A stretch of DNA of 64,000 nucleotides. It comes from Sphaerisporangium album. GTDB taxonomy: Bacteria; Actinomycetota; Actinomycetes; Streptosporangiales; Streptosporangiaceae. Numbering within the stretch: position 1 is the stretch's first letter; the number at the start of each line of letters is the position of its first letter. Below the pieces are notes generated by a model, which saw nothing but the letters and a program-made list of their open reading frames with translations, was not told where the DNA came from and searched no databases. Below are positions 1 through 64,000 of this stretch, one piece after another. A program made the translations under genes and the position numbers. Location of the stretch: positions 62,001 through 126,000 of the forward strand of contig NZ_QOIL01000006.1 in the NCBI RefSeq assembly GCF_003323745.1, written 5' to 3'.

Positions 1-158
1 GCCGTGCGGCCACCACGGCCGATGACCTTGCCGAGGTCCTCGGGGTGAACCCGGACCTCCAGGACGCGCCCGGTGCGAATGCGACGGGCGCGCACAAGAA
101 CGTCGTCGGGATGCTCGACGATGCCCTTGACCAGATGCTCGAGGGCTTCCTCAAGCAC
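1..158 (-). CDS. khpA: KH-domain RNA-binding protein KhpA, C-terminus outside window
   Basis: The first 52 codons are visible, starting at a GTG two bases after the rpsP stop codon. The translation begins VLEEALEHLVKGIVEHPDD and continues into RVHPEDLGKVIGRGGRTA. The latter contains the GxxG loop (IGRGG) of a KH domain, which contacts single-stranded RNA. Proteins of this family are about 80 residues long and lie between rpsP and rimM in actinobacteria, so roughly 25 residues are missing. KhpA usually pairs with KhpB in global RNA binding. The tight spacing to rpsP indicates cotranscription. Confidence 0.85.
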   Translation of the reverse strand, partial: MLEEALEHLVKGIVEHPDDVLVRARRIRTGRVLEVRVHPEDLGKVIGRGGRT

Positions 159-159
159 C

Positions 160-624
160 TCAGACCTCGCCTTCCGGCTTCTCCTCCGCGGCCGGCTCGG
201 CCGGAGTCGCAGGGGTGTCGTCGGCCTTCACGGTCTTCTTGGCCTTGCGCTGGGTGGTGGCGTTGCTGCTGCCGGTGTCACCGGACAGCGCCTCCTTGGC
301 GGCGGCCTCGTAGATGGCGTGACGGTCGGGCTTGGGCTCGGCGACGAGCAGAGGCGCCGGGGCGGGCTCGCCCTTGAACTTCTGCCAGTCACCGGTCAGC
401 TTGAAGATCTTGAGAACCGGGTCGGTCGGCTGGGCGCCGACGCCGAGCCAGTACTGCGCCCGCTCGGAGTCCACCTTGATAAACGAGGGGTTCTCCTTGG
501 GGTGGTAGAGGCCGATCTCTTCGATCGCACGGCCGTCACGCTTGGTGCGGCTGTCCGCCACCACGATGCGGTACTGCGGGTTGCGGATCATGCCGAGCCG
601 CTTGAGCTTGATCTTGACTGCCAC
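160..624 (-). CDS. rpsP: 30S ribosomal protein S16
   Basis: This is small-subunit protein S16, needed for assembly of the 16S 5' domain. The start is a GTG giving [22 protein letters not shown]. It has an AGGAGA ribosome site about 9 bases upstream, and the frame above it has no S16 similarity. The S16 core covers about residues 1-85. It is followed by an Ala/Lys/Glu/Pro-rich tail of about 65 residues, as in many actinobacterial S16 proteins (154 aa here against about 80-90 in Escherichia coli). The gene sits between ffh and khpA on the same strand, the common actinobacterial order. Confidence 0.95.
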
Positions 625-958
625 GGGTGTGGTCTCTCCTGGGCTTTGAGCGCGGGTGGACGGGCGTCTCGCCGAGTGGGGCACGACGGGATGACCGCCC
701 GAGGGACAAGCGTGAGCCGCGGGGGTGAGAGGGCACCCACGGCCACGGTGTTCCAACATGACATTGTGCCAGATGTTCCGGCCGCTTTCCGAATCGGCGC
801 GACCTCACACCGTGTCGGGCCGATTTCTGTACCGCACCGCGCCCCTGTGCCGGGAGGCTCCCCTGACCGGGCCGCTACCCCCGTGCCCGACCTCCACCCC
901 GCCGGACCGCCCGAAGACCGGCGGCGCCCGGTACGCGAGGCGGGGCGCCGCCGTGGGA
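625..958. other. Intergenic region between ffh and rpsP
   Basis: This 334-base gap separates two genes read on the minus strand. Its ffh-proximal end holds a strong hairpin, listed separately. The rest probably holds the rpsP promoter. I could not pick out a convincing -35/-10 pair, and the open frames here have no recognisable protein. Confidence 0.5.
919..953 (-). terminator. Rho-independent-like terminator after ffh
   Basis: A perfect 11-bp inverted repeat (CGGCGGCGCCC / GGGCGCCGCCG) with a 13-base loop starts six bases past the ffh stop codon. There is no clear U tract, which is common for terminators in high-GC actinobacteria. Confidence 0.6.
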
Positions 959-2515
959 CTACTTCTGGCCGGGCAGGCGGAACTTGGAGGGATCGAAGCC
1001 GGGCGGGAGCTCCAGGCCGGGGGGCAGCTGCCCGCCCACGCCGTCCAGGCCGGCGAGGCCCGGCGGCAGCGGCTCGGAGGACCCGCCGCTCGCGGCGCCG
1101 GCCTTGCCGAGCGCGGCCTTGCGCGGGTCGCCGCTGACCCTGCGGCCCTTCTTGGCCTTCTTCTGCGCGGCCTTGCCGCCCTTGCGGCCGCCGGGCATGC
1201 CCGGGATGCCCATGCCCCCGGCGACCTGCTTCATCATCTTCTGCGCGTCGAAGAAGCGGGTGACCAGGTTGCTGACCTCGGTGACGGTGACGCCGGAGCC
1301 CCGGGCGATGCGGGCGCGGCGCGAGCCGTTGATGATCTTGGGTTCCTGGCGCTCGGCCGGGGTCATCGAGCGGATGATGGCGGCGACGCGGTCGAGGTCG
1401 CGCTCGTCGACCTGGTTGAGCTGGTCACGCATCTGCCCCATGCCGGGCATCATGCCGAGCAGGTTCTTCAGCGGGCCCATCTTGCGGACCATCATCATCT
1501 GCTCGAGGAAGTCGTCGAGCGTGAAGCCGTCGCCGGAGACGAGCTTGCCCGCCATCTTGGCGGCTTCCTGCTCGTCGAAGGTGCGCTGCGCCTGCTCGAT
1601 CAGGGTGAGGATGTCACCCATGTCGAGGATGCGGCTCGCCATGCGGTCGGGGTGGAAGGCGTCGAAGTCTTCGAGCTTCTCGCCCGTGGAGGCGAACATG
1701 ATGGGACGGCCGGTGATGTGCCGCACCGACAGCGCGGCGCCGCCGCGGGCGTCGCCGTCGAGCTTGGTGAGCACGACGCCGTCGAACCCGACCCCGTCCA
1801 TGAAGGCCTGGGCGGTGGTGACGGCGTCCTGGCCGATCATCGCGTCGACGACGAACAGGACCTCGTCGGGGCTGACGGCGTCGCGGATGTCCGCGGCCTG
1901 CTTCATCAGCTCCTGGTCGATGCCGAGGCGGCCGGCGGTGTCGATGATGACGATGTCGTGCTGCTGGCGCCGGGCGTGGTCGATGGAGCCGCGCGCCACG
2001 CCGACCGGGTCGCCGACGCCGTTGCCGGGCTCGGGCGCGTAGACCGGGGCTCCGGCGCGCTGCCCGACGACCTGGAGCTGCTGCACGGCGTTCGGCCGCT
2101 GGAGGTCGGCGGCGACCAGGAGCGGTGCGTGGCCCTGGTCGCGCAGCCAGCGGGCGAGCTTGCCGGCGAGGGTGGTCTTGCCGGCGCCCTGCAGGCCCGC
2201 GAGCATGATGACGGTCGGTGGGTTCTTGGCGTACCGCAGCCGCCGGGTCTCGCCGCCGAGGATCCGCACCAGCTCGTCATTGACGATCTTGACGACCTGC
2301 TGGGCGGGGTTGAGCGCCTGGGAGACCTCGACCCCTCGCGCGCGCTCCTTGACATGGGAAACGAAGTCCTTGACGACCGGCAGCGCGACGTCGGCCTCGA
2401 GGAGTGCGATGCGGATCTCTCGACAGGTCGCGTCGATGTCGGCGTCGGACAGCCTGCCCTTTGACCTGAGGGATGAGAAGACCGATGTCAGGCGGTCGGA
2501 AAGCGTCTCGAACAC
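959..2515 (-). CDS. ffh: Signal recognition particle protein Ffh
   Basis: Ffh is the SRP54-type GTPase that binds signal sequences and 4.5S RNA and delivers ribosomes to FtsY. The 518-residue product shows the N helical bundle (about 1-90), the G domain with P-loop GLQGAGKTT and DTAGR and TKLDGDARGG motifs, and the methionine-rich M domain (EQMMMVRKMGPLKNLLGMMPGMG). The tail is rich in Lys, Gly and Pro. Translation starts at a GTG (VFETLSDRLTSVF). The gene lies upstream of rpsP on the same strand, as in other actinobacteria, and is followed by a hairpin. Confidence 0.97.
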   Translation of the reverse strand: MFETLSDRLTSVFSSLRSKGRLSDADIDATCREIRIALLEADVALPVVKDFVSHVKERARGVEVSQALNPAQQVVKIVNDELVRILGGETRRLRYAKNPPTVIMLAGLQGAGKTTLAGKLARWLRDQGHAPLLVAADLQRPNAVQQLQVVGQRAGAPVYAPEPGNGVGDPVGVARGSIDHARRQQHDIVIIDTAGRLGIDQELMKQAADIRDAVSPDEVLFVVDAMIGQDAVTTAQAFMDGVGFDGVVLTKLDGDARGGAALSVRHITGRPIMFASTGEKLEDFDAFHPDRMASRILDMGDILTLIEQAQRTFDEQEAAKMAGKLVSGDGFTLDDFLEQMMMVRKMGPLKNLLGMMPGMGQMRDQLNQVDERDLDRVAAIIRSMTPAERQEPKIINGSRRARIARGSGVTVTEVSNLVTRFFDAQKMMKQVAGGMGIPGMPGGRKGGKAAQKKAKKGRRVSGDPRKAALGKAGAASGGSSEPLPPGLAGLDGVGGQLPPGLELPPGFDPSKFRLPGQK

Positions 2516-2632
2516 GTGATGGCCAGCCTCTGTGTCACGGGTCGTCCGGGGTGAGTTGACTCGAACTCCCAGCCTATCCGCTCCTGAGGCCGGTCACGCG
2601 TACCCGGCCGCAGGGGCGGGGACCGGGACGCG

Positions 2633-3223
2633 TCAGCCTCTCCGGCCGGGCACCGAGACCCGCATCGTCAGAGCATGCTCGACCAGGGCGATCAGCGTGC
2701 TCTTGACCGAGTCGCGCTTGCGCGCGTCGGTCTTGACGATGGGGACGTGCGGAGAGAGCGTGAGCGCGTCGCGCACCTCCTCGTCGCCGTACGGGTGCTG
2801 GCCGTCCCAGCCGTTGAGGCCGATGACGAACGGCAGCTTGGCCTCCTCGAAGTAGTCGACCGCGGGGAAGCTGTCGGCAAGCCGCCGGGTGTCGACCAGG
2901 ACGACGGCGCCGATGGCGCCGCGGACCAGGTCGTCCCACATGAACCAGAACCGGTGCTGGCCGGGCGTGCCGAAGAGATAGAGGATCAGTTCGCTGTCCA
3001 GCGACACGCGGCCGAAGTCCATCGCGACGGTCGTGGTGGCCTTGCGCGGAATGAGCCCCAGGTCGTCGATGCCCGCGCTGGCGTCGGTCATGACCGCTTC
3101 GGTGGTGAGGGGGACGATCTCGGAGACCGCCCCGACGAAGGTGGTCTTGCCGACGCCGAAGCCGCCCGCGACGACGATCTTCGTCGAGGTCAACCCGCCG
3201 CGGCTAGAGCCTGCGAAGTCCAC
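2633..3223 (-). CDS. cvnD: Conservon 1 GTP-binding protein CvnD
   Basis: This is a small Ras/Rab-like GTPase, the last gene of the first conservon. Known CvnD proteins work at the membrane with CvnA, CvnB and CvnC. The 196-residue sequence has a P-loop in GGFGVGKTTFVGA (about residues 19-31), a switch region with YLFGTPGQHRF (a G3-like motif, Gln in place of the usual catalytic context) and NGWDG near the NKxD position. The GTG start gives VDFAGSSRGG and overlaps the end of cvnC by 20 bases, the same arrangement as in the two other conservons. Its closest relatives in the window are the copies at 12052 and 26800. Confidence 0.93.
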   Translation of the reverse strand: MDFAGSSRGGLTSTKIVVAGGFGVGKTTFVGAVSEIVPLTTEAVMTDASAGIDDLGLIPRKATTTVAMDFGRVSLDSELILYLFGTPGQHRFWFMWDDLVRGAIGAVVLVDTRRLADSFPAVDYFEEAKLPFVIGLNGWDGQHPYGDEEVRDALTLSPHVPIVKTDARKRDSVKSTLIALVEHALTMRVSVPGRRG

Positions 3224-3596
3224 TGAGTACCCTTTCGAGCAGGTTGAAGTCCGGCTGTCCGGCGTCCAGTTGCGGGTGGTGCAGCTGGACGAATCCTTCC
3301 GCGGCCATGTCCGAGATGAGGACCCGGGCAACGCCGAGGGGGACCCGCAGGAGCGCGGAGATCTCCGCGACGGAACGCACCTGGCGACACAGCGTGTTGA
3401 TCGCCTGGTACTCCGGAATCAAGCCGGAAATATCTTGATATGGAGGAATCGTGGAGTGCACCAACGTCTCCATGGCGAGGTGCGTCCGCGGTGCCGAGCG
3501 CCCGCCGGTGACCGTGAAGGGCCGGACGGGCGAAGAGGGTTCCTGTTGGTAGGGCCGTAAACCGTCCTCCCAGCCCGGACCGCCCATGGAGTTCAC
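3204..3596 (-). CDS. cvnC: Conservon 1 DUF742 protein CvnC
   Basis: This 130-residue DUF742 protein is the third conservon component. The conserved core runs from VRPFTVTGGRSAP through CRQVRSVAEISALLRVPLGVARVLISDMAAEGFVQ, a winged-helix-like region, and ends in NLLERVLSGLRRL. Its ATG overlaps the cvnB stop codon (ATGA), which implies translational coupling. Its own 3' end overlaps cvnD by 20 bases. DUF742 proteins have no catalytic motif. In studied conservons they bind the other Cvn proteins, so an adaptor role is likely. Confidence 0.92.
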   Translation of the reverse strand: MNSMGGPGWEDGLRPYQQEPSSPVRPFTVTGGRSAPRTHLAMETLVHSTIPPYQDISGLIPEYQAINTLCRQVRSVAEISALLRVPLGVARVLISDMAAEGFVQLHHPQLDAGQPDFNLLERVLSGLRRL

Positions 3597-4015
3597 CGCG
3601 GCGACGACGCCTGAAGTTCGGCGCGCACGGCCGGGGTCAGCACCTGGCCGGCACGCTCGACCATCAGCGTCATCTGATAGGCGACCAGGCCCATGTCACA
3701 GTCGGGCGCGGCGAGCACGGCGAGACAGGAGCCGTCGCTGACCGACATGATCAGCAGAAGCCCCCGCTGCATCTCCACGACGGTCTGCGTGACCGCCCCG
3801 CCCTCGAAAACCCGGGAGGCGCCCTGGGTCAGGCTGATCAGACCCGCGGCCACCGCCGCGAGCTGGTCGGCCCTGTCCTTCGGGAAGCCCTCGGAATAGG
3901 CGAGTGGCAGCCCGTCGGAGGACACCACCACCGTGTGCGCCACCCCCGGCACCGACCGGACGAAGTCGGTGATCAACCAGTTGACTCCGCGGGCGGCCTG
4001 GCTCAGCTCTCTCAC
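3593..4015 (-). CDS. cvnB: Conservon 1 Roadblock/LC7 protein CvnB
   Basis: This 140-residue Roadblock/LC7 protein is of the type that regulates small GTPases, presumably CvnD here. The sequence MRELSQAARGVNWLITDFVRSVPGVAHTVVVSSDGLPLAYSEG (first part shown by its key residues NWLITDF and DGLPLA) carries the LC7 beta-sheet core. It ends with QMTLMVERAGQVLTP. It starts at a GTG whose last two bases are part of the cvnA stop codon (GTGA). Bases 3732-3889 are identical to the same part of cvnB at 13114, including all silent positions, which suggests recent gene conversion. Confidence 0.93.
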   Translation of the reverse strand: MRELSQAARGVNWLITDFVRSVPGVAHTVVVSSDGLPLAYSEGFPKDRADQLAAVAAGLISLTQGASRVFEGGAVTQTVVEMQRGLLLIMSVSDGSCLAVLAAPDCDMGLVAYQMTLMVERAGQVLTPAVRAELQASSPR

Positions 4016-7000
4016 TTGTCCTCCTTATCGCCCTGTGTGCGCCGCAGGTCGGTGTTGAACGCCACCTCTTCCTCGCTGAGCTCCCCGCGGGCGACCGCCC
4101 GGCCCTGGCGGATGCCCTGCTGGAAGCTGGACAGCCGGCTGCGCGCCCGGTCGGGCGAGAGCGGGGGCATGGCGGGGACGGATGAGGTGGCGTGCTCGGC
4201 GCCTGTCGCGGACCCGGGCACCAGATTGGCCTTCGGAACCCGCTTGGGAAGGCCCGCCATGGTGGTCCCGTCCCGGACGGGCTCCTGCACCACGGCCGCG
4301 GCCTGCCAGCCGGCGTCGGCGGGGTTCTGCTGCCAGGCGCCGGTGTCCTTCTCCTTGTCCTGCACCGGGTCCGCGCGGCGGAACCAGGCGGACTCGACGG
4401 AAGCGAAGATCGGCAGGAACTCGTCCTCCTGTTCCATCGGGGAGGGCCGCACGGCCGGTAAGGGCCCGGTGACGGCGTCCAGGTCAGAGGTTTCGTAGCG
4501 GCGGGGCCGCATGCGGGTCGGCAGCTCGCCCGGCCCCGTGGGAGGACCGGCGTACCCGCCGGAGCCGGTGGCCGGTCCCCCGGCGCCCGGACCCTGCGGG
4601 CGCCCGCCGAACAGGCTCGGCCCCGTGCCCGGCCCGGCGTAGCCGCTGGAGCCGGTCGTCGGCCCGCCGAAGCCGGACCCCGTGGAGGGCCCGCCGAAGC
4701 TCGAAGACCCCGGGACCGGCCCGCCGAAGGCGTCCGTGCCTCCCGCCGGATCGCCGTAGCCCCCCGCGCCGGCGGTGGGCGGCCCGCCGAACGCGGACGG
4801 ACCCATCGCGTCGTCGAACGCGCCGGTCACGGGCCCGCCGAATCCGCCGGCGGTGCCCGGCCCGGCGAACCCGCCGCCGGTGGTCGGGCCCAGGGGCCCC
4901 GTCCCGTTGGTCCCGAAAGTGGCCGGGCCCGTGGGCGAGCCGAACAGCGCCCCGGCCTGGGCGTCGAACCCGCCCTGCGAGGCGGAGGCGAACAGGTTCT
5001 GTCCGCCGGGCTGGCCGGACCCCGACCAGGCGGACGCGCCCGCGAACGCCTGCCCGCCGGAGGAAGAAGAGGAAGAGGAGGAGCCGCCCGCCGGGTGGGC
5101 GGACATGCCCATGAGCGACTCGGGCAGCAGCACCATCGCGGTCAGGCCGCCCGCGTCGTGCCTGCGCAGCTGGACGCGGATGCCGTTGCGCAGGGCGAGC
5201 CGGCCGACCACGAACAGGCCCATGCGGCGCGACACCGACACGTCCACGACCGGCGGGTTGGCCAGCCGCCAGTTGGTCTGGGCGAGTTCCTCCTGTGTCA
5301 TGCCGATGCCCGCGTCGGTGATGGAGATCATCACGCCGCCGCCGTCGATGCGGTTGGCCGAGACCGTCACCCGGGTCTCGCGCGGGGAGAACGAGATGGC
5401 GTTCTCGACGAGCTCGGCGAGCAGGTGGATGACGTCGTTGACGGCCTGGCCGGCGATCGAGACGCCGGTGGGGACGTGCATCGCCACGCGCTCGTAGTTC
5501 TCGACCTCCGACAGCGAGGCGCGGGTGACGTCGAGCAGGGGCACGGGCTGGCTCCACCGGCGCGCGGGCTCCTGGCCCGCGAGGACCAGCAGGTTCTCAC
5601 TGTTGCGCCGCATGCGGGTGGCCAGGTGGTCCAGGCGGAAAAGATCGCCGAGCCGCTTGTCGTCCTGCTCGCCCTGCTCCAGGCCGTCGATCAGGGTGAT
5701 CTGCCGCTCGACCAGCGTCTGCGTCCTGCGGGAGAGGTTCACGAACATGGCGCTGACGTTGCTGCGCAACTGGGCCTCGTCGTTCGCGAGCCTGATCGCC
5801 TCGCGGTGGACCTCGTCGAAGGCCCGGGCGACCTCACCGACCTCGTCGTTGGACATGACGCCGATGGGGGCGACCTCCGGCGCGCCCGCGGTGCCCTCCG
5901 ACTCGCGCAGCTTCTGCACCATCTCGGGCAGACGGCGTCCGGCGATCTCCAGGGCGCCGCCGCGCAGCCGCCGCAGCGGGAGGACGAGGGAGCGGGCCAT
6001 GATGGCGGTGATGGCCAGGACCAGGATCATCAGCAGGACCACCGCGCCGATGTTGATGGCGGCCTGGTTCTGCTCGGCGCGGGCCAGCTCGGCCGCCTGG
6101 TCGACGATGGACCGTCCCAGCGCGCGTTGCACGTCGTGCATGCGGTCCAGCCGCTCGCTGGCGGCGCCGAACCAGTAGTCCACGTCGTTGGTGCCGCCGC
6201 CGAGGCCGCGCAGGAACTGGTTCTGCCGGATCAGCTCCAGCGACCGGTCGACCAGGGCGGCGGCCACGTCGATCTTGGGGCCGCTGACGGTGTCCTGGTA
6301 GAGCTGACCCTGGGTGAGCGTGGCGCGGGAGAAGAACGCCTGCAGCTCGCTGTCCTGCCGGGCGCGCGCGGCGTTGAAGGCGTCCAGCTCGGCCGGGGTG
6401 AACTGCTGGATCGTCAGGCCGATGCTCAGAAGCCCGCGCTGGCGGGAGGACTGCTCGGCGGCGCGGCTGAGGGAGGCCAGCGCGGAGGCGCTCGCGTCCA
6501 GGGTGGCGTCGGTGCTGCCGCGGCCGATCTCGTCGAACATCGTGAGCAGGTCGTCGATCGCCAGCGAGTACTTCTGCAGCGTCGGGAGCGCGGGCAGCTG
6601 GGAGTCGCTCACGGTCTTGCGCAGGGAGTTGAGCTGGGCAAGCCGGTCGAGCAGCCGCTGGTACGGCGGGCGTCCGCTGTCGCGCAGGGCCGGCTCGACC
6701 GTGCTGCGGTGGTCTTGGACGATCTGGACAAGCGCGTCCACGGCGTTCTGCTGGTCGCGCAGCAGCAGCTTGGCCTGGCTTCCGCGCCGGCCGCCCGCGA
6801 CGAACCGGACCGACAGGTCGCGTTCCAGGTCGAGCTGGTGGGCGAGGTCGCCCAAGGTGGCCACGAACTGCGCCACCGTGCGGACGCGGTCGTACTCGGT
6901 CGCGTTCTGGATCGACGTCGCCACCCGGAGACCACCGAAGAGGACGGCCACCAGGGTGGGCACCAGGATGAGCGCGATGAGACGGGTGCGCACCCGCCAG

Positions 7001-7122
7001 TTACGCAGTGCGAGCGAGCTTCCTGCCGACTGACGCGGGGCGGCGGGGGCGTCCTGGGCGGAGGGCGATCGGTCTGCGTCCGGCTTGGTGCGGTGACCGC
7101 TCTCGATTGTTGCTGTCCTCAC
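4012..7122 (-). CDS. cvnA: Conservon 1 nitrate-sensor-like histidine kinase CvnA
   Basis: CvnA is a membrane sensor resembling a histidine kinase. In the 1036-residue product TM1 is at about 48-67, an extracytoplasmic NIT (nitrate/nitrite-sensing type) region at about 75-350, TM2 at 357-376, and then HAMP. A phosphoacceptor-like helix with DHLATRMRRN starts near residue 498. The HATPase domain (about 555-667) has N box ELVENA and G1 box DAGIGM. The last 360 residues are a Gly/Pro/Thr-rich linker with many GGPxTG-type repeats, ending in GLPKRVPKANLVPGS and a short helix. I chose the GTG at 7122 (VRTATIES) because a GAGAGG site precedes it and conservon 2 has the same context. A longer frame to 7191 is possible. 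Confidence 0.9.
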   Translation of the reverse strand: MRTATIESGHRTKPDADRSPSAQDAPAAPRQSAGSSLALRNWRVRTRLIALILVPTLVAVLFGGLRVATSIQNATEYDRVRTVAQFVATLGDLAHQLDLERDLSVRFVAGGRRGSQAKLLLRDQQNAVDALVQIVQDHRSTVEPALRDSGRPPYQRLLDRLAQLNSLRKTVSDSQLPALPTLQKYSLAIDDLLTMFDEIGRGSTDATLDASASALASLSRAAEQSSRQRGLLSIGLTIQQFTPAELDAFNAARARQDSELQAFFSRATLTQGQLYQDTVSGPKIDVAAALVDRSLELIRQNQFLRGLGGGTNDVDYWFGAASERLDRMHDVQRALGRSIVDQAAELARAEQNQAAINIGAVVLLMILVLAITAIMARSLVLPLRRLRGGALEIAGRRLPEMVQKLRESEGTAGAPEVAPIGVMSNDEVGEVARAFDEVHREAIRLANDEAQLRSNVSAMFVNLSRRTQTLVERQITLIDGLEQGEQDDKRLGDLFRLDHLATRMRRNSENLLVLAGQEPARRWSQPVPLLDVTRASLSEVENYERVAMHVPTGVSIAGQAVNDVIHLLAELVENAISFSPRETRVTVSANRIDGGGVMISITDAGIGMTQEELAQTNWRLANPPVVDVSVSRRMGLFVVGRLALRNGIRVQLRRHDAGGLTAMVLLPESLMGMSAHPAGGSSSSSSSSGGQAFAGASAWSGSGQPGGQNLFASASQGGFDAQAGALFGSPTGPATFGTNGTGPLGPTTGGGFAGPGTAGGFGGPVTGAFDDAMGPSAFGGPPTAGAGGYGDPAGGTDAFGGPVPGSSSFGGPSTGSGFGGPTTGSSGYAGPGTGPSLFGGRPQGPGAGGPATGSGGYAGPPTGPGELPTRMRPRRYETSDLDAVTGPLPAVRPSPMEQEDEFLPIFASVESAWFRRADPVQDKEKDTGAWQQNPADAGWQAAAVVQEPVRDGTTMAGLPKRVPKANLVPGSATGAEHATSSVPAMPPLSPDRARSRLSSFQQGIRQGRAVARGELSEEEVAFNTDLRRTQGDKEDK

Positions 7123-7566
7123 TGGTCGCAACCTCTCGCCAGCTGGTCTGCGTGGGGGATGGACGCACTTGACGTGTGTGACACATGGCAAGTGACGGGC
7201 AATCGGAGCATAAGCCTACGAGGACGATCAATAGCCGTGAGTGTTTGGATCGTTCCAAGAAATTATTCAGTTTGTGGAATGCGATTCGGTCTCGCAGGTC
7301 AAGCTCACGTCCGCACCTGCGGGTCGATGTGGCCAGTTCGTAGTCAAAGCCGTATTTACACCGTTCCACAGCATCAAACGCCGCCATAAACCCACTCTGA
7401 CGGTCAAAGTGGACTTTCTTACGAGTTTCATGACATAGGCGGCTTTTCCGTGTTAGCCACGATCTTCCTCCGCTAAGCTTCACGCTCGCCGTGCCGGAAA
7501 CCGCTTCGTACGCAGGTGACGCCCGTGACACGGCACTCTTCCCCCCACAACTAAAAGGACACCTCA
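7123..7566. other. Divergent intergenic region, cvnA1 / ABC importer
   Basis: This 444-base gap is noticeably richer in A+T than the surrounding genes and has no convincing coding sequence. It must hold the conservon 1 promoter (see the motif at 7192-7219) and the promoter of the ABC importer operon. I looked for a TPP or SAM riboswitch before the importer and saw none. Confidence 0.55.
7192..7219 (-). promoter_or_regulatory. Shared conservon upstream element, copy 1
   Basis: On the minus strand the core reads TATGCTCCGATTGCCC, about 70 bases upstream of cvnA1. Closely related sequences lie 86 and 59 bases upstream of cvnA2 and cvnA3. The consensus over the three is roughly TRTGSTCSRATTRYCC. 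The matching position ahead of three paralogous operons suggests a common promoter or regulator site. Confidence 0.5.
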
Positions 7567-8547
7567 ATGAGAAGCTTTAGGGGTCGTACCTTCATCGTCG
7601 GCGTGGCCGCGGCTCTCGCGCTCACGGCATGCGGCGGATCGGACACCAGTTCGAGCAATACCGGCGGCGGGCTCGAGAAGACGACGATCAACATCGGCGC
7701 GATGCCGATCGCGGACGTGGCCGGGCTCTTCATCGCCAATGAACGAGGCTTCTTCAAAGAAGAGGGCCTGACCGTCAACGCCAAGATCATCAAGTCGGCG
7801 GCAGAGGCGATCCCCCAGCTTCACAGCGGAGGCCTCGACGTCGCCATCGGCAACTATTTCACCATCATATCGGCCACCGAGCGGACCCCGGACAAGTTCC
7901 GCTTCGTCGCCGACATCTACCAGTCGAAGCCGGACGTTTTCCAGATCGTCGTCCCCAAGGACTCGCCGATCCAGACGGTGAAGGACCTCAAGGGCAAGAA
8001 GGTGTCCGTCGCCTCGCGCAACAGCATCGCCGAGCTGGCCGTGGCCAACTCCCTGCGCACCGCCGGGCTCGACCCCAAGAACGACGTCGAGTGGGTGCCC
8101 ATCGCGTTCCCCCTCGCCCCGCCGGCCCTGAAGAACGGTGACGTCGACGCCTCCTGGCTGACCGAGCCGTTCCTCACCGGCGTCCAGCAGGAGCAGGGCG
8201 CCCGCAAGATCGTCGACACGATGACCGGCGCCATGGCCGACTTCCCGATCGCCGGCTGGGTCGCGATGGACGACTGGACCAAGAAGTATCCCAAGACGAT
8301 GGCCGCCCTCCAGCGCGGCCTGCTCAAGGGACAGCAGATCGCGGCCGCCGACCGCAAGGCCGTGGAGAAGGTGCTCCCGTCCTACACCCAGATCAAGCCC
8401 GAGGTCGCCTCGGTCATCAACCTGGGCTCGTACCCGACCACGCTCACCCCGGCCCGCATCCAGCGCGTCGCCGACCTGATGTTCGAGTACGGCTACCTGA
8501 CCAAGAAGATGGACGTCACCCCCCTCCTGGCCCCGCTGCCTCAATGA
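7567..8547 (+). CDS. ABC transporter substrate-binding lipoprotein, NMT1/SsuA type
   Basis: This is the extracellular solute-binding protein of a nitrate/sulfonate/taurine or thiamine-precursor-like importer. The 326-residue product starts with a lipoprotein signal (RTFIVGVAAALALTAC, lipobox LTAC, Cys at about 22). It then has a type 2 periplasmic fold beginning INIGAMPIADVAGLFIANERGFF, the family signature around the first ligand-binding loop. An AAAGGA ribosome site precedes the ATG. The gene heads an operon with two permeases, an ATPase and an O-methyltransferase. The ligand cannot be read from sequence: sulfonates, aromatic acids and pyrimidine precursors are all possible. Confidence 0.88.
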   Translation: MRSFRGRTFIVGVAAALALTACGGSDTSSSNTGGGLEKTTINIGAMPIADVAGLFIANERGFFKEEGLTVNAKIIKSAAEAIPQLHSGGLDVAIGNYFTIISATERTPDKFRFVADIYQSKPDVFQIVVPKDSPIQTVKDLKGKKVSVASRNSIAELAVANSLRTAGLDPKNDVEWVPIAFPLAPPALKNGDVDASWLTEPFLTGVQQEQGARKIVDTMTGAMADFPIAGWVAMDDWTKKYPKTMAALQRGLLKGQQIAAADRKAVEKVLPSYTQIKPEVASVINLGSYPTTLTPARIQRVADLMFEYGYLTKKMDVTPLLAPLPQ

Positions 8548-9317
8548 TCCGCCGCCGAGTGGCCCGCGGCGCCACCGGCGTCGCGGTCCTGCTCATCGCC
8601 GCCGAGCTGGCCGGGCGCACGGGCCTCGTGGACACCTCGCTCCTGCCCCTGATGTCGACGGTGCTGGCCCGCGCCGCGGAGCTGGTCGCCGACCCGGCGT
8701 TCCTGGCCGACGTCTGGGGGACCCTGATCGTCTGGGCCGCCGGACTGCTGATCGCCGTGGTGATCGCCGTCCCCCTGGGCACGCTGCTCGGCAGCCTCCC
8801 CCGCGCCGAGACGGCCACGCGTCCCCTCGTGGAGTTCCTGCGCCCGATCCCCTCGGTCGCCCTGCTCCCGCTGATCACGCTGCTGATCCCGGACGACTCG
8901 GCCATCAAGATGACCGCGGTCGTGTACGCGGCGGCGTGGCCGTTGCTCGTCAACACCATGTACGGGCTGCGTGACGTCGACCCGATCGCCAAGGAGACCA
9001 TGCGCAGCTTCGGTTTCGGACGGCTCGCCGTGCTCGCCCGGGTATCGCTGCCGAGCGCGGCGCCGTTCGTCCTGACGGGCGTGCGGCTCGCCACCGCGGT
9101 CGGCCTGATCGTCGCGGTGAGCGCGGAGCTCATCACCGGCGGCACGGCGGGGGTGGGCGCCTTCATGATCCGCGCGGGCGCCGGCTTCCGGACGGACCTC
9201 GTCCTGGCGGCCACGCTGTGGGCCGGGGTGCTCGGCCTGGTGGCCAACGCCCTGCTGCTGGAACTGCAGCGCAGGGCGTTCCGCTGGCACGCGGCGACGT
9301 CCGGGGAGCTCTCGTGA
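8544..9317 (+). CDS. ABC transporter permease, SsuC/TauC-like (first)
   Basis: This 257-residue inner-membrane permease has about six hydrophobic segments. The ATPase-contacting loop is at GLRDVDPIAKETMRSFGFGRLAVLARVSLPSAAP, the EAA motif of BPD-type permeases (key residues G, A, SFG, LP). Its ATG overlaps the stop codon of the binding protein (ATGA). A second, different permease follows, so the channel is probably a heterodimer rather than the homodimer usual in Ssu systems. Confidence 0.88.
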   Translation: MIRRRVARGATGVAVLLIAAELAGRTGLVDTSLLPLMSTVLARAAELVADPAFLADVWGTLIVWAAGLLIAVVIAVPLGTLLGSLPRAETATRPLVEFLRPIPSVALLPLITLLIPDDSAIKMTAVVYAAAWPLLVNTMYGLRDVDPIAKETMRSFGFGRLAVLARVSLPSAAPFVLTGVRLATAVGLIVAVSAELITGGTAGVGAFMIRAGAGFRTDLVLAATLWAGVLGLVANALLLELQRRAFRWHAATSGELS

Positions 9318-10159
9318 GCGCCGCCACCACCCTTCCGCCCGCGGAGGTCACGAAGCGGAGGGCTCGCGGAGGCCGTCTCTCCGCCCTGGTGACGCGGGTG
9401 TGGCTGATCCCGGTGGTGGTCGCCGCCTGGGAGATCGGCACCCGCCAGGCCGCGTCCGCCTACTTCCCCCCGCCCTCGCAGATCGTCGCCCGGGCGTACG
9501 AACTGTGGTTCTCGGGGCCCGCGGCGCACCTGTTCCTCACCGACGACGCGCTCGGCGACTTCCTGCCGAGCCTGGCCCGGCTGTTCGGCGGGTGGGCGGT
9601 GGCCTGCGTGCTCGGCATTGGGCTCGGGGTGGCGCTCGGACGTTCCCGCGCCCTCGCCGGGTACATCGACCCGCTGGTCGAGTTCGGCCGCGCGATCCCG
9701 CCCCCGGCGCTGGTCCCGCTGTTCATCGTCATCTTCAAGCTGGGCACCGAGATGCAGGTGGCGACGATCGTCTACGGGGTGATCTGGCCCATCCTGATCA
9801 ACTCCATCGACGGGGCGCGCTACGTGGACCGGCTGCACATGGACACCGCGGAGGTCTTCGGGATGGGACGGGCCCAGCGGCTCTTCCGGATCATCCTGCC
9901 GGCGGCCGGGCCGAAGATCTTCGCGGGTCTCCGGCTCAGCGTCGCCCTCGCCGTGATCCTGATGGTGCTGTCCGAGCTGGTCGGCAGCACCGACGGGATC
10001 GGCTACCAGCTCAGTTACACGCAGATGAACTTCGACCTGGCCGGCATGTGGAGCGTCATCGTCCTTCTCGGCGTCCTCGGGCTCGTGTTGAACGCGTCCT
10101 TCCTCGCCGTGGAACGGCGCGTCCTCTCCTGGCACCGGCGAGCCCGGCAGACAACCTGA
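9314..10159 (+). CDS. ABC transporter permease, SsuC/TauC-like (second)
   Basis: This is the second permease subunit (281 aa). The start is the GTG at 9314 that overlaps the previous stop codon (GTGA). The frame runs further upstream, but that part is only a shadow of the first permease. Six membrane segments surround a typical EAA loop (DTAEVFGMGRAQRLFRIILPAAGPKIFAGLR, key residues A, GM, LP, GP). The coupling of all four transport genes indicates one transcript and equal subunit supply. Confidence 0.88.
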   Translation: MSAATTLPPAEVTKRRARGGRLSALVTRVWLIPVVVAAWEIGTRQAASAYFPPPSQIVARAYELWFSGPAAHLFLTDDALGDFLPSLARLFGGWAVACVLGIGLGVALGRSRALAGYIDPLVEFGRAIPPPALVPLFIVIFKLGTEMQVATIVYGVIWPILINSIDGARYVDRLHMDTAEVFGMGRAQRLFRIILPAAGPKIFAGLRLSVALAVILMVLSELVGSTDGIGYQLSYTQMNFDLAGMWSVIVLLGVLGLVLNASFLAVERRVLSWHRRARQTT

Positions 10160-10168
10160 GGAAGCATC

Positions 10169-10963
10169 GTGCTCGACGTCGTCAACCTGAGGCACACCTA
10201 CGGCCAGGGGCCCTCCGCCCACCACGCCCTCGGCGGGATCGACCTGAAGGTCGCCGAAGGGGAACTGGTGAGCGTGGTCGGGCCCTCCGGCTGTGGCAAG
10301 TCCACCCTGCTCCGCTCCATCGCGGGGCTCATCGAGCCCACGGACGGGCACATCCGCATCCGGGACGGCCACGTCACCGGCACGCCGGGCGACCTGGCGG
10401 TCGTCTTCCAGGACTACAGCCGCTCGCTGTTCCCCTGGATGACGGTCGGCGAGAACGTGGCGCTCCCCCTGCGGCGCCGTGGCATGGGCCGCGCGGCCCG
10501 GCGCGCCGCCGCGGCCGAGGCGCTGGCCGAGGTGGGGCTGCCGGGCGCGGAGGCGAAGTACCCGTGGGAGCTGTCGGGCGGCATGCAGCAGCGCGTGGCG
10601 ATCGCCCGCGCCCTGGCGTACCGTCCCACGCTGCTGCTCATGGACGAGCCCTTCGGCTCGGTGGACGCCCAGACGCGTGAGGACCTGGAGGATCTGGTGC
10701 TGAAGGTGCGCGAGCTGCACCGGATGACGATCCTGCTGATCACACACGACATCGACGAGAGCGTGTACGTCGGGGACCGCGTCGTCGTCCTCACGAAGTC
10801 ACCGGCCCGAGTCGCGGGAGAGCTGAGCGTCGACCTGCCCTTCCCCCGCGACCAGATCGCCACCAGGGAACTGCCCGCGTTCGTGCACCTGCGCGCCGAG
10901 GTCGGGCGCCTGGTGCGCGCCAAGGAACCGCTCCCCCCGTTCCATGCCTCCCAGCAGGCATGA
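10169..10963 (+). CDS. ABC transporter ATP-binding protein, SsuB/TauB-like
   Basis: This 264-residue ATPase energises the importer. Walker A is GPSGCGKST (about 37-45), the Q loop is in [16 protein letters not shown], the signature is [15 protein letters not shown] and Walker B is [12 protein letters not shown], with a switch His in ITHD. The Q-loop sequence with SLFPW is typical of the nitrate/taurine subfamily. Translation begins at a GTG nine bases after the second permease, with a GAGGAAG ribosome site. Confidence 0.92.
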
Positions 10964-11009
10964 CCCTCCCGGCACCCTCCGGGGGCCGCATCTCACGACT
11001 GGAGTGCAC

Positions 11010-12017
11010 ATGACCGAGCCTTCGAGCGCCATCACCGAGATCATCGCCGGTGGTTGGCGCCTCTCGGCCCTGAAGACCATGGTCGAACTCGACTGTGCCC
11101 GCCACCTGGCCGAAGGGCCGCTGACGGTGTCCGAGCTGGCCGGGCGCTGCGGGGCGCACGCGCCCTCGCTCGGCCGGATCCTGCGGACGCTTGGCGCGGT
11201 GGGCGTGGTCAGGACCGTGGACGTCGACACCTACGCCCTCACCGAGGCCGGCGCGCTGCTCACCGACGACGCCGAGGGGTCCATGCGCAGCGCCGTGCTG
11301 ACGAACATGGACCCGGTGCTCTCCTCCGCCACCAACGAGCTGCTCACCGAGACGGTGCGCACGGGGCGGTCCGCCTTCACCGAGCGGTACGGCGTCCTGT
11401 ACGACTACCTGTCCAAGCACCCCGACCTCGCGTCGGTCTTCAACAACTTCATGACCAACCGCGCGCTCCCCATGGCGCGGGGCGTCGCCGAGCGGTACGA
11501 CTTCTCCTCGATCGGGAAGCTCGCCGACCTCGGCGGCGGGCGCGGGCACATCCTGGCGGAGGTGCTCCGGGCCAACCCCGACCTGCGCGGCCTGCTGTTC
11601 GAGCTGCCGCACGTCCTGCCGGACGCCCGGGCGGCGTTCGACTCCTGGGGCCTGACCGACCGGTGCGAGTTCGTGAGCGGCGACTTCTTCGCCGCCGCGC
11701 CGGAGGGCGCCGACGCGTACCTGATGGGCAGCGTCATCCACAACTGGGACGACACCAACGCGCTGCGCATCCTGAAGACGGTGCGCGCCGCGATGGCCGA
11801 CGACGCGCGCCTGCTGCTGGTCGAGATCGTCGTGCCGGACGACGACACCCCGCACTACGGCAAGGACCTCGACATCCGGATGATGGGGCTGTTCGGGCAG
11901 GGCCGCGAGCGCAGCCGCTCCGAGCACACCGTGCTGATCGAGAAGGCGGGCATGACGGTCACGGACGTCATCCCGCTGCCGTTCCACGCCAGCCTGATCG
12001 AGGCCAGGCCGATCTAG
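11010..12017 (+). CDS. SAM-dependent O-methyltransferase, COMT/hydroxyneurosporene type
   Basis: This 335-residue class I methyltransferase resembles plant COMT and bacterial polyketide O-methyltransferases. A winged-helix dimerisation domain lies at about 10-90 (WRLSALKTMVELDCARHLAEGPLTVSELA, key residues ALKTMVELDCA). The SAM site is DLGGGRGHILAEVLRANP (about 172-189). A catalytic-base region with IHNWDD follows, as in this family. The ATG at 11010 has GGAG six bases upstream. It follows the importer ATPase by 46 bases on the same strand, so the importer may take up a phenolic or other methyl acceptor. That link is an inference. Confidence 0.85.
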   Translation: MTEPSSAITEIIAGGWRLSALKTMVELDCARHLAEGPLTVSELAGRCGAHAPSLGRILRTLGAVGVVRTVDVDTYALTEAGALLTDDAEGSMRSAVLTNMDPVLSSATNELLTETVRTGRSAFTERYGVLYDYLSKHPDLASVFNNFMTNRALPMARGVAERYDFSSIGKLADLGGGRGHILAEVLRANPDLRGLLFELPHVLPDARAAFDSWGLTDRCEFVSGDFFAAAPEGADAYLMGSVIHNWDDTNALRILKTVRAAMADDARLLLVEIVVPDDDTPHYGKDLDIRMMGLFGQGRERSRSEHTVLIEKAGMTVTDVIPLPFHASLIEARPI

Positions 12018-12031
12018 GACCGGCCGCCGGG

Positions 12032-12079
12032 GGCGGTTCCCGGCGGGGAGGTCAGCGGCCTCCCCAGCCGGGAACCGCC
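12032..12079. terminator. Bidirectional terminator between methyltransferase and conservon 2
   Basis: A near-perfect inverted repeat of about 20 bp with one bulged base and a 7-base loop spans the gap between the convergent methyltransferase and cvnD2. It overlaps the last codons of cvnD2 (12052 onward). The outer stem is GGCGGTTCCCGGC / GCCGGGAACCGCC and the inner stem GGGGAGG / CCTCCCC. Confidence 0.75.
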
Positions 12080-12648
12080 ACCCGCATGGTCAGCGCGTGC
12101 TCGACCAGCGCGATGAGCGTGCTCTTCACCGAGTCGCGCGAGCGGGCGTCGGTCCGCACGAGCGGGATGTGCGGGGCCAGCGTCAGCGCCTCGCGGACCT
12201 CCTCGTCGGCGTGGGCGTACCTGCCGTCCCAGCCGTTGATGCCGACGACGAACGGGAGCTGGGCCTCCTCGAAGTAGTCGATCGCCGGGAAGCAGTCCGC
12301 CAGCCGCCGCGTGTCCACCAGCACGACCGCGCCGATGGCGCCCCGCACCAGGTCGTCCCACATGAACCAGAACCGGTGCTGACCGGGCGTGCCGAACAGG
12401 TACAGGATCAAATCCTGGTCCAGCGACACACGGCCGAAGTCCATCGCCACGGTGGTGGTGGTCTTGTTCGGAGTCAGCCCGAGATCGTCGATGCCGGCGC
12501 TGGCGTCCGTCATGACCGCCTCGGTCGTGAGGGGGACGATCTCCGACACAGCCCCCACGAAGGTGGTCTTGCCGACGCCGAAGCCGCCCGCGACGACGAT
12601 CTTCGTCGACGTGAGCGCCCCGCCGCGGCTAGAGCCTGCGAAGTCCAC
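12052..12648 (-). CDS. cvnD: Conservon 2 GTP-binding protein CvnD
   Basis: This is the small GTPase of the second conservon (198 aa), with P-loop GGFGVGKTTFVGA, G3-like LFGTPGQHRF and NGWDG. The GTG start (VDFAGSSRGGAL) overlaps cvnC2 by 20 bases. It is very close to the copy in conservon 3. Bases 12224-12410 and 12551-12671 match 26966-27152 and 27293-27413 exactly, which is more than selection on protein sequence would keep. Confidence 0.93.
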   Translation of the reverse strand: MDFAGSSRGGALTSTKIVVAGGFGVGKTTFVGAVSEIVPLTTEAVMTDASAGIDDLGLTPNKTTTTVAMDFGRVSLDQDLILYLFGTPGQHRFWFMWDDLVRGAIGAVVLVDTRRLADCFPAIDYFEEAQLPFVVGINGWDGRYAHADEEVREALTLAPHIPLVRTDARSRDSVKSTLIALVEHALTMRVAVPGWGGR

Positions 12649-13090
12649 TGAGAACCCTTTCGAGCAGGTTGAGATCCGGCTTGCCCGTTTCGAGCTGCGG
12701 GTGGTGCACCTGGACGAGGCCCTCGGCCGCCATGTCGGCGATCACGATCCTGGCCACGCCGAGCGGCATCCGCAGCATCGCGGCGATTTCCGCGACCGAC
12801 CGCACCTGACGGCACAGCGTGCTGATCGCCTGCTTCTCCGGGGTGAGCACCGAAATATCGTGGTGCGCCGACGTGGCGGAGGAGACAAGGGCCTCCATGG
12901 CCAGGGAGGTCCTCGGCGCGGTGCGCCCCCCGGTCATGGCGTAGGGCCGGACCAGCGAGCTCTGCTCCACCGGTTCCGGCGCGGGATAGGGCGCGGCCGC
13001 GCCGGGGAACCGGCGAGGATCCTCGATCTGCGCGTACGACGAACCGCCGCTCAGCGGGTCGCCGTCATCCGTCCAGCCACGACGTGCCAT
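12629..13090 (-). CDS. cvnC: Conservon 2 DUF742 protein CvnC
   Basis: This DUF742 protein of 153 aa is longer than copies 1 and 3 because of an N-terminal stretch (ARRGWTDDGDPLSGGSSYAQ) before the conserved core VRPYAMTGGRTAPR. The core and the tail NLLERVLSGLRRL match the other copies. Unlike them, it does not overlap cvnB: 23 bases separate the genes, and the ATG has its own strong AGGAGG site five bases upstream. It overlaps cvnD2 by 20 bases. Confidence 0.92.
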   Translation of the reverse strand: MARRGWTDDGDPLSGGSSYAQIEDPRRFPGAAAPYPAPEPVEQSSLVRPYAMTGGRTAPRTSLAMEALVSSATSAHHDISVLTPEKQAISTLCRQVRSVAEIAAMLRMPLGVARIVIADMAAEGLVQVHHPQLETGKPDLNLLERVLSGLRRL

Positions 13091-13113
13091 GGCGTCCTCC
13101 TGTCATCGGCCTC

Positions 13114-13536
13114 TCACCTGGGTTGAGACGCCTGGAGTTCGGCACGCACAGCCGGGGTCAATACCTGACCGGCACGCTCGACCAACAACGTCATCTGGTA
13201 GGCCACCAGGCCCATGTCACAGTCGGCGGCAGCGAGCACGGCGAGACAGGAACCGTCGCTGACCGACATGATCAGCAGAAGCCCCCGCTGCATCTCCACG
13301 ACGGTCTGCGTGACCGCCCCGCCCTCGAAAACCCGGGAGGCGCCCTGGGTCAGGCTGATCAGACCCGCGGCCACCGCCGCGAGCTGGTCGGCCCTGTCCT
13401 TCGGGAAGCCTTCTGAGAAGGCCAGGGGCAGTCCGTCGGCCGACACCACGACCGTGTGAGCAACGCCAGGGACGTTGTTCACGAAGTCGGTGATCAGCCA
13501 GTTGACGCCACGGGCCGCCTGGCTCAGCTCCCTCAC
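13114..13536 (-). CDS. cvnB: Conservon 2 Roadblock/LC7 protein CvnB
   Basis: This 140-residue Roadblock/LC7 protein is nearly identical to CvnB of conservon 1. Differences cluster at the ends (DFVNNVPGVAHT against DFVRSVPGVAHT). The central 158 bases (13253-13410) are identical to 3732-3889. It starts at a GTG overlapping the cvnA2 stop codon. Its likely partner is CvnD2. Because the two CvnB proteins are so alike, cross-talk between conservons 1 and 2 is plausible. Confidence 0.93.
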   Translation of the reverse strand: MRELSQAARGVNWLITDFVNNVPGVAHTVVVSADGLPLAFSEGFPKDRADQLAAVAAGLISLTQGASRVFEGGAVTQTVVEMQRGLLLIMSVSDGSCLAVLAAADCDMGLVAYQMTLLVERAGQVLTPAVRAELQASQPR

Positions 13537-16500
13537 GAGTCCTCCTTGTTGCGTTCACCGTTTCCATTTGTGGAAAGGTCGTCGTTGAGCTCGCCGCGGG
13601 CGGCGGCCCGTCCCCTGCGCACGCCCTGCTGGAAGCTCGACAGCCGGCTGCGCACCCGGTCGGGCGAGAGCGTCGGCTGCGGCGAGGCGAAGACGGAGGG
13701 CCCGGGGTCGGCCGAGCCGGGGACGAGGTTCGCTTTCGGCACCCGCTTGGGCAGCCCGGAGGAGGTGATGCCTCCGAGCGAAGGGTCGCTCGCCGCCTGG
13801 GCGGCCTGCCAGCCCGCGTCGCCCGGGGAGGACCAGGTCCTGGCCTCGGCCGGTCGCATGGGGGCCGGGGCCTCCTCGGCGTACGCGGGGACCGGCGCGG
13901 CGGGGGCCGGGGGCTCCTCGTGCGGGATCGCGTCGAAGGAGGAGGTCTCCGCCTCGACGACGTCGCTGCGGCGGAACCAGTCCGACTCGACGGCCGCGAA
14001 GATCGGGAGGAACTCCTCCTGCGCCTCGTCCAGCGGCGAGGTGTGGACGGCGGGCAGCGGCCCGGTGTGGTCCATGTCCGGCACGGCGCCGAACGTGCGG
14101 GCCGATCTTTCGAGCGGTCCGGTGGCGGGGCCGCTCCCGGTGACGGGTCCGCCGAAGCCGCCGGCGACGGGGCCCGTGCCGGGGCCGGAGCGCCCGCCGG
14201 TCGCGGGACCCGCCTGACCACCGGTCACGGGGCCTTGGCGGCCGCCGGTGACCGGGCCCGTGTGCCCGCCGGACGAGACGGCCGGCCACGACGCGGTGTC
14301 CTGGTCGGCGGGGTCGGGCCAGCCGGAGTCGGCCTTGGCGCCCCCGGGCGGGGGTACGTCCGAGGGCCAGGGCGTGTCGAGCGGCGGGTTGGGGTTGAAG
14401 TAGCGGTCGAAGGGGTCCTGCTCGCCGGCCGCGTCCTTCTCGGCCCGCGGGCGCTCGAAGGGGTTCTCGAACGGGCTGAGCTCGCCGGGCGCGCCGCCCT
14501 GCCCGCCCGGCGTGGCGAACGGGTCGCGTCCGGGGGTCTGCGGGCGCTCGAACGCGCCGCCGCCCGCCGGGCGCTCGAACGGCCCACGCTGGAAGGGGCC
14601 GCGGTTGACCGGGCCGGGACCCGCGGAGCTTCCGGGGTCGTCGGCTCCGAACACCGGGGCGCGCATGCCCCGCGAGCCGGAGCTCTCGAAGGCGCCGGGC
14701 GTGGCGAACGGCGAACCCCCGCCGAACTGGCCGGTGACCTCGGCGGCCGGCATGCCCGCGTACTGTGGCGCGCCGGGGGCGGACAGCAGCGACTCGGGCA
14801 GCAGCACCATCGCGGTCAGGCCGCCGGCGTCCTGCTGGCGGAGCTGCACCCGGATGCTGTGGCGCAGCGCGAGGCGGCCGACCACGAACAGGCCCATGCG
14901 GCGCGACACCGAGACGTCCACGACCGGCGGGTTCGCCAGCCGCCAGTTGCACTCGGCGAGCTCTTCGGACGTCATGCCGATGCCGCTGTCGCTGACCGAG
15001 ATCATCATGCCGCCGCCGTCGATGCGGTTGCTGGAGACGATGACCTTGGTCTCGCGCGGCGAGAAGGAGATGGCGTTCTCGACCAGCTCGGCGACCAGGT
15101 GGACGACGTCGTTGACCGCCTGGCCGACGATGGCCGTCCCGGACGGCACCCGCAGGTCGACCCGCTCGTAGTTCTCGACCTCCGACAGCGACGCGCGGAC
15201 GATGTCGACGATCGGGACCGGCTGGCTCCACCGGCGCGCGGTCTCCTGGCCCGCGAGGACCAGCAGGTTCTCGCTGTTGCGCCGCATGCGGGTGGCCAGG
15301 TGGTCGAGCTTGAACAGGTTGGCGAGCCGGCTCTCGTCCTGCTCGCCCTGCTCCAGGCCGTCGATGAGGGTGAGCTGCCGCTCGACCAGCGTCTGGCTGC
15401 GCCGGGAGAGGTTGACGAACATCGCGTTGACGTTGCTGCGCAGACGGGCCTCATCGCCCGCCAGGCGGATCGCCTCGCGGTGGACCTCGTCGAAGGCGCG
15501 GGCGACTTCTCCCATCTCGTCGCGCGAGGTGACGCCGATGGGCACGACCTCCGCCGTCGGGGAGCTGTCGGTGCTCTCGCGCAGACGCTGGACGGTCTCG
15601 GGGAGCCGGACTCCGGCGATCTCCAGCGCCTCGGCGCGCAGGCGGCGCAGCGGTCGGGTCAGGGAGCTCGCCACCACGATGGTGATGATGAGGACCAGCA
15701 GCAACAGCACGACGATGACGGCGCCGGAGATCAGGGCCTGGCGCTGCGCGTCCTCCTGCAGAGTCTGGCTCTGCTGGACGACCGAGCCGACCATGCGCTC
15801 CTCGACCTTGCGCATGCGGTCGGCTACCGCCGAGACGGAGGTGTACCACAGCGTGGTGTCGTCGCGGCGGTTCAGGTCGAGGTCCTGGATCTCCTTGTAC
15901 TGGCGGAGCTGCGCCAGCGCCAGCGCGCGCATCCAGTCGGCCTTGTCGACCTGCTGGCCGCGCACGGTCTCGTTGTAGAACTTGACGTCGGCGGGGGTGG
16001 CCTCGGCGAGGAAGGTCGCGGTCTCCTTCTCCTGGGTGCTCCAGGAGCCGGGGAAGTTGACGAAGTCGTCGTAGTCGAACCCGCCGCCCGCGGTCCCGCG
16101 GGTGGCGAGGCCGACGGTCATGATGCCCCGCTGGCGCGAGACCTCCTCCTTGGCGCGGCTGAGCGCGCCGAGGGCGATGCTGTCACCGAACAGGCGCTGG
16201 TCGGCGCCCGAGGTGCCGAGCTCGCTCTGCATGGAGCTGAGGACGGTGACCACCCGGCCGTACATGCCGAGCGCGGCTCGGGCGGGGACACTGACGTCCT
16301 CGACGATTCGGGAGCGGAGACCGGGCAGGCCCTCCAGCCAGCGGCGGATCTCGTCGGCCTCGGCGCGGACACGCGCGGTGTGGGACTGGTCGATGCCGGA
16401 CACCGCCGCGAGGACGGGCTGGCGGACCTTGTCGACGATCTCCTGCTGGGCGTGCACCTTCTTGAACCGCGCCGCCCGCCGGCCCTCGGCGATGTACCAG

Positions 16501-16802
16501 GCCGTCAGGTCACGTTCCTTGTCGATCTCGTGGACGAGGACGTCGATCTTCTGGACGAGCGTGGCGACGTCGGTGAGGCGCCGGTAGTCCGCCGAGGTCG
16601 CGGCGGCGTCGGCGAGCTGCACGCCACCGAGGATGACGCCCACGATCGTCGGGATGATGATGAGGGCCACGAGACGTGATCGGACACGCCAGTTCTGGAG
16701 CCGGAGCCGGCTGCCGGTCTTCGGCGTACGCGCCATGGATGGCCCGGACCGATCCACACGGCCCTTTCGACCTGGGTTACCCCGGGGGTCTTGTGTCCTC
16801 AC
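13533..16802 (-). CDS. cvnA: Conservon 2 nitrate-sensor-like histidine kinase CvnA
   Basis: This 1089-residue membrane sensor has the same plan as CvnA1. There is an N-terminal TM (LVALIIIPTIVGVILGGVQL), a NIT-like extracytoplasmic region, a second TM (LISGAVIVVLLLLVLIITIVV), HAMP, a DHLATRMRRN helix and a HATPase with ELVENA and DSGIGM. A long linker of GGPVTG-type repeats follows, including several RGPFQRGPFERP-like units. The tail keeps GLPKRVPKANLVPGS. I prefer the GTG at 16802 (VRTQDPRGN), in the same sequence context as cvnA1. A TTG at 16814 is also open. Confidence 0.9.
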   Translation of the reverse strand: MRTQDPRGNPGRKGRVDRSGPSMARTPKTGSRLRLQNWRVRSRLVALIIIPTIVGVILGGVQLADAAATSADYRRLTDVATLVQKIDVLVHEIDKERDLTAWYIAEGRRAARFKKVHAQQEIVDKVRQPVLAAVSGIDQSHTARVRAEADEIRRWLEGLPGLRSRIVEDVSVPARAALGMYGRVVTVLSSMQSELGTSGADQRLFGDSIALGALSRAKEEVSRQRGIMTVGLATRGTAGGGFDYDDFVNFPGSWSTQEKETATFLAEATPADVKFYNETVRGQQVDKADWMRALALAQLRQYKEIQDLDLNRRDDTTLWYTSVSAVADRMRKVEERMVGSVVQQSQTLQEDAQRQALISGAVIVVLLLLVLIITIVVASSLTRPLRRLRAEALEIAGVRLPETVQRLRESTDSSPTAEVVPIGVTSRDEMGEVARAFDEVHREAIRLAGDEARLRSNVNAMFVNLSRRSQTLVERQLTLIDGLEQGEQDESRLANLFKLDHLATRMRRNSENLLVLAGQETARRWSQPVPIVDIVRASLSEVENYERVDLRVPSGTAIVGQAVNDVVHLVAELVENAISFSPRETKVIVSSNRIDGGGMMISVSDSGIGMTSEELAECNWRLANPPVVDVSVSRRMGLFVVGRLALRHSIRVQLRQQDAGGLTAMVLLPESLLSAPGAPQYAGMPAAEVTGQFGGGSPFATPGAFESSGSRGMRAPVFGADDPGSSAGPGPVNRGPFQRGPFERPAGGGAFERPQTPGRDPFATPGGQGGAPGELSPFENPFERPRAEKDAAGEQDPFDRYFNPNPPLDTPWPSDVPPPGGAKADSGWPDPADQDTASWPAVSSGGHTGPVTGGRQGPVTGGQAGPATGGRSGPGTGPVAGGFGGPVTGSGPATGPLERSARTFGAVPDMDHTGPLPAVHTSPLDEAQEEFLPIFAAVESDWFRRSDVVEAETSSFDAIPHEEPPAPAAPVPAYAEEAPAPMRPAEARTWSSPGDAGWQAAQAASDPSLGGITSSGLPKRVPKANLVPGSADPGPSVFASPQPTLSPDRVRSRLSSFQQGVRRGRAAARGELNDDLSTNGNGERNKEDS

Positions 16803-16887
16803 TGGTTTTCGCAACCTCTCACCGAGCCTGGCGTTCAGGGGGGTACGTCACGCGCGAGGCGCATGAGACGTCCGAGACATCCATCAG

Positions 16888-16914
16888 GCGAGGGTAATTG
16901 GAGCACACCCTTAC
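16888..16914 (-). promoter_or_regulatory. Shared conservon upstream element, copy 2
   Basis: The minus-strand core TGTGCTCCAATTACCC lies 86 bases upstream of cvnA2. It matches the elements before cvnA1 and cvnA3 (see 7192-7219). It sits in a 194-base, A+T-enriched gap that also holds the 3' end of the aldehyde dehydrogenase transcript. Confidence 0.5.
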
Positions 16915-16996
16915 CAGATCGGCCAACAGCACATTCAGTGACAAATATGACCAAACAACGTGTCTATGGGATAAATCCCCCTTTGCGCTTCCGTAA

Positions 16997-18412
16997 CTAT
17001 GCGGGGCGAAATCCCTCACGGGGCTCGGGCGCGGCGTGTTTGATCATCAGATGACGAGTCACCGAGTACTCTTGTACCGCTTCTTGGCTCATGTCCTTGC
17101 CGAATCCGCTACCCTTGACGCCTCCGTGTGGGGCCTCCGACGCGATCGGCAGATGATCATTGACCCAGGTCACGCCCACGTCGAGGCGATGCGAGACCCG
17201 CAGCGCCCGCGCGACGTCCCGCGACCAGACCGACGACGCGAGCCCGTACGGGGTGTCGTTGGCGAGGCGCACCGCTTCGTCCTCGCCTGAGAAGGGGATC
17301 ACGACCAGCACGGGTCCGAAAACCTCGCCCTGCGCTATCTCGCTGTCCTGCGCCGCCCCCGCGACCAGCGTGGGCGGGTAGTAGAAGCCCGGCCCCCCGG
17401 GAACGTCCCCGCCGCACAGGAGCCGCGCTCCCGCGTCCGCCGCGCGCCGCACGAAGCCGTGCACGCGCTCGCGGTGACCCGCGGAGATGAGCGGCCCGAT
17501 GTCGGTCGCCGGGTCCCACGGGTCGCCGGTCGCGATGCCCGCCAGCGTCTCCCGCAGCGCCTCGGCCGCCTGGTCGTACACCGCGCGCTCGACGTACACG
17601 CGGGTCGCCGCCGTGCAGTCCTGCCCGGTGTTGTACGTGGCGCCCAGCGCGACGCCCCTGGCCATCTCCTCCAGGTCGGCGTCCTGGAACACCAGCGCGG
17701 GCGCCTTGCCGCCCAGCTCCAGGTGGACGCGCTTGAGCCCCGCCTCACCCGCGGCGCCGCGCATGACGGCCCTGCCGGTGGCGGTCGAGCCCGTCACGCT
17801 GACCATGTCCACGCCCGGGTCCGCGACCAGGGCCTGCCCCACCTCGGCGTCGCCGGTCACCACGCGCAGCACGCCCTCGGGCAGCCCCGCCTTCACCGCC
17901 AGCTCCGCCAGCCGCAGCGTGGTGCCGGGCGTCTGCGGCGCCGGCTTGATCACGACGGCGTTGCCCGCGGCCAGGGCGGGGCCGACCTTCCAGATCGCCA
18001 TCACCAGCGGGAAGTTCCACGGCGCGATGGACGCCACGACGCCGAGCGGGCGGCGGATGAGCACCGAGGTGTACCCCGCGCTCAGGACGCCCGCGCCGCT
18101 TCCTTCCAGCGAGCGGGCCGCGCCCGCGAAGAACCGCAGGTTGTCCGCGGCGAAGGGCAGCTCGCCGTCGCGGAACACGGTCGCGGGCTTGCCGGTCTCG
18201 GCGACCTCCAGCCGGGTCAGCTCCTCGGCGTCGGCCTCGACCAGGTCGGCGAGGCGCAGCAGCACGCGCGCCCGCTCCCCCGGCGTCGCGGCCGCCCACG
18301 TCCGGTAGGCGTCCCTGGCCTCGCGCACGACGCGCGCGACCTCGGCGGTCGGGGTGTCCGGCACCGGGGCCAGCATTACTCCGGTGGCCGGGTTGACGGG
18401 GGTCTTGCTCAT
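16997..18412 (-). CDS. NAD-dependent aldehyde dehydrogenase, aminobutyraldehyde/betaine-aldehyde type
   Basis: This 471-residue aldehyde dehydrogenase has the PWNFP motif (131-135), GSTATG for the cofactor, the catalytic Glu at 232 in LELGGK and the catalytic Cys at 266 in NTGQDC. The NTGQDCTAATR segment and overall length resemble gamma-aminobutyraldehyde dehydrogenase (PatD), which oxidises 4-aminobutanal from putrescine to GABA. That would suit the polyamine-type ABC importer a few genes away, but substrate class is an inference. The ATG at 18412 was chosen because the frame above it is only a shadow of the glycosyltransferase. It is 62 bases downstream of that gene on the same strand. Confidence 0.88.
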   Translation of the reverse strand: MSKTPVNPATGVMLAPVPDTPTAEVARVVREARDAYRTWAAATPGERARVLLRLADLVEADAEELTRLEVAETGKPATVFRDGELPFAADNLRFFAGAARSLEGSGAGVLSAGYTSVLIRRPLGVVASIAPWNFPLVMAIWKVGPALAAGNAVVIKPAPQTPGTTLRLAELAVKAGLPEGVLRVVTGDAEVGQALVADPGVDMVSVTGSTATGRAVMRGAAGEAGLKRVHLELGGKAPALVFQDADLEEMARGVALGATYNTGQDCTAATRVYVERAVYDQAAEALRETLAGIATGDPWDPATDIGPLISAGHRERVHGFVRRAADAGARLLCGGDVPGGPGFYYPPTLVAGAAQDSEIAQGEVFGPVLVVIPFSGEDEAVRLANDTPYGLASSVWSRDVARALRVSHRLDVGVTWVNDHLPIASEAPHGGVKGSGFGKDMSQEAVQEYSVTRHLMIKHAAPEPREGFRPA

Positions 18413-18474
18413 GGCGCTCTTTCCTGTTGGTGCGGCCGGCCCCGCCGCGGGGGCGGGACCGGCGGGGGTGGTGC

Positions 18475-19758
18475 TCAGACGGCCGTGCCGCCCGTCGCGA
18501 TCTCCTCGATCAGGTCGGCGGCCCTGCGCACGCCGTCGCGGCGGCGGATCTCCTCGCCCGCCTCGGCCAGGCGCGCCCGCAGCGCGGTGTCCCCGAGCAG
18601 CCGGTCCAGGGCGGACCGCAGTTCGTCGTCGGTGAAGGTGTAGGTGGACAGGCGGACGCCGAGACCCAGCTCGTCGATGCGCTGGGCGTTGTCGTACTGG
18701 TCCCAGAACAGCGGCAGCAGGATCATCGGCTTGCCGAAGTGCAGCGCCTCGGTGGTGGTGTTGTTGCCGCCGTGCGTGATGACCAGGTCCACCAGGGGCA
18801 GCACCTTGGTCTGCGGGAGGACCTCGGCGCCCCACATGTTGTCCGCCAGCTTGATCTCCTCGTGCAGCGTGCCCTTGGAGACGATGTAGCGGTGCGGCGT
18901 GGTGGCCAGCACGTCGATAACGCGCTGCATCAGCTCGACGTCGGCCGAGCCGAGCGAGCCGAGCGAGAAGTAGATCAGCGCGCCGTCGCCGCCGGCCAGC
19001 GACTCGGGCACCTCGAAGCTCTGGTCGGTCTCACGCACCGAGGAGTCCAGGCGGAACCACGTCGGGCCGAGCGGACGGGCGTCGGTGTAGTCCGCGATCT
19101 CGGGGAACACGTACAGGTTGCGGTCGCCCTCGTGGATGAACTCCAGCTCGGGCAGCGGCGGCGCGCCCTGCTCGACGACCCACTCGTTGAACGCGGTCCA
19201 GATCTCGCGGTGCGTGCGGTCGTACTCGGCGCGGAAGGCGTCCCACTCGCCGCGGTCGTCCGCGGGCAGGCCGCTGAACGCGGGCGCGACGTCCTCGCCC
19301 TTCATCTCCAGCGGGTTGCAGGAGACGATGCGGACGAACGGCTTGCCGGCGGTGAGCAGCGCGGGGAAGGTGATCACGTTGTCCTCGACGATGACGTCGG
19401 GGTTCACCCGCTCGATGATCGCCTTGAGCTGCGGCTCGCAGTACTTGGCGCCGTCGATGAGCGCGTCCCAGATCGGCTTGGTGACGGTCTCGAGCTGCGC
19501 GAGGGTCGACTTGCGGTACTCGGGGGCGGTGTCGCGGATGAAGTCCTTCCAGAACTGGCCCGCGTCCTGCTCCTCCTCGGCGGGCGGGGCGAGGTCGACC
19601 AGGTCCTCCTCGAACCCCATCGCGACGAGCTTGCCCTTCCACGACGCCTCGGCCGCGAACACCACGCGGTGGCCCCGGCGACGCAGGATGTCGCCGATGC
19701 CGATGCAGTTGTTCGTCGGCCCGTAGGCGCTCTCCGGCATGAAAAGTATGGTGGCCAT
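18475..19758 (-). CDS. GT1-family glycosyltransferase, macrolide (MGT/UGT) type
   Basis: This 427-residue GT-B glycosyltransferase belongs to the UGT/MGT group that moves sugars from NDP-sugars to hydrophobic acceptors. The C-terminal donor site has HGGNNTTTEALHFGKP and then PLFWDQYDNAQR, with the usual His, Gly and Asp-Gln positions. The N-terminal half starts MATILFMPESAYGPTN. Such enzymes glycosylate antibiotics, either as a biosynthetic step or for self-protection. The gene is divergent from a TetR regulator, and an inverted repeat lies just before its ribosome site (GGAG). That is the layout of an inducible resistance or tailoring gene. Confidence 0.88.
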   Translation of the reverse strand: MATILFMPESAYGPTNNCIGIGDILRRRGHRVVFAAEASWKGKLVAMGFEEDLVDLAPPAEEEQDAGQFWKDFIRDTAPEYRKSTLAQLETVTKPIWDALIDGAKYCEPQLKAIIERVNPDVIVEDNVITFPALLTAGKPFVRIVSCNPLEMKGEDVAPAFSGLPADDRGEWDAFRAEYDRTHREIWTAFNEWVVEQGAPPLPELEFIHEGDRNLYVFPEIADYTDARPLGPTWFRLDSSVRETDQSFEVPESLAGGDGALIYFSLGSLGSADVELMQRVIDVLATTPHRYIVSKGTLHEEIKLADNMWGAEVLPQTKVLPLVDLVITHGGNNTTTEALHFGKPMILLPLFWDQYDNAQRIDELGLGVRLSTYTFTDDELRSALDRLLGDTALRARLAEAGEEIRRRDGVRRAADLIEEIATGGTAV

Positions 19759-19772
19759 CAGTACTCCATCGG

Positions 19773-19792
19773 ATTTGAAGGACGATTCAAAT
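19773..19792. promoter_or_regulatory. Candidate TetR operator
   Basis: A perfect inverted repeat, ATTTGAA-n6-TTCAAAT, lies 14 bases upstream of the glycosyltransferase start and 100 bases upstream of the divergent tetR. It is the only strong palindrome in the gap, and its size fits a TetR dimer. A weaker CTCCAG-n11-CTGGAG repeat lies about 20 bases further toward tetR. Confidence 0.5.
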
Positions 19793-19892
19793 ACGTCTGG
19801 GCGGGGTAGGTCAAACTCCAGTTTCGTATGGCCTGGAGGGGAAGAGTGGTTTTACACTCCAACTTCAACAACGGGGCACAGGGGAGGCTGGC

Positions 19893-20507
19893 ATGAGCTC
19901 GCGCAAGAGCCGCGCGGACCGGCGGGTGGACCTCATCGAGGCCGCGCGCCGGGCGATCCTCAGGTACGGCACCCAGGGCGTGCACCTCAACCATGTCGCC
20001 GAGGAGGCCGGGCTCACGTCGGGGGCGGTCCTCTACCACTACCCCGACCTCAGCGAGCTGCTGGTCGAGGCGCACCACGCCGGCATGGAGCGGTTCTACG
20101 AGCTGCGCGTCAAGCGCGTCTCGGGCCTCAGCGACCCCGCGCAGAAGCTGGTGGTCACGATCCGGTCCGGGCTGCCGGTCGGCCCGGACGACCCGGGCGT
20201 GCGGCTGCTGAACGAGCTCGGCGGCGCGGCGGCCCGCAACCGGGTGTACGCCGTGCTGCTGACCACGCTGTACGACCGGCAGGTCGCGATGTACCAGTCC
20301 ATCCTGGACACCGGCGCGGCGCTCGGCGTCTTCACGCTGACGGGGGACTCGGTGGTGATCGCGCGCAACCTCGTCGCGCTGGAGGACGCCTACGGCTACC
20401 GCATCACCGCGCGCCACCCCGTGATCGGCCCCGACCAGGCGGCCGAGCTCATCCTCAGCTACGCCAGGACGGTCACCGGCAACATGCTGGAAGCCCCCGT
20501 CAACTGA
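19893..20507 (+). CDS. TetR family transcriptional regulator
   Basis: This 204-residue repressor has an N-terminal helix-turn-helix (about 12-55), ILRYGTQGVHLNHVAEEAGLTSGAVLYHYPDLSELL, with the GAVLYHYP signature of TetR proteins. The ligand-binding C-terminus is not conserved. The ATG has a GGGGAGG site five bases upstream. It is divergent from the glycosyltransferase and probably controls it through the repeat at 19773. The inducer is not predictable from sequence. Confidence 0.9.
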   Translation: MSSRKSRADRRVDLIEAARRAILRYGTQGVHLNHVAEEAGLTSGAVLYHYPDLSELLVEAHHAGMERFYELRVKRVSGLSDPAQKLVVTIRSGLPVGPDDPGVRLLNELGGAAARNRVYAVLLTTLYDRQVAMYQSILDTGAALGVFTLTGDSVVIARNLVALEDAYGYRITARHPVIGPDQAAELILSYARTVTGNMLEAPVN

Positions 20508-20542
20508 CCCGTCGACCGGCGGCGCGGCCGGCACCGCCGCGC

Positions 20543-21607
20543 TCACCGCGCGATCAGCACGGCGTCCGAGGCGGACCAGCCCAGCCCGACCTCGGCGCCG
20601 GCCGTCACGCGCGTCGGCCCCTGCGTCGCGACGAGCACCGGCCGTTCGTGGCCGGGCACGCGGACGGCGATGTGGGAGACGCCGCCGTAGAAGCTGACGT
20701 CGGCGACGACGCCGGACAGGACGCCCCCCGCGCCGAGCCGGATCGACTCGGGGCGGACGCCGAGCAGCGCGGGCGTCCCGGCGGCCAGACCGCCCTGCGC
20801 GGGCAGGGTGCCGAGGCCGGGCGCCGACAGGCCCTCTCCCACGGCGGTTCCCTCGAACAGGTTGTTGGCCCCGATGAACCCCGCGACGAACGGCGTGCCC
20901 GGCCGCTCGTACAGGCGCACGGGCGCGTCCACCTGCTCCACGCGACCCGCCTGGAGCACGGCGATACGGTCGGCCAGCGACATCGCCTCCTCCTGGTCGT
21001 GGGTGACCACGACGAAGGTGATGCCGACCTCGTGCTGCAGCCGCTTGAGTTCGAGCTGCATCTCGGCGCGGACCTTCTTGTCCAGCGCGGACAACGGCTC
21101 GTCCAGCAGCAGCAGCCGGGGCCGCTTGACGATGGCCCTGGCCAGGGCCACCCGCTGCCGCTGGCCGCCGGAGAGCTGGTGGGGGCGGCGGCCGGCCTGC
21201 TCGGTGAGGCCGACGGTCGCGAGCACCTCCGCCACCCGTGAGGAGACCTCCCCCCGGGGAAGGCCCTCGCGCTCCAGCCCGTAGGCGACGTTCTTGGCCA
21301 CGCTCATGTGGGGGAACAGCGCGTAGGACTGGAACATCAGGTTGACCGGGCGGCGGTGGGCCGGGCGCGCCAGCAGGTCGGCGCCGTCGAGGGTGACGGC
21401 ACCGGAGTCGGGCGCCTCGAAGCCGGCGAGGATGCGCAGGAGCGTGGTCTTGCCGCACCCGCTCGGGCCGAGCAGGGCGAAGAACTCACCCTGGCGGATG
21501 TCCAGGGAGACCTCGTCCAGCGCGACGACGTCGCCGAACCGGCGGGACACGCCCTCGATGCCCACCAGCGTCCGGGGGACGGCGGGCGCCTCGGGAACAG
21601 CACTCAT
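20543..21607 (-). CDS. Polyamine-type ABC transporter ATPase (PotA-like)
   Basis: This 354-residue ATPase has Walker A GPSGCGKTT, signature LSGGQRQRVALARA, Walker B LLLLDEPLSALD and a C-terminal TOBE/OB domain (about 270-350), as in PotA. The ATG at 21607 overlaps the stop codon of the upstream permease (ATGA). It is the last gene of a four-gene minus-strand operon ordered binding protein, permease, permease, ATPase. The substrate group (polyamines, amino sugars or opine-like compounds) is judged from the permeases and binding protein. Confidence 0.9.
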   Translation of the reverse strand: MSAVPEAPAVPRTLVGIEGVSRRFGDVVALDEVSLDIRQGEFFALLGPSGCGKTTLLRILAGFEAPDSGAVTLDGADLLARPAHRRPVNLMFQSYALFPHMSVAKNVAYGLEREGLPRGEVSSRVAEVLATVGLTEQAGRRPHQLSGGQRQRVALARAIVKRPRLLLLDEPLSALDKKVRAEMQLELKRLQHEVGITFVVVTHDQEEAMSLADRIAVLQAGRVEQVDAPVRLYERPGTPFVAGFIGANNLFEGTAVGEGLSAPGLGTLPAQGGLAAGTPALLGVRPESIRLGAGGVLSGVVADVSFYGGVSHIAVRVPGHERPVLVATQGPTRVTAGAEVGLGWSASDAVLIAR

Positions 21608-22377
21608 CTCAGGGACTCCGTCAGTCGGGTCATCCGCTGCGCGACGATGATCACGGTGAAGCTGACCGCGAGCAGGATCGTCGCCAGCGCGTTGATCTCG
21701 GGGGTGACCCCGAAGCGGACCATCGAGTAGATCACGATGGGCAGCGTCGGCTGGGTGGGCGCGGCGGTGAAGAACGCGATCACGAACTCGTCCAGCGAAA
21801 GCGTGAACGCCAGCAGCGCGCCCGCCGCGATGCCGGGGGCCAGCGCCGGGAGCGTGATGCGCGTGAAGGTGGCGAGCGGCGTCGCGCCGAGGTCGCGGGA
21901 GGCCTCCTCCAGCGAGGTGTCGGCGTGGGTGAGCCGTGTTCGCACGACCGCCGCGACGAACGCCATGCCGAAGACCGTGTGGGCCAGGACGATCGACCAC
22001 AGGCCGAGCGTCACCTGCACCAGGTTGTAGAACACCAGCAGGCCGATGCCGACCACGATGTCGGGGAGCACGGCGGGCAGCAGGCCGAGCGCGTCCAGCA
22101 GCCGGGACCGCGTGTAGCGGGCCATGCCCACGGCGAGCAGGGTGCCGAGGACGGTGGACAGCACGGTGGTGCCCACGGCCACGACGAGGGTGTTGATCAA
22201 CCCCTCCCGGACCGTCTCGTCCCCGGCGAGGGTGGCGTACCACTTCAGGCTCGCGCCCTCGAAGACGTACGGCGACCTGCCGGAGTTGAAGGACATCACG
22301 ACCAGCACGACGATGGGCGTGTACAGGAAGACGTAGGTGAGCCAGAACGGCACGTAGATGAGCCGGCGCCTAGCCAC
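21604..22377 (-). CDS. Polyamine-type ABC transporter permease (PotC-like)
   Basis: This 257-residue permease has six predicted membrane segments. The EAA loop, EEASRDLGATPLATFTRITLPALAPGI (key residues EA, LGA, LP, P), matches PotC-type proteins. The GTG start overlaps the end of the previous permease by eight bases, and the gene is coupled to the ATPase gene at its other end. Confidence 0.9.
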   Translation of the reverse strand: MARRRLIYVPFWLTYVFLYTPIVVLVVMSFNSGRSPYVFEGASLKWYATLAGDETVREGLINTLVVAVGTTVLSTVLGTLLAVGMARYTRSRLLDALGLLPAVLPDIVVGIGLLVFYNLVQVTLGLWSIVLAHTVFGMAFVAAVVRTRLTHADTSLEEASRDLGATPLATFTRITLPALAPGIAAGALLAFTLSLDEFVIAFFTAAPTQPTLPIVIYSMVRFGVTPEINALATILLAVSFTVIIVAQRMTRLTESLR

Positions 22378-23320
22378 GGCGGCCCTCCGTCCCTCCGTAG
22401 ACGCGCGACGCCCACGCCTGCAGGAACAGCAGGACGATCAGCACGGCGATGACGGCGAGCGCGAGCGCCGAGCCGAACGGATAGTCGCGGGCCTTCAGGA
22501 ACTGGTCCCTGATGAGGTTGCCCACCATGATCGACCGTCCGCCGCCGAGGATCTCCGGGATCACGAAGTTCCCCAGGGAGGGCACGAACACGAAGACGCA
22601 CCCGGTGAGGATGCCGGGCATGGTGAGCGGCAGCGTGACCGACAGGAAGGTGCGGGCGGGCCGCGCGCCGAGGTTGGCCGAGGCCTCGCCGAGCTGCGGG
22701 TCGAGCCGCTCGATGGCCGCGTACAGCGGGAGGATCATCAGCGGCAGGTAGGAGTACAACAGGCCGGTGACGATCGTGCCCTGGTTGTAGAGCAGCTCCA
22801 GCGGCTTGTCGATGATCCCGATGCCGGTGAGCGCCTCGTTCACCAGGCCCGGCCCGCTCAGCATGATCACCCAGGCGTAGACCCGGATGAGGAAGTTGGT
22901 CCAGAACGGGAGGACCACGGCGACCAGCGCGATCGTCTTCCACTTGCGGGGCAGCCGGGCGATGGCGTACGCGGTCGGGTAGCCGAGGAGCAGGGCGACC
23001 AGCGTCGTCAGCGCGGCGATCTTGATGGACCCGAGGACGATGTGGAAGTACAGCGGGTCGAACAGGCGGGTGAAGTTCTCGCTCGTCGCCTCGTAGACCA
23101 CCCCGCCGAACCGCCCCCTGCGGAAGACGGTGTAGCTGAGGACCAGGGCCAGCGGCACCAGCAGCAGGACGAAGAGATAACCGAGCCCCGGGCCGAGGAA
23201 GGCCAGGCGCGCGCCCGCCGTCCCGAGGGCCCGCGACCGGCGTGACGACCGGCGCGGCGGCCGGCCGGCCGTGGGGCCGGGCGCCGCGCCGGGTGGTGCG
23301 AGGTCGTGCTTCGCAGTCAA
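22370..23320 (-). CDS. Polyamine-type ABC transporter permease (PotB-like)
   Basis: This 316-residue permease is the larger partner of the pair. A basic N-terminal extension of about 35 residues (RPPRRSSRRSRALG) precedes the first TM segment (LGYLFVLLLVPLALVLSYTVF), and the EAA loop has EASANLGARPARTF. The reading frame offers only a TTG near the start (LTAKHDLAPPG), 33 bases after the binding-protein stop codon, with GAGACGG upstream. The exact start is therefore uncertain. Confidence 0.88.
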   Translation of the reverse strand: MTAKHDLAPPGAAPGPTAGRPPRRSSRRSRALGTAGARLAFLGPGLGYLFVLLLVPLALVLSYTVFRRGRFGGVVYEATSENFTRLFDPLYFHIVLGSIKIAALTTLVALLLGYPTAYAIARLPRKWKTIALVAVVLPFWTNFLIRVYAWVIMLSGPGLVNEALTGIGIIDKPLELLYNQGTIVTGLLYSYLPLMILPLYAAIERLDPQLGEASANLGARPARTFLSVTLPLTMPGILTGCVFVFVPSLGNFVIPEILGGGRSIMVGNLIRDQFLKARDYPFGSALALAVIAVLIVLLFLQAWASRVYGGTEGRRG

Positions 23321-23353
23321 GGCAGCAGCCGTCTCAGTACCGTCTGGCCGTCA

Positions 23354-24496
23354 CTACTGGTTGGCCGCGATCTCTTGGGCCAGGCGGGTGTACTTCGTCG
23401 ACGCCTCGCCGAGGTCGACGATCGACTCGCCCTGCAGCAGCTCGGCCGGGTTCATCTGGAGCGGGGTGTTCTTCGCGATCAGGTCCGCGTTGTTCTTGGC
23501 GACGAGGTCCATGGCGGCCTTGTTCGGCACCTTGTAGAGGATGTTCTCGGCCACCCAGCTGTGGACCGCCGGGTCGAGGATGAAGTTGATGAAGGCGTGC
23601 GCCGCCTCCTTGTTCTTGGACGTCTTCATGATGACCATGGTGTCCGACCAGAGGTCGCTGCCCTCCTTCGGCACCGCGAACTTGATCTTCGGGTTCGTGG
23701 TCGGGCACCAGCCGTCCCACGCCTCCACCATGGCCGCCTCGCCCTTGTCCAGCTTGTCGCCGAACGTGGTGTCGTCGTAGGCGAGCAGCGTCTTCTTGGC
23801 CTTCAGGAGCAGGTCCTTGGCCTGGGCGAGCTGCTGGTCGTCGGTGGTGTTGATGGAGAAGCCGAGCGCCTTGAGCGCCGGCAGGGCGAGCCACCGCTCG
23901 GTGGTCATCATCGTGACCTTGCCGCGCAGGTCGGCCGGCGGGCTGAGGATGTCGTTCCAGCTCTGCGGCGGCGTCTTCACCAGGTCCGTGCGGTAGCAGA
24001 TGCCGGTGGTGCCCCAGGTGTAGGGCACCGAGAACTTGTTGCCCTTGTCGAACGAGAGCTGCGACGCCTCGGGGTACAGGTTGGCGAGGTTCGGGATCAG
24101 CTCGGGGTGGAGCGGCTCCAGCAGCCCCTGCTCGTTCAGCGCCTGGGCGTACTGGCCCGAGACGAAGGCGACGTCGATGCCGCTGTCGCCGCCCGCGGTG
24201 AGCTTGGCCATGGCCATCTCGTTGGTGTCGTGGATGGCGACCTTGACGTCGAAGCCGAGCTTCGGATTCTGCTTGACCCGCTCGGGCAGGTCCTTCGGGC
24301 TGTAGCCATCCCAGATCGTGATGTTGAGCGACTGCTTCTTGAGGTCGGCATTGGGGTTGAGCTGGTCGGCCGCCGCGCTGGGCGCCGCTCCGTCCGCGCT
24401 CGTCGTGCTGCTACCACCACATGCCGCGAGCGCAAGCGCAAGACCGGCGGCGAGCGCCGCGGCCGGAAGACGACGGGTGTACCGGATTCGGGACAC
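23354..24496 (-). CDS. Polyamine-type ABC transporter binding lipoprotein (PotD-like)
   Basis: This 380-residue extracellular binding protein begins with a lipoprotein signal (LPAAALAAGLALALAAC, Cys at about 26). It has the PotD/PotF fold, with motifs such as NITIWDGYSPKDLPE and VPYTWGTTGICYRTD. A GTG start is preceded by AAGGAG at eight bases. It heads the importer operon and is divergent from the kinase-like gene at 24625. The sequence cannot distinguish putrescine or spermidine from amino-sugar conjugates. Confidence 0.9.
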   Translation of the reverse strand: MSRIRYTRRLPAAALAAGLALALAACGGSSTTSADGAAPSAAADQLNPNADLKKQSLNITIWDGYSPKDLPERVKQNPKLGFDVKVAIHDTNEMAMAKLTAGGDSGIDVAFVSGQYAQALNEQGLLEPLHPELIPNLANLYPEASQLSFDKGNKFSVPYTWGTTGICYRTDLVKTPPQSWNDILSPPADLRGKVTMMTTERWLALPALKALGFSINTTDDQQLAQAKDLLLKAKKTLLAYDDTTFGDKLDKGEAAMVEAWDGWCPTTNPKIKFAVPKEGSDLWSDTMVIMKTSKNKEAAHAFINFILDPAVHSWVAENILYKVPNKAAMDLVAKNNADLIAKNTPLQMNPAELLQGESIVDLGEASTKYTRLAQEIAANQ

Positions 24497-24624
24497 GGCC
24501 GCTACTCCTTAAGGTTTTGGACGTTCTGTGGTACGGGGGAAGACCGCAGTGCCTGACCTTCGCACGGCAGACCAAACCAGGAGTGTTGCAGTACATATCA
24601 ACATGAGCAAGACTTTTCCGGACA

Positions 24625-25803
24625 TTGTTAGCTCGTAGTTTGGTTGCTGAGTTGAATCCGAGTTCAACAGACACCGACGGCCTCACGGACGCGCGGTGGC
24701 CCCCGGTCGCGGGGGACGGCGCGACCGCGCGGCTCGTCGCGGCGCTGGCGCGCGGCGCGCGGCCACCGGAAGGGCACGTCGTCCAGAACTTCCATCCGTT
24801 GCCGCACATCAGTATCTCGGCCTCCGAGCGGGGCCTCGACGTGGACCAGACCAACCGCTCGGTCATCGTGGACGAACGGGTCGTCGTCAAGTGGCTCACC
24901 CCGCCGCTGCCGCTCCCCCAGCCCGCCCCGGAGGTCTACGCCCACCTGGCCGCCGTCGGCTTCATCGAGACCGCGCTGCCGTACACAGCGCTCATCGCCC
25001 GTGACGCCGGCGGGCCCGAGACGCTGGTCGCCCTCATGACGGCCTACCTGCCCGAGGCCCGCGACGGCTGGGAGTGGTGCGTGGACGAGGCCGAGGCCGG
25101 ACGCGCCGACTTCGCGGCCGACCTCGGACGCCTCGCCGCCGACCTGCACGCCGCCATGGCGACGCCCTCCCCCACGTTCCCCGATCCGGTCCGGCACACC
25201 GCCCCGGGCGAGGCGTGGGCCGTGCGCGCGGAGCGTGCGCTCGGCGAGGCGCTGGAGCTGACCGGCGGCGAGGACGGCGCGTGGCTGGCCGCCCATGCCG
25301 GAGCACTGGGCTCGGAGTTCGCCGCGCTCGGCCGCGCCGGCGCCACCCCGCTGATCCGCATCCACGGCGACCTGCACGTCGGCCAGGTCCTGCGCTGGCG
25401 CGACGGCTACGCCGTCATCGACTTCGACGGCAACCCGACCGTCTCCGGCGCCGAGCCCTTCCAGCCCGCCGCCCGCGACCTCGCGCAACTGCTCACGAGC
25501 CTGGACCACGTGGCCCAGGTGGCGATCATGCGCAGGGACGCCGGCCCCCGCCGCGCCCTGGGCTGGGCGTCCGTCGCGCGCGAGACTCTGCTGACGTCCT
25601 ACCGGGCGCGGCTCGCCGAGGCGGGGGCGCCGTGGGTGCTGGAGGAGTCCCTGCTCGCCGCGTTCGAGATCGAGCAGGAGTGCCGCGAACTCATCTACGC
25701 CGCCCGCCACCTCCCCCGCTGGCGCTACGCCCCCATGGGAGTCCTGCGCGCCCGTACGCCCGGCGAGACCGCCGTCCATGGCCCCGCCGAGGAGGACAAG
25801 TGA
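24625..25803 (+). CDS. Maltokinase-like sugar kinase, candidate glucosamine kinase
   Basis: This kinase of up to 392 residues has the aminoglycoside-phosphotransferase/maltokinase fold. An N-terminal cap is followed by the lobe with catalytic loop IHGDLHVGQVL (about 247-257) and metal site VIDFDGNP (about 265-272). In actinobacteria a branch of maltokinase-like proteins has been shown to phosphorylate glucosamine, and the coupled SIS gene here suits that branch. The start is unclear: only TTG codons (24625, 24640, 24652) are available and none has a good ribosome site. A TTGAA-n6-TTCAA repeat overlaps the last of these. Confidence 0.7.
   Translation: MLARSLVAELNPSSTDTDGLTDARWPPVAGDGATARLVAALARGARPPEGHVVQNFHPLPHISISASERGLDVDQTNRSVIVDERVVVKWLTPPLPLPQPAPEVYAHLAAVGFIETALPYTALIARDAGGPETLVALMTAYLPEARDGWEWCVDEAEAGRADFAADLGRLAADLHAAMATPSPTFPDPVRHTAPGEAWAVRAERALGEALELTGGEDGAWLAAHAGALGSEFAALGRAGATPLIRIHGDLHVGQVLRWRDGYAVIDFDGNPTVSGAEPFQPAARDLAQLLTSLDHVAQVAIMRRDAGPRRALGWASVARETLLTSYRARLAEAGAPWVLEESLLAAFEIEQECRELIYAARHLPRWRYAPMGVLRARTPGETAVHGPAEEDK
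24651..24668. promoter_or_regulatory. Inverted repeat at the kinase start, possible operator
   Basis: GTTGAA-n6-TTCAAC lies at the 5' end of the kinase gene. It has the same TTGAA-n6-TTCAA core and spacing as the repeat before the glycosyltransferase at 19773. This could mean the TetR protein at 19893 acts on both loci, or it may be chance. Confidence 0.3.
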
Positions 25804-26753
25804 ACCCCGAGCTCTATCTCGCCGACCTGGAGGCCAAGCCCGCGTCACTGGAGGCGCTGGCCGTCGCGATGGAGGCACGTGACCCGTTCGAGGAGTTGTC
25901 CCCGGGGATCCGCCGGGTGGTGTTCCTCGGCATGGGCAGTTCCCGGTACGCGGCTGGGGTCGCCGCGCTGCGGCTGCGCGCCGCCGGGGTGGACGCCGTC
26001 GCCGAGTACGCCTCGGCCGGGCTGGGGTACCCGCCGTCGGAGGAGACGCTCGTCGTGGCGATCTCGGCGACGGGCGGCAGCCGGGAGACCTTGGATGCAC
26101 TGTCGCGATACCAGGACAAATCACCCACCATGGTGCTGACCAACACCCCCGGCTCGCCGGTCACCGAGGGCGCGGGCACGGTCGTGCCGATGCTCGCGGG
26201 CGAGGAGCGCGGCGGGGTGTCGTGCCGCACCTTCCAGCACACGCTGGGTCTCCTGCTCGCCCTTGAGGCACGGCTCACCGGCGCCGGGACCGGAGTGCCC
26301 GGGCTGCTGCGCCGCGCCGCGGACGCCACGGCCGACCTGCTCGACCGCAGGGGGACGTGGCTCGCCGACGCGCTCGCGCTGCTGGACGGGCCGCACGGCG
26401 TCTACACGATCGCCCCGGCCGAGCGGCTCTCGTCCGCCGAGCAGTCGGCGCTGATGGTCCGCGAGGGGCCGCGCCGGCCCGCCGACGCGTGCGAGACCGG
26501 CGACTGGGCGCACGTCGACGTGTACCTCACCAAGACCCTCGACTACCGGGCGATCCTGTTCCCCGGCTCGCGCTACGACGCGCAGGCGATGGACTGGGTG
26601 CGGCGGCGCGGCTCCTCGGTGCTGGCGGTGGGCCCCGCCCCGGAGGGCGCGCGCGCCGTCAGGTACGCGGGCGACGACGACCCGGACGTGGCGCTGCTCA
26701 CCGAGACGCTGGTGGCCGAACTGGTGGCCGCGTCGTGGTGGGCGGCGGGCTGA
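25800..26753 (+). CDS. SIS-domain sugar isomerase/deaminase, GlmS C-domain-like
   Basis: This 317-residue protein has two SIS domains and no glutaminase domain. The first SIS motif is FLGMGSSRYAAGVAA, followed by VAISATGGSRETLDAL, the phosphosugar-binding Ser/Thr loop. Proteins of this shape deaminate glucosamine 6-phosphate (AgaS/NagB-II type) or cleave fructosamine 6-phosphates (FrlB type). The GTG start overlaps the kinase stop codon (GTGA), so kinase and SIS protein are made together. That supports a phosphorylate-then-deaminate route. A strong terminator follows at once. Confidence 0.82.
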   Translation: MNPELYLADLEAKPASLEALAVAMEARDPFEELSPGIRRVVFLGMGSSRYAAGVAALRLRAAGVDAVAEYASAGLGYPPSEETLVVAISATGGSRETLDALSRYQDKSPTMVLTNTPGSPVTEGAGTVVPMLAGEERGGVSCRTFQHTLGLLLALEARLTGAGTGVPGLLRRAADATADLLDRRGTWLADALALLDGPHGVYTIAPAERLSSAEQSALMVREGPRRPADACETGDWAHVDVYLTKTLDYRAILFPGSRYDAQAMDWVRRRGSSVLAVGPAPEGARAVRYAGDDDPDVALLTETLVAELVAASWWAAG

Positions 26754-26761
26754 GCCCGCGC

Positions 26762-26795
26762 GCGGTCCGGTACGGTGCCCGCCGTACCGGACCGC
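26762..26795. terminator. Bidirectional terminator between SIS gene and conservon 3
   Basis: A perfect 14-bp stem (GCGGTCCGGTACGG / CCGTACCGGACCGC) with a 6-base loop fills the 46-base gap between the convergent SIS gene and cvnD3. Confidence 0.85.
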
Positions 26796-26799
26796 CGCA

Positions 26800-27390
26800 T
26801 CAGTTCGTGCGGCCGTACACCGACCGGAGGGTGAGCACGTACTCCACCAGCGTGATGAGGGTGGACTTCACCGCGTCCCGGGACCGGGCGTCGGTGCGCA
26901 CGATCGGGATGTGCGGGGCCAGCGTCAGCGCCTCGCGGACCTCCTGCTCGGCGTGCGGGTAGTGCCCGTCCCAGCCGTTGATGCCGACGACGAACGGGAG
27001 CTGGGCCTCCTCGAAGTAGTCGATCGCCGGGAAGCAGTCCGCCAGCCGCCGCGTGTCCACCAGCACGACCGCGCCGATGGCGCCCCGCACCAGGTCGTCC
27101 CACATGAACCAGAACCGGTGCTGACCGGGCGTGCCGAACAGGTACAGGATCAGATCCTGGTCCAGCGAGAGCCGGCCGAAGTCCATCGCGACCGTGGTCG
27201 TCGTCTTGTGCGGAGTCAGACCCAGGTCGTCGATGCCGGCGCTGGCGTCGGTCATGACCGCCTCGGTGGTCAGCGGGAGGATCTCCGACACCGCCCCCAC
27301 GAAGGTGGTCTTGCCGACGCCGAAGCCGCCCGCGACGACGATCTTCGTCGACGTGAGCGCCCCGCCGCGGCTAGAGCCTGCGAAGTCCAC
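26800..27390 (-). CDS. cvnD: Conservon 3 GTP-binding protein CvnD
   Basis: This small GTPase (196 aa) has the same P-loop GGFGVGKTTFVGA, LFGTPGQHRF and NGWDG as the other copies. It differs at the C-terminus (VEYVLTLRSVYGRTN). The GTG start overlaps cvnC3 by 20 bases. It shares exact tracts of 187 and 121 bp with cvnD2, although the neighbouring cvnB and cvnC genes of the two conservons have diverged much more. Confidence 0.93.
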   Translation of the reverse strand: MDFAGSSRGGALTSTKIVVAGGFGVGKTTFVGAVSEILPLTTEAVMTDASAGIDDLGLTPHKTTTTVAMDFGRLSLDQDLILYLFGTPGQHRFWFMWDDLVRGAIGAVVLVDTRRLADCFPAIDYFEEAQLPFVVGINGWDGHYPHAEQEVREALTLAPHIPIVRTDARSRDAVKSTLITLVEYVLTLRSVYGRTN

Positions 27391-27733
27391 TGAGAACCCT
27401 TTCGAGCAGGTTGTGGTCTGGTTGTCCCTGGTTAAGCCGCGGCAGATGCAGGCGGACCAGACCTTCGTCGGCCATGTCGGCGATCAGCACCCGGGCCACG
27501 CCGAGCGGGACCCGCAGGAGCGCGGAGATCTCCGCGACCGAACGGACGGAGTGGCACATCATGATGATCGCCTCCTGCTCTGGCGTGAGCAGGGACAAAT
27601 CATCACTCATTATCGGGGCCGAGGAGACCAGAGTCTCCATGGCGAGGTGGTAGCTCGGCTCGGCTCGGCCCCCGGTGACGGCGTACGGACGGAAGAGAGG
27701 CTCGTCCTCGGCCCCGTCACCCCCGAGCATCAC
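27371..27733 (-). CDS. cvnC: Conservon 3 DUF742 protein CvnC
   Basis: This DUF742 protein of 120 aa is the shortest of the three, with a brief N-terminus (LGGDGAEDEPL) before FRPYAVTGGRAEP. The HTH-like core CHSVRSVAEISALLRVPLGVARVLIADMADEG and the tail NLLERVLSGLRRL are conserved (key residues VRSVAEI, LGVAR). The ATG overlaps the cvnB3 stop codon (ATGA). Confidence 0.92.
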   Translation of the reverse strand: MMLGGDGAEDEPLFRPYAVTGGRAEPSYHLAMETLVSSAPIMSDDLSLLTPEQEAIIMMCHSVRSVAEISALLRVPLGVARVLIADMADEGLVRLHLPRLNQGQPDHNLLERVLSGLRRL

Positions 27734-28152
27734 CGGATCCTGGACGTCTGAAGCTCAGCGCGCAGGGCCGGGGTCAGCACCTGGCCCGCGCGCTCGACCA
27801 GCAGCGTCATCTGGTACGCCACCAGCCCCATGTCGCATTCGGGGGACGCCAGCACCGCCAGGCACGAGCCGTCGCTGATGGCCATGACCAGCAGGATGCC
27901 GTACTGCATCTCCACCACGGTCTGGGTCACGCCGCCGCCCTCGAACACGCGGGACGCACCCGCGGTGAGGCTCAGCAGGCCCGCCGCGACCGCGGCGAGC
28001 TGGTCGGCGCGGTCCGGCGGGAAGCCCGCCGAGTTGGCCAGCCTGAGCCCGTCGGCCGACACCACGACCGCGTGCGCCACGCCCGGTGTCCCGCTGACGA
28101 ACTCCGTGATCAGCCAGTCGAACCTGCGTGCCTCGTGACTCAGCTCAATCAC
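27730..28152 (-). CDS. cvnB: Conservon 3 Roadblock/LC7 protein CvnB
   Basis: This 140-residue Roadblock/LC7 protein is clearly homologous to copies 1 and 2 but more diverged (IELSHEARRFDWLITEFV, NSAGFPPDRADQL). Its DNA lacks the identical tract those two share. The GTG start overlaps the cvnA3 stop codon. It probably pairs with CvnD3. Confidence 0.92.
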   Translation of the reverse strand: MIELSHEARRFDWLITEFVSGTPGVAHAVVVSADGLRLANSAGFPPDRADQLAAVAAGLLSLTAGASRVFEGGGVTQTVVEMQYGILLVMAISDGSCLAVLASPECDMGLVAYQMTLLVERAGQVLTPALRAELQTSRIR

Positions 28153-31100
28153 GAATTCTCCTCCTCACTACGGCCACGATCGGCGCCGGGCCGATCGGTC
28201 TCGTGGTCGCGTGGAACCGCCTGTGAGATGTCCGCCCGCCCGCGCTGGATGCCCTGCTGGAAGCGGGACATACGGGCGCGGACGACATCGGCGGAGACGT
28301 CCGGGCGCGGGACCGACGACGCCTCGGCCTGCGGCTGCGACGGCGTCCCTCCCACCGAGCCCGGGACCAGATTGGCCTTCGGCTTCCGCTTCGGCAGCCC
28401 GGCCGAGGTGATCCCGCCGAGGGCGGGGTCCTTGACCGCGTCGGCGGCCTGCCATCCGGTGTCGGCCTCCGAACCCCACGCGCCGCCGGCCGCGGCGTGG
28501 CGGGGCGCGGGCTCCTGCGTACGCGGTCCGTCCGCCGGGGTCTCCCGCGGCGAAGGCGACGACGCGGGGCCCTCGGACTCCTGCGCCCGGGAGGCGGCGA
28601 TCTCCTGGGTGTCGGGCCGGCGGAACCACGCCGACTCGACCGACGCGAAGATCGGCAAGTACTCGTCCCCTCGTTCCAGCGGCGACTCCGGGACGCCGGG
28701 CGCCTTACCGCCCGCGCCCCCCTGCTCGGTGCTCCCCCACCGTCCGGCCCCGGGGTCGCCGGGCACGGGCGGCGGCGTGCGTTCCACAGGGGCCCGTGCC
28801 GTGGCGTTCCACGGGGAGAAGCCCTCCGGCGCGGGCCCGCCGCGGGCGGGTCCCGTGGCCGGACCGGCCGGCGCGCCGAACGTCCCGGCCGGTCGGGACG
28901 GATCCGGCGCGCGCCGGACCGGCCCCGTGGACGGCTCGGGGAGATCGTGCAGCGCGGACGTGGACGGGTCGGTCGAGGGGCCCACGGGCCCGAAGGCGGG
29001 ACCGGCGGCCGGGGGCGGCGCCTCGAACGCCGAGCGCGGCCGCACGGGGCCGGTGCCGGCGCCGGGACCGGGCGGTTCCATCGGCCCGCCGAAGGGGCCG
29101 GCCGGAGCGGTGCCCGGGCCCGCGGGGCCGGGACGGGCCGGCATCGGGCCGGTGGGCGCGGGCTCGCCGAACGGGCCGAGACGGCCGCCGGGCCCGCCGC
29201 CCGTTCGGGGGCCGAACGCGCCCTGCGCCCCCGCACCGTTGAACGCCGCAGGCGATCCGGTGCCGTTGAGAACCGCCGCGGATCCGGTGCCGTTCGGGGC
29301 CGGCGCGGCGGCCCCGTCGTTGAAGCCCGGGGCGCCGCCGAACGGGCCGGTCTCCTGGGTGTCGTCGCGCTGGGGCATCGCCGGCGCGCGGCCGGCGACC
29401 ACGGAGATGAGCTGCGGCGGGAAGAGCACCATGGCGATCAGCCCGGCCGAGTCGCCCCTGCGGAGCTGCACCCGGATTCCGTGGCGCAGCGCCAGCCGGC
29501 CGACCACGAACAGGCCCATGCGGCGCGACACCGACACGTCCACCACGGGCGGGTCCGCCAGCCTGCGGTTGGTGTCGGCGATCTCGTCGGGCGTCATGCC
29601 GATGCCGGAGTCGCTGACCGCCAGCAGGGCGCCTCCGCCCTCGATCATGCTGCTCGACACGACGACGCGGGTGTTGCCCGGGGAGAACGCCAGGGCGTTC
29701 TCGACCAGCTCGGCCACCAGGTGCACGACGTCGTTGGCCGCGTGCCCGGCGACGGCCGCGCTGCGGTGGACCTTGACGTTCACCCGCTCGTAGTCCTCGA
29801 CTTCCGACAGCGAGGCGCGCACGACGTCGACCAGCTTGGCGGGCTGGCTGCGCTTGCGCGCGGCCTCGTGCCCGGCCAGGACCAGCAGGTTCTCACTGTT
29901 GCGCCGCATGCGCGTGGCCAGGTGGTCGAGCTTGAACAGGTCCGCCAGCCGCCCGCCGTCCTGCTCGCCGCGCTCCAGGCCGTCGATGAGGGAGATCTGC
30001 CGCTCGACCAGCGTCTGGATGCGCCGGGAGAGGTTGACGAACATCGCGTTGACGTTGCCGCGCAGCTGCGACTCCTCCGCCGCGAGGCGCAGGGCCTGCC
30101 GGTGGACCTCGTCGAAGGCGGTGGCGACCTCGCCGATCTCGTCGTGGGTGCCGATCAGGATCGGCTGCACGTCGGGCGCCGCGGCGGCGTCGCCGGACTC
30201 GCGCATGCGGCGCACCACGGCGGGCAGGCGGAAACCGGCGATCTCCAGGGCCTCGGAGCGCAGCCTGCGCAGGGGCCTGACCAGCGAGCGGGCGATCAGC
30301 ACGGTGGTCGCGAGGACGAGCAGGACCAGCGCGAGGATGAGCACCACGGCGATGATCGCGTTACGCCGTTCGCCGGACTCCAGGACGGACGCGCGGGCGG
30401 CGAGCGACTCGGCGACCCGCGACTCCACCTGCTTGAGCAGCTCGATGTTCTTGGTGCTGTCGTCGAACCACTGCTTGACGGCGAGCGCGCGCCCGTTGCC
30501 GTCCTGGATCGGCAGGTTGCGGCTGGCCAGGGCGATGGCCCACGACTTGGTGAGCTCGGCGCGGATGACCTGGGTGCCGCGCACGACCTGCGCGAGGTAG
30601 CGGCCGTTGTCGGCTCCGGCCTCGCCGTTGAAGGTGTTCATCGCGCTCTTCTGGCGCGACCGGGCGGCGATGAAGTCCTCAAGGGTGTCGGGCGTGAACC
30701 GCCCGCCGCGCAGGAGAGTGCCGATGAGGGTGCCGCGCTGCTGGGACGCCTCCTCCTTGGCGTGCGCGAGGGCGCTGAGGCCGCGCGCGTCGCCGACCAG
30801 CTCGACGTCCTCGGCGGCCGGGCTGATCTCGTCGTGCAGGCGCAGGATCGAGGTGATCACGTCGGTGAACTTGGCGGGCTGGCCGCCGGCGCGGAGCACG
30901 GGCAGGCTGTCCAGGCGGTTGCCCACCTGCCGGGCCGCCTCGACGGCGCGCACGCCGTAGGCGGCGTCGATCCGCGTGAGGTCCTGCCGGATCCGGGTGA
31001 TCGCGACGTCGACGGCGCGGCGCTGCTCTTCCAGCGCGGCCTTCTGCTGGCGGTTCACCTGCGCCCAGGTGGACGTGTCGCGTTCCAAGCCCAATTCCAT

Positions 31101-31409
31101 GCCGAGGTCGCGCAGGTGCGAGGCGATCTGGGCCTCGGCGGCGATCCGCTGGTAGGCGGAGACGCTGTCGATCGACGTCACCACGCGCAGGGTCGCGAGC
31201 AGCACGCCGACGACCGTGGGCACGAGGATGAGAGCCGTGAGACGGGCGGGCACACGCCAGTTCCGCAGCGACAGTCTGGACACGCCACTCCGGCCGTGGT
31301 GGCCTCCGGAAGCGCCCTGCCCGCCCGAGCGCTTGTGGCGCTTGAGACGAGGGTCGCCCACCGTTCCGGACTGGAGCGTGGACTTGGTCTCGGTTCCCGT
31401 TGTGCTCAC
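28149..31409 (-). CDS. cvnA: Conservon 3 nitrate-sensor-like histidine kinase CvnA
   Basis: This 1086-residue sensor has the same domain order: TM1 (LTALILVPTVVGVLLATLRVV), NIT-like region, TM2 (IIAVVLILALVLLVLATTVLI), HAMP, DHLATRMRRN helix, and a HATPase with ELVENA and DSGIGM. A Gly/Pro/Ala linker follows with repeats such as AVLNGTGSPAAFNGTG. The C-terminal signature is GLPKRKPKANLVPGS, one residue different from the other two. I chose the GTG giving VSTTGTETKS, since a G-rich ribosome site (GGGGGG) lies about 7 bases upstream. The frame also opens five codons earlier. Confidence 0.9.
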   Translation of the reverse strand: MSTTGTETKSTLQSGTVGDPRLKRHKRSGGQGASGGHHGRSGVSRLSLRNWRVPARLTALILVPTVVGVLLATLRVVTSIDSVSAYQRIAAEAQIASHLRDLGMELGLERDTSTWAQVNRQQKAALEEQRRAVDVAITRIRQDLTRIDAAYGVRAVEAARQVGNRLDSLPVLRAGGQPAKFTDVITSILRLHDEISPAAEDVELVGDARGLSALAHAKEEASQQRGTLIGTLLRGGRFTPDTLEDFIAARSRQKSAMNTFNGEAGADNGRYLAQVVRGTQVIRAELTKSWAIALASRNLPIQDGNGRALAVKQWFDDSTKNIELLKQVESRVAESLAARASVLESGERRNAIIAVVLILALVLLVLATTVLIARSLVRPLRRLRSEALEIAGFRLPAVVRRMRESGDAAAAPDVQPILIGTHDEIGEVATAFDEVHRQALRLAAEESQLRGNVNAMFVNLSRRIQTLVERQISLIDGLERGEQDGGRLADLFKLDHLATRMRRNSENLLVLAGHEAARKRSQPAKLVDVVRASLSEVEDYERVNVKVHRSAAVAGHAANDVVHLVAELVENALAFSPGNTRVVVSSSMIEGGGALLAVSDSGIGMTPDEIADTNRRLADPPVVDVSVSRRMGLFVVGRLALRHGIRVQLRRGDSAGLIAMVLFPPQLISVVAGRAPAMPQRDDTQETGPFGGAPGFNDGAAAPAPNGTGSAAVLNGTGSPAAFNGAGAQGAFGPRTGGGPGGRLGPFGEPAPTGPMPARPGPAGPGTAPAGPFGGPMEPPGPGAGTGPVRPRSAFEAPPPAAGPAFGPVGPSTDPSTSALHDLPEPSTGPVRRAPDPSRPAGTFGAPAGPATGPARGGPAPEGFSPWNATARAPVERTPPPVPGDPGAGRWGSTEQGGAGGKAPGVPESPLERGDEYLPIFASVESAWFRRPDTQEIAASRAQESEGPASSPSPRETPADGPRTQEPAPRHAAAGGAWGSEADTGWQAADAVKDPALGGITSAGLPKRKPKANLVPGSVGGTPSQPQAEASSVPRPDVSADVVRARMSRFQQGIQRGRADISQAVPRDHETDRPGADRGRSEEENS

Positions 31410-31467
31410 CGCGCCACCCCCCACGATCTTCCATGCATGGATGACGGCATGGCTGATAATTACGTAA

Positions 31468-31494
31468 GCGGGGACAATTCGACCACAAGGTCAC
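31468..31494 (-). promoter_or_regulatory. Shared conservon upstream element, copy 3
   Basis: The minus-strand core TGTGGTCGAATTGTCC lies 59 bases upstream of cvnA3, in the 174-base gap after glnD. It matches copies 1 and 2 at about three quarters of core positions, with the ATT and the flanking TG and CC kept in all. Confidence 0.45.
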
Positions 31495-31583
31495 CAATGC
31501 CGTAGCCAGAACCCATCACACTGCACGTAATTGTTATGAATCCTGCCTAAACGACCTTGAACCCCCCGACCGGGCCAGGATCG

Positions 31584-33944
31584 TCAGCGCAGTGCCGCGA
31601 GCACCTGCTCGCGAACCTGCGCACGCTGCGCGGCGTCGGTGATCGGCCGCCCCGACCGGTCGACCACGTAGAAGACGTCGACAGCCTCCGCGCCGAGAGT
31701 CTCCACTCGCGCGGCGCGCACGTCAAGGTTGCATTCGCCGAACGCACGGCCGATCCGCCACAGAAGCCCCGGACGATCATGCGCGCGGACCTCGACCACC
31801 GTGGCCGTCTGCGAGGCGTCGTCCACCAGATTGACCCGGGGAGGGGCCACCGGGACGCGGGCCGGCCGCATCGACCTGGTACGACGCGCGAGCCGCTGCT
31901 CGATGTCCAGCCGCCCCGCCAGCACCAGGCGAAGATCGGCCTCCAGCGTCGCGGGGTCCGGAGGCGTTCCGTACTCGGGCACCACCGAAAATTCGATGAC
32001 GGCCGTCGAGGAGGCCGAGGCCGCGGAAGCGGCCCGCACGATCATGCGGTGCGCCGCCAGCACGCCCGCCGCCCGCCACAGCAGACCCGGGCGATCCGGC
32101 GCGACGACGGTCACCGCGCCCCCGTGCACGCGCACCGCGCCGCCGCCGTGCCGGGCGAGCGACGCCTGACGCGGCGAAAGCGCCGGCGCCGGCGCGGGCG
32201 GGCTGCCCGACAGCACCGAGCGCACCCGGCGGACCAGCTCCGACACCAGGGACGCCTTCCACGCGTTCCACGCCGCCGGCCCGGTGGCGTTACCGTCCGC
32301 CACCGCCAGCGCGGCCAGGAGCTCCAGCACCTCGCGCGAGCCGACCGCCTCGGCGACCCGGGAGATCGTCACCGGGTCGTCCAGGTCGCGCCGGGTGGCG
32401 GTCTCCGGGAGCAGCAGGTGGTGGCGCACGACGGTGGCCAGCGTGTCGACGTCGGCGGGCGGCAGGCCCATGCGGGCGCCGATGTCCCGGGCGACGATCT
32501 CGCCGGTCGTCGAGTGGTCGCCCGGCCAGCCCTTGCCGACGTCGTGCAGCAGCGCGGAGATGAGCAGCAGGTCGGGCCGCGACACCTCGCGCGTGAACGA
32601 CGCCGCGCCCGCCGCCGCCTCGATCAGGTGGCGGTCGACGGTGAAACGGTGGACGGGGTTGCGCTGCGGGCGGTGCCGCACCCGCTCCCAGTCGGGGATG
32701 AGGCGGACGATGATGCCCGCCTGGTCGAGCTCCTCCCACACCGGGACGGCCGCGCGCCCGGCGCCGAGCAGCGCCACCAGCGCGTCTCGGGCCTCGTCCG
32801 GCCAGGGCACCGGCAGCGCGGGCGACTGCGAGGCGAGCAGCGAGACCGTCGCGGGGGCGATCGGCAGGCCGGCCTCGGCGGCGGCGGCCGCCGCCCTGAG
32901 CACGAGGATGGGGTCGTTCTTGGGGCTCACGCCGCGGGCGAGGACGACCTCGCCGCCGTGCTCGACCACGCCGTCGGCCAGCGGGCGGCGGCCCCGGGGG
33001 GCGGGACCCGACAGCAGGCGGTCGACCGTGCGCCAGGTGGAGTCGAAGGCGTGGCTGATCGTGCGCCCGGCCTCGGCCAGGCGGCGCATCAGCGCCTCGG
33101 CGTCCAGCAGGCCGAGGGCGCCGGCCACGGCGTCCTGCTCCTGGAGGACCAGCCGGTCGGCGCCGCGCGCGGTGACCAGATGAAGGCCGTGCCGGACGTC
33201 CAGCAGGAACTCGTAGGCCTCGCGGACGCGGGGGCCGGGGGCTGAGGCGACCCAGGCGGCGGCGACGGCCTGCATCGCCTGGACGTCGCGGAGGCCGCCG
33301 CGGGAGTCCTTGACGTCGGGTTCGAGGAGGAAGGCCAGCTCTCCAGAGGATTCGGCGCGTTTGTCCGCGGCCTCGCGCAGCTCGGCGAGCCGCCGCCGGG
33401 AGTCGGAGCGCCATTCGGCGAGCACCGCCTCGCGGGCGGCGCGGGTGAGCTCGGGGTCGCCGGTGACGTGCCGGGCCTGGATCAGGCCGAGCACCGCCTT
33501 CAGATCCTCGCGGGCGACCTTGGTGACCTCGTCCACCGTGCGCACCGAGTGGTCCAGGCCGAGCCCGGAGTCCCAGATGGGGTACCAGATGCGGTCGGCG
33601 ATGCGGGCGACGTCGTCCTGGCCGTTGTGCAGGAGGACCAGGTCGAGGTCGCTGCCCGGGGCGAGTTCTCCCCGCCCCAGGCTGCCTACCGCGACCAGGG
33701 CCACGCCGGTCCCGGCGTAGGGTGCGCCGGTGCCGCCCGGTGGGGCGCCGGGCCCCGGCAGTGGAGCACCGGCGCGTTCGTCTGCGGAGGAGAACCCGCT
33801 CCTGGCCCCCCCGAGCCCGTTCCGGCCTTCCCGCCCGTGCGGCGTGGGACACGCCGTACGGAAGAGGTCGGCCAGCCAGCGGTCGATGTCGGCGGCCCGT
33901 TCCTTACGTGCCGCCGCATATGAGCGAGCGTCGCCTCTCATCAT
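31584..33944 (-). CDS. glnD: PII uridylyl/adenylyltransferase GlnD
   Basis: GlnD modifies and demodifies the PII protein in response to nitrogen state. In actinobacteria the modification is adenylylation. The 786-residue product has the nucleotidyltransferase motif GSLGRGELAPGSDLDL (87-102), an HD hydrolase motif in LISALLHDVGKGWPGDHS (near 455), and two C-terminal ACT domains, each with DRPGLLWR, which sense glutamine. The N-terminus carries a Gly/Pro-rich stretch (about 45-78) not usual in the family. It starts four bases after the glnK stop codon, so amtB, glnK and glnD form one operon. Confidence 0.95.
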   Translation of the reverse strand: MMRGDARSYAAARKERAADIDRWLADLFRTACPTPHGREGRNGLGGARSGFSSADERAGAPLPGPGAPPGGTGAPYAGTGVALVAVGSLGRGELAPGSDLDLVLLHNGQDDVARIADRIWYPIWDSGLGLDHSVRTVDEVTKVAREDLKAVLGLIQARHVTGDPELTRAAREAVLAEWRSDSRRRLAELREAADKRAESSGELAFLLEPDVKDSRGGLRDVQAMQAVAAAWVASAPGPRVREAYEFLLDVRHGLHLVTARGADRLVLQEQDAVAGALGLLDAEALMRRLAEAGRTISHAFDSTWRTVDRLLSGPAPRGRRPLADGVVEHGGEVVLARGVSPKNDPILVLRAAAAAAEAGLPIAPATVSLLASQSPALPVPWPDEARDALVALLGAGRAAVPVWEELDQAGIIVRLIPDWERVRHRPQRNPVHRFTVDRHLIEAAAGAASFTREVSRPDLLLISALLHDVGKGWPGDHSTTGEIVARDIGARMGLPPADVDTLATVVRHHLLLPETATRRDLDDPVTISRVAEAVGSREVLELLAALAVADGNATGPAAWNAWKASLVSELVRRVRSVLSGSPPAPAPALSPRQASLARHGGGAVRVHGGAVTVVAPDRPGLLWRAAGVLAAHRMIVRAASAASASSTAVIEFSVVPEYGTPPDPATLEADLRLVLAGRLDIEQRLARRTRSMRPARVPVAPPRVNLVDDASQTATVVEVRAHDRPGLLWRIGRAFGECNLDVRAARVETLGAEAVDVFYVVDRSGRPITDAAQRAQVREQVLAALR

Positions 33945-33948
33945 CCGG

Positions 33949-35597
<1,649 letters not shown>

Positions 35598-35964
35598 TCG
35601 ATGCGACCCTCCTTACAAATGGCGTGTGGCCGATTTCTCCCGCAGTGGGCGCTCCAGGGCTTCATTGACCGGCTGCGCACTGACGTTGGCCGAAAGCGTG
35701 TTCTTCCGCCGTTTCAGGTCTCGACCAGGCGTGTTTCACGTACGTGAAACTCACGGACATGGTGTTTCGGCCATGTTTCGGAGGGTGGGGTGGTCGATAT
35801 CAGCATGTCCCAAACTGCGCGCCGCTGGGCAGCGCACAGGACCACAGGGCGGCGCCCCTGCGCCGTCACCTGCGGACACGCGGCGGCAACCCCGGAGGGT
35901 CGACCAGCCGAAAAGGAGAACAGGGGCCGAAAGCCGCACGTGACCCGTGGGCGGCCCCTACCCG
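35598..35964. other. Intergenic region between amtB and sigma factor gene
   Basis: This 367-base gap holds the amtB promoter region with the GlnR-like operator and the 3' flank of the sigma factor gene. I see no further gene. The short open frames here overlap each other and lack recognisable content. Confidence 0.55.
35711..35748 (-). promoter_or_regulatory. GlnR-type operator upstream of amtB
   Basis: On the minus strand the sequence reads TTCAC-n6-GAAAC-n6-GGTCG-n6-GAAAC. Both GAAAC halves and the exact 22-base period fit the known actinobacterial GlnR box (gTnAc-n6-GaAAc repeated). The distal part also forms an 18-bp perfect palindrome (35733-35750). Position and target gene agree with GlnR activation under nitrogen limitation. 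Confidence 0.7.
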
Positions 35965-36906
35965 CTACGCCGCCGTCTGCGCCAGCTTCCTGAGACGGGC
36001 CAGAGCGTCGCGCTCGATGCGGCGCGCCCGGTCACGGCCGATGCCGTACTTCTCGCCGACCTCGGTGAGGGTGTGCTCGCGCCCGTCGACCAGGCCGTAA
36101 CGCCACCGCAACATCTCGCGGGTCTGGCCCTCCAGGCCGAGCAGCCAGTCCTCCAGGCGCTCGCGCTCCAGCGTGTCCATCGCCTGCTGCTCGGGGTTGG
36201 CCCACGTGTCGTCGGCGATCATGTCGCCCAGTTCGGTCTCGTCCTCGTCGCCGACGCCGAGCTGCAGCGACACCGGGTCGGAGGCCCAGCGGCGCAGCTC
36301 GCGGACCCGCTCGATCGGCAGGTCGAGGACGGCGGCGAGGTCGGCGTCGGTCGGCTCGGCGTCGAGCTCGGCCATCATGTCGCGGCGCACCCGCATCAGG
36401 CGGGTCATCTGCTCCCCCGCGTGGGTCGGCAGGCGCACGGGCCGCGCCTGCTCGTGGATCGCGCGGCCCACGGACTGGCGGATCCACCAGGTGGCGTAGG
36501 TCGAGAACTTGTAGCCCCTGCGGTAGTCGAACTTCTCGACGGCCCTGACCAGGCCGAGGTTGCCCTCCTGCACCAGGTCGATGAGGGGCATCCCCCGCCC
36601 GGAGTACTTGCGCGCGACGGCGACGACCAGCCGCAGGTTCGCCTGGATGAACTCGTCCTTGGCGCGCTGCCCCGACACCGCGACCCTTTCGAGCTCCTCG
36701 TCCGTGGCGTCGGACGCCTTGGGCTCGGGCAGCCCGCTGTCCAGCAGCTGCTCGGCGAACAGGCCCGCCTCGATGCGCTTGGCCAGCTCGACCTCCTGCT
36801 CCGCGCTCAGAAGCGGCACACGCCCGATCTCGGCCAGGTAGGTGCCGAGAAGATCCCTGTCGGCGACCTGCTGTTCCTGCGTCCGATTCCCCGTCGGCAT
36901 CGCCAT
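35965..36906 (-). CDS. Group 2 sigma factor of the RpoD family
   Basis: This 313-residue sigma-70 protein lacks region 1.1. Region 1.2 begins DLLGTYLAEIGRVPLLSAEQE and region 2 contains ANLRLVVAVARKYSGRG and KFSTYATWWIRQSVGRAI. Region 3 and the region 4 helix-turn-helix (LTEVGEKYGIGRDRARRIE) follow. Length and sequence match HrdB-related, nonessential sigma factors of actinomycetes. I chose the ATG at 36906, which has GAGG 11 bases upstream. A GTG at 36930 is also in frame. A CCCT-n2-AGGG repeat lies in the 5' region near 37030. Confidence 0.88.
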   Translation of the reverse strand: MAMPTGNRTQEQQVADRDLLGTYLAEIGRVPLLSAEQEVELAKRIEAGLFAEQLLDSGLPEPKASDATDEELERVAVSGQRAKDEFIQANLRLVVAVARKYSGRGMPLIDLVQEGNLGLVRAVEKFDYRRGYKFSTYATWWIRQSVGRAIHEQARPVRLPTHAGEQMTRLMRVRRDMMAELDAEPTDADLAAVLDLPIERVRELRRWASDPVSLQLGVGDEDETELGDMIADDTWANPEQQAMDTLERERLEDWLLGLEGQTREMLRWRYGLVDGREHTLTEVGEKYGIGRDRARRIERDALARLRKLAQTAA

Positions 36907-37151
36907 TACGATGGCACCTCGTCTCGCCACGCCCGCCGTATGTGCGGATCGGAGGACGCCCCGCGGCCGCGCGACGCCCTCTCCCCCTCTTCTGCCCCAA
37001 TCAACGACCAGTCCACGGCAAAGATTCCCTAAAGGGATACGACCGGAGAATGGTTTTAGTCGTCATCCTCAGGGATGAGACCGGGCGGAAGAACATCCGC
37101 GAAAAGGCCGTTGAAAGGCGGAAATGGCCTTTGACGTGAGGGTGGGGAAGG

Positions 37152-38501
37152 TCAGGCGCGGACGGCCGAGATGGCGTCCGCGAGCAGCGCGCCGATGTCG
37201 CCCAGCACGTGGCCGCCCTCCACGACCACCCGCCTGCCGCCGGACACCACCGAGTGGACGTCGGAGGCCGTGGCCCCGAACACCACGCGCTCCAGGGCCG
37301 ACTCGGTGCCCGCCCCGGCGGTGCGGACCGAGTCCAGGCGCACGGACACCAGGTCCGCCCAGGCCCCCGGCACGATGAAGCCCGCGTCGGGGTGGCCGAG
37401 GGACGCCTGCCCGACCATGGTGGCCGCCTGGAGCAGGTCGTCGGCCGTCCAGTGCCCGCGCTGACCCGTGACCAGGCGCTCGTCCAGCTCGACGGCCCGC
37501 GCCTCCTCCAGAAGGTCGATGACCGCGTTGCTGTCGGTGCCGACCGTGACCGGCGAGCCCGCGTCGCGCAGCCGGCGCGCGGGGCCGATGCCGTCGGCGA
37601 GGTCCCGTTCGGTGGTGGGACACAGGCAGACGTGGGTGGACGACCCGCCGAGCAGGGCCACGTCCACGTCGGTCAGGTGGGTGGCGTGGACGGCGGTCGT
37701 GCGCGGCCCGAGCACGCCGTGCTCGTACAGGACCTGCACGGGGGTCGCGCAGTAGGTGCTCACGCAGTGCTCGTTCTCGGTGCGCCGCTCGGACACCTGT
37801 GTGTGCAACGGCGCGGCCCTGCGATGGCCGAAGTCCGCGACGACGGGCATCTGCTCGGGCGGGCACGCGCGCACCGAGTGGACGGCGGCGCCGATCACGA
37901 CGTCGTCCGCCTTGAGGTACTCCCCCGCCAGGTCGTCGACGCGCTCGGCCCAGCGGTGGGCGTCGCCGTCGCCGAAGCGGAGCTGCGTCCCGTCCAGGGG
38001 GGCGCCGATGCCGGCGGTGATGTAGCAGGCGTCCAGCAGCGTGATGCGGATGCCGGCGTCCCTGGCGCCCTCGATCAGCGCGTGGCCCATCGCGTTGGGG
38101 TCGGCGTACGGCTTTCCCCCCTCGCCGTGGTGCAGGTAGTGGAACTCGCCGACGCCGGTGATCCCCGCCAGGGCCATCTCGGCGAAGGTCGCTCGGGCCA
38201 GGTCGAGGTAGGAGTCGGGGTCCAGGGACGCGGCGACGGCGTACATGCGCTCGCGCCACCCCTGGAAGCTCACCGTCCCCCCCTCCGCCCGGCCGCGCAG
38301 GGCGCGGTGGAAGACGTGCGAGTGGGCGTTGGCGAGGCCGGGGACCGTGAGCCCCGCCAGCCGGATCGCTCCCTTGGGCGCTACGGCGACGCCGGGCACG
38401 ACGTCGGAGAACCTGCTGCCCACGACCCGGACGACCACGCCCTCGACGGCCTCACCGGGGTGCAGCCAGGCCAGCTCACACCAGTAGGTGACGTCGGACA
38501 C
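37152..38501 (-). CDS. hutF: Formimidoylglutamate deiminase HutF
   Basis: This 449-residue amidohydrolase converts N-formimidoyl-glutamate to N-formyl-glutamate and ammonia in histidine breakdown. The first metal-ligand motif is NAHSHVFHRAL (about 58-68). Further His residues are in HTQVSERRTENEHC and HATHLTD, and the last Asp is in TVGTDSNA. The GTG start gives VSDVTYWCELAWLHPGE, as in related proteins. No other hut genes are present in the window, and 100 bases separate the gene from the SDR gene upstream. Confidence 0.9.
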   Translation of the reverse strand: MSDVTYWCELAWLHPGEAVEGVVVRVVGSRFSDVVPGVAVAPKGAIRLAGLTVPGLANAHSHVFHRALRGRAEGGTVSFQGWRERMYAVAASLDPDSYLDLARATFAEMALAGITGVGEFHYLHHGEGGKPYADPNAMGHALIEGARDAGIRITLLDACYITAGIGAPLDGTQLRFGDGDAHRWAERVDDLAGEYLKADDVVIGAAVHSVRACPPEQMPVVADFGHRRAAPLHTQVSERRTENEHCVSTYCATPVQVLYEHGVLGPRTTAVHATHLTDVDVALLGGSSTHVCLCPTTERDLADGIGPARRLRDAGSPVTVGTDSNAVIDLLEEARAVELDERLVTGQRGHWTADDLLQAATMVGQASLGHPDAGFIVPGAWADLVSVRLDSVRTAGAGTESALERVVFGATASDVHSVVSGGRRVVVEGGHVLGDIGALLADAISAVRA

Positions 38502-38601
38502 TCCCTTAATCTCTCAGGGGATAAGTCAAGGTATGTCCTGATATAGGAATGGATTCCTCCGGATCGGCGTGGCATCACGGGCGTACGGCCCCGCCGCGCC
38601 G

Positions 38602-39297
38602 TCACGCGGTGGGCGGTGCCGCCGGGCGGATCACGATCTCGGTGAAGTGCGCGTCCCGCGACGCCGTCACCGCCGTGACCACCGCGCGGGCCACCGACGC
38701 GACGTTCAGGTACTTCTCGGGCTCGTAGGCCCCGCCCTCCTGCTCGCGCACGCTGCGCTGCAGGTCGGTGTCCACCCGGCCGGGGAAGACGCTGGTCACC
38801 CGCAGCCCGTTGCCCTCCTCCTCCTGGCGCAGGGCGTCGGCGAAGGCGCGCAGCGCGAACTTCGTCGCCGCGTACGCCCCCCAGCCCGGGTTCGCCCGCA
38901 GCCCGGACCCGGAGTTGATCAGCACGACCTGCCCCCGGGAGGCGCGCAGCGCGGGCAGCAGGAGGCGGGTGAGGTGCGCCACCGCCGTGACGTTCACCTC
39001 GAACGACTCCCGCCACTGCCGCACGGACAGATCGGCCACGCGGCCGAGGTGGGCGGTGCCCGCGCTGTGGACCAGCACGTCGAGCCGGTCGATGCCCGCC
39101 ACCGCCTCGGCGACCGCCCGCTCGTCGGTCAGCTCGACCGCCCACGGGCGGGCGCCGAGCTCGTCGCAGATCGCGCGCAGCGTCGTGCTCTCGCGTCCGC
39201 CGAGGATGAGCTCGTGCGTGGAGGCGAGCTCGCGGGCGACGGCCGCGCCCACGCCTCGCGAACCTCCGGTGATCAGGGCGATGGGTCGTCCGTCCAT
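38602..39297 (-). CDS. Short-chain dehydrogenase/reductase
   Basis: This 231-residue SDR has cofactor motif TGGSRGVG (10-17), SAGT near 85, and catalytic Ser-Tyr-Lys as INSGSG and YAATK (about 150-154). No feature points to one substrate. The ATG at 39297 starts MDGRPIALITGG. The gene lies a few bases downstream of the hypothetical gene at 39303, so they may be cotranscribed. Confidence 0.82.
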   Translation of the reverse strand: MDGRPIALITGGSRGVGAAVARELASTHELILGGRESTTLRAICDELGARPWAVELTDERAVAEAVAGIDRLDVLVHSAGTAHLGRVADLSVRQWRESFEVNVTAVAHLTRLLLPALRASRGQVVLINSGSGLRANPGWGAYAATKFALRAFADALRQEEEGNGLRVTSVFPGRVDTDLQRSVREQEGGAYEPEKYLNVASVARAVVTAVTASRDAHFTEIVIRPAAPPTA

Positions 39298-39302
39298 GCA
39301 CG

Positions 39303-39722
39303 TCAGCCTAGTGGGCGCGCCCCTGTGGGATCTTCGTCCGCCCGGCCCGGCATGGCGTCCCCGCCCTGGGAGGGCGGCGTCTTGCGGAGGTCGGCCACCG
39401 GGCGGTCGATCGTCAGCGCGTACGCCGTGCCGGGGTAGCCGTGGTCGCGCGGGTGGACGCGCACCCGTCCGAGCTCGGCCTCCAGGATCACGCAGCGGTA
39501 CCACGCGCCGTCCTCGGGCGCGCGGAACCACCAGTCGCCGATCAGGAACTCAAGGCCGTTGCGACGCACCTCGTCCCGGGCCTCCTCCTCGGAGCGCGCC
39601 GCCGCGAGGGGGGAGCCGAACACCGTCTGGGGCTCCCACAGGCCGTCCGCGACGGGCCGGACGTACCCGAGCAGCGCGCCGTCGTCGTCCCTGTGGACGC
39701 TGTGCACCTCGTATCCGCTCAT
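39303..39722 (-). CDS. Hypothetical protein
   Basis: This 139-residue soluble protein is not one I can assign. It begins SGYEVHSVHRDDDGALLGYVRP and contains FLIGDWWFRAPEDGAWYRCVILEAE, with many Trp, Asp and Arg residues and no signal peptide or membrane segment. It is divergent from the padR gene 39 bases away and shares that operator region. It precedes the SDR gene by five bases, suggesting a two-gene unit. Confidence 0.65.
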   Translation of the reverse strand: MSGYEVHSVHRDDDGALLGYVRPVADGLWEPQTVFGSPLAAARSEEEARDEVRRNGLEFLIGDWWFRAPEDGAWYRCVILEAELGRVRVHPRDHGYPGTAYALTIDRPVADLRKTPPSQGGDAMPGRADEDPTGARPLG

Positions 39723-39736
39723 GAGTTGACACCATA

Positions 39737-39760
39737 TACAAACTTGAATACAAATTTGAA
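39737..39760. promoter_or_regulatory. Tandem 12-bp repeat, candidate PadR operator
   Basis: TACAAACTTGAA is followed directly by TACAAATTTGAA (11 of 12 bases identical), ending one base before the padR start codon. The second unit contains the palindrome CAAATTTG. Autoregulation by PadR, with control of the divergent gene, is likely. Confidence 0.55.
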
Positions 39761-39761
39761 C

Positions 39762-40292
39762 ATGTCTTCTACGCGCGCGCTGATCCTGGGCGTGCTCCTC
39801 GACGGCCCCATGCACGGGTACAAGGTGCGGCAGACCCTGGAGCTCTGGGGTGCCCAGTACTGGGCGAACGTGGCGTTCGGCTCGATCTACCACGGGCTCG
39901 GGCAGATGGCCAAGGAAGGGCTGCTGCGGGTGGTGGTGAGCGGCAAGGGCGGCCAGACGGTCTACGAGATCACCGACGAGGGCCGCCAGGAGTTCCAGCG
40001 GATGCTCAACGACTTCTGGTGGGACCTCAAACCCATCGTGGACCCGTTCCAGGTGGCGCTCACCTTCATGGACCGCATGCCCAAGGCCGACCTGCTCGCC
40101 GCGCTCACCGCGCGCAGAGGGCGACTGCAGGCCGCGCTGCTCATGAGCGAGCGCGCGCTCGCGGGCAAACGCGCGCACGGCGCGCCCCGCCACATCGACG
40201 AAACCGTGTTCCTCGCGGCTCTTCAGTTGCGCGCGCAACTGGAATGGCTGGAGCAGGCCATCGAAAAGGCAGAAAAGGGCGATTTGCCGTGA
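39762..40292 (+). CDS. PadR family transcriptional regulator
   Basis: This 176-residue PadR protein has the N-terminal winged helix STRALILGVLLDGPMHGYKVRQTLELWG (key residues LILGVL, GPMHGY) and FGSIYHGLGQMAKEGLL. A C-terminal coiled coil (about 110-175) mediates dimerisation, as in the PadR-s2 or Vir_act type. It precedes a DrrA/DrrB-like exporter on the same strand, a common pairing in which PadR represses the pump until a toxic compound binds. Confidence 0.9.
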   Translation: MSSTRALILGVLLDGPMHGYKVRQTLELWGAQYWANVAFGSIYHGLGQMAKEGLLRVVVSGKGGQTVYEITDEGRQEFQRMLNDFWWDLKPIVDPFQVALTFMDRMPKADLLAALTARRGRLQAALLMSERALAGKRAHGAPRHIDETVFLAALQLRAQLEWLEQAIEKAEKGDLP

Positions 40293-40356
40293 TTTTAGTA
40301 TTTGACCTCCTCCCGCAGGAGACCACGAACACTTCGCCCATGAGAGGAAAGCAGTC

Positions 40357-40521
40357 GTGATCATCGCAGCCCACGGGCTGAAGAAGACGTTCACCACGCG
40401 CGGGCGCAAGGGCGCCCAGACGGTCGAGGCCGTGAAAGGCATCGACCTCACCGTCGAGACCGGAGAGATCTTCGGCGTGCTCGGGCCCAACGGCGCGGGA
40501 AAGCCGAACAACGGATTGTGA
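40357..40521 (+). pseudogene. DrrA-like ABC exporter ATPase, N-terminal fragment
   Basis: The GTG at 40357 (AGGA eight bases upstream) encodes 49 residues ending in GVLGPNGAGK, the Walker A motif. It then runs into the inserted element and stops after five foreign codons. Fusing codon 49 (ends at 40503) to the codon at 46540 gives GPNGAGKTTTIRML in frame and a 325-residue ATPase. The gene is therefore intact apart from the insertion and would be restored by precise loss of the element. Confidence 0.9.
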
Positions 40522-40530
40522 CACTTCTTT
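40512..40530 (+). repeat. Left terminal inverted repeat of the element
   Basis: CGGATTGTGACACTTCTTT is a perfect inverted match to the right end at 46509-46527. The eight outer bases (CCGAACAA) show only partial similarity to the other end. Confidence 0.92.
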
Positions 40531-41338
40531 TGGCGACGCCCCTGACGTGCTCCCATCAACGAGCCAACACCCCGCCGCCAAGACCCCCGCCCCCTTGACT
40601 ACGTAATGTAATCGAACGGTCACCGTGCCCCGGCCCTCCCCGGCCCGCCCACCCACCCCCGGGTCCGTCGTGGCGCGCGACCGCTCACCCTGCATCGACC
40701 GACGCCTCGAAATGGTGCCTTCGGCGCAGTCTCCCCAGGGCGACCCTCACCCAGCCCACACCCGACCACCGCGCGAGCAGCCCCCCGCCGCGTTGCCGAA
40801 AGATTCCGCGCCTCTCGCGACGGCCACGCCCTCAGACAGGTTGCCGAAAGATCCGAGAGCTCTCCGACGGTCCCGAGCACCCTCACAGGCGTTGCCGAAA
40901 CACCGGAACATGAACATCGAGCCGTGCTCTGACGCGAGCAGTTGCCGAAAGAACTGACAGTGTTCTAGGGGCACCGCCTTACAGCGGTCACATTGCCGAA
41001 TTGAGCTTATAAGGATCAAGGGCGGCGCTGACGCGCCGCCCGGCGGCCTTGTGCCCTTCGGCCGGGCATGCGGCCTGGCGGCCGGACCCGGCCGAAGCAC
41101 CGGCCGCCAACACACCACACGCCCAGAACTCAAGATCTACAGGCATCCAACCGCGGAACGACCACGATCAACTCTCCCCCGCAGTGGCGCCGGCCGAACT
41201 CCCTCACGGTCGCCCCTACGGGGTGCCTACGGCATTCCGCCGGCCCCACCGCTCCCGCACACACGACCGGGGAACAGCGTCACCCGCACTGCCGAAAGAT
41301 TCCGCCCTGGTTCGCCTGTGCCTTGATGACGCCGATGG
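40531..41338. other. Noncoding left arm of the element
   Basis: These 808 bases between the left ITR and the methyltransferase stop codon have no credible gene. They hold six TTGCCGAAAGA-type repeats, a hairpin at 41020-41041 (GGGCGGCG / CGCCGCCC) that may end the minus-strand operon, and Pro/Arg-rich shadow frames. A small precursor peptide could still be hidden here. Confidence 0.55.
40791..41000 (+). repeat. Iteron-like array of TTGCCGAAAGA repeats
   Basis: Five copies of TTGCCGAA(AGA) start at 40793, 40841, 40892, 40942 and 40993, spaced 48, 51, 50 and 51 bases. A sixth (CTGCCGAAAGA) starts at 41289 and a seventh, near the right end, at 46292. All point the same way. Only about 11-15 bases are conserved. 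The nearly constant spacing, close to five helical turns, suggests cooperative binding of one protein. Confidence 0.7.
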
Positions 41339-42472
41339 TCACGCGATGGTCGCCCGCCACCGTCCACGCGAAAGCGTGATCTCCCCGCTGGGGCTGATCA
41401 GGACTTTGGAGCCGTAGACCGGGAGACTTCCCTCTATCAGCCACTGCTGCCGGATCTCATCCAAGATGTCCCACAGCCGTCGAGGGCCGCCCTGATGGAC
41501 CAACGGTGCGTCCCCTCTCTGCCCCGTGGCTCTGGCCCATGATCCGTCACGGTGAAGCATAAGAGCCGTCCGCAAGCCGTCCCGATCTTCATTGAACCGG
41601 TGCTCGATACCAGGCGCGGTCACCTCCAGCATCGAGGCCAGCTCCCACGCCTCACGCACATCAGTCACCGGATAACGCCCCGGACCGATCTGTTCCCCAT
41701 CCTGAGCACTTGCCCGATCAGCCAGACCATCCAACGCAGGCTCATAGTCCACACCCGCACGAGTCGCCATGAACCCGGCGCGATCCCACAAGACCCGACC
41801 CACGGCCCCGCCGTCCTCGGTCTTGTCCGCGACGACGATGACCATCGCGTTGGCGATCGTGGTAACCAACCGCCCCTCTGGCCTGAGCGCCACCAGCCAG
41901 CTTGGCGGAAGTGGACGGACAGAAACCGTGGCCACGATCCGGTCATACTCCCCCGGCAAAGGACCAGTGGCGTCACAGGTGACGATGGCAGGCCATAGGC
42001 CGATCTCCGCCAAACGCTCAGTGGCGACCTTGGTCAGGTACGGGTCAACGTCAATACTGGTCACCTGATCGTCGCCGAGACGTTGAGCCAGCAGCGCCGC
42101 TCCATATCCCGAGCCGACCCCCACATCAAGCACGGCCATACCGTCATGGATGTCGGCGTGCCGGAACATGTTCACCACCAGACCCGGCAACGTAGACGAC
42201 GACGTCGGCCGCCCCTCGGGGTGATCGCCGGGCCCCGCATGATCGACATGCAGCGGCCCAACCCGCGTCACCAGCGAGATATCGCTGTATGCCCTGCGCA
42301 TCCACGCCCGCTCATCCGCACGCCCGTCATTCACCGTCCAAGCGCCGCCCGTGTAACTCCACCAGCGCGGTACCAGCAGATGACGAGGGATGGCCGACAC
42401 CGGCCCACGCCATCGGGACATGGGCCGGGTCACCTGGTTTGCGAGTAGTGCAGCGTGGTCTTTCCACGTCAC
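41339..42472 (-). CDS. PCMT-like SAM-dependent methyltransferase
   Basis: This 377-residue protein has a class I methyltransferase core of the protein-L-isoaspartate O-methyltransferase type. SAM motif I is VLDVGVGSGYGA (114-125), preceded by TSSSTLPGLVVNMF in place of the usual PCMT substrate loop. About 180 C-terminal residues of unknown role follow. PCMT-like enzymes with such extensions occur beside peptide-maturation genes in actinobacteria. The GTG at 42472 follows the radical SAM stop codon by 14 bases with a GAGG site, so the two are cotranscribed. A RiPP or protein target is inferred. Confidence 0.78.
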   Translation of the reverse strand: MTWKDHAALLANQVTRPMSRWRGPVSAIPRHLLVPRWWSYTGGAWTVNDGRADERAWMRRAYSDISLVTRVGPLHVDHAGPGDHPEGRPTSSSTLPGLVVNMFRHADIHDGMAVLDVGVGSGYGAALLAQRLGDDQVTSIDVDPYLTKVATERLAEIGLWPAIVTCDATGPLPGEYDRIVATVSVRPLPPSWLVALRPEGRLVTTIANAMVIVVADKTEDGGAVGRVLWDRAGFMATRAGVDYEPALDGLADRASAQDGEQIGPGRYPVTDVREAWELASMLEVTAPGIEHRFNEDRDGLRTALMLHRDGSWARATGQRGDAPLVHQGGPRRLWDILDEIRQQWLIEGSLPVYGSKVLISPSGEITLSRGRWRATIA

Positions 42473-42486
42473 TTCTGGGGTACCTC

Positions 42487-43350
42487 TCAGTACGGGTCCA
42501 CGAGAGTTTCGGCGGGCGAGCAGTCGTTGCCGTCGCTGTCGGGATTGCAGCCCGAGCGCTTGACCGGGACCGAGGCGACAAGCTCACGCCACCGCCGACC
42601 GTACAGGATCTCCGCCAGAGGAGTGGCCTTGACGTTGCCCGCGACCATGAAACGTGACAGCACACACGGCCAGACGTCCCCGTTCGTGCCGATGGCCGCC
42701 TTATTGATCCCGCACCCGCCGCAAAGCTGCGACACGTCAGGACGCGCCAATGTCTCCCGCCCAGCTCCCCGGACTCTGTCGATCCGGGCGTTCATCACGC
42801 CCATGGCCGCCAATTCCGCGCGGGCCTGCCGGACACGCTGACCGTCGACGATTTCGACGATTCCCGCCCTCAGGGCGATACCGCGCCGTACGGCTTCCGC
42901 GACGTTCTCTTTGGTACGGGCATGGCTATTGGCTCGACCCGTGATTGCGGAGTGCTCGGCCGTGTGGTCGGAGTAATAGCTGAAGGCCAGGGATACGTTC
43001 GGGTAGCCGAATAGCTCCCACCACTCCTCGCGAACGTGGACGAGGTTGCTGAACACCTCCACCTTTAGGGCAGTGCCGATCGCGTGCTGAAGAAGTTCGG
43101 TGAATTGCGGGTGCAGAGTGGGTTCGCCCCCGATGAACTGTATTCCCGACGCCCCGGCAGCCGCAGCCTCAGTGATGAGGGTGCTCCAGTCGTCGGCTGT
43201 CATCGTGCCCTGGTCACCGGTCGGCCCCGAGTCGGCATAGCAGTGCACGCAGTTGAGTTGGCACCGGCCGGTTATCTCCAGCTCAATACGCCACCCAGAC
43301 AGCGGGAGGCCAACCATCGCGGACGTGAGTGCCGTCACTTTCGTCTCCAT
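42487..43350 (-). CDS. Radical SAM protein with C-terminal cysteine-rich (SPASM-like) region
   Basis: This 287-residue radical SAM enzyme has the [4Fe-4S] motif CQLNCVHC (Cys 30, 34, 37). The GGE-type SAM contact follows in IQFIGGEPTLHP. Five more Cys (210, 213, 229, 268, 277) in LCGGCGIN, VWPCVLSRF, RSGCNP and NDCSP fit auxiliary cluster binding, as in SPASM or twitch peptide-modifying enzymes. The motif WPCVLSRFM resembles the conserved heme/peptide maturase tail. The ATG at 43350 was chosen because the frame above overlaps the upstream gene. The modification and substrate are unknown. Confidence 0.82.
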   Translation of the reverse strand: METKVTALTSAMVGLPLSGWRIELEITGRCQLNCVHCYADSGPTGDQGTMTADDWSTLITEAAAAGASGIQFIGGEPTLHPQFTELLQHAIGTALKVEVFSNLVHVREEWWELFGYPNVSLAFSYYSDHTAEHSAITGRANSHARTKENVAEAVRRGIALRAGIVEIVDGQRVRQARAELAAMGVMNARIDRVRGAGRETLARPDVSQLCGGCGINKAAIGTNGDVWPCVLSRFMVAGNVKATPLAEILYGRRWRELVASVPVKRSGCNPDSDGNDCSPAETLVDPY

Positions 43351-43367
43351 CCTGTGGAATCGGACAC

Positions 43368-44429
43368 TTAATCGTCGGGCTTTGCATTTGCGCGGGCACG
43401 GCGATTCATCCGGCGCTTCAGCGCCCGCTGTGCGCGTTTGTACCCCCCGCCGCCGTAAAGCTCGGACGCGGTCCTGTTCCCACGTCCCCAAAACCTAGAC
43501 GGGGTCTCGCCCTCGTGCCACAGCCGAAAGAACTGCTGACGTGCAAGAGAGAGCATCGTGGGGAAACCCTTCCGGCTCACCCTTAGTGCCTTGGCTGCAC
43601 CGTCATAATCTCCATACTCGGCCAAAGCCCAGAGCACCTGTCTATTACGCCTACCCATTCGCCGCCAGATCTGCCAGAACGCCAACCGGTCCACTATCCA
43701 GCCTTCATGTGAAGGGGTTGGAGATGCGTGCGTCTGCCAGTAGGCGTAATACCGTGGCATGAATCCGTTCTGGCTCCGTTCAGGATGATCGATGACAACT
43801 CCGCGATAGGCCGAATTCTGGACCACTTGCCTCCAGATCGTTTTCTCCCCATGCGCGATCAACTCATATCGCGTCGGGGGAATCACGCTCGCGCACAGTT
43901 GCTCAGCGATCACCGACCAGGCCAATTCGTACCTCTCTAGAAAACCTTGGAAGCGCCACCGAGAACGATACGCCGCCTGCCTGGCCAGTTCATCTAGGTC
44001 AGCCACGGTGTACCCGTGCCGTACCTCCAGATCCTTACTGCTAAGTACAGCGCCGACGCCCGCCCGCCCGGCATCGTGATCGAAGACGGCGACATCGGGG
44101 ATGTGCACTGATCGGACCTGATCCATCAGTGCGCTGTAGCGCTCCACGATCCGGCGCGCCGCTACGTCAGGCGCGTCGACACGGCACAGAGTGAACACCG
44201 CCCGCCCGGTGCGCTCCGAGATTCGCCCCGTCCACCACCGATAGCGCAACCCCTCCGGGCCAGGGTCGCACCAGACCGTCAGATCGGGATGTACCGACAA
44301 GATCCGGCCGTCCGTAGTGATATCCAGGCTGACAGCTATCCGATATCTCTGTAATTCCCGGCACAACCGCTGCGCAGCTTTGAGCACTCCAGGATTACGC
44401 AACGCCGGTGTCATCGACGGCTCAGGCAT
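43368..44429 (-). CDS. Unknown protein with HTH-like C-terminal region
   Basis: I do not recognise this 353-residue protein. The first 110 residues form a compact segment (AQRLCRELQRYRIAVSLDITTDG). The middle part (about 130-250) has aromatic, helical stretches (AAYRSRWRFQGFLERYELAW). Residues 262-300 resemble a sigma region 4-like helix-turn-helix (NRQVLWALAEYGDYDGAAKA), and the last 45 residues are strongly basic. It has AGGAGG nine bases before the ATG and lies 17 bases upstream of the radical SAM gene. It could regulate the operon, act on the element ends, or be a maturation partner. Confidence 0.7.
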   Translation of the reverse strand: MPEPSMTPALRNPGVLKAAQRLCRELQRYRIAVSLDITTDGRILSVHPDLTVWCDPGPEGLRYRWWTGRISERTGRAVFTLCRVDAPDVAARRIVERYSALMDQVRSVHIPDVAVFDHDAGRAGVGAVLSSKDLEVRHGYTVADLDELARQAAYRSRWRFQGFLERYELAWSVIAEQLCASVIPPTRYELIAHGEKTIWRQVVQNSAYRGVVIDHPERSQNGFMPRYYAYWQTHASPTPSHEGWIVDRLAFWQIWRRMGRRNRQVLWALAEYGDYDGAAKALRVSRKGFPTMLSLARQQFFRLWHEGETPSRFWGRGNRTASELYGGGGYKRAQRALKRRMNRRARANAKPDD

Positions 44430-44583
44430 TGCACCATACCTCCTGCCAGTTCACGTTATGTATTGGACGGAATTGGATGGGGGCGATGGCCCGGGTTGTT
44501 CGATGTCACCGCACCATCGCCCCCCGCTTAAGGGTAGATTCGCCTATTTCCGCAGCGAGATGGCAGCGGAAAATTGATCCGGC

Positions 44584-45030
44584 CTAATCTTTGAAAATGA
44601 CCTCGAACCATACCGTTTTACCAGCCTCATGCCTGAAGGTGCCCCACTCTTCAGAAATCAGACTCACGAGCATGAGGCCCCGTCCCCCCTCGGCGAACCG
44701 GTCGTCTTCGTCGCTGTCGACCATGGCGGGTAGGACGATTTCGCCCCCTGCATCGATGACTTCGACGCGAACGCGACCATGACTTTCGGCGATTGCCACG
44801 GCCACCGTTCCCGTGTTCTTGGATTCGGAATGCATCACCGCATTAGTGACCACCTCGGACACTAAGAGCGTGACGTCGTAAAGAGCGGGGTGGCCGTGCC
44901 TCAGCCTCTTCTGTACGAACTCCCGGGCGAGCGCAACCGACTCCGGAGATGCAGCTAACTCGGTAACACCTAAGAGCGAACCAGGCGCGGCCGTCTCAAG
45001 GCCATGCAACAGGCTCGTAGGATCTGCCAT
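44584..45030 (-). CDS. SpoIIAB/RsbW-like ATP-binding regulatory protein
   Basis: This 148-residue GHKL ATPase domain protein is like anti-sigma or regulatory kinases of actinomycetes. The N box is LVSEVVTNAVMHS (about 57-69) and the G1 box VEVIDAGGEI. GRGLMLVSLISEEWG carries the G2 region. The ATG at 45030 has GGGAGG nine bases upstream. Such proteins typically stand beside an XRE/DUF5753 gene and a DUF397 gene, as here, in the WhiJ/AbaA-like groups that affect development and antibiotic production. It is divergent from the XRE gene. Confidence 0.85.
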   Translation of the reverse strand: MADPTSLLHGLETAAPGSLLGVTELAASPESVALAREFVQKRLRHGHPALYDVTLLVSEVVTNAVMHSESKNTGTVAVAIAESHGRVRVEVIDAGGEIVLPAMVDSDEDDRFAEGGRGLMLVSLISEEWGTFRHEAGKTVWFEVIFKD

Positions 45031-45233
45031 AGATCGCACCCTCCCGTGCGGTTCAGGGACCCGTACGGCGCGCCAACGCCTGCGGGTCCCGCCTATGTGT
45101 GCCCCTCCCACGGCCAGCAGGCGAAGGGGGGTACCGCCAGGCTGCCCGCACATGGCAGGGTGAAGGAAGCAGGAGCACGAGCACAGGCGAGATGCAACCC
45201 CAGGCCGACGACGTGAACCCCCGGAGTACCCCC

Positions 45234-46040
45234 ATGGCTGGAAATGGCGGCATAGCCCGACTGTTCTTCGGGAAAGAGTTACAGATTCACCGCGAAAGAC
45301 ATAACCTTACTCGCGCCTCCCTGGCGAAATCGCTGTATGTCAGCGAATCACTCATCAAGCAATGGGAGAAGGGGCGCAGAATTCCAACTCCCGATCATTT
45401 GTCCCGGCTTGAGGAGTTATTCAAGACTGACGGGATTCTCACCCGAATCCGAGAGGAGTTGGTAACGACCGCAATCCCTCTGGAGTGGTTCGGCCGGTGG
45501 CCCGAGATCGAAAATCGAGCCACCACGCTGTGGTCCGTCCACGCCCACGTTTTCCCTGGACTGCTCCAGACAGAAGAGTACGCGCGCGCGGTTCTGCACG
45601 CTGGAAACCATCTCGCCGATATCGATGAACTGGTAAGCGCGCGTATGGAGCGGCAACAGGTCCTCGCCAAGGAAGACCCTCCGATGATCGTAGCGCTTAT
45701 CATCGAAAGCGCCCTACGATACGGCATCGGCGGCCCCAAGGTTGCGCATGACCAGCTAGTACACATGGTCGAGCTGTCAGAACGCGACGATGTAATAATC
45801 CAAGTAATTCCGAACAGCGTGCCCGCGTGCGCCAGATTTACCGGCCCCTTCGTCATCGCGAACTTCGACGGTGGCGATGATGTCGCCTACGTGGATAACG
45901 CGATTGCAGGCGAGGTCATCGAAGACGCAGAGAGCCTCGTGCGATTGCGCCGGATTTTCGATACCTTGCGAGCCGCCGCCCTATCTCAAAATGAGTCGAT
46001 CGAACTAGTGCAGAAAGTGGCAAGAGAATGGATCTCGTGA
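45234..46040 (+). CDS. XRE-family regulator with DUF5753 (WhiJ-like)
   Basis: This 268-residue protein has an N-terminal helix-turn-helix (about 14-70, with TRASLAKSLYVSESLIKQWE). A DUF5753 domain follows (FPGLLQTEEYARAVL and later ALIIESALRYGIGG). The ATG at 45234 has GGAG seven bases upstream. Codon use is A/T-richer than in the flanking chromosome. In actinomycetes such regulators work with a small DUF397 partner, and here that gene overlaps its 3' end. It may control the divergent minus-strand genes of the element. Confidence 0.88.
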   Translation: MAGNGGIARLFFGKELQIHRERHNLTRASLAKSLYVSESLIKQWEKGRRIPTPDHLSRLEELFKTDGILTRIREELVTTAIPLEWFGRWPEIENRATTLWSVHAHVFPGLLQTEEYARAVLHAGNHLADIDELVSARMERQQVLAKEDPPMIVALIIESALRYGIGGPKVAHDQLVHMVELSERDDVIIQVIPNSVPACARFTGPFVIANFDGGDDVAYVDNAIAGEVIEDAESLVRLRRIFDTLRAAALSQNESIELVQKVAREWIS

Positions 46041-46204
46041 CGTGGCGCAAGAGTTCATACAGCTCCGCAAACGGCGGTGAATGCATTGAGGTGGCGAAGG
46101 TTCCCAATGGGATAGCTGTTCGCGACAGCAAAGACCCGGCGCGAGGCCACCTGATGGTGTCGGCGGAAGCGTTCAACGCGTTCCTCGCCGCTGTGAGGGC
46201 TTAG
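46028..46204 (+). CDS. DUF397 small protein
   Basis: This 58-residue protein begins DLVTWRKSSYSSANGGECIEVA and ends FNAFLAAVRA, the standard DUF397 pattern (WRKSSYS, CVEVA-like, RDSKDP). The ATG lies inside the end of the XRE gene (13-base overlap), so the two are coupled. DUF397 proteins act as partners or antagonists of the DUF5753 regulators. The gene is a cognate pair with 45234-46040. Confidence 0.88.
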   Translation: MDLVTWRKSSYSSANGGECIEVAKVPNGIAVRDSKDPARGHLMVSAEAFNAFLAAVRA

Positions 46205-46508
46205 ATGGGCTAAGAGTTCTGCGGACGGCGAATGTTCACGTACGAGCTTTCGCCTCCGGCGGGGGAGTCCGGCTCCGGGAGCCGGACAGCGTTGCCGAAA
46301 GACCGTAGCCGGTTGCTGTGGAAGCCTGGCCGTCCCGCCTGCCGTCACCCCGGGCAGAGCCAAGCAGACCGGGGGCTAGGGCACAAGATCGTTCGTCCAG
46401 TAGGGCGCTGCATCTTGCGCCCTAGCCCCCGGCCCGCTTCCCCTTCGGGACGGGATGACGGCATACGGGACGACCAGGCAGGGGGTACCTGCTCTCTGAG
46501 CCGCAGAG
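46205..46508. other. Noncoding right arm of the element
   Basis: Between the DUF397 stop codon and the right ITR there is no gene. The stretch holds one TTGCCGAAAGA repeat (46292) and a large inverted repeat (46369-46432), both listed or discussed separately. Confidence 0.5.
46369..46432. repeat. Long inverted repeat near right end of the element
   Basis: Two 21-base arms (46369-46389 and 46412-46432) pair with one mismatch around a 22-base loop. The arms contain GGGGGCTAGGGC and its complement. It could terminate the XRE/DUF397 transcript or be a recombination site. Confidence 0.7.
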
Positions 46509-46527
46509 AAAGAAGTGTCACAATCCG
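46509..46527 (-). repeat. Right terminal inverted repeat of the element
   Basis: On the minus strand this reads CGGATTGTGACACTTCTTT, identical over 19 bases to the left repeat at 40512-40530. Nine bases separate it from the AAG that resumes the host gene. Confidence 0.92.
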
Positions 46528-46536
46528 GTATTGGGG

Positions 46537-47370
46537 AAGACCACCACGATCCGGATGCTCTCCACCCTGATCGCCCCCACCGAGGGCACGGCCGAGGTCG
46601 CCGGGCACGACCTCGTCAGGGAACCCCGGCGCATCAGGGAGCGCATCGGCTACGTCAGCCAGGCGGGCGGCGTGGACGAGTACAACAGCGCCCGCGCCAA
46701 TCTCACGCTCGCGGCCCGCGTCAACGGCATCCCCAGGGCCGAGACCGCGAGCCGCGTGGACGAGATGCTCGCCGCCTTCGAGCTGGGCGACTTCGCCGAC
46801 CGCCCGGCGCGCACCCTGTCCGGCGGGCAGAAGCGCAGGGTCGCCATCGCGCTCGGGCTCGTCCACCGGCCGCCGCTGCTGTTCCTGGACGAGCCGACCA
46901 CCGGGCTCGACCCCCAGAACCGCGCCAACCTGTGGGACCGGATCCGCCTGCTGCGCGCGTCCGGCACCAGCGTGCTGCTGTCCACCCACTACCTGGACGA
47001 GGCCGACGCCCTGTGCGACCGGCTGGCGATCGTCGACCACGGGGTCGTCGTCGCGGAGGGCACCCCGGCCGAGCTGAAGCGCCAGGTCGCCTCGGATGTC
47101 GTGACCCTGCGCCTGGCCGCGGCGGACGACGCGGCGTCGCCGGTGGAGGAGGCGGCCGCGCTGCTGGAGGCCCAGCCGTACACGCGCGAGGTACGCGCCG
47201 ACGGCGAGCTGCTGCGCGTCTACCTGGACGACGGCGAGCACGCGCTGCCGAGCCTGCTGCGCGTGCTGGAGGACCGTTCGCTGGTCATCCGCTCGATCGC
47301 GCTCGACCGCGCCACCCTGGACGACGTCTTCCTCCACAAGACCGGCCGCTCCCTGCGCGACGCGGCCTGA
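46537..47370 (+). pseudogene. DrrA-like ABC exporter ATPase, C-terminal fragment
   Basis: This carries the remaining 276 codons of the interrupted ATPase, beginning TTTIRMLSTLIAPTEG. The signature LSGGQKRRVAIALG, Walker B LLFLDEPTTGLDP and switch His STHYLDEAD are intact, as is the DrrA-type C-terminus (TLDDVFLHKTGRSL). A TTG at 46531 could start translation, but the product would lack most of Walker A and should not hydrolyse ATP. Confidence 0.9.
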
Positions 47371-47511
47371 CACCACCGGCGCGCGGCCCTCGCCCGTCCG
47401 TGCCCGTGTTTCCCGACGGCTTTCCCGACGGCGACGCCGTAGCCGCCGAGCCCACCGGCGCGCGGCCACCGGTCCGCGACGCCGTCCATCCCCCGTTCTC
47501 CGGAGACCTCC

Positions 47512-48261
47512 GTGCTGAAACACACCGCGCTCTTCCTCGGCTACGAGCTCAGGAACACCGCGCGCAACCCGGTCTGGCCGTTGTTCGGCATCCTCCAGCC
47601 GGTCCTCTACATGCTGATGTTCGCCCCGCTGCTCGCCAACACCACCCCCGGCGTCCCCCTGTCGGAGACGCTGCGGCAGTTCACCCCCGGCGTGATGGTG
47701 ATGATCGCGCTGTTCGGCTCGATGTTCGTCGGGTTCGGCCTGATCCGCGAGATCCGCGACGGCGTGCTGGAACGGCTCGCCGTGAGCCCGGCCAGCCGCC
47801 CGGCGATCGTGCTCGGACGCATCCTGCGCGACGTGATCGTGCTCGTCCTGCAGGCGCTGCTGATCGCGGCGATCGGCCTGCTGATGGGCATGCGGCCGAG
47901 CGCGCCCGGCCTGATCCTCATGATCGTGCTCATGGCGCTGACCGGTGTCTTCGCCTCCGGCGTCTCGTACGCGCTCGCGCTCGCGTTGCGCGACGAGAAC
48001 GGGCTGTCGCAGATCCTGCAGTTCTTCGCGCTGCCGCTCATCCTGCTCACCGGCATCCTGCTGCCCATGTCCCTGGCGCCCGCCTGGATGCAGGCCGTCG
48101 CCAGGGCCAACCCGCTCTACTACGCCGTGGAGGCGGGCCGGGCCCTGTTCACCGGCCGGCTGTCGGACGGCTCGATCGTGGTGGCGTTCGCCGTCATGCT
48201 CGTGCTGGCCCTCCTGGCGCTGCGCTGGTCGGTGGCCTCCATGCGCCGGCTCGCCGGCTGA
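47512..48261 (+). CDS. DrrB-like ABC-2 exporter permease
   Basis: This 249-residue ABC-2 permease has six membrane segments. The family pattern includes NPVWPLFGILQPVLYMLMFAPLL and FFALPLILLTGILLPMSLAPAWMQAVARANPLYY (key residues LLTG, P, NPL). It starts at a GTG with GGAG eight bases upstream, 141 bases after the ATPase gene. With the ATPase interrupted, the exporter is probably inactive unless the element leaves or another ATPase substitutes. Transcription may still reach it from inside the element. Confidence 0.9.
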   Translation: MLKHTALFLGYELRNTARNPVWPLFGILQPVLYMLMFAPLLANTTPGVPLSETLRQFTPGVMVMIALFGSMFVGFGLIREIRDGVLERLAVSPASRPAIVLGRILRDVIVLVLQALLIAAIGLLMGMRPSAPGLILMIVLMALTGVFASGVSYALALALRDENGLSQILQFFALPLILLTGILLPMSLAPAWMQAVARANPLYYAVEAGRALFTGRLSDGSIVVAFAVMLVLALLALRWSVASMRRLAG

Positions 48262-48315
48262 CCACGGCGTGACCTGGGCCGCCGGGCGCGCGCGGGCACG
48301 CACGGCCGGGTCGGG

Positions 48316-49206
48316 TCAGGGCCCGAGGAACACGCCCGTCTCGTCGGCCATCCGGTCGTGCTCGTCCAGCCGGGCCTGGGTGCGCAGCGGCGCCGCCTCG
48401 GCCATCGCCTCCAGCAGGAGCATCGCGACGGCCAGCGGCGCCGCGTGCGAGTCGCACACCGCCCGCCTGCGCACCGGTGCGGGCAGCACCACGTCCGCGG
48501 GGAAGGGCACGTCCACGCGGTCGGCGATCACCGCCGTGCGGAAGCCGAGCTTGGCGGCGTACTGCAACGCGTGCACGACCTCGGCGGGATAGCGGGGCAG
48601 GACGACGGCCAGCAGCCACTCCGACCCGGCGCGGCGCGCGGCGTGCAGGCCGTCGGTCAGCTCGGAGCCGCCGTGCACCAGCGGCCGTACGTCCGGGTGG
48701 ATACGCCGGGCGTAGTACGCGAACGTCCCGACGAGCCCCGAGGACACGCGCAGGCCGAGCACCGGCAGCGGCTCGCACGCCGCCAGGGCCTTGCCCAGTT
48801 CCTCGATGCGGTACGACAGGCCGTCGACCGTGACGCCCGCGACCCCCTGGCTCGCGGTCAGCCGGTCGCGCACGGCCGTCAGGTCGCGGATCTCGTTGTC
48901 GATCACCTCGCGCAGGAAACGGGCGCCGCCGGCGTCCGTTTGGCGGGGGACGTGGCCGTTCTCGGGCGGCCCGTCGCCGGCCACCACGAGAGGACGTAGC
49001 GCGTGGCGGAACTCGGGGTAGCCGGCGAAGCCCAGCGCCATCGCGAAACGGGTCACCGACGGCTGGCTCACCCCCGCCCTCTCGGCCAGCTCGACGCTCG
49101 ACAGGAAGACCGCGTCGGGCAGATGCTCGCTCAGATAATGCGCTATGCGCCGTTGAACCGGGGAAAGCCGCCTCCCCCGCACCAGCCGTTCGAGCCCCTC
49201 CGCCAC
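48316..49206 (-). CDS. RpiR/MurR family transcriptional regulator
   Basis: This regulator of about 296 residues has the N-terminal RpiR helix-turn-helix (LSSVELAERAGVSQPSVTRFAMALGF) and a C-terminal SIS domain. The SIS domain normally binds a phosphosugar (LPVLGLRVSSGLVGTFAYYARR). I prefer the GTG at 49206, which has GGAGG five bases upstream. The frame continues to an ATG at 49308 that also has a possible ribosome site. The target is unknown. An inverted repeat lies upstream at 49401. Confidence 0.82.
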   Translation of the reverse strand: MAEGLERLVRGRRLSPVQRRIAHYLSEHLPDAVFLSSVELAERAGVSQPSVTRFAMALGFAGYPEFRHALRPLVVAGDGPPENGHVPRQTDAGGARFLREVIDNEIRDLTAVRDRLTASQGVAGVTVDGLSYRIEELGKALAACEPLPVLGLRVSSGLVGTFAYYARRIHPDVRPLVHGGSELTDGLHAARRAGSEWLLAVVLPRYPAEVVHALQYAAKLGFRTAVIADRVDVPFPADVVLPAPVRRRAVCDSHAAPLAVAMLLLEAMAEAAPLRTQARLDEHDRMADETGVFLGP

Positions 49207-49400
49207 GTCCACCTCCAGCCCCCGGGGCGAGAACCCCGTGAATAGACCCCCGTGCCCGGCTCCGCGCTCCGCACGCGCATCCGCGAGCGACAACGCACCG
49301 GAGCGCATTCCTCATCCCCTGCTGATGGCGCGTCCTCCGGCCGCGCGGCACGAGGGGGCTCCCCGTTCTCTCCCTGTGATCCCCCGATCACCAGGTGCCC

Positions 49401-49416
49401 TGAATGGGTGCATTCA
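49401..49416. promoter_or_regulatory. Inverted repeat upstream of the RpiR gene
   Basis: TGAATG-n4-CATTCA, flanked by CAGGT and ACCTG about ten bases out, lies in the 5' region of the regulator gene. It could be an autoregulatory operator. The gap 49309-49651 holds no gene that I can support. Confidence 0.4.
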
Positions 49417-49651
49417 TGCCGTGTACCTGAAGCGTACCGGGAGGGGGGCGGGGGTGCCGTTGAACTCGCATGGGCGGTGCGATCATGAGGCATTAAGCCC
49501 GAAATATGCGGATATTCAGCGATAGCAGCAAGGACGCAACCCGCCGGCCGGGGCGGGCTGGTGGGGCTGGGAGGGCGGGAGGGCTGGTGCCGAGCCCGTC
49601 GGCGCTGATCGTCCTCCCCGTCCGCGGCCTCGGCGGAGCCCTCTGACGACC

Positions 49652-50572
49652 TCAGCGGAAGATGTCCTGCGCCAGCAGGTGGAGCTGGTGCAGGCATTCG
49701 TCCACGTCGGTGGCCAGGGGCTGGACGCAGACGTGGTCGGCTCCCACCGCGAGGTGCTCGCGTATCCGTTCGGCGAGGGCCGCGGGCTCTCCCCAGGGGA
49801 CGATCGCGTCGACGAGCGCGTCGCTGCCGCCGTTCGCGAAGTCGTCGTCGTGAAAGCCGAGTTCGCGCAGGTTGTTGAGGTAGTTCGGCAGCTTCAGGTA
49901 GAAGGCCATGTAGTCCCGGGCGATCGCGCGGGCCCTGCCGGGGTCGGTTTCGAGGACGACGGCCTGCTCGGGAACGAGCAGGGGGTAGGGACCGAGGATC
50001 TCCCTCGCCCGGGCGGTGTGGTCCGGGGTGACGAAGTACGTGTGCGCGCCGTGGGCCCGCTCGCCGGCGAGCCGCAGCATCTTCTCGCGCAGCGCGGCGA
50101 CCACCCGGGCGGGCGGTTCGCGCAGCGGGGCCTCGTACGGGGCCATGTTCATGGCCTGCAGATACGTGCGCATCGTCTCCAGCGGCTTGCTGTAGTCGTG
50201 TCCGCGCTGGGTCACCAGGGGGCCGTGGCTCACGCCGAGGCCGAAGACGAAGCGGCCCGAGGACGCCTCGGCCAGGGCGTTGCTCCCGGCGACCGCGGCG
50301 GCGGCGTCCCGCGCCCAGATGTTGGCGATGCCGGTCGCGACCATGAGGCTGTCCGTGCCCGAGAGCAGGTTCGCGCAGTTCGTGAGCGCCTCCTTGCCGC
50401 CGGGGAGCTCACCGACCCACAGCGCTCCGTATCCGAGCTGCTCGATGGTGGCGGCGATCCGGCGGCCGGTCTCGGCGGAGTGGAAGCACGGCAGCGACAG
50501 CCACACCCCGACCTGGCCGAGCCGTGCCTTGACCGCCGGGAGGTCGATGTCCGGGAGGCGGTTCCTCTGCAT
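49652..50572 (-). CDS. LLM-class F420-dependent oxidoreductase
   Basis: This 306-residue luciferase-like TIM-barrel protein is of the group that uses coenzyme F420. Typical parts are IEQLGYGALWVGE, IWARDAAAAVAGSNALAEASSGRFVFGLGVSHGP (key residues RDA, RFVFGLGVS) and the C-terminal GADHVCVQPL. I chose the ATG at 50572 because AAGGGG lies six bases upstream. The frame above it is low in family content. The natural substrate is not predictable. It is separated from neighbours by gaps of more than 300 bases. Confidence 0.87.
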   Translation of the reverse strand: MQRNRLPDIDLPAVKARLGQVGVWLSLPCFHSAETGRRIAATIEQLGYGALWVGELPGGKEALTNCANLLSGTDSLMVATGIANIWARDAAAAVAGSNALAEASSGRFVFGLGVSHGPLVTQRGHDYSKPLETMRTYLQAMNMAPYEAPLREPPARVVAALREKMLRLAGERAHGAHTYFVTPDHTARAREILGPYPLLVPEQAVVLETDPGRARAIARDYMAFYLKLPNYLNNLRELGFHDDDFANGGSDALVDAIVPWGEPAALAERIREHLAVGADHVCVQPLATDVDECLHQLHLLAQDIFR

Positions 50573-50888
50573 GGTGAGCCCCTTCGGGAAGCCTGCGCCT
50601 CCCCCTGACATCCCCCGCCCTCGGCACGGTGGCTCACCCGACACGGCCGACATTCCCGATTCAACACCAAAGTTGTACGAACCACTCAGAGCCACGGGGG
50701 CGCCTGGATACGGCGGCACGCGTGCGAGCTGGTCGCGCGAGACTCCGTCCGCTCACGGCCTCGACATGGTCCGCCGACCGGCTACCGGCTGGACCGGCGC
50801 GGCGACTTCGGGCCCGCGCCGGGATCCGATGGGAAGATCCGCGACGCGAGGGCCCGCTCACGGTCTTCGGCCGCTGTCGGGATCGTCC
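50573..50888. other. Intergenic region between MerR gene and LLM gene
   Basis: These 316 bases hold the LLM promoter region. A small inverted repeat, CAAC-n6-GTTG inside a TTCAAC...GTTGTACGAA context near 50670, may be a regulator site. I see no gene. Confidence 0.4.
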
Positions 50889-51239
50889 CTACGGGCTCGT
50901 GTGGCGCCGCAGCTCGGCGTTGATGCGCAACGCCTCGGCGAGCTGGTCTTCCAAGATGATGATGCGGCAGGCGGCTTCCAGGGGCGTGCCCTGGTCGACC
51001 AGTTCTCTGGCCCTGGCCGCGAGGCGGAGCTGGTAGCGGGAATAGCGGCGGTGACCGCCGCTGGAGCGTTGCGGCTCGATCAGTTTGGCGAGGCCGAGGC
51101 TGCGCAGGAACGCGGGTGTGACCCCGAGCATCTCCGCCGCGCGGCCCATGCTGTAGGCGGGGTAATCCTCATCGTCGAACTTGTCGTCAGGACTGCTTTC
51201 GGACGTGGAGCCGATCGCAGCCAGCTGCGTTTGATCCAT
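50889..51239 (-). CDS. MerR-family DNA-binding protein
   Basis: This 116-residue protein has a MerR-type winged helix (YSMGRAAEMLGVTPAFLRSLG, then RSSGGHRRYSRYQL) and a C-terminal helix (QLAEALRINAELRR) for dimerisation. It lacks cysteine-based metal-sensing residues. The acidic N-terminal stretch SSPDDKFDDEDYPA is notable. The ATG at 51239 has GGAAGG upstream. A very strong hairpin lies 24 bases before the start codon. Confidence 0.85.
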   Translation of the reverse strand: MDQTQLAAIGSTSESSPDDKFDDEDYPAYSMGRAAEMLGVTPAFLRSLGLAKLIEPQRSSGGHRRYSRYQLRLAARARELVDQGTPLEAACRIIILEDQLAEALRINAELRRHTSP

Positions 51240-51262
51240 AAAACCTTCCGGGACGCCAACAG

Positions 51263-51291
51263 GGGCCCCGGTGCCGTTTGCACCGGGGCCC
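51263..51291 (-). terminator. Strong hairpin in the MerR leader
   Basis: A perfect 12-bp stem (GGGCCCCGGTGC / GCACCGGGGCCC) with loop CGTTT lies immediately upstream of the MerR ribosome site. It could end a transcript arriving from 51680, or act as an attenuator in the MerR 5' leader. Confidence 0.65.
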
Positions 51292-51401
51292 AAAGAGGTT
51301 CAACACCATCTATCGGCCATTCGGCCGATTCCGTTTCTGCGCATCGGGCCTTAGAAAGCCGGGATGCGGGGATCGCGTAAGCGTGACCGTAAACCACCTT
51401 C

Positions 51402-51680
51402 CTATCCGAGGAATCGCGGTACCCGAGCGGCATGCCTCGACCGGCAACGGGCGATCCTGATGGCGTTCAACGCCCCTTTCTTCTCTTCCTTGTGAACGTC
51501 GAACTCATGCTTACTTCGTAACGGCCTGTCCGGCCGCTTGACAGCGCGTCCACGGCCAGAGCCCCTTACCACCACATCGGCCCCGGCACGTCCGACCTTC
51601 TGCCGTTCACTGCGGTCATTCAGTTCATCCGGGCAGTTCGTCGTGATGCGGAAAACCTGTGCTCTGCCCGTCTGCGTCAT
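51402..51680 (-). CDS. Possible small protein, doubtful
   Basis: This open frame of 92 codons begins TQTGRAQVFRITTNCPDELND and is rich in Arg, Lys and Asp (HEFDVHKEEKKGALNAIRIA). Only a weak CAAGG site precedes the ATG. Codon third positions are less G/C-biased than in the neighbours. It could be a gene whose transcript ends at the 51263 hairpin, or noncoding DNA. Confidence 0.25.
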   Translation of the reverse strand: MTQTGRAQVFRITTNCPDELNDRSERQKVGRAGADVVVRGSGRGRAVKRPDRPLRSKHEFDVHKEEKKGALNAIRIARCRSRHAARVPRFLG

Positions 51681-51919
51681 CCTTGCGATGTCAGAAACTG
51701 TAGCGCCCAGACACTCGAATGTCTACTGCGGCCACTACAGATTTTCAATCCCGGGGACGGCAGGGTTGTGGCGCCGGAAGGACCGCAGGTCAGCGGCGGC
51801 TTGGCACTTGTCACACATCCAGGACAAACGCACCCCGAGGCGAGCGGGAGCCGACGGGGACTCATGGGCGTCCGGCCGGACGTCCATGGGATCCCCGCCT
51901 CGAGCCGTAGGATCCCCGC

Positions 51920-52585
51920 ATGGAGCGAACGTTGATCTGGATCCACGGGGGCGCGTGGATGCGGCGGCACGCGAGCGAGCGGTCCCGCGAGATCTTCTCC
52001 GCCCATGGGCTCCACGTGGTGACGGCCACGCACCGGCTGAGCGACGAGGCCACCTGGCCCGCGCAACTGGACGATGTCCGGGAGGCCGCGCGCGAGGCCC
52101 GCGCCGAGCGGCCGGACGCCCCGCTGCTGGTCGGCGGCAGGTCCTCGGGCGGCCACCTGGCACTCCAGCTCGGGCTGCACGGCGTCGACGCCGCCGACGA
52201 CGTGGCCGGCGTCATCGCTGTCAGCCCGCCGGTGGACCCGCTCGCCGCCGACTGGCCCGAGGCCCGCGCCTCCGGCAGCCCGTGGACGCGCCTGCTCGGC
52301 CACGTCCCCACCCCTCTGGACGACGCCACGGCCGACGCGACCCCCGCCAACCACATCGGCAACGGCGTGCCGGTGCTGCTGGTCCACGGCGCCGACGACG
52401 CGACCGTCCCCCCGACCCAGGCGCTGGACCTGGCCAACGCCCTCCTGGCCTCCGGCCACCCCGTCACGACGTACCTCACGAGCGGCGACCACGACCTCGA
52501 CCTGGAGCGGGACGACGTCCGTCAGGTGATCGCCGCGTTCCTCGCCGGCCCGGCCCTCTGCCGGGCCCAAACCCCTGAGCCCTGA
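51920..52585 (+). CDS. Alpha/beta hydrolase, esterase/lipase type
   Basis: This 221-residue hydrolase resembles hormone-sensitive-lipase family esterases. The oxyanion motif is IWIHGGAW (6-13). The nucleophile Ser is in GGRSSGGH (about 72-79), with the Asp in HGADDATV and the His in SGDHDLDL. No signal peptide is present, so it is cytoplasmic. The ATG has AGGA seven bases upstream. It is a single gene with no clear operon partner. The substrate is unknown. Confidence 0.85.
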   Translation: MERTLIWIHGGAWMRRHASERSREIFSAHGLHVVTATHRLSDEATWPAQLDDVREAAREARAERPDAPLLVGGRSSGGHLALQLGLHGVDAADDVAGVIAVSPPVDPLAADWPEARASGSPWTRLLGHVPTPLDDATADATPANHIGNGVPVLLVHGADDATVPPTQALDLANALLASGHPVTTYLTSGDHDLDLERDDVRQVIAAFLAGPALCRAQTPEP

Positions 52586-52630
52586 GCCCGGACGATCGGC
52601 TCAGGGCGCCCGCCCGGGTGAGGGCGGACG

Positions 52631-52822
52631 TCAGGAGCGGGCGTACTTCGCGCGGATCTCGCGGGCGGTCTGCTTGATCTGGTCCTCGGTCTGCAGGAGC
52701 CGGGCCTCGGCCTCTTCGGTGCGTCCCTCCGCGGCCAGCGTGCGGTTCCCGGTGCTCGCGCCGAGCCGCCGCTTGGCCCGTGCCCTCAGCTCACGCATCT
52801 TCCACTTGTCCAGCAGGCCCAT
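52631..52822 (-). CDS. CsbD-like small stress protein
   Basis: This 63-residue hydrophilic, mostly helical protein begins GLLDKWKMRELRARAKRRLG and ends QIKQTAREIRAKYARS. Size and the pattern of basic and acidic helix faces resemble CsbD-type stress proteins, but the match is loose. The ATG at 52822 has GGAGG about 10 bases upstream. It is convergent with the esterase gene. Confidence 0.6.
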   Translation of the reverse strand: MGLLDKWKMRELRARAKRRLGASTGNRTLAAEGRTEEAEARLLQTEDQIKQTAREIRAKYARS

Positions 52823-52912
52823 ACGAGTCTCGCCTCCCTGACTGCGGTGGTGTTCCGCCCGCCCACTCCCCTCAGATCGGCAGATGATGCGCGGACCTCC
52901 CATCGCCGCAGG

Positions 52913-53725
52913 TCAGCGACGGCGCGCCCCAGGGTGCTCGCCGGTCTTCCAGGCCGAGGGCAGGTCGTGGCGCCCCGAGACGAACTCCTGGACGGCGATC
53001 TTGACCCTGATCACGGGCCTGCGCCAGCGGTCCTCCCGGTGGACGGCCTTGGCCATCTTGGAAGCGCTCGGCCGGCGCGAGCCGGGGGCGAAGAGCCAGC
53101 GGGCCCACGGCGAGCCGGGACGCGCCAGCCGCACCGCGCCGACGATCAGCAGGATCGGCACGAACAGGCCCGCGAGGCCGGTCCAGATCTTGCCCTTCAG
53201 CAGGGTGACGACCGCGAGCACGAGGTTGACGACCAGGAACAGGACGGCCGTCCACCTGCCCGCGGGGGACGGGTCGGGCGCCTCCCAGCCCAAGGGACGC
53301 ATGCCGAGCAGCAGGAGCACCGTCACCGCCACGGCGACGAAGACCGCGTCGACCGAGGTGCGCCCCTCCTCCGTCCAGTAGACGTCGCGCAGGTGGAGGA
53401 TCAGCGCGAACTCGTCCAGCACGAGGGCGGCGCCGACCCCGAAGACCGCCGCCGTCAACGCGTACCAGCCCGGAGAGAAGCCGGCGACGACCAGGCCGGC
53501 GACCCCGCCGAGGACCATGAGCACGACGCCGAACACGACGTGGTGGACGTGCACGTCGCCCACGTTGACGTCGCGGAACCAGCCCACCTTCGCGCGGATG
53601 AGCCGGACGTTGACGCGCGTGAACAGGAACGTGACGATCAGCGCCACCAGGAAGCAGAAGAGCGGCAGCCGTCCCGTGTCGATGATCCGCTCCTGGAACC
53701 AGACTCCCACGACATCCCCCATCAC
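52913..53725 (-). CDS. Integral membrane protein of unknown function
   Basis: This 270-residue protein has about six membrane segments: LPLFCFLVALIVTFLF, HHVVFGVVLMVLGGVAGLVV, YALTAAVFGVGAALVLDEF, VDAVFVAVAVTVLLLLG, VLFLVVNLVLAVVTLL and GLFVPILLIVGAVRL. A basic cytoplasmic tail follows. HVHHVVFG and VLDEFALILHLRDVYW hold conserved His, Asp and Glu residues that could bind a metal. A GTG at 53725 or an ATG three bases later starts it. I cannot assign a function. Confidence 0.8.
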   Translation of the reverse strand: MMGDVVGVWFQERIIDTGRLPLFCFLVALIVTFLFTRVNVRLIRAKVGWFRDVNVGDVHVHHVVFGVVLMVLGGVAGLVVAGFSPGWYALTAAVFGVGAALVLDEFALILHLRDVYWTEEGRTSVDAVFVAVAVTVLLLLGMRPLGWEAPDPSPAGRWTAVLFLVVNLVLAVVTLLKGKIWTGLAGLFVPILLIVGAVRLARPGSPWARWLFAPGSRRPSASKMAKAVHREDRWRRPVIRVKIAVQEFVSGRHDLPSAWKTGEHPGARRR

Positions 53726-53881
53726 CGACTCTACGGTCCCCGTACGGATGATCCCCGCGTTCGGCGGCGCCGATCATTTCGGATGGAAGGCAGGATCCCC
53801 GCCCTATGCCGCCGACCTCGGCGAACACCGGGGCGGCGCCGTTTCACGAAGGGCGAAAGTCTCCGGGCGAACGCGGCGGTC

Positions 53882-54604
53882 TCAGGCGAGGAACGCCCGC
53901 AGCAGCGCGGCCGTCCCGTCGAGGTGCTCCTTGACGGCCTTCCTCGCGGCCTCGGGGTCGCCGGCGAGGATGGCGGCGACGATCGCGGCGTGCTGGGCGG
54001 CGGCGTGGTCGATGTTGGGCCCGAGCACCGGGATGGCGTTGAGCAGGTCGGTCACCCGCAGCCGCGCGTCCGCGCACGCCGCCGCCAGCAGCGCCGACCC
54101 GGTCAGCTCGGCGATCGCCAGGTGGAAGGCGGTGTCGAGGCGCCGGTAGTCGGCGGGCGCGGCGTCGTTGACGTCCGCGAGCCGCCTTCTCAGCGTGGCC
54201 CGCTGCTCGTCGGTGAGGACGGAGGCCGCCAGGACCTGGGCGGCGCCGCACTCGACGGCCATGCGGAAGGTCAGCGCGTCCTCCAGCTCGTAGGGGCCCA
54301 TCGCGTTGACGGCGCGGCGCAGGTCGCCGTGGGCGGGCAGCGGGGGCTCGTAGACGACGAACGCCCCGCCGTAGCGGCCGCGCCGCACGTCCAGGTAACC
54401 GGCCTCCTGGAGGGAGCGGATCGCCTCGCGCAGCGTGACGCGGCTGATGCCGAGCTGGGTGGCCAGCTCGCGCTCGGCGGGAAGCTTGTCGCCGGGTGCG
54501 ACCACGCCGAGCTTGATCGCCTGGAGCAGCCGCTCGACGGTCTCCTCGAAGGCGTTGCCCGCCCGGACGGGACGAAGGAGCGCGACGAGCTGCGGCTCCC
54601 CCAT
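53882..54604 (-). CDS. FadR/GntR-family regulator of the adjacent catabolic operon
   Basis: This 240-residue protein has a GntR winged helix (about 35-75: LPAERELATQLGISRVTLREAIRSLQ, key residues P-ERELA, VTLREA). The FCD ligand domain has conserved Asp and His residues (DTAFHLAIAELTG, HAAIVAAI). GGGAGG lies five bases before the ATG. It is divergent from the glutamine synthetase-like gene, and paired repeats lie in the shared gap. By analogy with EpuR/PuuR-like control, it probably represses the operon until an amine or its glutamyl product binds. Confidence 0.9.
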   Translation of the reverse strand: MGEPQLVALLRPVRAGNAFEETVERLLQAIKLGVVAPGDKLPAERELATQLGISRVTLREAIRSLQEAGYLDVRRGRYGGAFVVYEPPLPAHGDLRRAVNAMGPYELEDALTFRMAVECGAAQVLAASVLTDEQRATLRRRLADVNDAAPADYRRLDTAFHLAIAELTGSALLAAACADARLRVTDLLNAIPVLGPNIDHAAAQHAAIVAAILAGDPEAARKAVKEHLDGTAALLRAFLA

Positions 54605-54685
54605 CGCGACCTCCCTGATCCCGATCCTGTTCTTCAGTCAATGGTCCGAGATTAGTCCAATCGACGCGCCAGGTCGGCGAAACCG

Positions 54686-54745
54686 TTGACGCGAGGCCGC
54701 CGCTGGTGCTTGCATGCCTCCAATGGTCTGTTTCCAGACTTTTGG
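54686..54745 (+). promoter_or_regulatory. Promoter and operator of the gamma-glutamylation operon
   Basis: A possible -35 TTGACG (54686-54691) and -10 TTGCAT (54710-54715) are 18 bases apart. Just downstream lies a nested repeat, CCAA...GTCTG-n4-CAGAC...TTGG (54720-54745), whose size and place fit a GntR operator blocking transcription. A related TGGTCC sequence lies near 54644, by the regulator gene. Confidence 0.5.
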
Positions 54746-54755
54746 AGGGCGCACG

Positions 54756-56102
54756 GTGCTCACCGTCGACCAACTGCGTGAGGACGTCTCCGCCGGCCGG
54801 GTGGACACGGTGCTGCTGGCCATCGCCGACATGCAGGGACGCCTCCAGGGCAAGCGGCTGTCCGCGCGGTACTTCCTGGAGGAGGTGCTGGAGCACGCCG
54901 CCGAGGGGTGCAACTACCTGCTCGCCGTGGACATCGACATGAACACCGTGAGTGGCTACGGCATGTCGTCGTGGGAACGCGGCTACGGCGACTTCGTGAT
55001 GAAGCCGGACCTCTCCACACTGCGCCGGGTGCCCTGGCAGGACGGCACGGTCATGCTGATGGCCGACGTGCTGTGGGAGGACGGCGCCGACGTCGTCGCC
55101 TCGCCGCGCCAGATCCTGCGCGCCCAGCTCGCGCGGCTCGCCGAGCGCGGCTGGAAGGCCTATGTCGGCACCGAGCTGGAGTTCATCGTCTACACCGACA
55201 CCTACGAGAGCGCGTGGTCGAAGGCGTACCGCGACCTCACCCCGGCCAACCAGTACAACGTGGACTACTCGCTGCTCGGCGGCGCCCGGGTCGAGCCGCT
55301 GCTGCGCCGCATCCGGCTCGGCATGGAGGGCGCGGGCATGTACGTCGAGTCCGCCAAGGGCGAGTGCAACCTCGGGCAGCACGAGATCGCCTTCCGGTTC
55401 GACGAGGCCCTCGCCACCTGCGACAACCACTCGATCTACAAGAACGGCGCCAAGGAGATCGCGGCCCAGGACGGCATGTCGATCACCTTCATGGCCAAGC
55501 CGAACCATCGCGAGGGCAACTCCTGCCACATCCACATCTCGCTGCGGACCGCCGAGGGCGAGCCGGTCATGGCGGGCGACGGCGCGCACGGCCTGTCCAG
55601 GATCGGCGAGCACTTCATCGCGGGCCAGCTCGCCGCGCTGCGCGAGTTCACCCTGCTGTACGCGCCCAACATCAACTCGTACAAGCGGTACGTTCCCGGC
55701 AGCTTCGCCCCGACGGCCGTCAAGTGGGGCGTGGACAACCGCACCTGCGCGCTGCGCCTGGTCGGGCACGGGCCCTCGCTGCGCGTGGAGAACCGCGTGC
55801 CGGGCGGCGACGTCAACCCCTACCTGGCGGTGTCCGCGCTGGTCGCCGCCGGGTTGCACGGCATCGAGCACGAGCTGCCGCTGGAGGAGGCGTTCGGCGG
55901 GAACGCCTACACGGCGGGCGCCGACACCGTGCCGACGACGCTTCGCGACGCCCTCGCCCTGTGGGAGGCTTCGAAGATCGCCAAGGCCGCGCTCGGCGAG
56001 GAGGTCGTCGAGCACTACGCGAACAACGCCCGCGTCGAACTGGCCGCCTTCGACGCGGCCGTCACCGACTGGGAACTGTTCCGGGGATTCGAGCGGATGT
56101 GA
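54756..56102 (+). CDS. Glutamine synthetase-like gamma-glutamyl-amine ligase (PuuA/GlnA4 type)
   Basis: This 448-residue GS-fold enzyme would join glutamate to an amine with ATP. GS motifs are present: ELEFIVY, GECNLGQHEIAFRF, KNGAKEIAAQDGMSITFMAKP, GNSCHIHISL and the NSYKRYVPGSFAP loop with WGVDNRT. The adenylylation-site region typical of GlnA-I is absent. In Streptomyces such paralogues act on polyamines or ethanolamine. The GTG at 54756 has GGAGG seven bases upstream. The downstream ALDH, SDR and hydrolase genes make a complete gamma-glutamyl route; an ethanolamine substrate is my preferred reading because of the SDR and the glycine genes after it. Confidence 0.85.
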   Translation: MLTVDQLREDVSAGRVDTVLLAIADMQGRLQGKRLSARYFLEEVLEHAAEGCNYLLAVDIDMNTVSGYGMSSWERGYGDFVMKPDLSTLRRVPWQDGTVMLMADVLWEDGADVVASPRQILRAQLARLAERGWKAYVGTELEFIVYTDTYESAWSKAYRDLTPANQYNVDYSLLGGARVEPLLRRIRLGMEGAGMYVESAKGECNLGQHEIAFRFDEALATCDNHSIYKNGAKEIAAQDGMSITFMAKPNHREGNSCHIHISLRTAEGEPVMAGDGAHGLSRIGEHFIAGQLAALREFTLLYAPNINSYKRYVPGSFAPTAVKWGVDNRTCALRLVGHGPSLRVENRVPGGDVNPYLAVSALVAAGLHGIEHELPLEEAFGGNAYTAGADTVPTTLRDALALWEASKIAKAALGEEVVEHYANNARVELAAFDAAVTDWELFRGFERM

Positions 56103-56103
56103 A

Positions 56104-57447
56104 ATGAAGATCGTCAACCCTGCGACCGAGGAAGTGCTCGCGGAGGTCGAACTCGCCGGCGCGGCGGAGATCGACCGCGCGGTGGAGCGGGCGCGCGCGG
56201 CGTTCCCGGCCTGGCGCGACGTCGCGCCCGGGGACCGCGCCCGGCTGCTGCGGCGCTTCGCCGACCTGGTGGACGCCCACGGCGAGGAGCTGGCCCGCCT
56301 GGAGCTGGCCAACTCCGGCCACCCGATCGGCAACGCCCGCTGGGAGGCGGGCAACGTCCGCGACGTGCTGCACTTCTACGCGGGCGCGCCCGAGCGCAAC
56401 CACGGCAGGCAGATCCCGGTGCCGGGCGGGGTGGACATCACGTTCGCCGAGCCGCTCGGCGTCGTCGGGGTCATCGTGCCCTGGAACTTCCCCATGGTGA
56501 TCATGACGTGGGGGGTCGCCCCCGCGCTCGCGGCCGGCAACACGGTGATCGTGAAGCCCGCCGAGTGGACTCCGCTGACGGCTTTGAGGCTCGCCGATCT
56601 GGCCCTCGAAGCCGGCCTCCCCGAGGGGGTGCTCCAGGTTCTGCCTGGAGCAGGGGAGGTCGCGGGAGCCCGCCTGGTCGAGCATCCCGGTGTGAACAAG
56701 ATCGTGTTCACCGGCTCGACCGAGGTCGGGAAGATCATCGCCGCGAGCGCCGCCCAGACCGTCAAGCGGCTCACCCTGGAGCTCGGCGGCAAGAGCGCCA
56801 ACGTCGTCTTCGCCGACGCCGACCTCGAACGGGCCGCCGCCACCGCGCCCGGAGCCGTCTTCGACAACAGCGGGCAGGACTGCTGCGCCCGCTCGCGCAT
56901 CCTCGTGCAGCGCCCGGTCCTGGACGAGTTCCTCGACCGCCTCGGCGCGGCCGTCACGTCCCTCACCGTGGGCGACCCGCTCGACCCCGGCACCGACCTC
57001 GGGCCGCTGATCAGCGCCGAGCACCGCGAACGCGTGGCCTCGTTCGTCACCGGCACGCCGCGCTTCCAGGGGACGTGCCCGGCCGGCAAGGGCTTCTGGT
57101 TCCCGCCGACCGTGCTCACCCACGAGTCGCTGGACGAGCGCGCGTTCACCGAGGAGATCTTCGGGCCGGTCGTCAGCGTCGTCCCCTTCGACGACGAGGC
57201 CGACGCCGTGCGCATCGCCAACGACACCGTGTACGGCCTTTCCGGGTCGATCTGGACCAGGGACGTGGGGCGGGCGCTGCGCGTGGCCCGCGCGATCGAG
57301 GCGGGCAACCTGTCGGTGAACTCCCACTCCTCCGTGCGGTACTGGACGCCGTTCGGCGGCTTCAAACAGTCGGGCCTCGGCCGCGAGCTCGGCCCCGACG
57401 CGCTGGCCGCGTTCACCGAGACCAAGAACGTCTTCATCGCCCACTGA
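56104..57447 (+). CDS. NAD(P)-dependent aldehyde dehydrogenase for the gamma-glutamyl route
   Basis: This 447-residue aldehyde dehydrogenase has PWNFP (126-130), GSTEVG, catalytic Glu226 in LELGGK and catalytic Cys260 in SGQDCC. It starts at an ATG one base after the GS-like stop codon and so is coupled to it. In PuuC-like routes it oxidises the gamma-glutamyl aldehyde to the acid. It is about 25 residues shorter than the aldehyde dehydrogenase at 16997, which has a different context. Confidence 0.9.
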   Translation: MKIVNPATEEVLAEVELAGAAEIDRAVERARAAFPAWRDVAPGDRARLLRRFADLVDAHGEELARLELANSGHPIGNARWEAGNVRDVLHFYAGAPERNHGRQIPVPGGVDITFAEPLGVVGVIVPWNFPMVIMTWGVAPALAAGNTVIVKPAEWTPLTALRLADLALEAGLPEGVLQVLPGAGEVAGARLVEHPGVNKIVFTGSTEVGKIIAASAAQTVKRLTLELGGKSANVVFADADLERAAATAPGAVFDNSGQDCCARSRILVQRPVLDEFLDRLGAAVTSLTVGDPLDPGTDLGPLISAEHRERVASFVTGTPRFQGTCPAGKGFWFPPTVLTHESLDERAFTEEIFGPVVSVVPFDDEADAVRIANDTVYGLSGSIWTRDVGRALRVARAIEAGNLSVNSHSSVRYWTPFGGFKQSGLGRELGPDALAAFTETKNVFIAH

Positions 57448-57501
57448 TCCGGCGCAAGCACGGAAGCACCGATATTTCGAAGCATCGAGGAGATATTCAC
57501 C

Positions 57502-58266
57502 ATGCAACGTCTGCGTGACCGCGTCGCCGTGATCACGGGAGCGGCCGGCGGCATCGGCCTCGCCACCGCCCGCCGTTTCGCCGAGGAGGGCGCGAAGGTC
57601 GTCTGCGCCGACGTCGACGAGACGGCGGGCGCCAAGGCGGCCGACGAGGTGGGCGGCCTGTTCGTCCGCTGCGACGTCACCAGCGAGGAGGACGTCAGCC
57701 GCATGTTCGAGACGGCCTTCGAGACCTACGGCAGCGTGGACATCGCGTTCAACAACGCGGGCATCTCCCCGCCCGACGACGACTCGATCCTGTCGACCGG
57801 CATCGAGGCGTGGCGGCGCGTCCAGGACGTCAACCTGACCAGCGTGTACCTGTGCTGCAAGCACGCGATCCCGTACATGCGGCGGCAGGGCAAGGGCTCG
57901 ATCATCAACACCGCGTCGTTCGTGGCGGTCATGGGCTCGGCGACGTCGCAGATCTCCTACACCGCGTCCAAGGGCGGCGTGCTGGCCATGTCGCGCGAGC
58001 TGGGCGTCCAGTTCGCCCGCGAGGGCATCCGGGTCAACGCGCTGTGCCCGGGGCCGGTCAACACGCCGCTGCTCCAGGAGCTGTTCGCCAAGGACCCCGA
58101 GCGGGCCCAGCGGCGCCTGGTGCACATCCCGCTCGGGCGGTTCGCCGAGGCGTCCGAGATCGCCGCCGCCGTCGCGTTCCTGGCCTCGGACGACGCGAGC
58201 TTCATCACGGGCGCCGAGTTCCTGGTGGACGGCGGCATCTCCGGCGCCTACGTCACCCCGCTGTAG
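57502..58266 (+). CDS. Short-chain dehydrogenase/reductase, FabG-like
   Basis: This 254-residue classical SDR has cofactor motif TGAAGGIG (12-19), NNAG (87-90), catalytic Ser, then YTASK (about 153-157), and a typical C-terminal VDGGISGAYVTP. In this operon it may oxidise an alcohol to the aldehyde used by the neighbouring dehydrogenase, as needed if the amine is an amino alcohol such as ethanolamine. Polyamine routes do not need such a step, which is the main hint about substrate. Confidence 0.88.
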   Translation: MQRLRDRVAVITGAAGGIGLATARRFAEEGAKVVCADVDETAGAKAADEVGGLFVRCDVTSEEDVSRMFETAFETYGSVDIAFNNAGISPPDDDSILSTGIEAWRRVQDVNLTSVYLCCKHAIPYMRRQGKGSIINTASFVAVMGSATSQISYTASKGGVLAMSRELGVQFAREGIRVNALCPGPVNTPLLQELFAKDPERAQRRLVHIPLGRFAEASEIAAAVAFLASDDASFITGAEFLVDGGISGAYVTPL

Positions 58267-58275
58267 GGCGCCGCG

Positions 58276-58968
58276 ATGTCACGGCCCGTCATCGGGATCA
58301 CGTGCTACGTCGAGCCGGCCGCGTTCACCGTGTGGGAGACGCGGGCGGCGCTGCTGCCGTACGACTACGTCGAGCAGGTCGTCCGGGCGGGGGGCCAGCC
58401 GGTGCTGCTGCCCCCGGCCGGCGACCCGGCGCCGCTGGTCGAGCGGCTGGACGGGCTGATCGTGGCGGGCGGCGGGGACGTCGATCCGGGGCGGTACGGG
58501 GAGGAACCGGCGGAGCACACGGGGTACGTCCGGAAATTTCGAGATGAGGCCGAGTTCGGGCTGGTCGGCGCCGCTCTGAAGGCCGAGCTGCCGTTCCTGG
58601 GCATCTGCCGGGGCCTCCAGGTCCTCAACGTCCATCTCGGCGGCGGCCTCCACCAGCACCTGCCCGACGTCACCGGCCACACCGACCACTCCCCCGCCCC
58701 CGGCCGCTACGGCCACCTGCCCGTACACCCGGAGCCGGGCACCAGGCTCGCCCAGATCCTCGGCACCGAGCCCGTCGAGACCGCCCACTACCACCACCAG
58801 GCGGCCGCCCGCCTCGGCGACGGCCTCATCGCCACCGCCACCGCCGAGGACGGCACCGTCGAGGCCGTCGAGCTCCCCGGCCACCCGTTCACGCTCGCCG
58901 TCCAATGGCACCCGGAGACCGGCGAGGACGGCCGCCTCTTCCAGGCCCTCGTCACCGCCGCCACCTAG
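58276..58968 (+). CDS. Class I glutamine amidotransferase-like hydrolase (PuuD type)
   Basis: This 230-residue hydrolase of the gamma-glutamyl-GABA hydrolase family has a nucleophile Cys111 in LGICRGLQ and His212 and Glu214 in QWHPET. The substrate loop GGGDVDPGRYGEE matches PuuD proteins. It would release glutamate and the free acid at the end of the route. Only nine bases separate it from the SDR gene. It is the last gene before the glycine riboswitch. Confidence 0.9.
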   Translation: MSRPVIGITCYVEPAAFTVWETRAALLPYDYVEQVVRAGGQPVLLPPAGDPAPLVERLDGLIVAGGGDVDPGRYGEEPAEHTGYVRKFRDEAEFGLVGAALKAELPFLGICRGLQVLNVHLGGGLHQHLPDVTGHTDHSPAPGRYGHLPVHPEPGTRLAQILGTEPVETAHYHHQAAARLGDGLIATATAEDGTVEAVELPGHPFTLAVQWHPETGEDGRLFQALVTAAT

Positions 58969-59054
58969 CCCACCCTGACCGGGGGCGGAGGGCCGCGCCC
59001 GGCATGGACAGGAGGGCGGGCATTGGTAGGGTGGGCGAGAACACCGATGATCCC

Positions 59055-59242
59055 GTGCGGGAGAGAGTCCTGACATCCGGTCAGGACCCCTGAAGGAGCA
59101 AGTCCTCCCCGCGAACCTCACAAGGCAAAGGACCGCGCGGGCAAGGTGATCTCTGGAAAGCAGGCCTCCTCAGGGGGCCTCGCCGAAGGTGAAAGTCCGG
59201 CAAAAGCCGGGCGAAACTCTCAGGCACCGATGACAGAGGGGG
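59055..59242 (+). ncRNA. Tandem glycine riboswitch
   Basis: Two adjacent aptamers precede gcvT. The first runs from GCGGGAGAGAGTCC through CTGAAGGAGCAAG to the CAAGGCAAAGGACCG end. The second contains GCCGAAGGTGAAAGTC and then AAACTCTCAGGCACCGATGACAGAGGGG. These are the conserved parts of the gcvT class, which binds two glycines and turns on glycine cleavage genes. The region 58969-59279 holds no gene other than this leader. Confidence 0.88.
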
Positions 59243-59279
59243 AGGATGCTCTCATCCAACCCTGTCTGAGGTGCGCATC

Positions 59280-60367
<1,088 letters not shown>

Positions 60368-60371
<4 letters not shown>

Positions 60372-60757
60372 GCAGCATTCCCGAGGAGCTCAGCTACACC
60401 AAGGAGCACGAGTGGGTCGCCGGTCTGGACGACGGCCTCACCGTGACCGTGGGCATCACGGCGTACGCCGCCGAGTCGCTGGGTGACGTCGTCTTCGTCC
60501 AGCTCCCCGAAGCGGGCGGGACCATCGAGGCCGGTGACCCCGTCGGCGAGGTCGAGTCCACCAAGTCGGTCAGCGACATCTACGCGCCGGTCAGCGGCGA
60601 GGTGGTCGAGGTCAACCAGACGGTCGTGGACGACCCGTCGCTCGTCAACTCCGACCCGTACGGCGAGGGCTGGCTGTTCCGCGTGCGCATCGAGGGCGCC
60701 CCGGAGGAGCTGCTCACCGCGGAGGAGTACGCGACCTTCACCACGGCGGACTCCTGA
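60368..60757 (+). CDS. gcvH: Glycine cleavage system H protein
   Basis: This 129-residue lipoyl carrier protein shuttles the aminomethyl group between GcvP and GcvT. Lys66 in VESTKSVSD is the lipoylation site. The KEHEWV start and the C-terminal GWLFRVRIE are typical. The GTG start overlaps the gcvT stop codon (GTGA). The gene for the decarboxylase (gcvP) is not in the window. Confidence 0.96.
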
Positions 60758-60925
60758 CGTCCTCTCCCCAGCCTTACCTGCCCGCCTCCGGCCACACCCC
60801 CGGCCGTGCGGGCTCCGCCCCGGCTCCGGCGAGCCACCGCTCGCCGGAGCGCCCTTCCCCTTCTTCTCCACCCCCGTCACCCGATCCGAACGTTCACCGC
60901 ACACGTTCCGAAGGGCGGAAGATCA

Positions 60926-62302
60926 ATGGCGATCAGCGTCTTCGACCTGTTCAAGATCGGCATAGGCCCGTCGAGCTCGCACACCGGCGGCCCCATGGCC
61001 GCCGCCCACAAGTTCGCCCGCGGCCTGCAACGGGATGGCCTGCTGGAGAAGACGGCCCGCGTCGAGGTCATCCTCTACGGCTCGCTCGGCCTCACCGGCA
61101 AGGGCCACGGCAGTGACAAGGCCGTCCTGCTCGGCCTGTCCGGCGAGAAGCCCGAGCTCGTGGACGTCGACACCGTGGACGACAGGCTCGCCCAGATGCG
61201 CGCCTCGGGCACCCTGCGGCTGTTCGGCGCCCAGGAGATCCCCTTCGTGGTCGGCGAGCACTGCGTGTTCGAACGCAAGATCTCGCTGCCCCACCACCCG
61301 AACGGCATGCGCTTCACCGCCTTCTCCCCCGAGGGCGAGCCGCTGCGCGAGAAGATCTACTACTCGGTGGGCGGCGGGTTCGTCGTGGACGAGAACGCCA
61401 CCGGCGCCGACCGCATCAAACCGGACGACACCGAGCTCCCCTACCCGTTCCTCACCGCGGCCGAGCTGCTGAAGCAGTGCGCCGAGAGCGGGCTGTCCAT
61501 CTCCGGGCTGATGATGGAGAACGAGAAGGCGTTCGGCCGTACGGAGGCCGAGATCCGGGCGGGGCTGCTCGACCTGTGGCGGGTCATGTCCGAGTGCGTG
61601 CGACGGGGCACCGCCAAGGAGGGTGTGCTGCCGGGCGGCCTGAAGGTCAAGCGGCGGGCCAACCAGATGCTGCGGCGGCTCCAGAGCGAGAGCCCCGAGA
61701 AGGACCCGCTCCAGACCATGGACTGGGTCACGCTCTTCGCCCTCGCCGTCAACGAGGAGAACGCCGCCGGAGGCCGCATCGTCACCGCCCCGACCAACGG
61801 CGCCGCCGGCATCATCCCCGCCGTGCTGACGTACTACGACCGGTTCGTCCCGGGCGCCGATGAGGACGGCGTGATCCGCTTCCTGCTCACCGCCGGGGCG
61901 ATCGGCGTGCTGTTCAAGGAGAACGCCTCGATCTCGGGCGCCGAGGTCGGCTGCCAGGGCGAGGTCGGCTCGGCGTGCTCCATGGCCGCCGCCGGCCTGA
62001 CCGAGGCCCTCGGCGGCACGCCGGAACAGGTCGAGAACGCCGCCGAGATCGGCATCGAGCACAACCTCGGCCTCACCTGCGACCCCATCGGCGGCCTGGT
62101 CCAGATCCCCTGCATCGAGCGCAACGCGGTCGCCTCCATCAAGGCCATCACCGCCACCCGCATCGCGATGCGCGGCGACGGCCGCCACTTCGTCAGCCTC
62201 GACAAGGCCATCAAGACGATGCGCGACACCGGCCGCGACATGCTCGACAAGTACAAGGAAACCAGCCGCGGCGGCCTCGCCGTCAACGTCATCGAATGCT
62301 GA
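60926..62302 (+). CDS. sdaA: L-serine dehydratase, iron-sulfur type
   Basis: This 458-residue single-chain [4Fe-4S] enzyme converts L-serine to pyruvate and ammonia. The N-terminal beta domain has [12 protein letters not shown]. The alpha domain supplies cluster Cys in [12 protein letters not shown] and [18 protein letters not shown]. The ATG at 60926 has GGCGGAA upstream. It lies 168 bases after gcvH. Glycine from the upstream route can become serine through SHMT and 5,10-methylene-THF, then pyruvate here. Confidence 0.96.
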
Positions 62303-62384
62303 ACGTTCGGCCTCACCACTGATGTGGTCGACCGCACTGCTATCGCTTGAATAGACGGTCACATGCGTGGCCAGGTGCGGCGTA

Positions 62385-62420
62385 CCTCTGAGAGCCCCGC
62401 AGCCGGCGGGCTCTCAGAGG
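62385..62420. terminator. Bidirectional terminator after sdaA
   Basis: A perfect 13-bp stem (CCTCTGAGAGCCC / GGGCTCTCAGAGG) with a 10-base loop lies between the 3' ends of sdaA and the DUF397 gene. Confidence 0.85.
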
Positions 62421-62464
62421 GGTGACTTACGACTTAAATCGCTAACTTCCGGTAGCCGGTGGGC

Positions 62465-62659
62465 TCAGATGGCGCTGTGCTTGACGCCGTGGAGGAATGC
62501 GGACCACTCGACAGGAGTGAAGGTCAGGGGCGGGTCGGACGGGGTTTTGCTGTCTCTGACGCCGATGAGGCCGGGGAGGTTCGAGGCCACCTCGACGCAC
62601 TGGCCCGCGTCGCCGCTGAAGCTGCTCTTGCGCCACCGCGCGCCCCGAAGGTCATGCAT
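62465..62659 (-). CDS. DUF397 small protein
   Basis: This 64-residue protein begins HDLRGARWRKSSFSGDAGQCVEVA and ends WSAFLHGVKHSAI, the DUF397 pattern. The ATG at 62659 lies within the end of the XRE gene (8-base overlap), so the genes are coupled. It is the second XRE/DUF397 pair in the window, here without a HATPase neighbour. Confidence 0.88.
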   Translation of the reverse strand: MHDLRGARWRKSSFSGDAGQCVEVASNLPGLIGVRDSKTPSDPPLTFTPVEWSAFLHGVKHSAI

Positions 62660-63458
62660 CAATTCGGATCACCGCTTCCTCGATGAGTCGGAGTGACTGC
62701 TTGAACGGTACGGCTTCCGCGCGGATTGCGTCATACTTCCGAATCAGGTCAGAGATCAAGCCACGATCGTCGAAAGTACGCCCGACAGGCTGCGCATCCG
62801 CATAGGCGGCATAGGAGGATCCGCTCCGTTCGGCGATGATGAACCCGCCCATGAGCCCACAGTGGGGCCGGGCCGTGTAAGGCACGATCTGGATCGTCAC
62901 CAGAGGATGCTGGGCGATCTCAAGCAGGTGGCCGAGCTGCTCGCGCATGATCTCCGTGCCGCCGATCGGATGACGGATCACGTCCTCGTCGATGATGACG
63001 TGGAGCGCGGGAGCGCGATCGCGATGGAGGAGTGTCTGGCGTTGCATGCGGTTCGTGAGTCGTTCCTCCAGTTCGTCGTCCGTGATTCCAGGCCATGTCG
63101 CCAGGATCTCGCGGGCGTACGCCCTCGTCTGGAGCAGGCCGGGGACGACCATGGGTTCCCAGTTCCGGAGAGCAGTTGCGTCCTCTTCCTCTTCCAGCCA
63201 GGGGCGGAGGTATTCGGGGGCCTTGTGCCAGGTGGTGGCCATATACAGCCGGAGCATGGTGCCTTCGAGGGAGAAGGCCCGGTCGCAGAGCTCCGCGAAC
63301 TGCTTCGACGGGGGACGCTTGGCTCTCTCGATCATGTTGACCATGGAGTCGGAGTAGCCGAGCCGCCTGGCCAGTTGCCGCTGGCTCATGTTCGCGGCCT
63401 CGCGGTAGCGGCGCAGCTCGAAGGCGAATAGAGCTCGCGGGGACTCGTGCGGGTCCAT
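62652..63458 (-). CDS. XRE-family regulator with DUF5753 (WhiJ-like)
   Basis: This 268-residue protein has helix-turn-helix MSQRQLARRLGYSDSMVNMIE (key residues RQLA, LGYS, VN-IE) and DUF5753 (VVPGLLQTRAYAREIL). It pairs with the overlapping DUF397 gene, and the pair resembles that inside the 6-kb element. Codon use is as G/C-rich as the chromosome, suggesting long residence. I chose the ATG at 63458 (MDPHESPRALFAFELRR). The frame runs to 63581 without a better start. Confidence 0.88.
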   Translation of the reverse strand: MDPHESPRALFAFELRRYREAANMSQRQLARRLGYSDSMVNMIERAKRPPSKQFAELCDRAFSLEGTMLRLYMATTWHKAPEYLRPWLEEEEDATALRNWEPMVVPGLLQTRAYAREILATWPGITDDELEERLTNRMQRQTLLHRDRAPALHVIIDEDVIRHPIGGTEIMREQLGHLLEIAQHPLVTIQIVPYTARPHCGLMGGFIIAERSGSSYAAYADAQPVGRTFDDRGLISDLIRKYDAIRAEAVPFKQSLRLIEEAVIRIDA

Positions 63459-63861
63459 CTCTTTGTCGGGGGACAAAAGTGCACCTACCCATCCATGTGT
63501 GATCGTTTGATGAGATCGCTTCGCGCACCTAACGGATTCGTTCACCGGAGCTGTGAGCACAGAGTGTTTTCGATTCGCCACAGATCGTAGTCGCGCTTTG
63601 GCACGCTTGCAGGGCGAAGTTCGAAAGTCGCCGGCGAATTCTTCGTCCGGGCGTAAAAGAAGGAAGGGCGGCGCAGGAGGGAGTGACCATCAATAGACAG
63701 AAAGCCGACTCCGGGAAGGCCCTAGAAACACGCCGACCCTCGGCGGTGTTCCGCCGAGGGCCTTTGGCTATTTCGTCTCCGGCGCCCGCAGGCGCCGTTT
63801 TACGTCCATGGAATTCGTGCGGCGGAGGTCGTCGAGAGTCGCCGGCCTTCGCCACTCGGGG
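63459..63861. other. Intergenic region upstream of the XRE gene
   Basis: This 403-base gap holds the XRE promoter and a terminator (63737-63760). A GTG with AGGAGG upstream (near 63683) opens a plus-strand frame running into the hairpin, but the peptide has no recognisable content. Confidence 0.45.
63737..63760. terminator. Terminator hairpin
   Basis: A perfect 10-bp stem (CCCTCGGCGG / CCGCCGAGGG) with loop TGTT is followed on the plus strand by CCTTTGG. It may terminate the SRPBCC transcript (minus) or a plus-strand transcript. Confidence 0.7.
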
Positions 63862-64000
63862 TCAGGCGGCGGCGCTCAGGGACTCGCCGGTTTCCAGCAC
63901 CGTCTTCAGGCCGCTGAGGACCAGCATCCAGCCCTCGCCGGAGACCTTCTCGGCGGTGATCGGGGCGCCTTCGAGCCTGTCGTGGGTGACGGTGAGCTTG
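63862..64000 (-). CDS. SRPBCC (AHSA1-like) protein, N-terminus outside window
   Basis: The last 45 codons of a minus-strand gene are visible. They read KLTVTHDRLEGAP...VSGEGWMLVLSGLKTVLETGE and end LSAA-stop. The GWxxxLxxLKxxLETGE ending is typical of AHSA1/SRPBCC ligand-binding proteins. In actinobacteria these are often encoded beside an ArsR regulator, which would lie outside the window. Confidence 0.8.
   Translation of the reverse strand, partial: KLTVTHDRLEGAPITAEKVSGEGWMLVLSGLKTVLETGESLSAAA

Follow-up and report, generated by a model that had tools for sequence, protein, structure and literature searches.

How does a stretch of DNA in which no recombinase can be recognized come to lie exactly within the ATP-binding motif of an exporter gene, and could it leave again as exactly? 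The question is raised by a window of 64,000 nucleotides (the whole stretch of DNA that was analyzed), in which a DrrA-like ATPase gene is split at its Walker A lysine codon by an element of 6036 bp (40504-46539). We compared the ends, the cargo and the target of this element with those of its relatives, and suggest that it could be a passenger of a group of large serine integrases that recognize the coding DNA of the P-loop.

Results

The interrupted ATPase gene

The reading frame of the ATPase opens with a GTG at 40357 and continues to GPNGAGK, whose lysine codon AAG occupies 40501-40503 (Table 1). Past this codon the sequence is CCGAACAACGGATTGTGA, read as GKPNNGL*; the ATPase frame is picked up at 46540 as TTTIRML, directly after a second AAG (46537-46539), and its stop ends at 47370. 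The initial annotation had placed the insertion precisely in the Walker A codons and had held that its loss would give an ATPase of 325 residues; the former is borne out to the base, and the frame arithmetic (49 + 276 codons = 325) agrees with the latter. The GC content of the element is 62.7%, against 71% in its flanks. The empty sites that were expected in related genomes also exist: four congeners have an intact GPNGAGKTTT in the unbroken ATPase upstream of the closest permease homologs (loci L093-L096; 83, 78, 71 and 62% identity in a genus-wide comparison). This check covered 5 of 17 permease loci, one of them the window's own; at the remaining 12 the permease has 33-42% identity.

Table 1. 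The split ATPase gene and the element that it contains, with the basis of each assignment
Positions	Strand	Feature	Basis
40357..40503	+	DrrA-like ABC ATPase, N-terminal part, ending GPNGAGK	frame; congeners unbroken
40501..40530	+	left attachment junction: AAG with probable AA core, then left P arm CCGAACAACGGATTGTGACACTTCTTT	repeats, arm matrices
40531..41338		left segment without recognized gene; TTGCCGAA(A) occurs five times, 48-51 bp apart (40793-40993)	sequence
41339..42472	-	PCMT-type methyltransferase; TIGR04188 is its top NCBIfam match, under the cut-off	Pfam, NCBIfam
42487..43491	-	radical SAM/SPASM protein	Pfam, NCBIfam
43368..44429	-	353-aa protein, no family assigned	Pfam, NCBIfam, PHROGs without match
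44584..45153	-	anti-sigma-type ATPase (HATPase_c_2), with homologs in AICE relatives	Pfam, NCBIfam
45099..46040	+	DUF5753-containing regulator of XRE type (extent of the listed ORF; true start may be downstream)	Pfam
46028..46204	+	DUF397 protein	Pfam
46251..46479		subterminal DNA, 78% identity to DNA by the left end of the C27 AICE	sequence comparison
46509..46539	+	attachment junction on the right: P arm AAAGAAGTGTCACAATCCGGTATTGGGG followed by AAG with probable AA core	repeats, arm matrices
46540..47370	+	DrrA-like ATPase, C-terminal part (TTTIRML...), DrrA1-3_C domain	frame, profile matches

The ends of the element

The element is bounded by inverted repeats of 27 nt (40504-40530 and 46509-46535) that are 89% complementary and perfect over their inner 19 nt. 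With up to two mismatches allowed, this 19-mer occurs only twice in the 9.3-Mb genome, both times at the ends of the element. Ends of the same kind do recur, as the initial annotation had supposed, both elsewhere in the genome and in relatives. Contig C27 of the same assembly carries an AICE with RepSA, FtsK and a large serine integrase (LSR), sitting in a second ABC ATPase gene, and its left junction is identical to the window's over 23 bases. The two elements also share a HATPase homolog and about 230 bp of subterminal DNA, at opposite ends. The right end of this AICE was not found on the contig, which stops within the integrase gene, so that the first residues of the integrase and the right end of the element are absent from the assembly.

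An arm matrix was made from the right arms of 13 relatives, for which the sole guide to position was an LSR adjoining the C-terminal half of an ABC gene. When the window was scored with it, the two ends of the element ranked first and second among 127,942 30-mers (29.3 and 23.4; next 13.4); one of the 13 arms is itself a poor fit to the remainder (leave-one-out 1.7). Left and right matrices of eight two-ended relatives are in agreement, only the right arms being independent, because the left ones were found through their likeness to the window's left arm. In each of nine elements 15-24 of 30 arm positions match their own mirror image when the sequence is folded at the AA of the lysine codon. 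The mean symmetry is 18.56 of 28 positions at shift 0 versus at most 8.89 at shifts of 1-4 in either direction. The short joined flanks read GP[NS]G[AS]GK[TS]T in 9/9 elements. The dyad is more perfect in the window (17/17 outer positions versus 10-14 in the eight relatives), which could reflect a separate history of this element.

These comparisons of sequence identify the ends as the putative attL and attR of a clade of LSRs, with the AA of the lysine codon as the probable core, deduced from the symmetry; each AAG is then best read as a recombined lysine codon and not as a target duplication. The window element presents what is expected of an LSR element, namely P arms around a probable 2-bp core, a precise insertion and no target duplication. 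The initial annotation had seen terminal inverted repeats flanked by AAG, and a DDE-type transposon with a 3-bp AAG target duplication, moved by an unknown transposase in trans, would give inverted ends with AAG at either side. Such a transposon is, however, extremely improbable: the arms of the nine elements mirror about the AA of the same lysine codon, an LSR adjoins the right end in each of the eight relatives, and no transposase was recognized in the element with Pfam or NCBIfam. On the core-centered symmetry and the LSR relatives we reject the reading of the ends as transposon repeats with a target duplication; the ends match the att arms of serine integrases, on either side of a recombined core.

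The integrases and their targets

A junction at a P-loop lysine codon was found at 18 of 30 LSR loci, the targets being ABC_tran genes (13), T2SSE genes (3; type II/IV secretion ATPases) and genes without a Pfam match (2). The count was 19/30 before one locus (L090) was removed by hand because its P-loop gene reads through unbroken. Two of the 12 loci without such a junction have less than 130 bp upstream, and one of these is C27, scored in this way though its left end lies in an ABC gene. Locus L071, placed within an ABC-targeting clade, shows an arm-like end without a P-loop gene beside it. Target class clusters on the integrase tree, which leaves out L086 (short) and L060 (no match): 5 changes over all groups were counted versus a shuffled mean of 13.8, and 0 of 200 shuffles were as low. 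Other P-loop targets form a group of two rows, which is unclustered (500/500 shuffles as low). The C27 integrase belongs to the right clade on this tree. Two LSR elements with these arms (G015 and G312b, 9.3 kb each) have a Phage_capsid gene each, with Prim-Pol also in G015; AICEs, phage-satellite-like elements and the window's element are thereby seen to share one att code at their ends.

A pattern scan of genome_contigs found 13 stretches. All five from Streptosporangiaceae (species ascertained for four) follow a Walker A lysine, and none of the eight from elsewhere does. With up to three mismatches a pattern matched in 52 of 342 genomes, a scan in which only the context counts, because a reversed control pattern also matched some genomes. 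Of 18 of these sites, picked by hand, 15 have the arm directly after a Walker A lysine, in a motif that carries R in place of G at one site and D in place of P at another; the remaining sites are one attP-like site and two without an arm above the score limit. The pattern demands GGNAAG, so that the lysine is built into the scan and the remainder of the Walker A motif is not.

The cargo

The element contains six open genes (Table 1). No recombinase, Rep or Tra was recognized among them with Pfam or NCBIfam, and a tblastn search that used RepSA, FtsK and two LSRs from relatives as queries revealed no trace of an integrase, RepSA or FtsK (best match E 0.014, over 13 residues); the earlier observation that the cargo includes no recombinase holds for all these searches. 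An integrase of its own would be dispensable if one acts in trans. Radical SAM homologs at E 1e-45 or better occur in at least 93 of the 342 genomes of the order, a lower bound set by scoring six first-look candidates per genome, and in the loci inspected they are mostly accompanied by a methyltransferase.

The 353-residue protein had been proposed as a possible mobilizer, for which we found no support. Neither Pfam, NCBIfam nor PHROGs assigned it a family and viral_contigs held no match, and it was rejected as a candidate recombinase. Over about 100 residues its N-terminal part resembles other proteins, most of them shorter, in 9 of 11 genomes of the genus, the window's own included; its single-sequence fold was uninformative (mean pLDDT 35.6). 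In the subterminal DNA, Rfam matched a single GC-rich hairpin (46356-46442) three times, once barely above the gathering score, and these matches were taken as chance.

Discussion

A passenger or a fossil?

The best reading of this locus, and in our judgment a fairly probable one, is that the element is a non-autonomous, CIME-like passenger, lacking an integrase, placed by a P-loop-targeting LSR in trans and still removable. LSRs of this clade would take Walker A DNA (GP[NS]G[AS]GK[ST]T) as attB and cross over at the AA of the lysine codon; because the crossover would fall there, the element would be bounded by B-arm/P-arm hybrids (attL and attR), the P arms of which resemble terminal inverted repeats. 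The LSR of the C27 AICE, for instance, could have inserted it, and that AICE might also transfer it; excision by the same route would restore the exporter ATPase exactly. Of the initial annotation's proposal, mobilization in trans is retained as the best reading, and the 353-residue protein as its agent is not.

The same ends could have been left by an AICE or other LSR element that lost its integrase, Rep and Tra after insertion, retained its arms by chance or recency and is now immobile. The HATPase homolog and subterminal DNA in common with the C27 AICE are consistent with such a fossil, as are the homologs of the window's XRE regulator on other AICEs, and decayed relatives do exist: the N. 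candida element has lost its right arm and, by eye, retains only the tail of the C-terminal half of the ATPase. Nonetheless, both arms of the window element score high, its six genes are open, no remnants of the lost functions were detected and an LSR of the right clade is present in the same genome; we regard the fossil as rather unlikely.

Programmed excision, which would restore the exporter under some condition, has its precedent in prophages that excise from competence genes. Removal at the core would be exact, and the cargo includes an ATPase of anti-sigma type as well as XRE/DUF397 regulators. Similar regulators, however, are carried by AICEs in other ABC genes, and different P-loop genes have been struck by different elements; moreover, the wide occurrence of the radical SAM homologs, mostly with a methyltransferase, indicates that the cargo is not tied to this exporter. 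A programmed switch is consequently very unlikely.

Comparison with known elements

CIMEs are described, in part of PMC5704250, as elements that have lost their integration and transfer genes and kept attL and attR, and the TR1 element of Streptomyces scabies is termed a CIME in a portion of PMC8369830. The passenger that we propose resembles them in retaining putative attL and attR, in the absence of recognized recombination and conjugation genes (the 353-residue protein being of no known family) and in the presence of a related conjugative element in the genome. It differs in that its possible helper is on another contig, its att sites are those of a P-loop-targeting serine integrase and its mobilization is deduced. 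Among AICEs, 19 of 144 had a serine integrase according to sections of PMC3218068, which also report one that excised though its directionality factor was unidentified. The window element has its arms and target codon in common with RepSA/FtsK/LSR elements; in contrast to an AICE, defined by integrase, Rep and FtsK/TraB, it has no recognized integrase, Rep or Tra.

Multi-targeting large serine recombinases invite a further comparison, and certain of the proteins cited there we take to be P-loop-bearing. In the portion of PMC10083194 considered here, related integrases use several target genes, as they do in our clade, whereas the targets described here share one protein motif; the terms 'ABC transporter', 'ATP-binding' and 'Walker' have zero occurrences in its main text.

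The Phage_capsid genes of G015 and G312b and the Prim-Pol of G015 recall the capsid-encoding phage satellites, from which the window element differs in that no capsid, primase or other satellite gene was recognized in it with Pfam or NCBIfam; a PHROGs search of two of its proteins likewise gave no satellite gene. The serine integrases of phages and plasmids are of the same protein family as these LSRs (phrog_95 integrase). None of 62 phage and 10 plasmid records reached 60% identity to the Acrocarpospora LSR, the best among the matches listed being 32% for phages (best 20 of 62) and 37% for plasmids.

Implications

Most serine integrases are thought to have one or a few target genes (82.8-88.3% of clusters, in part of PMC10083194). 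A clade that takes the codons of a protein motif as its attB shows how a single specificity can find many sites: in the window's genome, one strict Walker A pattern is matched exactly 20 times. Titles and abstract openings, in a search outside which most subscription papers lie, mentioned no integrase targeting Walker A or P-loop codons, and it is within that literature that such targeting may be new. More tentatively, a single att code may serve conjugative, phage-satellite-like and integrase-less elements, the last of which would move in trans and switch exporter ATPases off and on exactly; because ATP binding preserves the P-loop, their landing site would stay conserved in genes of several protein families, many of them in each genome. 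The arms and LSRs are also possible tools for GC-rich actinomycetes.

The att arms alone offer a search handle for integrase-less passengers, which makes trans-mobilization in actinomycetes directly testable. Among the candidates inspected, the window's element was the only integrase-less one to have kept both arms intact. G302 and G185 each have a left arm after GPNGAGK and no right end in the 19.9 kb inspected. G201:C107 is a possible element of 5.1 kb whose right end differs.

Insertion in the exporter ATPase gene

The gene for the DrrA-like ABC ATPase is split at its Walker A lysine codon, and its frame resumes directly behind a second AAG (see the table below); this reading of the sequence agrees with the initial annotation. 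The intervening element, 6036 bp long, has a GC content of 62.7%; its 10-kb flanks have 71.1 and 71.3%. The perfect 19-bp inverted repeats previously described proved to be the inner part of 27-nt terminal repeats that are 89% complementary; further copies of the 19-mer were not found elsewhere in the same genome with up to two mismatches allowed. Empty ATPase sites do exist in relatives: at all four genus loci with the closest permease homologs (62-83%) the gene is unbroken and reads GPNGAGKTTT. Since the frame resumes after AAG and these four loci are unbroken, ATPase codons were neither gained nor lost on insertion. Just within the right end lies a GC-rich hairpin, whose Rfam matches look like chance.

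Positions of features in the window and in two fetched loci
Feature	Location	Description
Walker A lysine codon	window 40501-40503	AAG, last ATPase codon before the break
Element	window 40504-46539	6036-bp insert
TTGCCGAA(A) repeats	window 40793-40993	five, 48-51 bp apart, left end
Segment shared with C27	window 41171-41276	107 bp
TTGCCGAA(A) repeat	window 46292	one, near right end
Hairpin	window 46362-46439	28-nt inverted repeat (89%), 22-nt loop
Second AAG	window 46537-46539	directly precedes resumed frame
Resumed ATPase frame	window from 46540	
attP-like site	L203 (G011:C23), about 900	right arm, GGCAAG, left arm
ATPase 5'-end copies	L206 (G220:C70:8000-20000), 3727-4093 and 8281-8647	367 bp, 96%

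The ends as attachment sites

The ends of the element are almost certainly attachment (att) sites of a large serine integrase (LSR). The most independent test used 13 right arms, the att halves just inside an element end, lying between an LSR gene and the C-terminal half of an ABC gene and located regardless of their own sequence. A matrix built from them ranked the left and right ends of the window element first and second (29.3 and 23.4) among 127,942 positions, the third-ranked window position scoring 13.4; one of the 13 arms fits the others badly (1.7 when left out). Matrices from eight LSR elements with both ends located (7.1 to 15.1 kb) agree with this result, the left matrix being partly circular because left arms were chosen by their likeness to that of the window (at most three, then at most five mismatches).

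In a serine-integrase attP the arms are expected to be mirrored round a two-base core. With the AA of the lysine codon taken as centre, the left and right arms of every one of the nine elements agree at 15 to 24 of 30 positions; the mean is 18.56 of 28 at this centre and at most 8.89 when it is shifted by 1 to 4. Such a layout fits an attP and accounts for both the inverted repeats and the second AAG with no need of a transposase. Both features of the initial annotation stand; a reading of them as transposon ends with a target duplication is not supported. A complete attP-like site was also seen in L203, a chromosome-like 8156-bp contig, with no P-loop gene seen at the site.

Related elements and their integrases

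A 141-bp left-junction probe revealed, in another contig of the same genome (C27), a second ABC ATPase interrupted at the same codon, with 96% identity across 47 bp, where all 23 bases of the window left-junction pattern recur. Behind this junction lie RepSA (PF20199, E 3.6e-95) and FtsK_SpoIIIE genes and, at the contig's end, a large serine recombinase that combines Resolvase and Recombinase domains, a gene content that identifies the C27 element as an actinomycete integrative and conjugative element (AICE). In common with the window element it has a stretch of 230 bp (78%) near one end, an HATPase (47% at the protein level) and a 107-bp segment (91%). This segment has partial matches in several AICEs and has the look of a widespread GC-rich palindromic repeat.

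A scan of genome contigs for the left-junction pattern returned 13 stretches. Five follow GP[NS]G[AS]GK (Nonomuraea candida, N. corallina, Acrocarpospora pleiomorpha, Sinosporangium siamense and Thermocatellispora tengchongensis), and four of these species, all four that were looked up, are Streptosporangiaceae; the other eight, from other phyla, do not follow this motif and look like chance matches. Among the elements that share this type of end, homologs of LSR, RepSA and FtsK occur together in six (C27, G322, G303a, G305, G301 and G051). Two 9.3-kb elements in ABC ATPase Walker A codons carry an LSR with Phage_capsid, that of Acrocarpospora (L036/L037) having Prim-Pol as well and the other being G312b (L112, G312:C1); N. 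corallina combines an LSR with a D5_N primase-like gene. These assignments come from ten proteins tried. All three presumably resemble phage satellites, and the L036/L037 and L112 elements are possibly satellites of rare actinomycetes.

At least 33 of 342 genomes of the order match the Acrocarpospora integrase at E 1e-40 or better. The junction lies at a P-loop lysine codon in 18 of the 30 integrase loci returned, with ABC_tran (13), T2SSE (3) or no Pfam hit (2, one resembling a STAND-type NTPase by eye) as target; among the remaining 12, two had less than 130 bp of sequence upstream, C27 being one of these two. On a tree of 31 integrases, with C27 scored as ABC from its left end, target class is clustered: it requires 5 changes over all groups, against a shuffled mean of 13.8, and none of 200 shufflings was as low. 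The three integrases whose target is the Walker A region of type II/IV secretion ATPases (L070, L073 and L076) together make up one side of a branch with good support.

One protein class named among the targets of multi-targeting LSRs has P-loops, and a link to the present att code (arm sequence plus lysine-codon junction) is possible. Earlier papers already describe cis-mobilizable elements, or CIMEs (PMC5704250, PMC8369830), AICEs with serine integrases (PMC3218068) and multi-targeting LSRs (PMC10083194). The titles and abstract openings searched showed no precedent for LSRs with P-loop codons as attB.

Mobility

Within the window element no integrase, Rep or Tra gene, or remnant of one, was recognised though the arms are present, and the earlier statement that the cargo holds no recognisable recombinase was borne out. 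We lean somewhat towards an element that a helper in trans can still mobilise; the main rival reading is a remnant that no longer moves. Most likely, a C27-type integrase acting in trans recombined the circular element's attP with the Walker A codons of the exporter ATPase. While the element resides there the ATPase gene should be off, because its first part ends GKPNNGL* and its second part is without a P-loop. Were this integrase also to excise the element, whether or not a directionality factor takes part, the gene would be restored exactly; in one report, a Frankia serine-integrase AICE excised although no directionality factor had been identified (PMC3218068).

Cargo

Five AICEs (C27, G322, G303a, G305 and G301) have a homolog of the HATPase no more than about 3.2 kb from their left end, and in G322, G305 and G301 an XRE homolog is its neighbour. 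The window element has this pair at its right end, mirrored in orientation. Its interior has probably been turned round or rebuilt. Radical SAM homologs (E 1e-45 or better) occur in at least 93 of 342 genomes, and they form a common pair with the methyltransferase gene, which adjoins them in 27 of the 29 further loci returned; in N. candida and G220, too, a radical SAM gene is found some 2 kb inward of the left arm.

Iterons, regulator sites or a transfer site are possible roles for the TTGCCGAA(A) repeats; TTGCCGAAA is rare in eight relatives (0-2 copies each, both strands). In L206 a related left arm follows GDNGAGK, and a copy of the ATPase 5' end restores the Walker A region 4557 bp on, with a radical SAM gene between the two copies.
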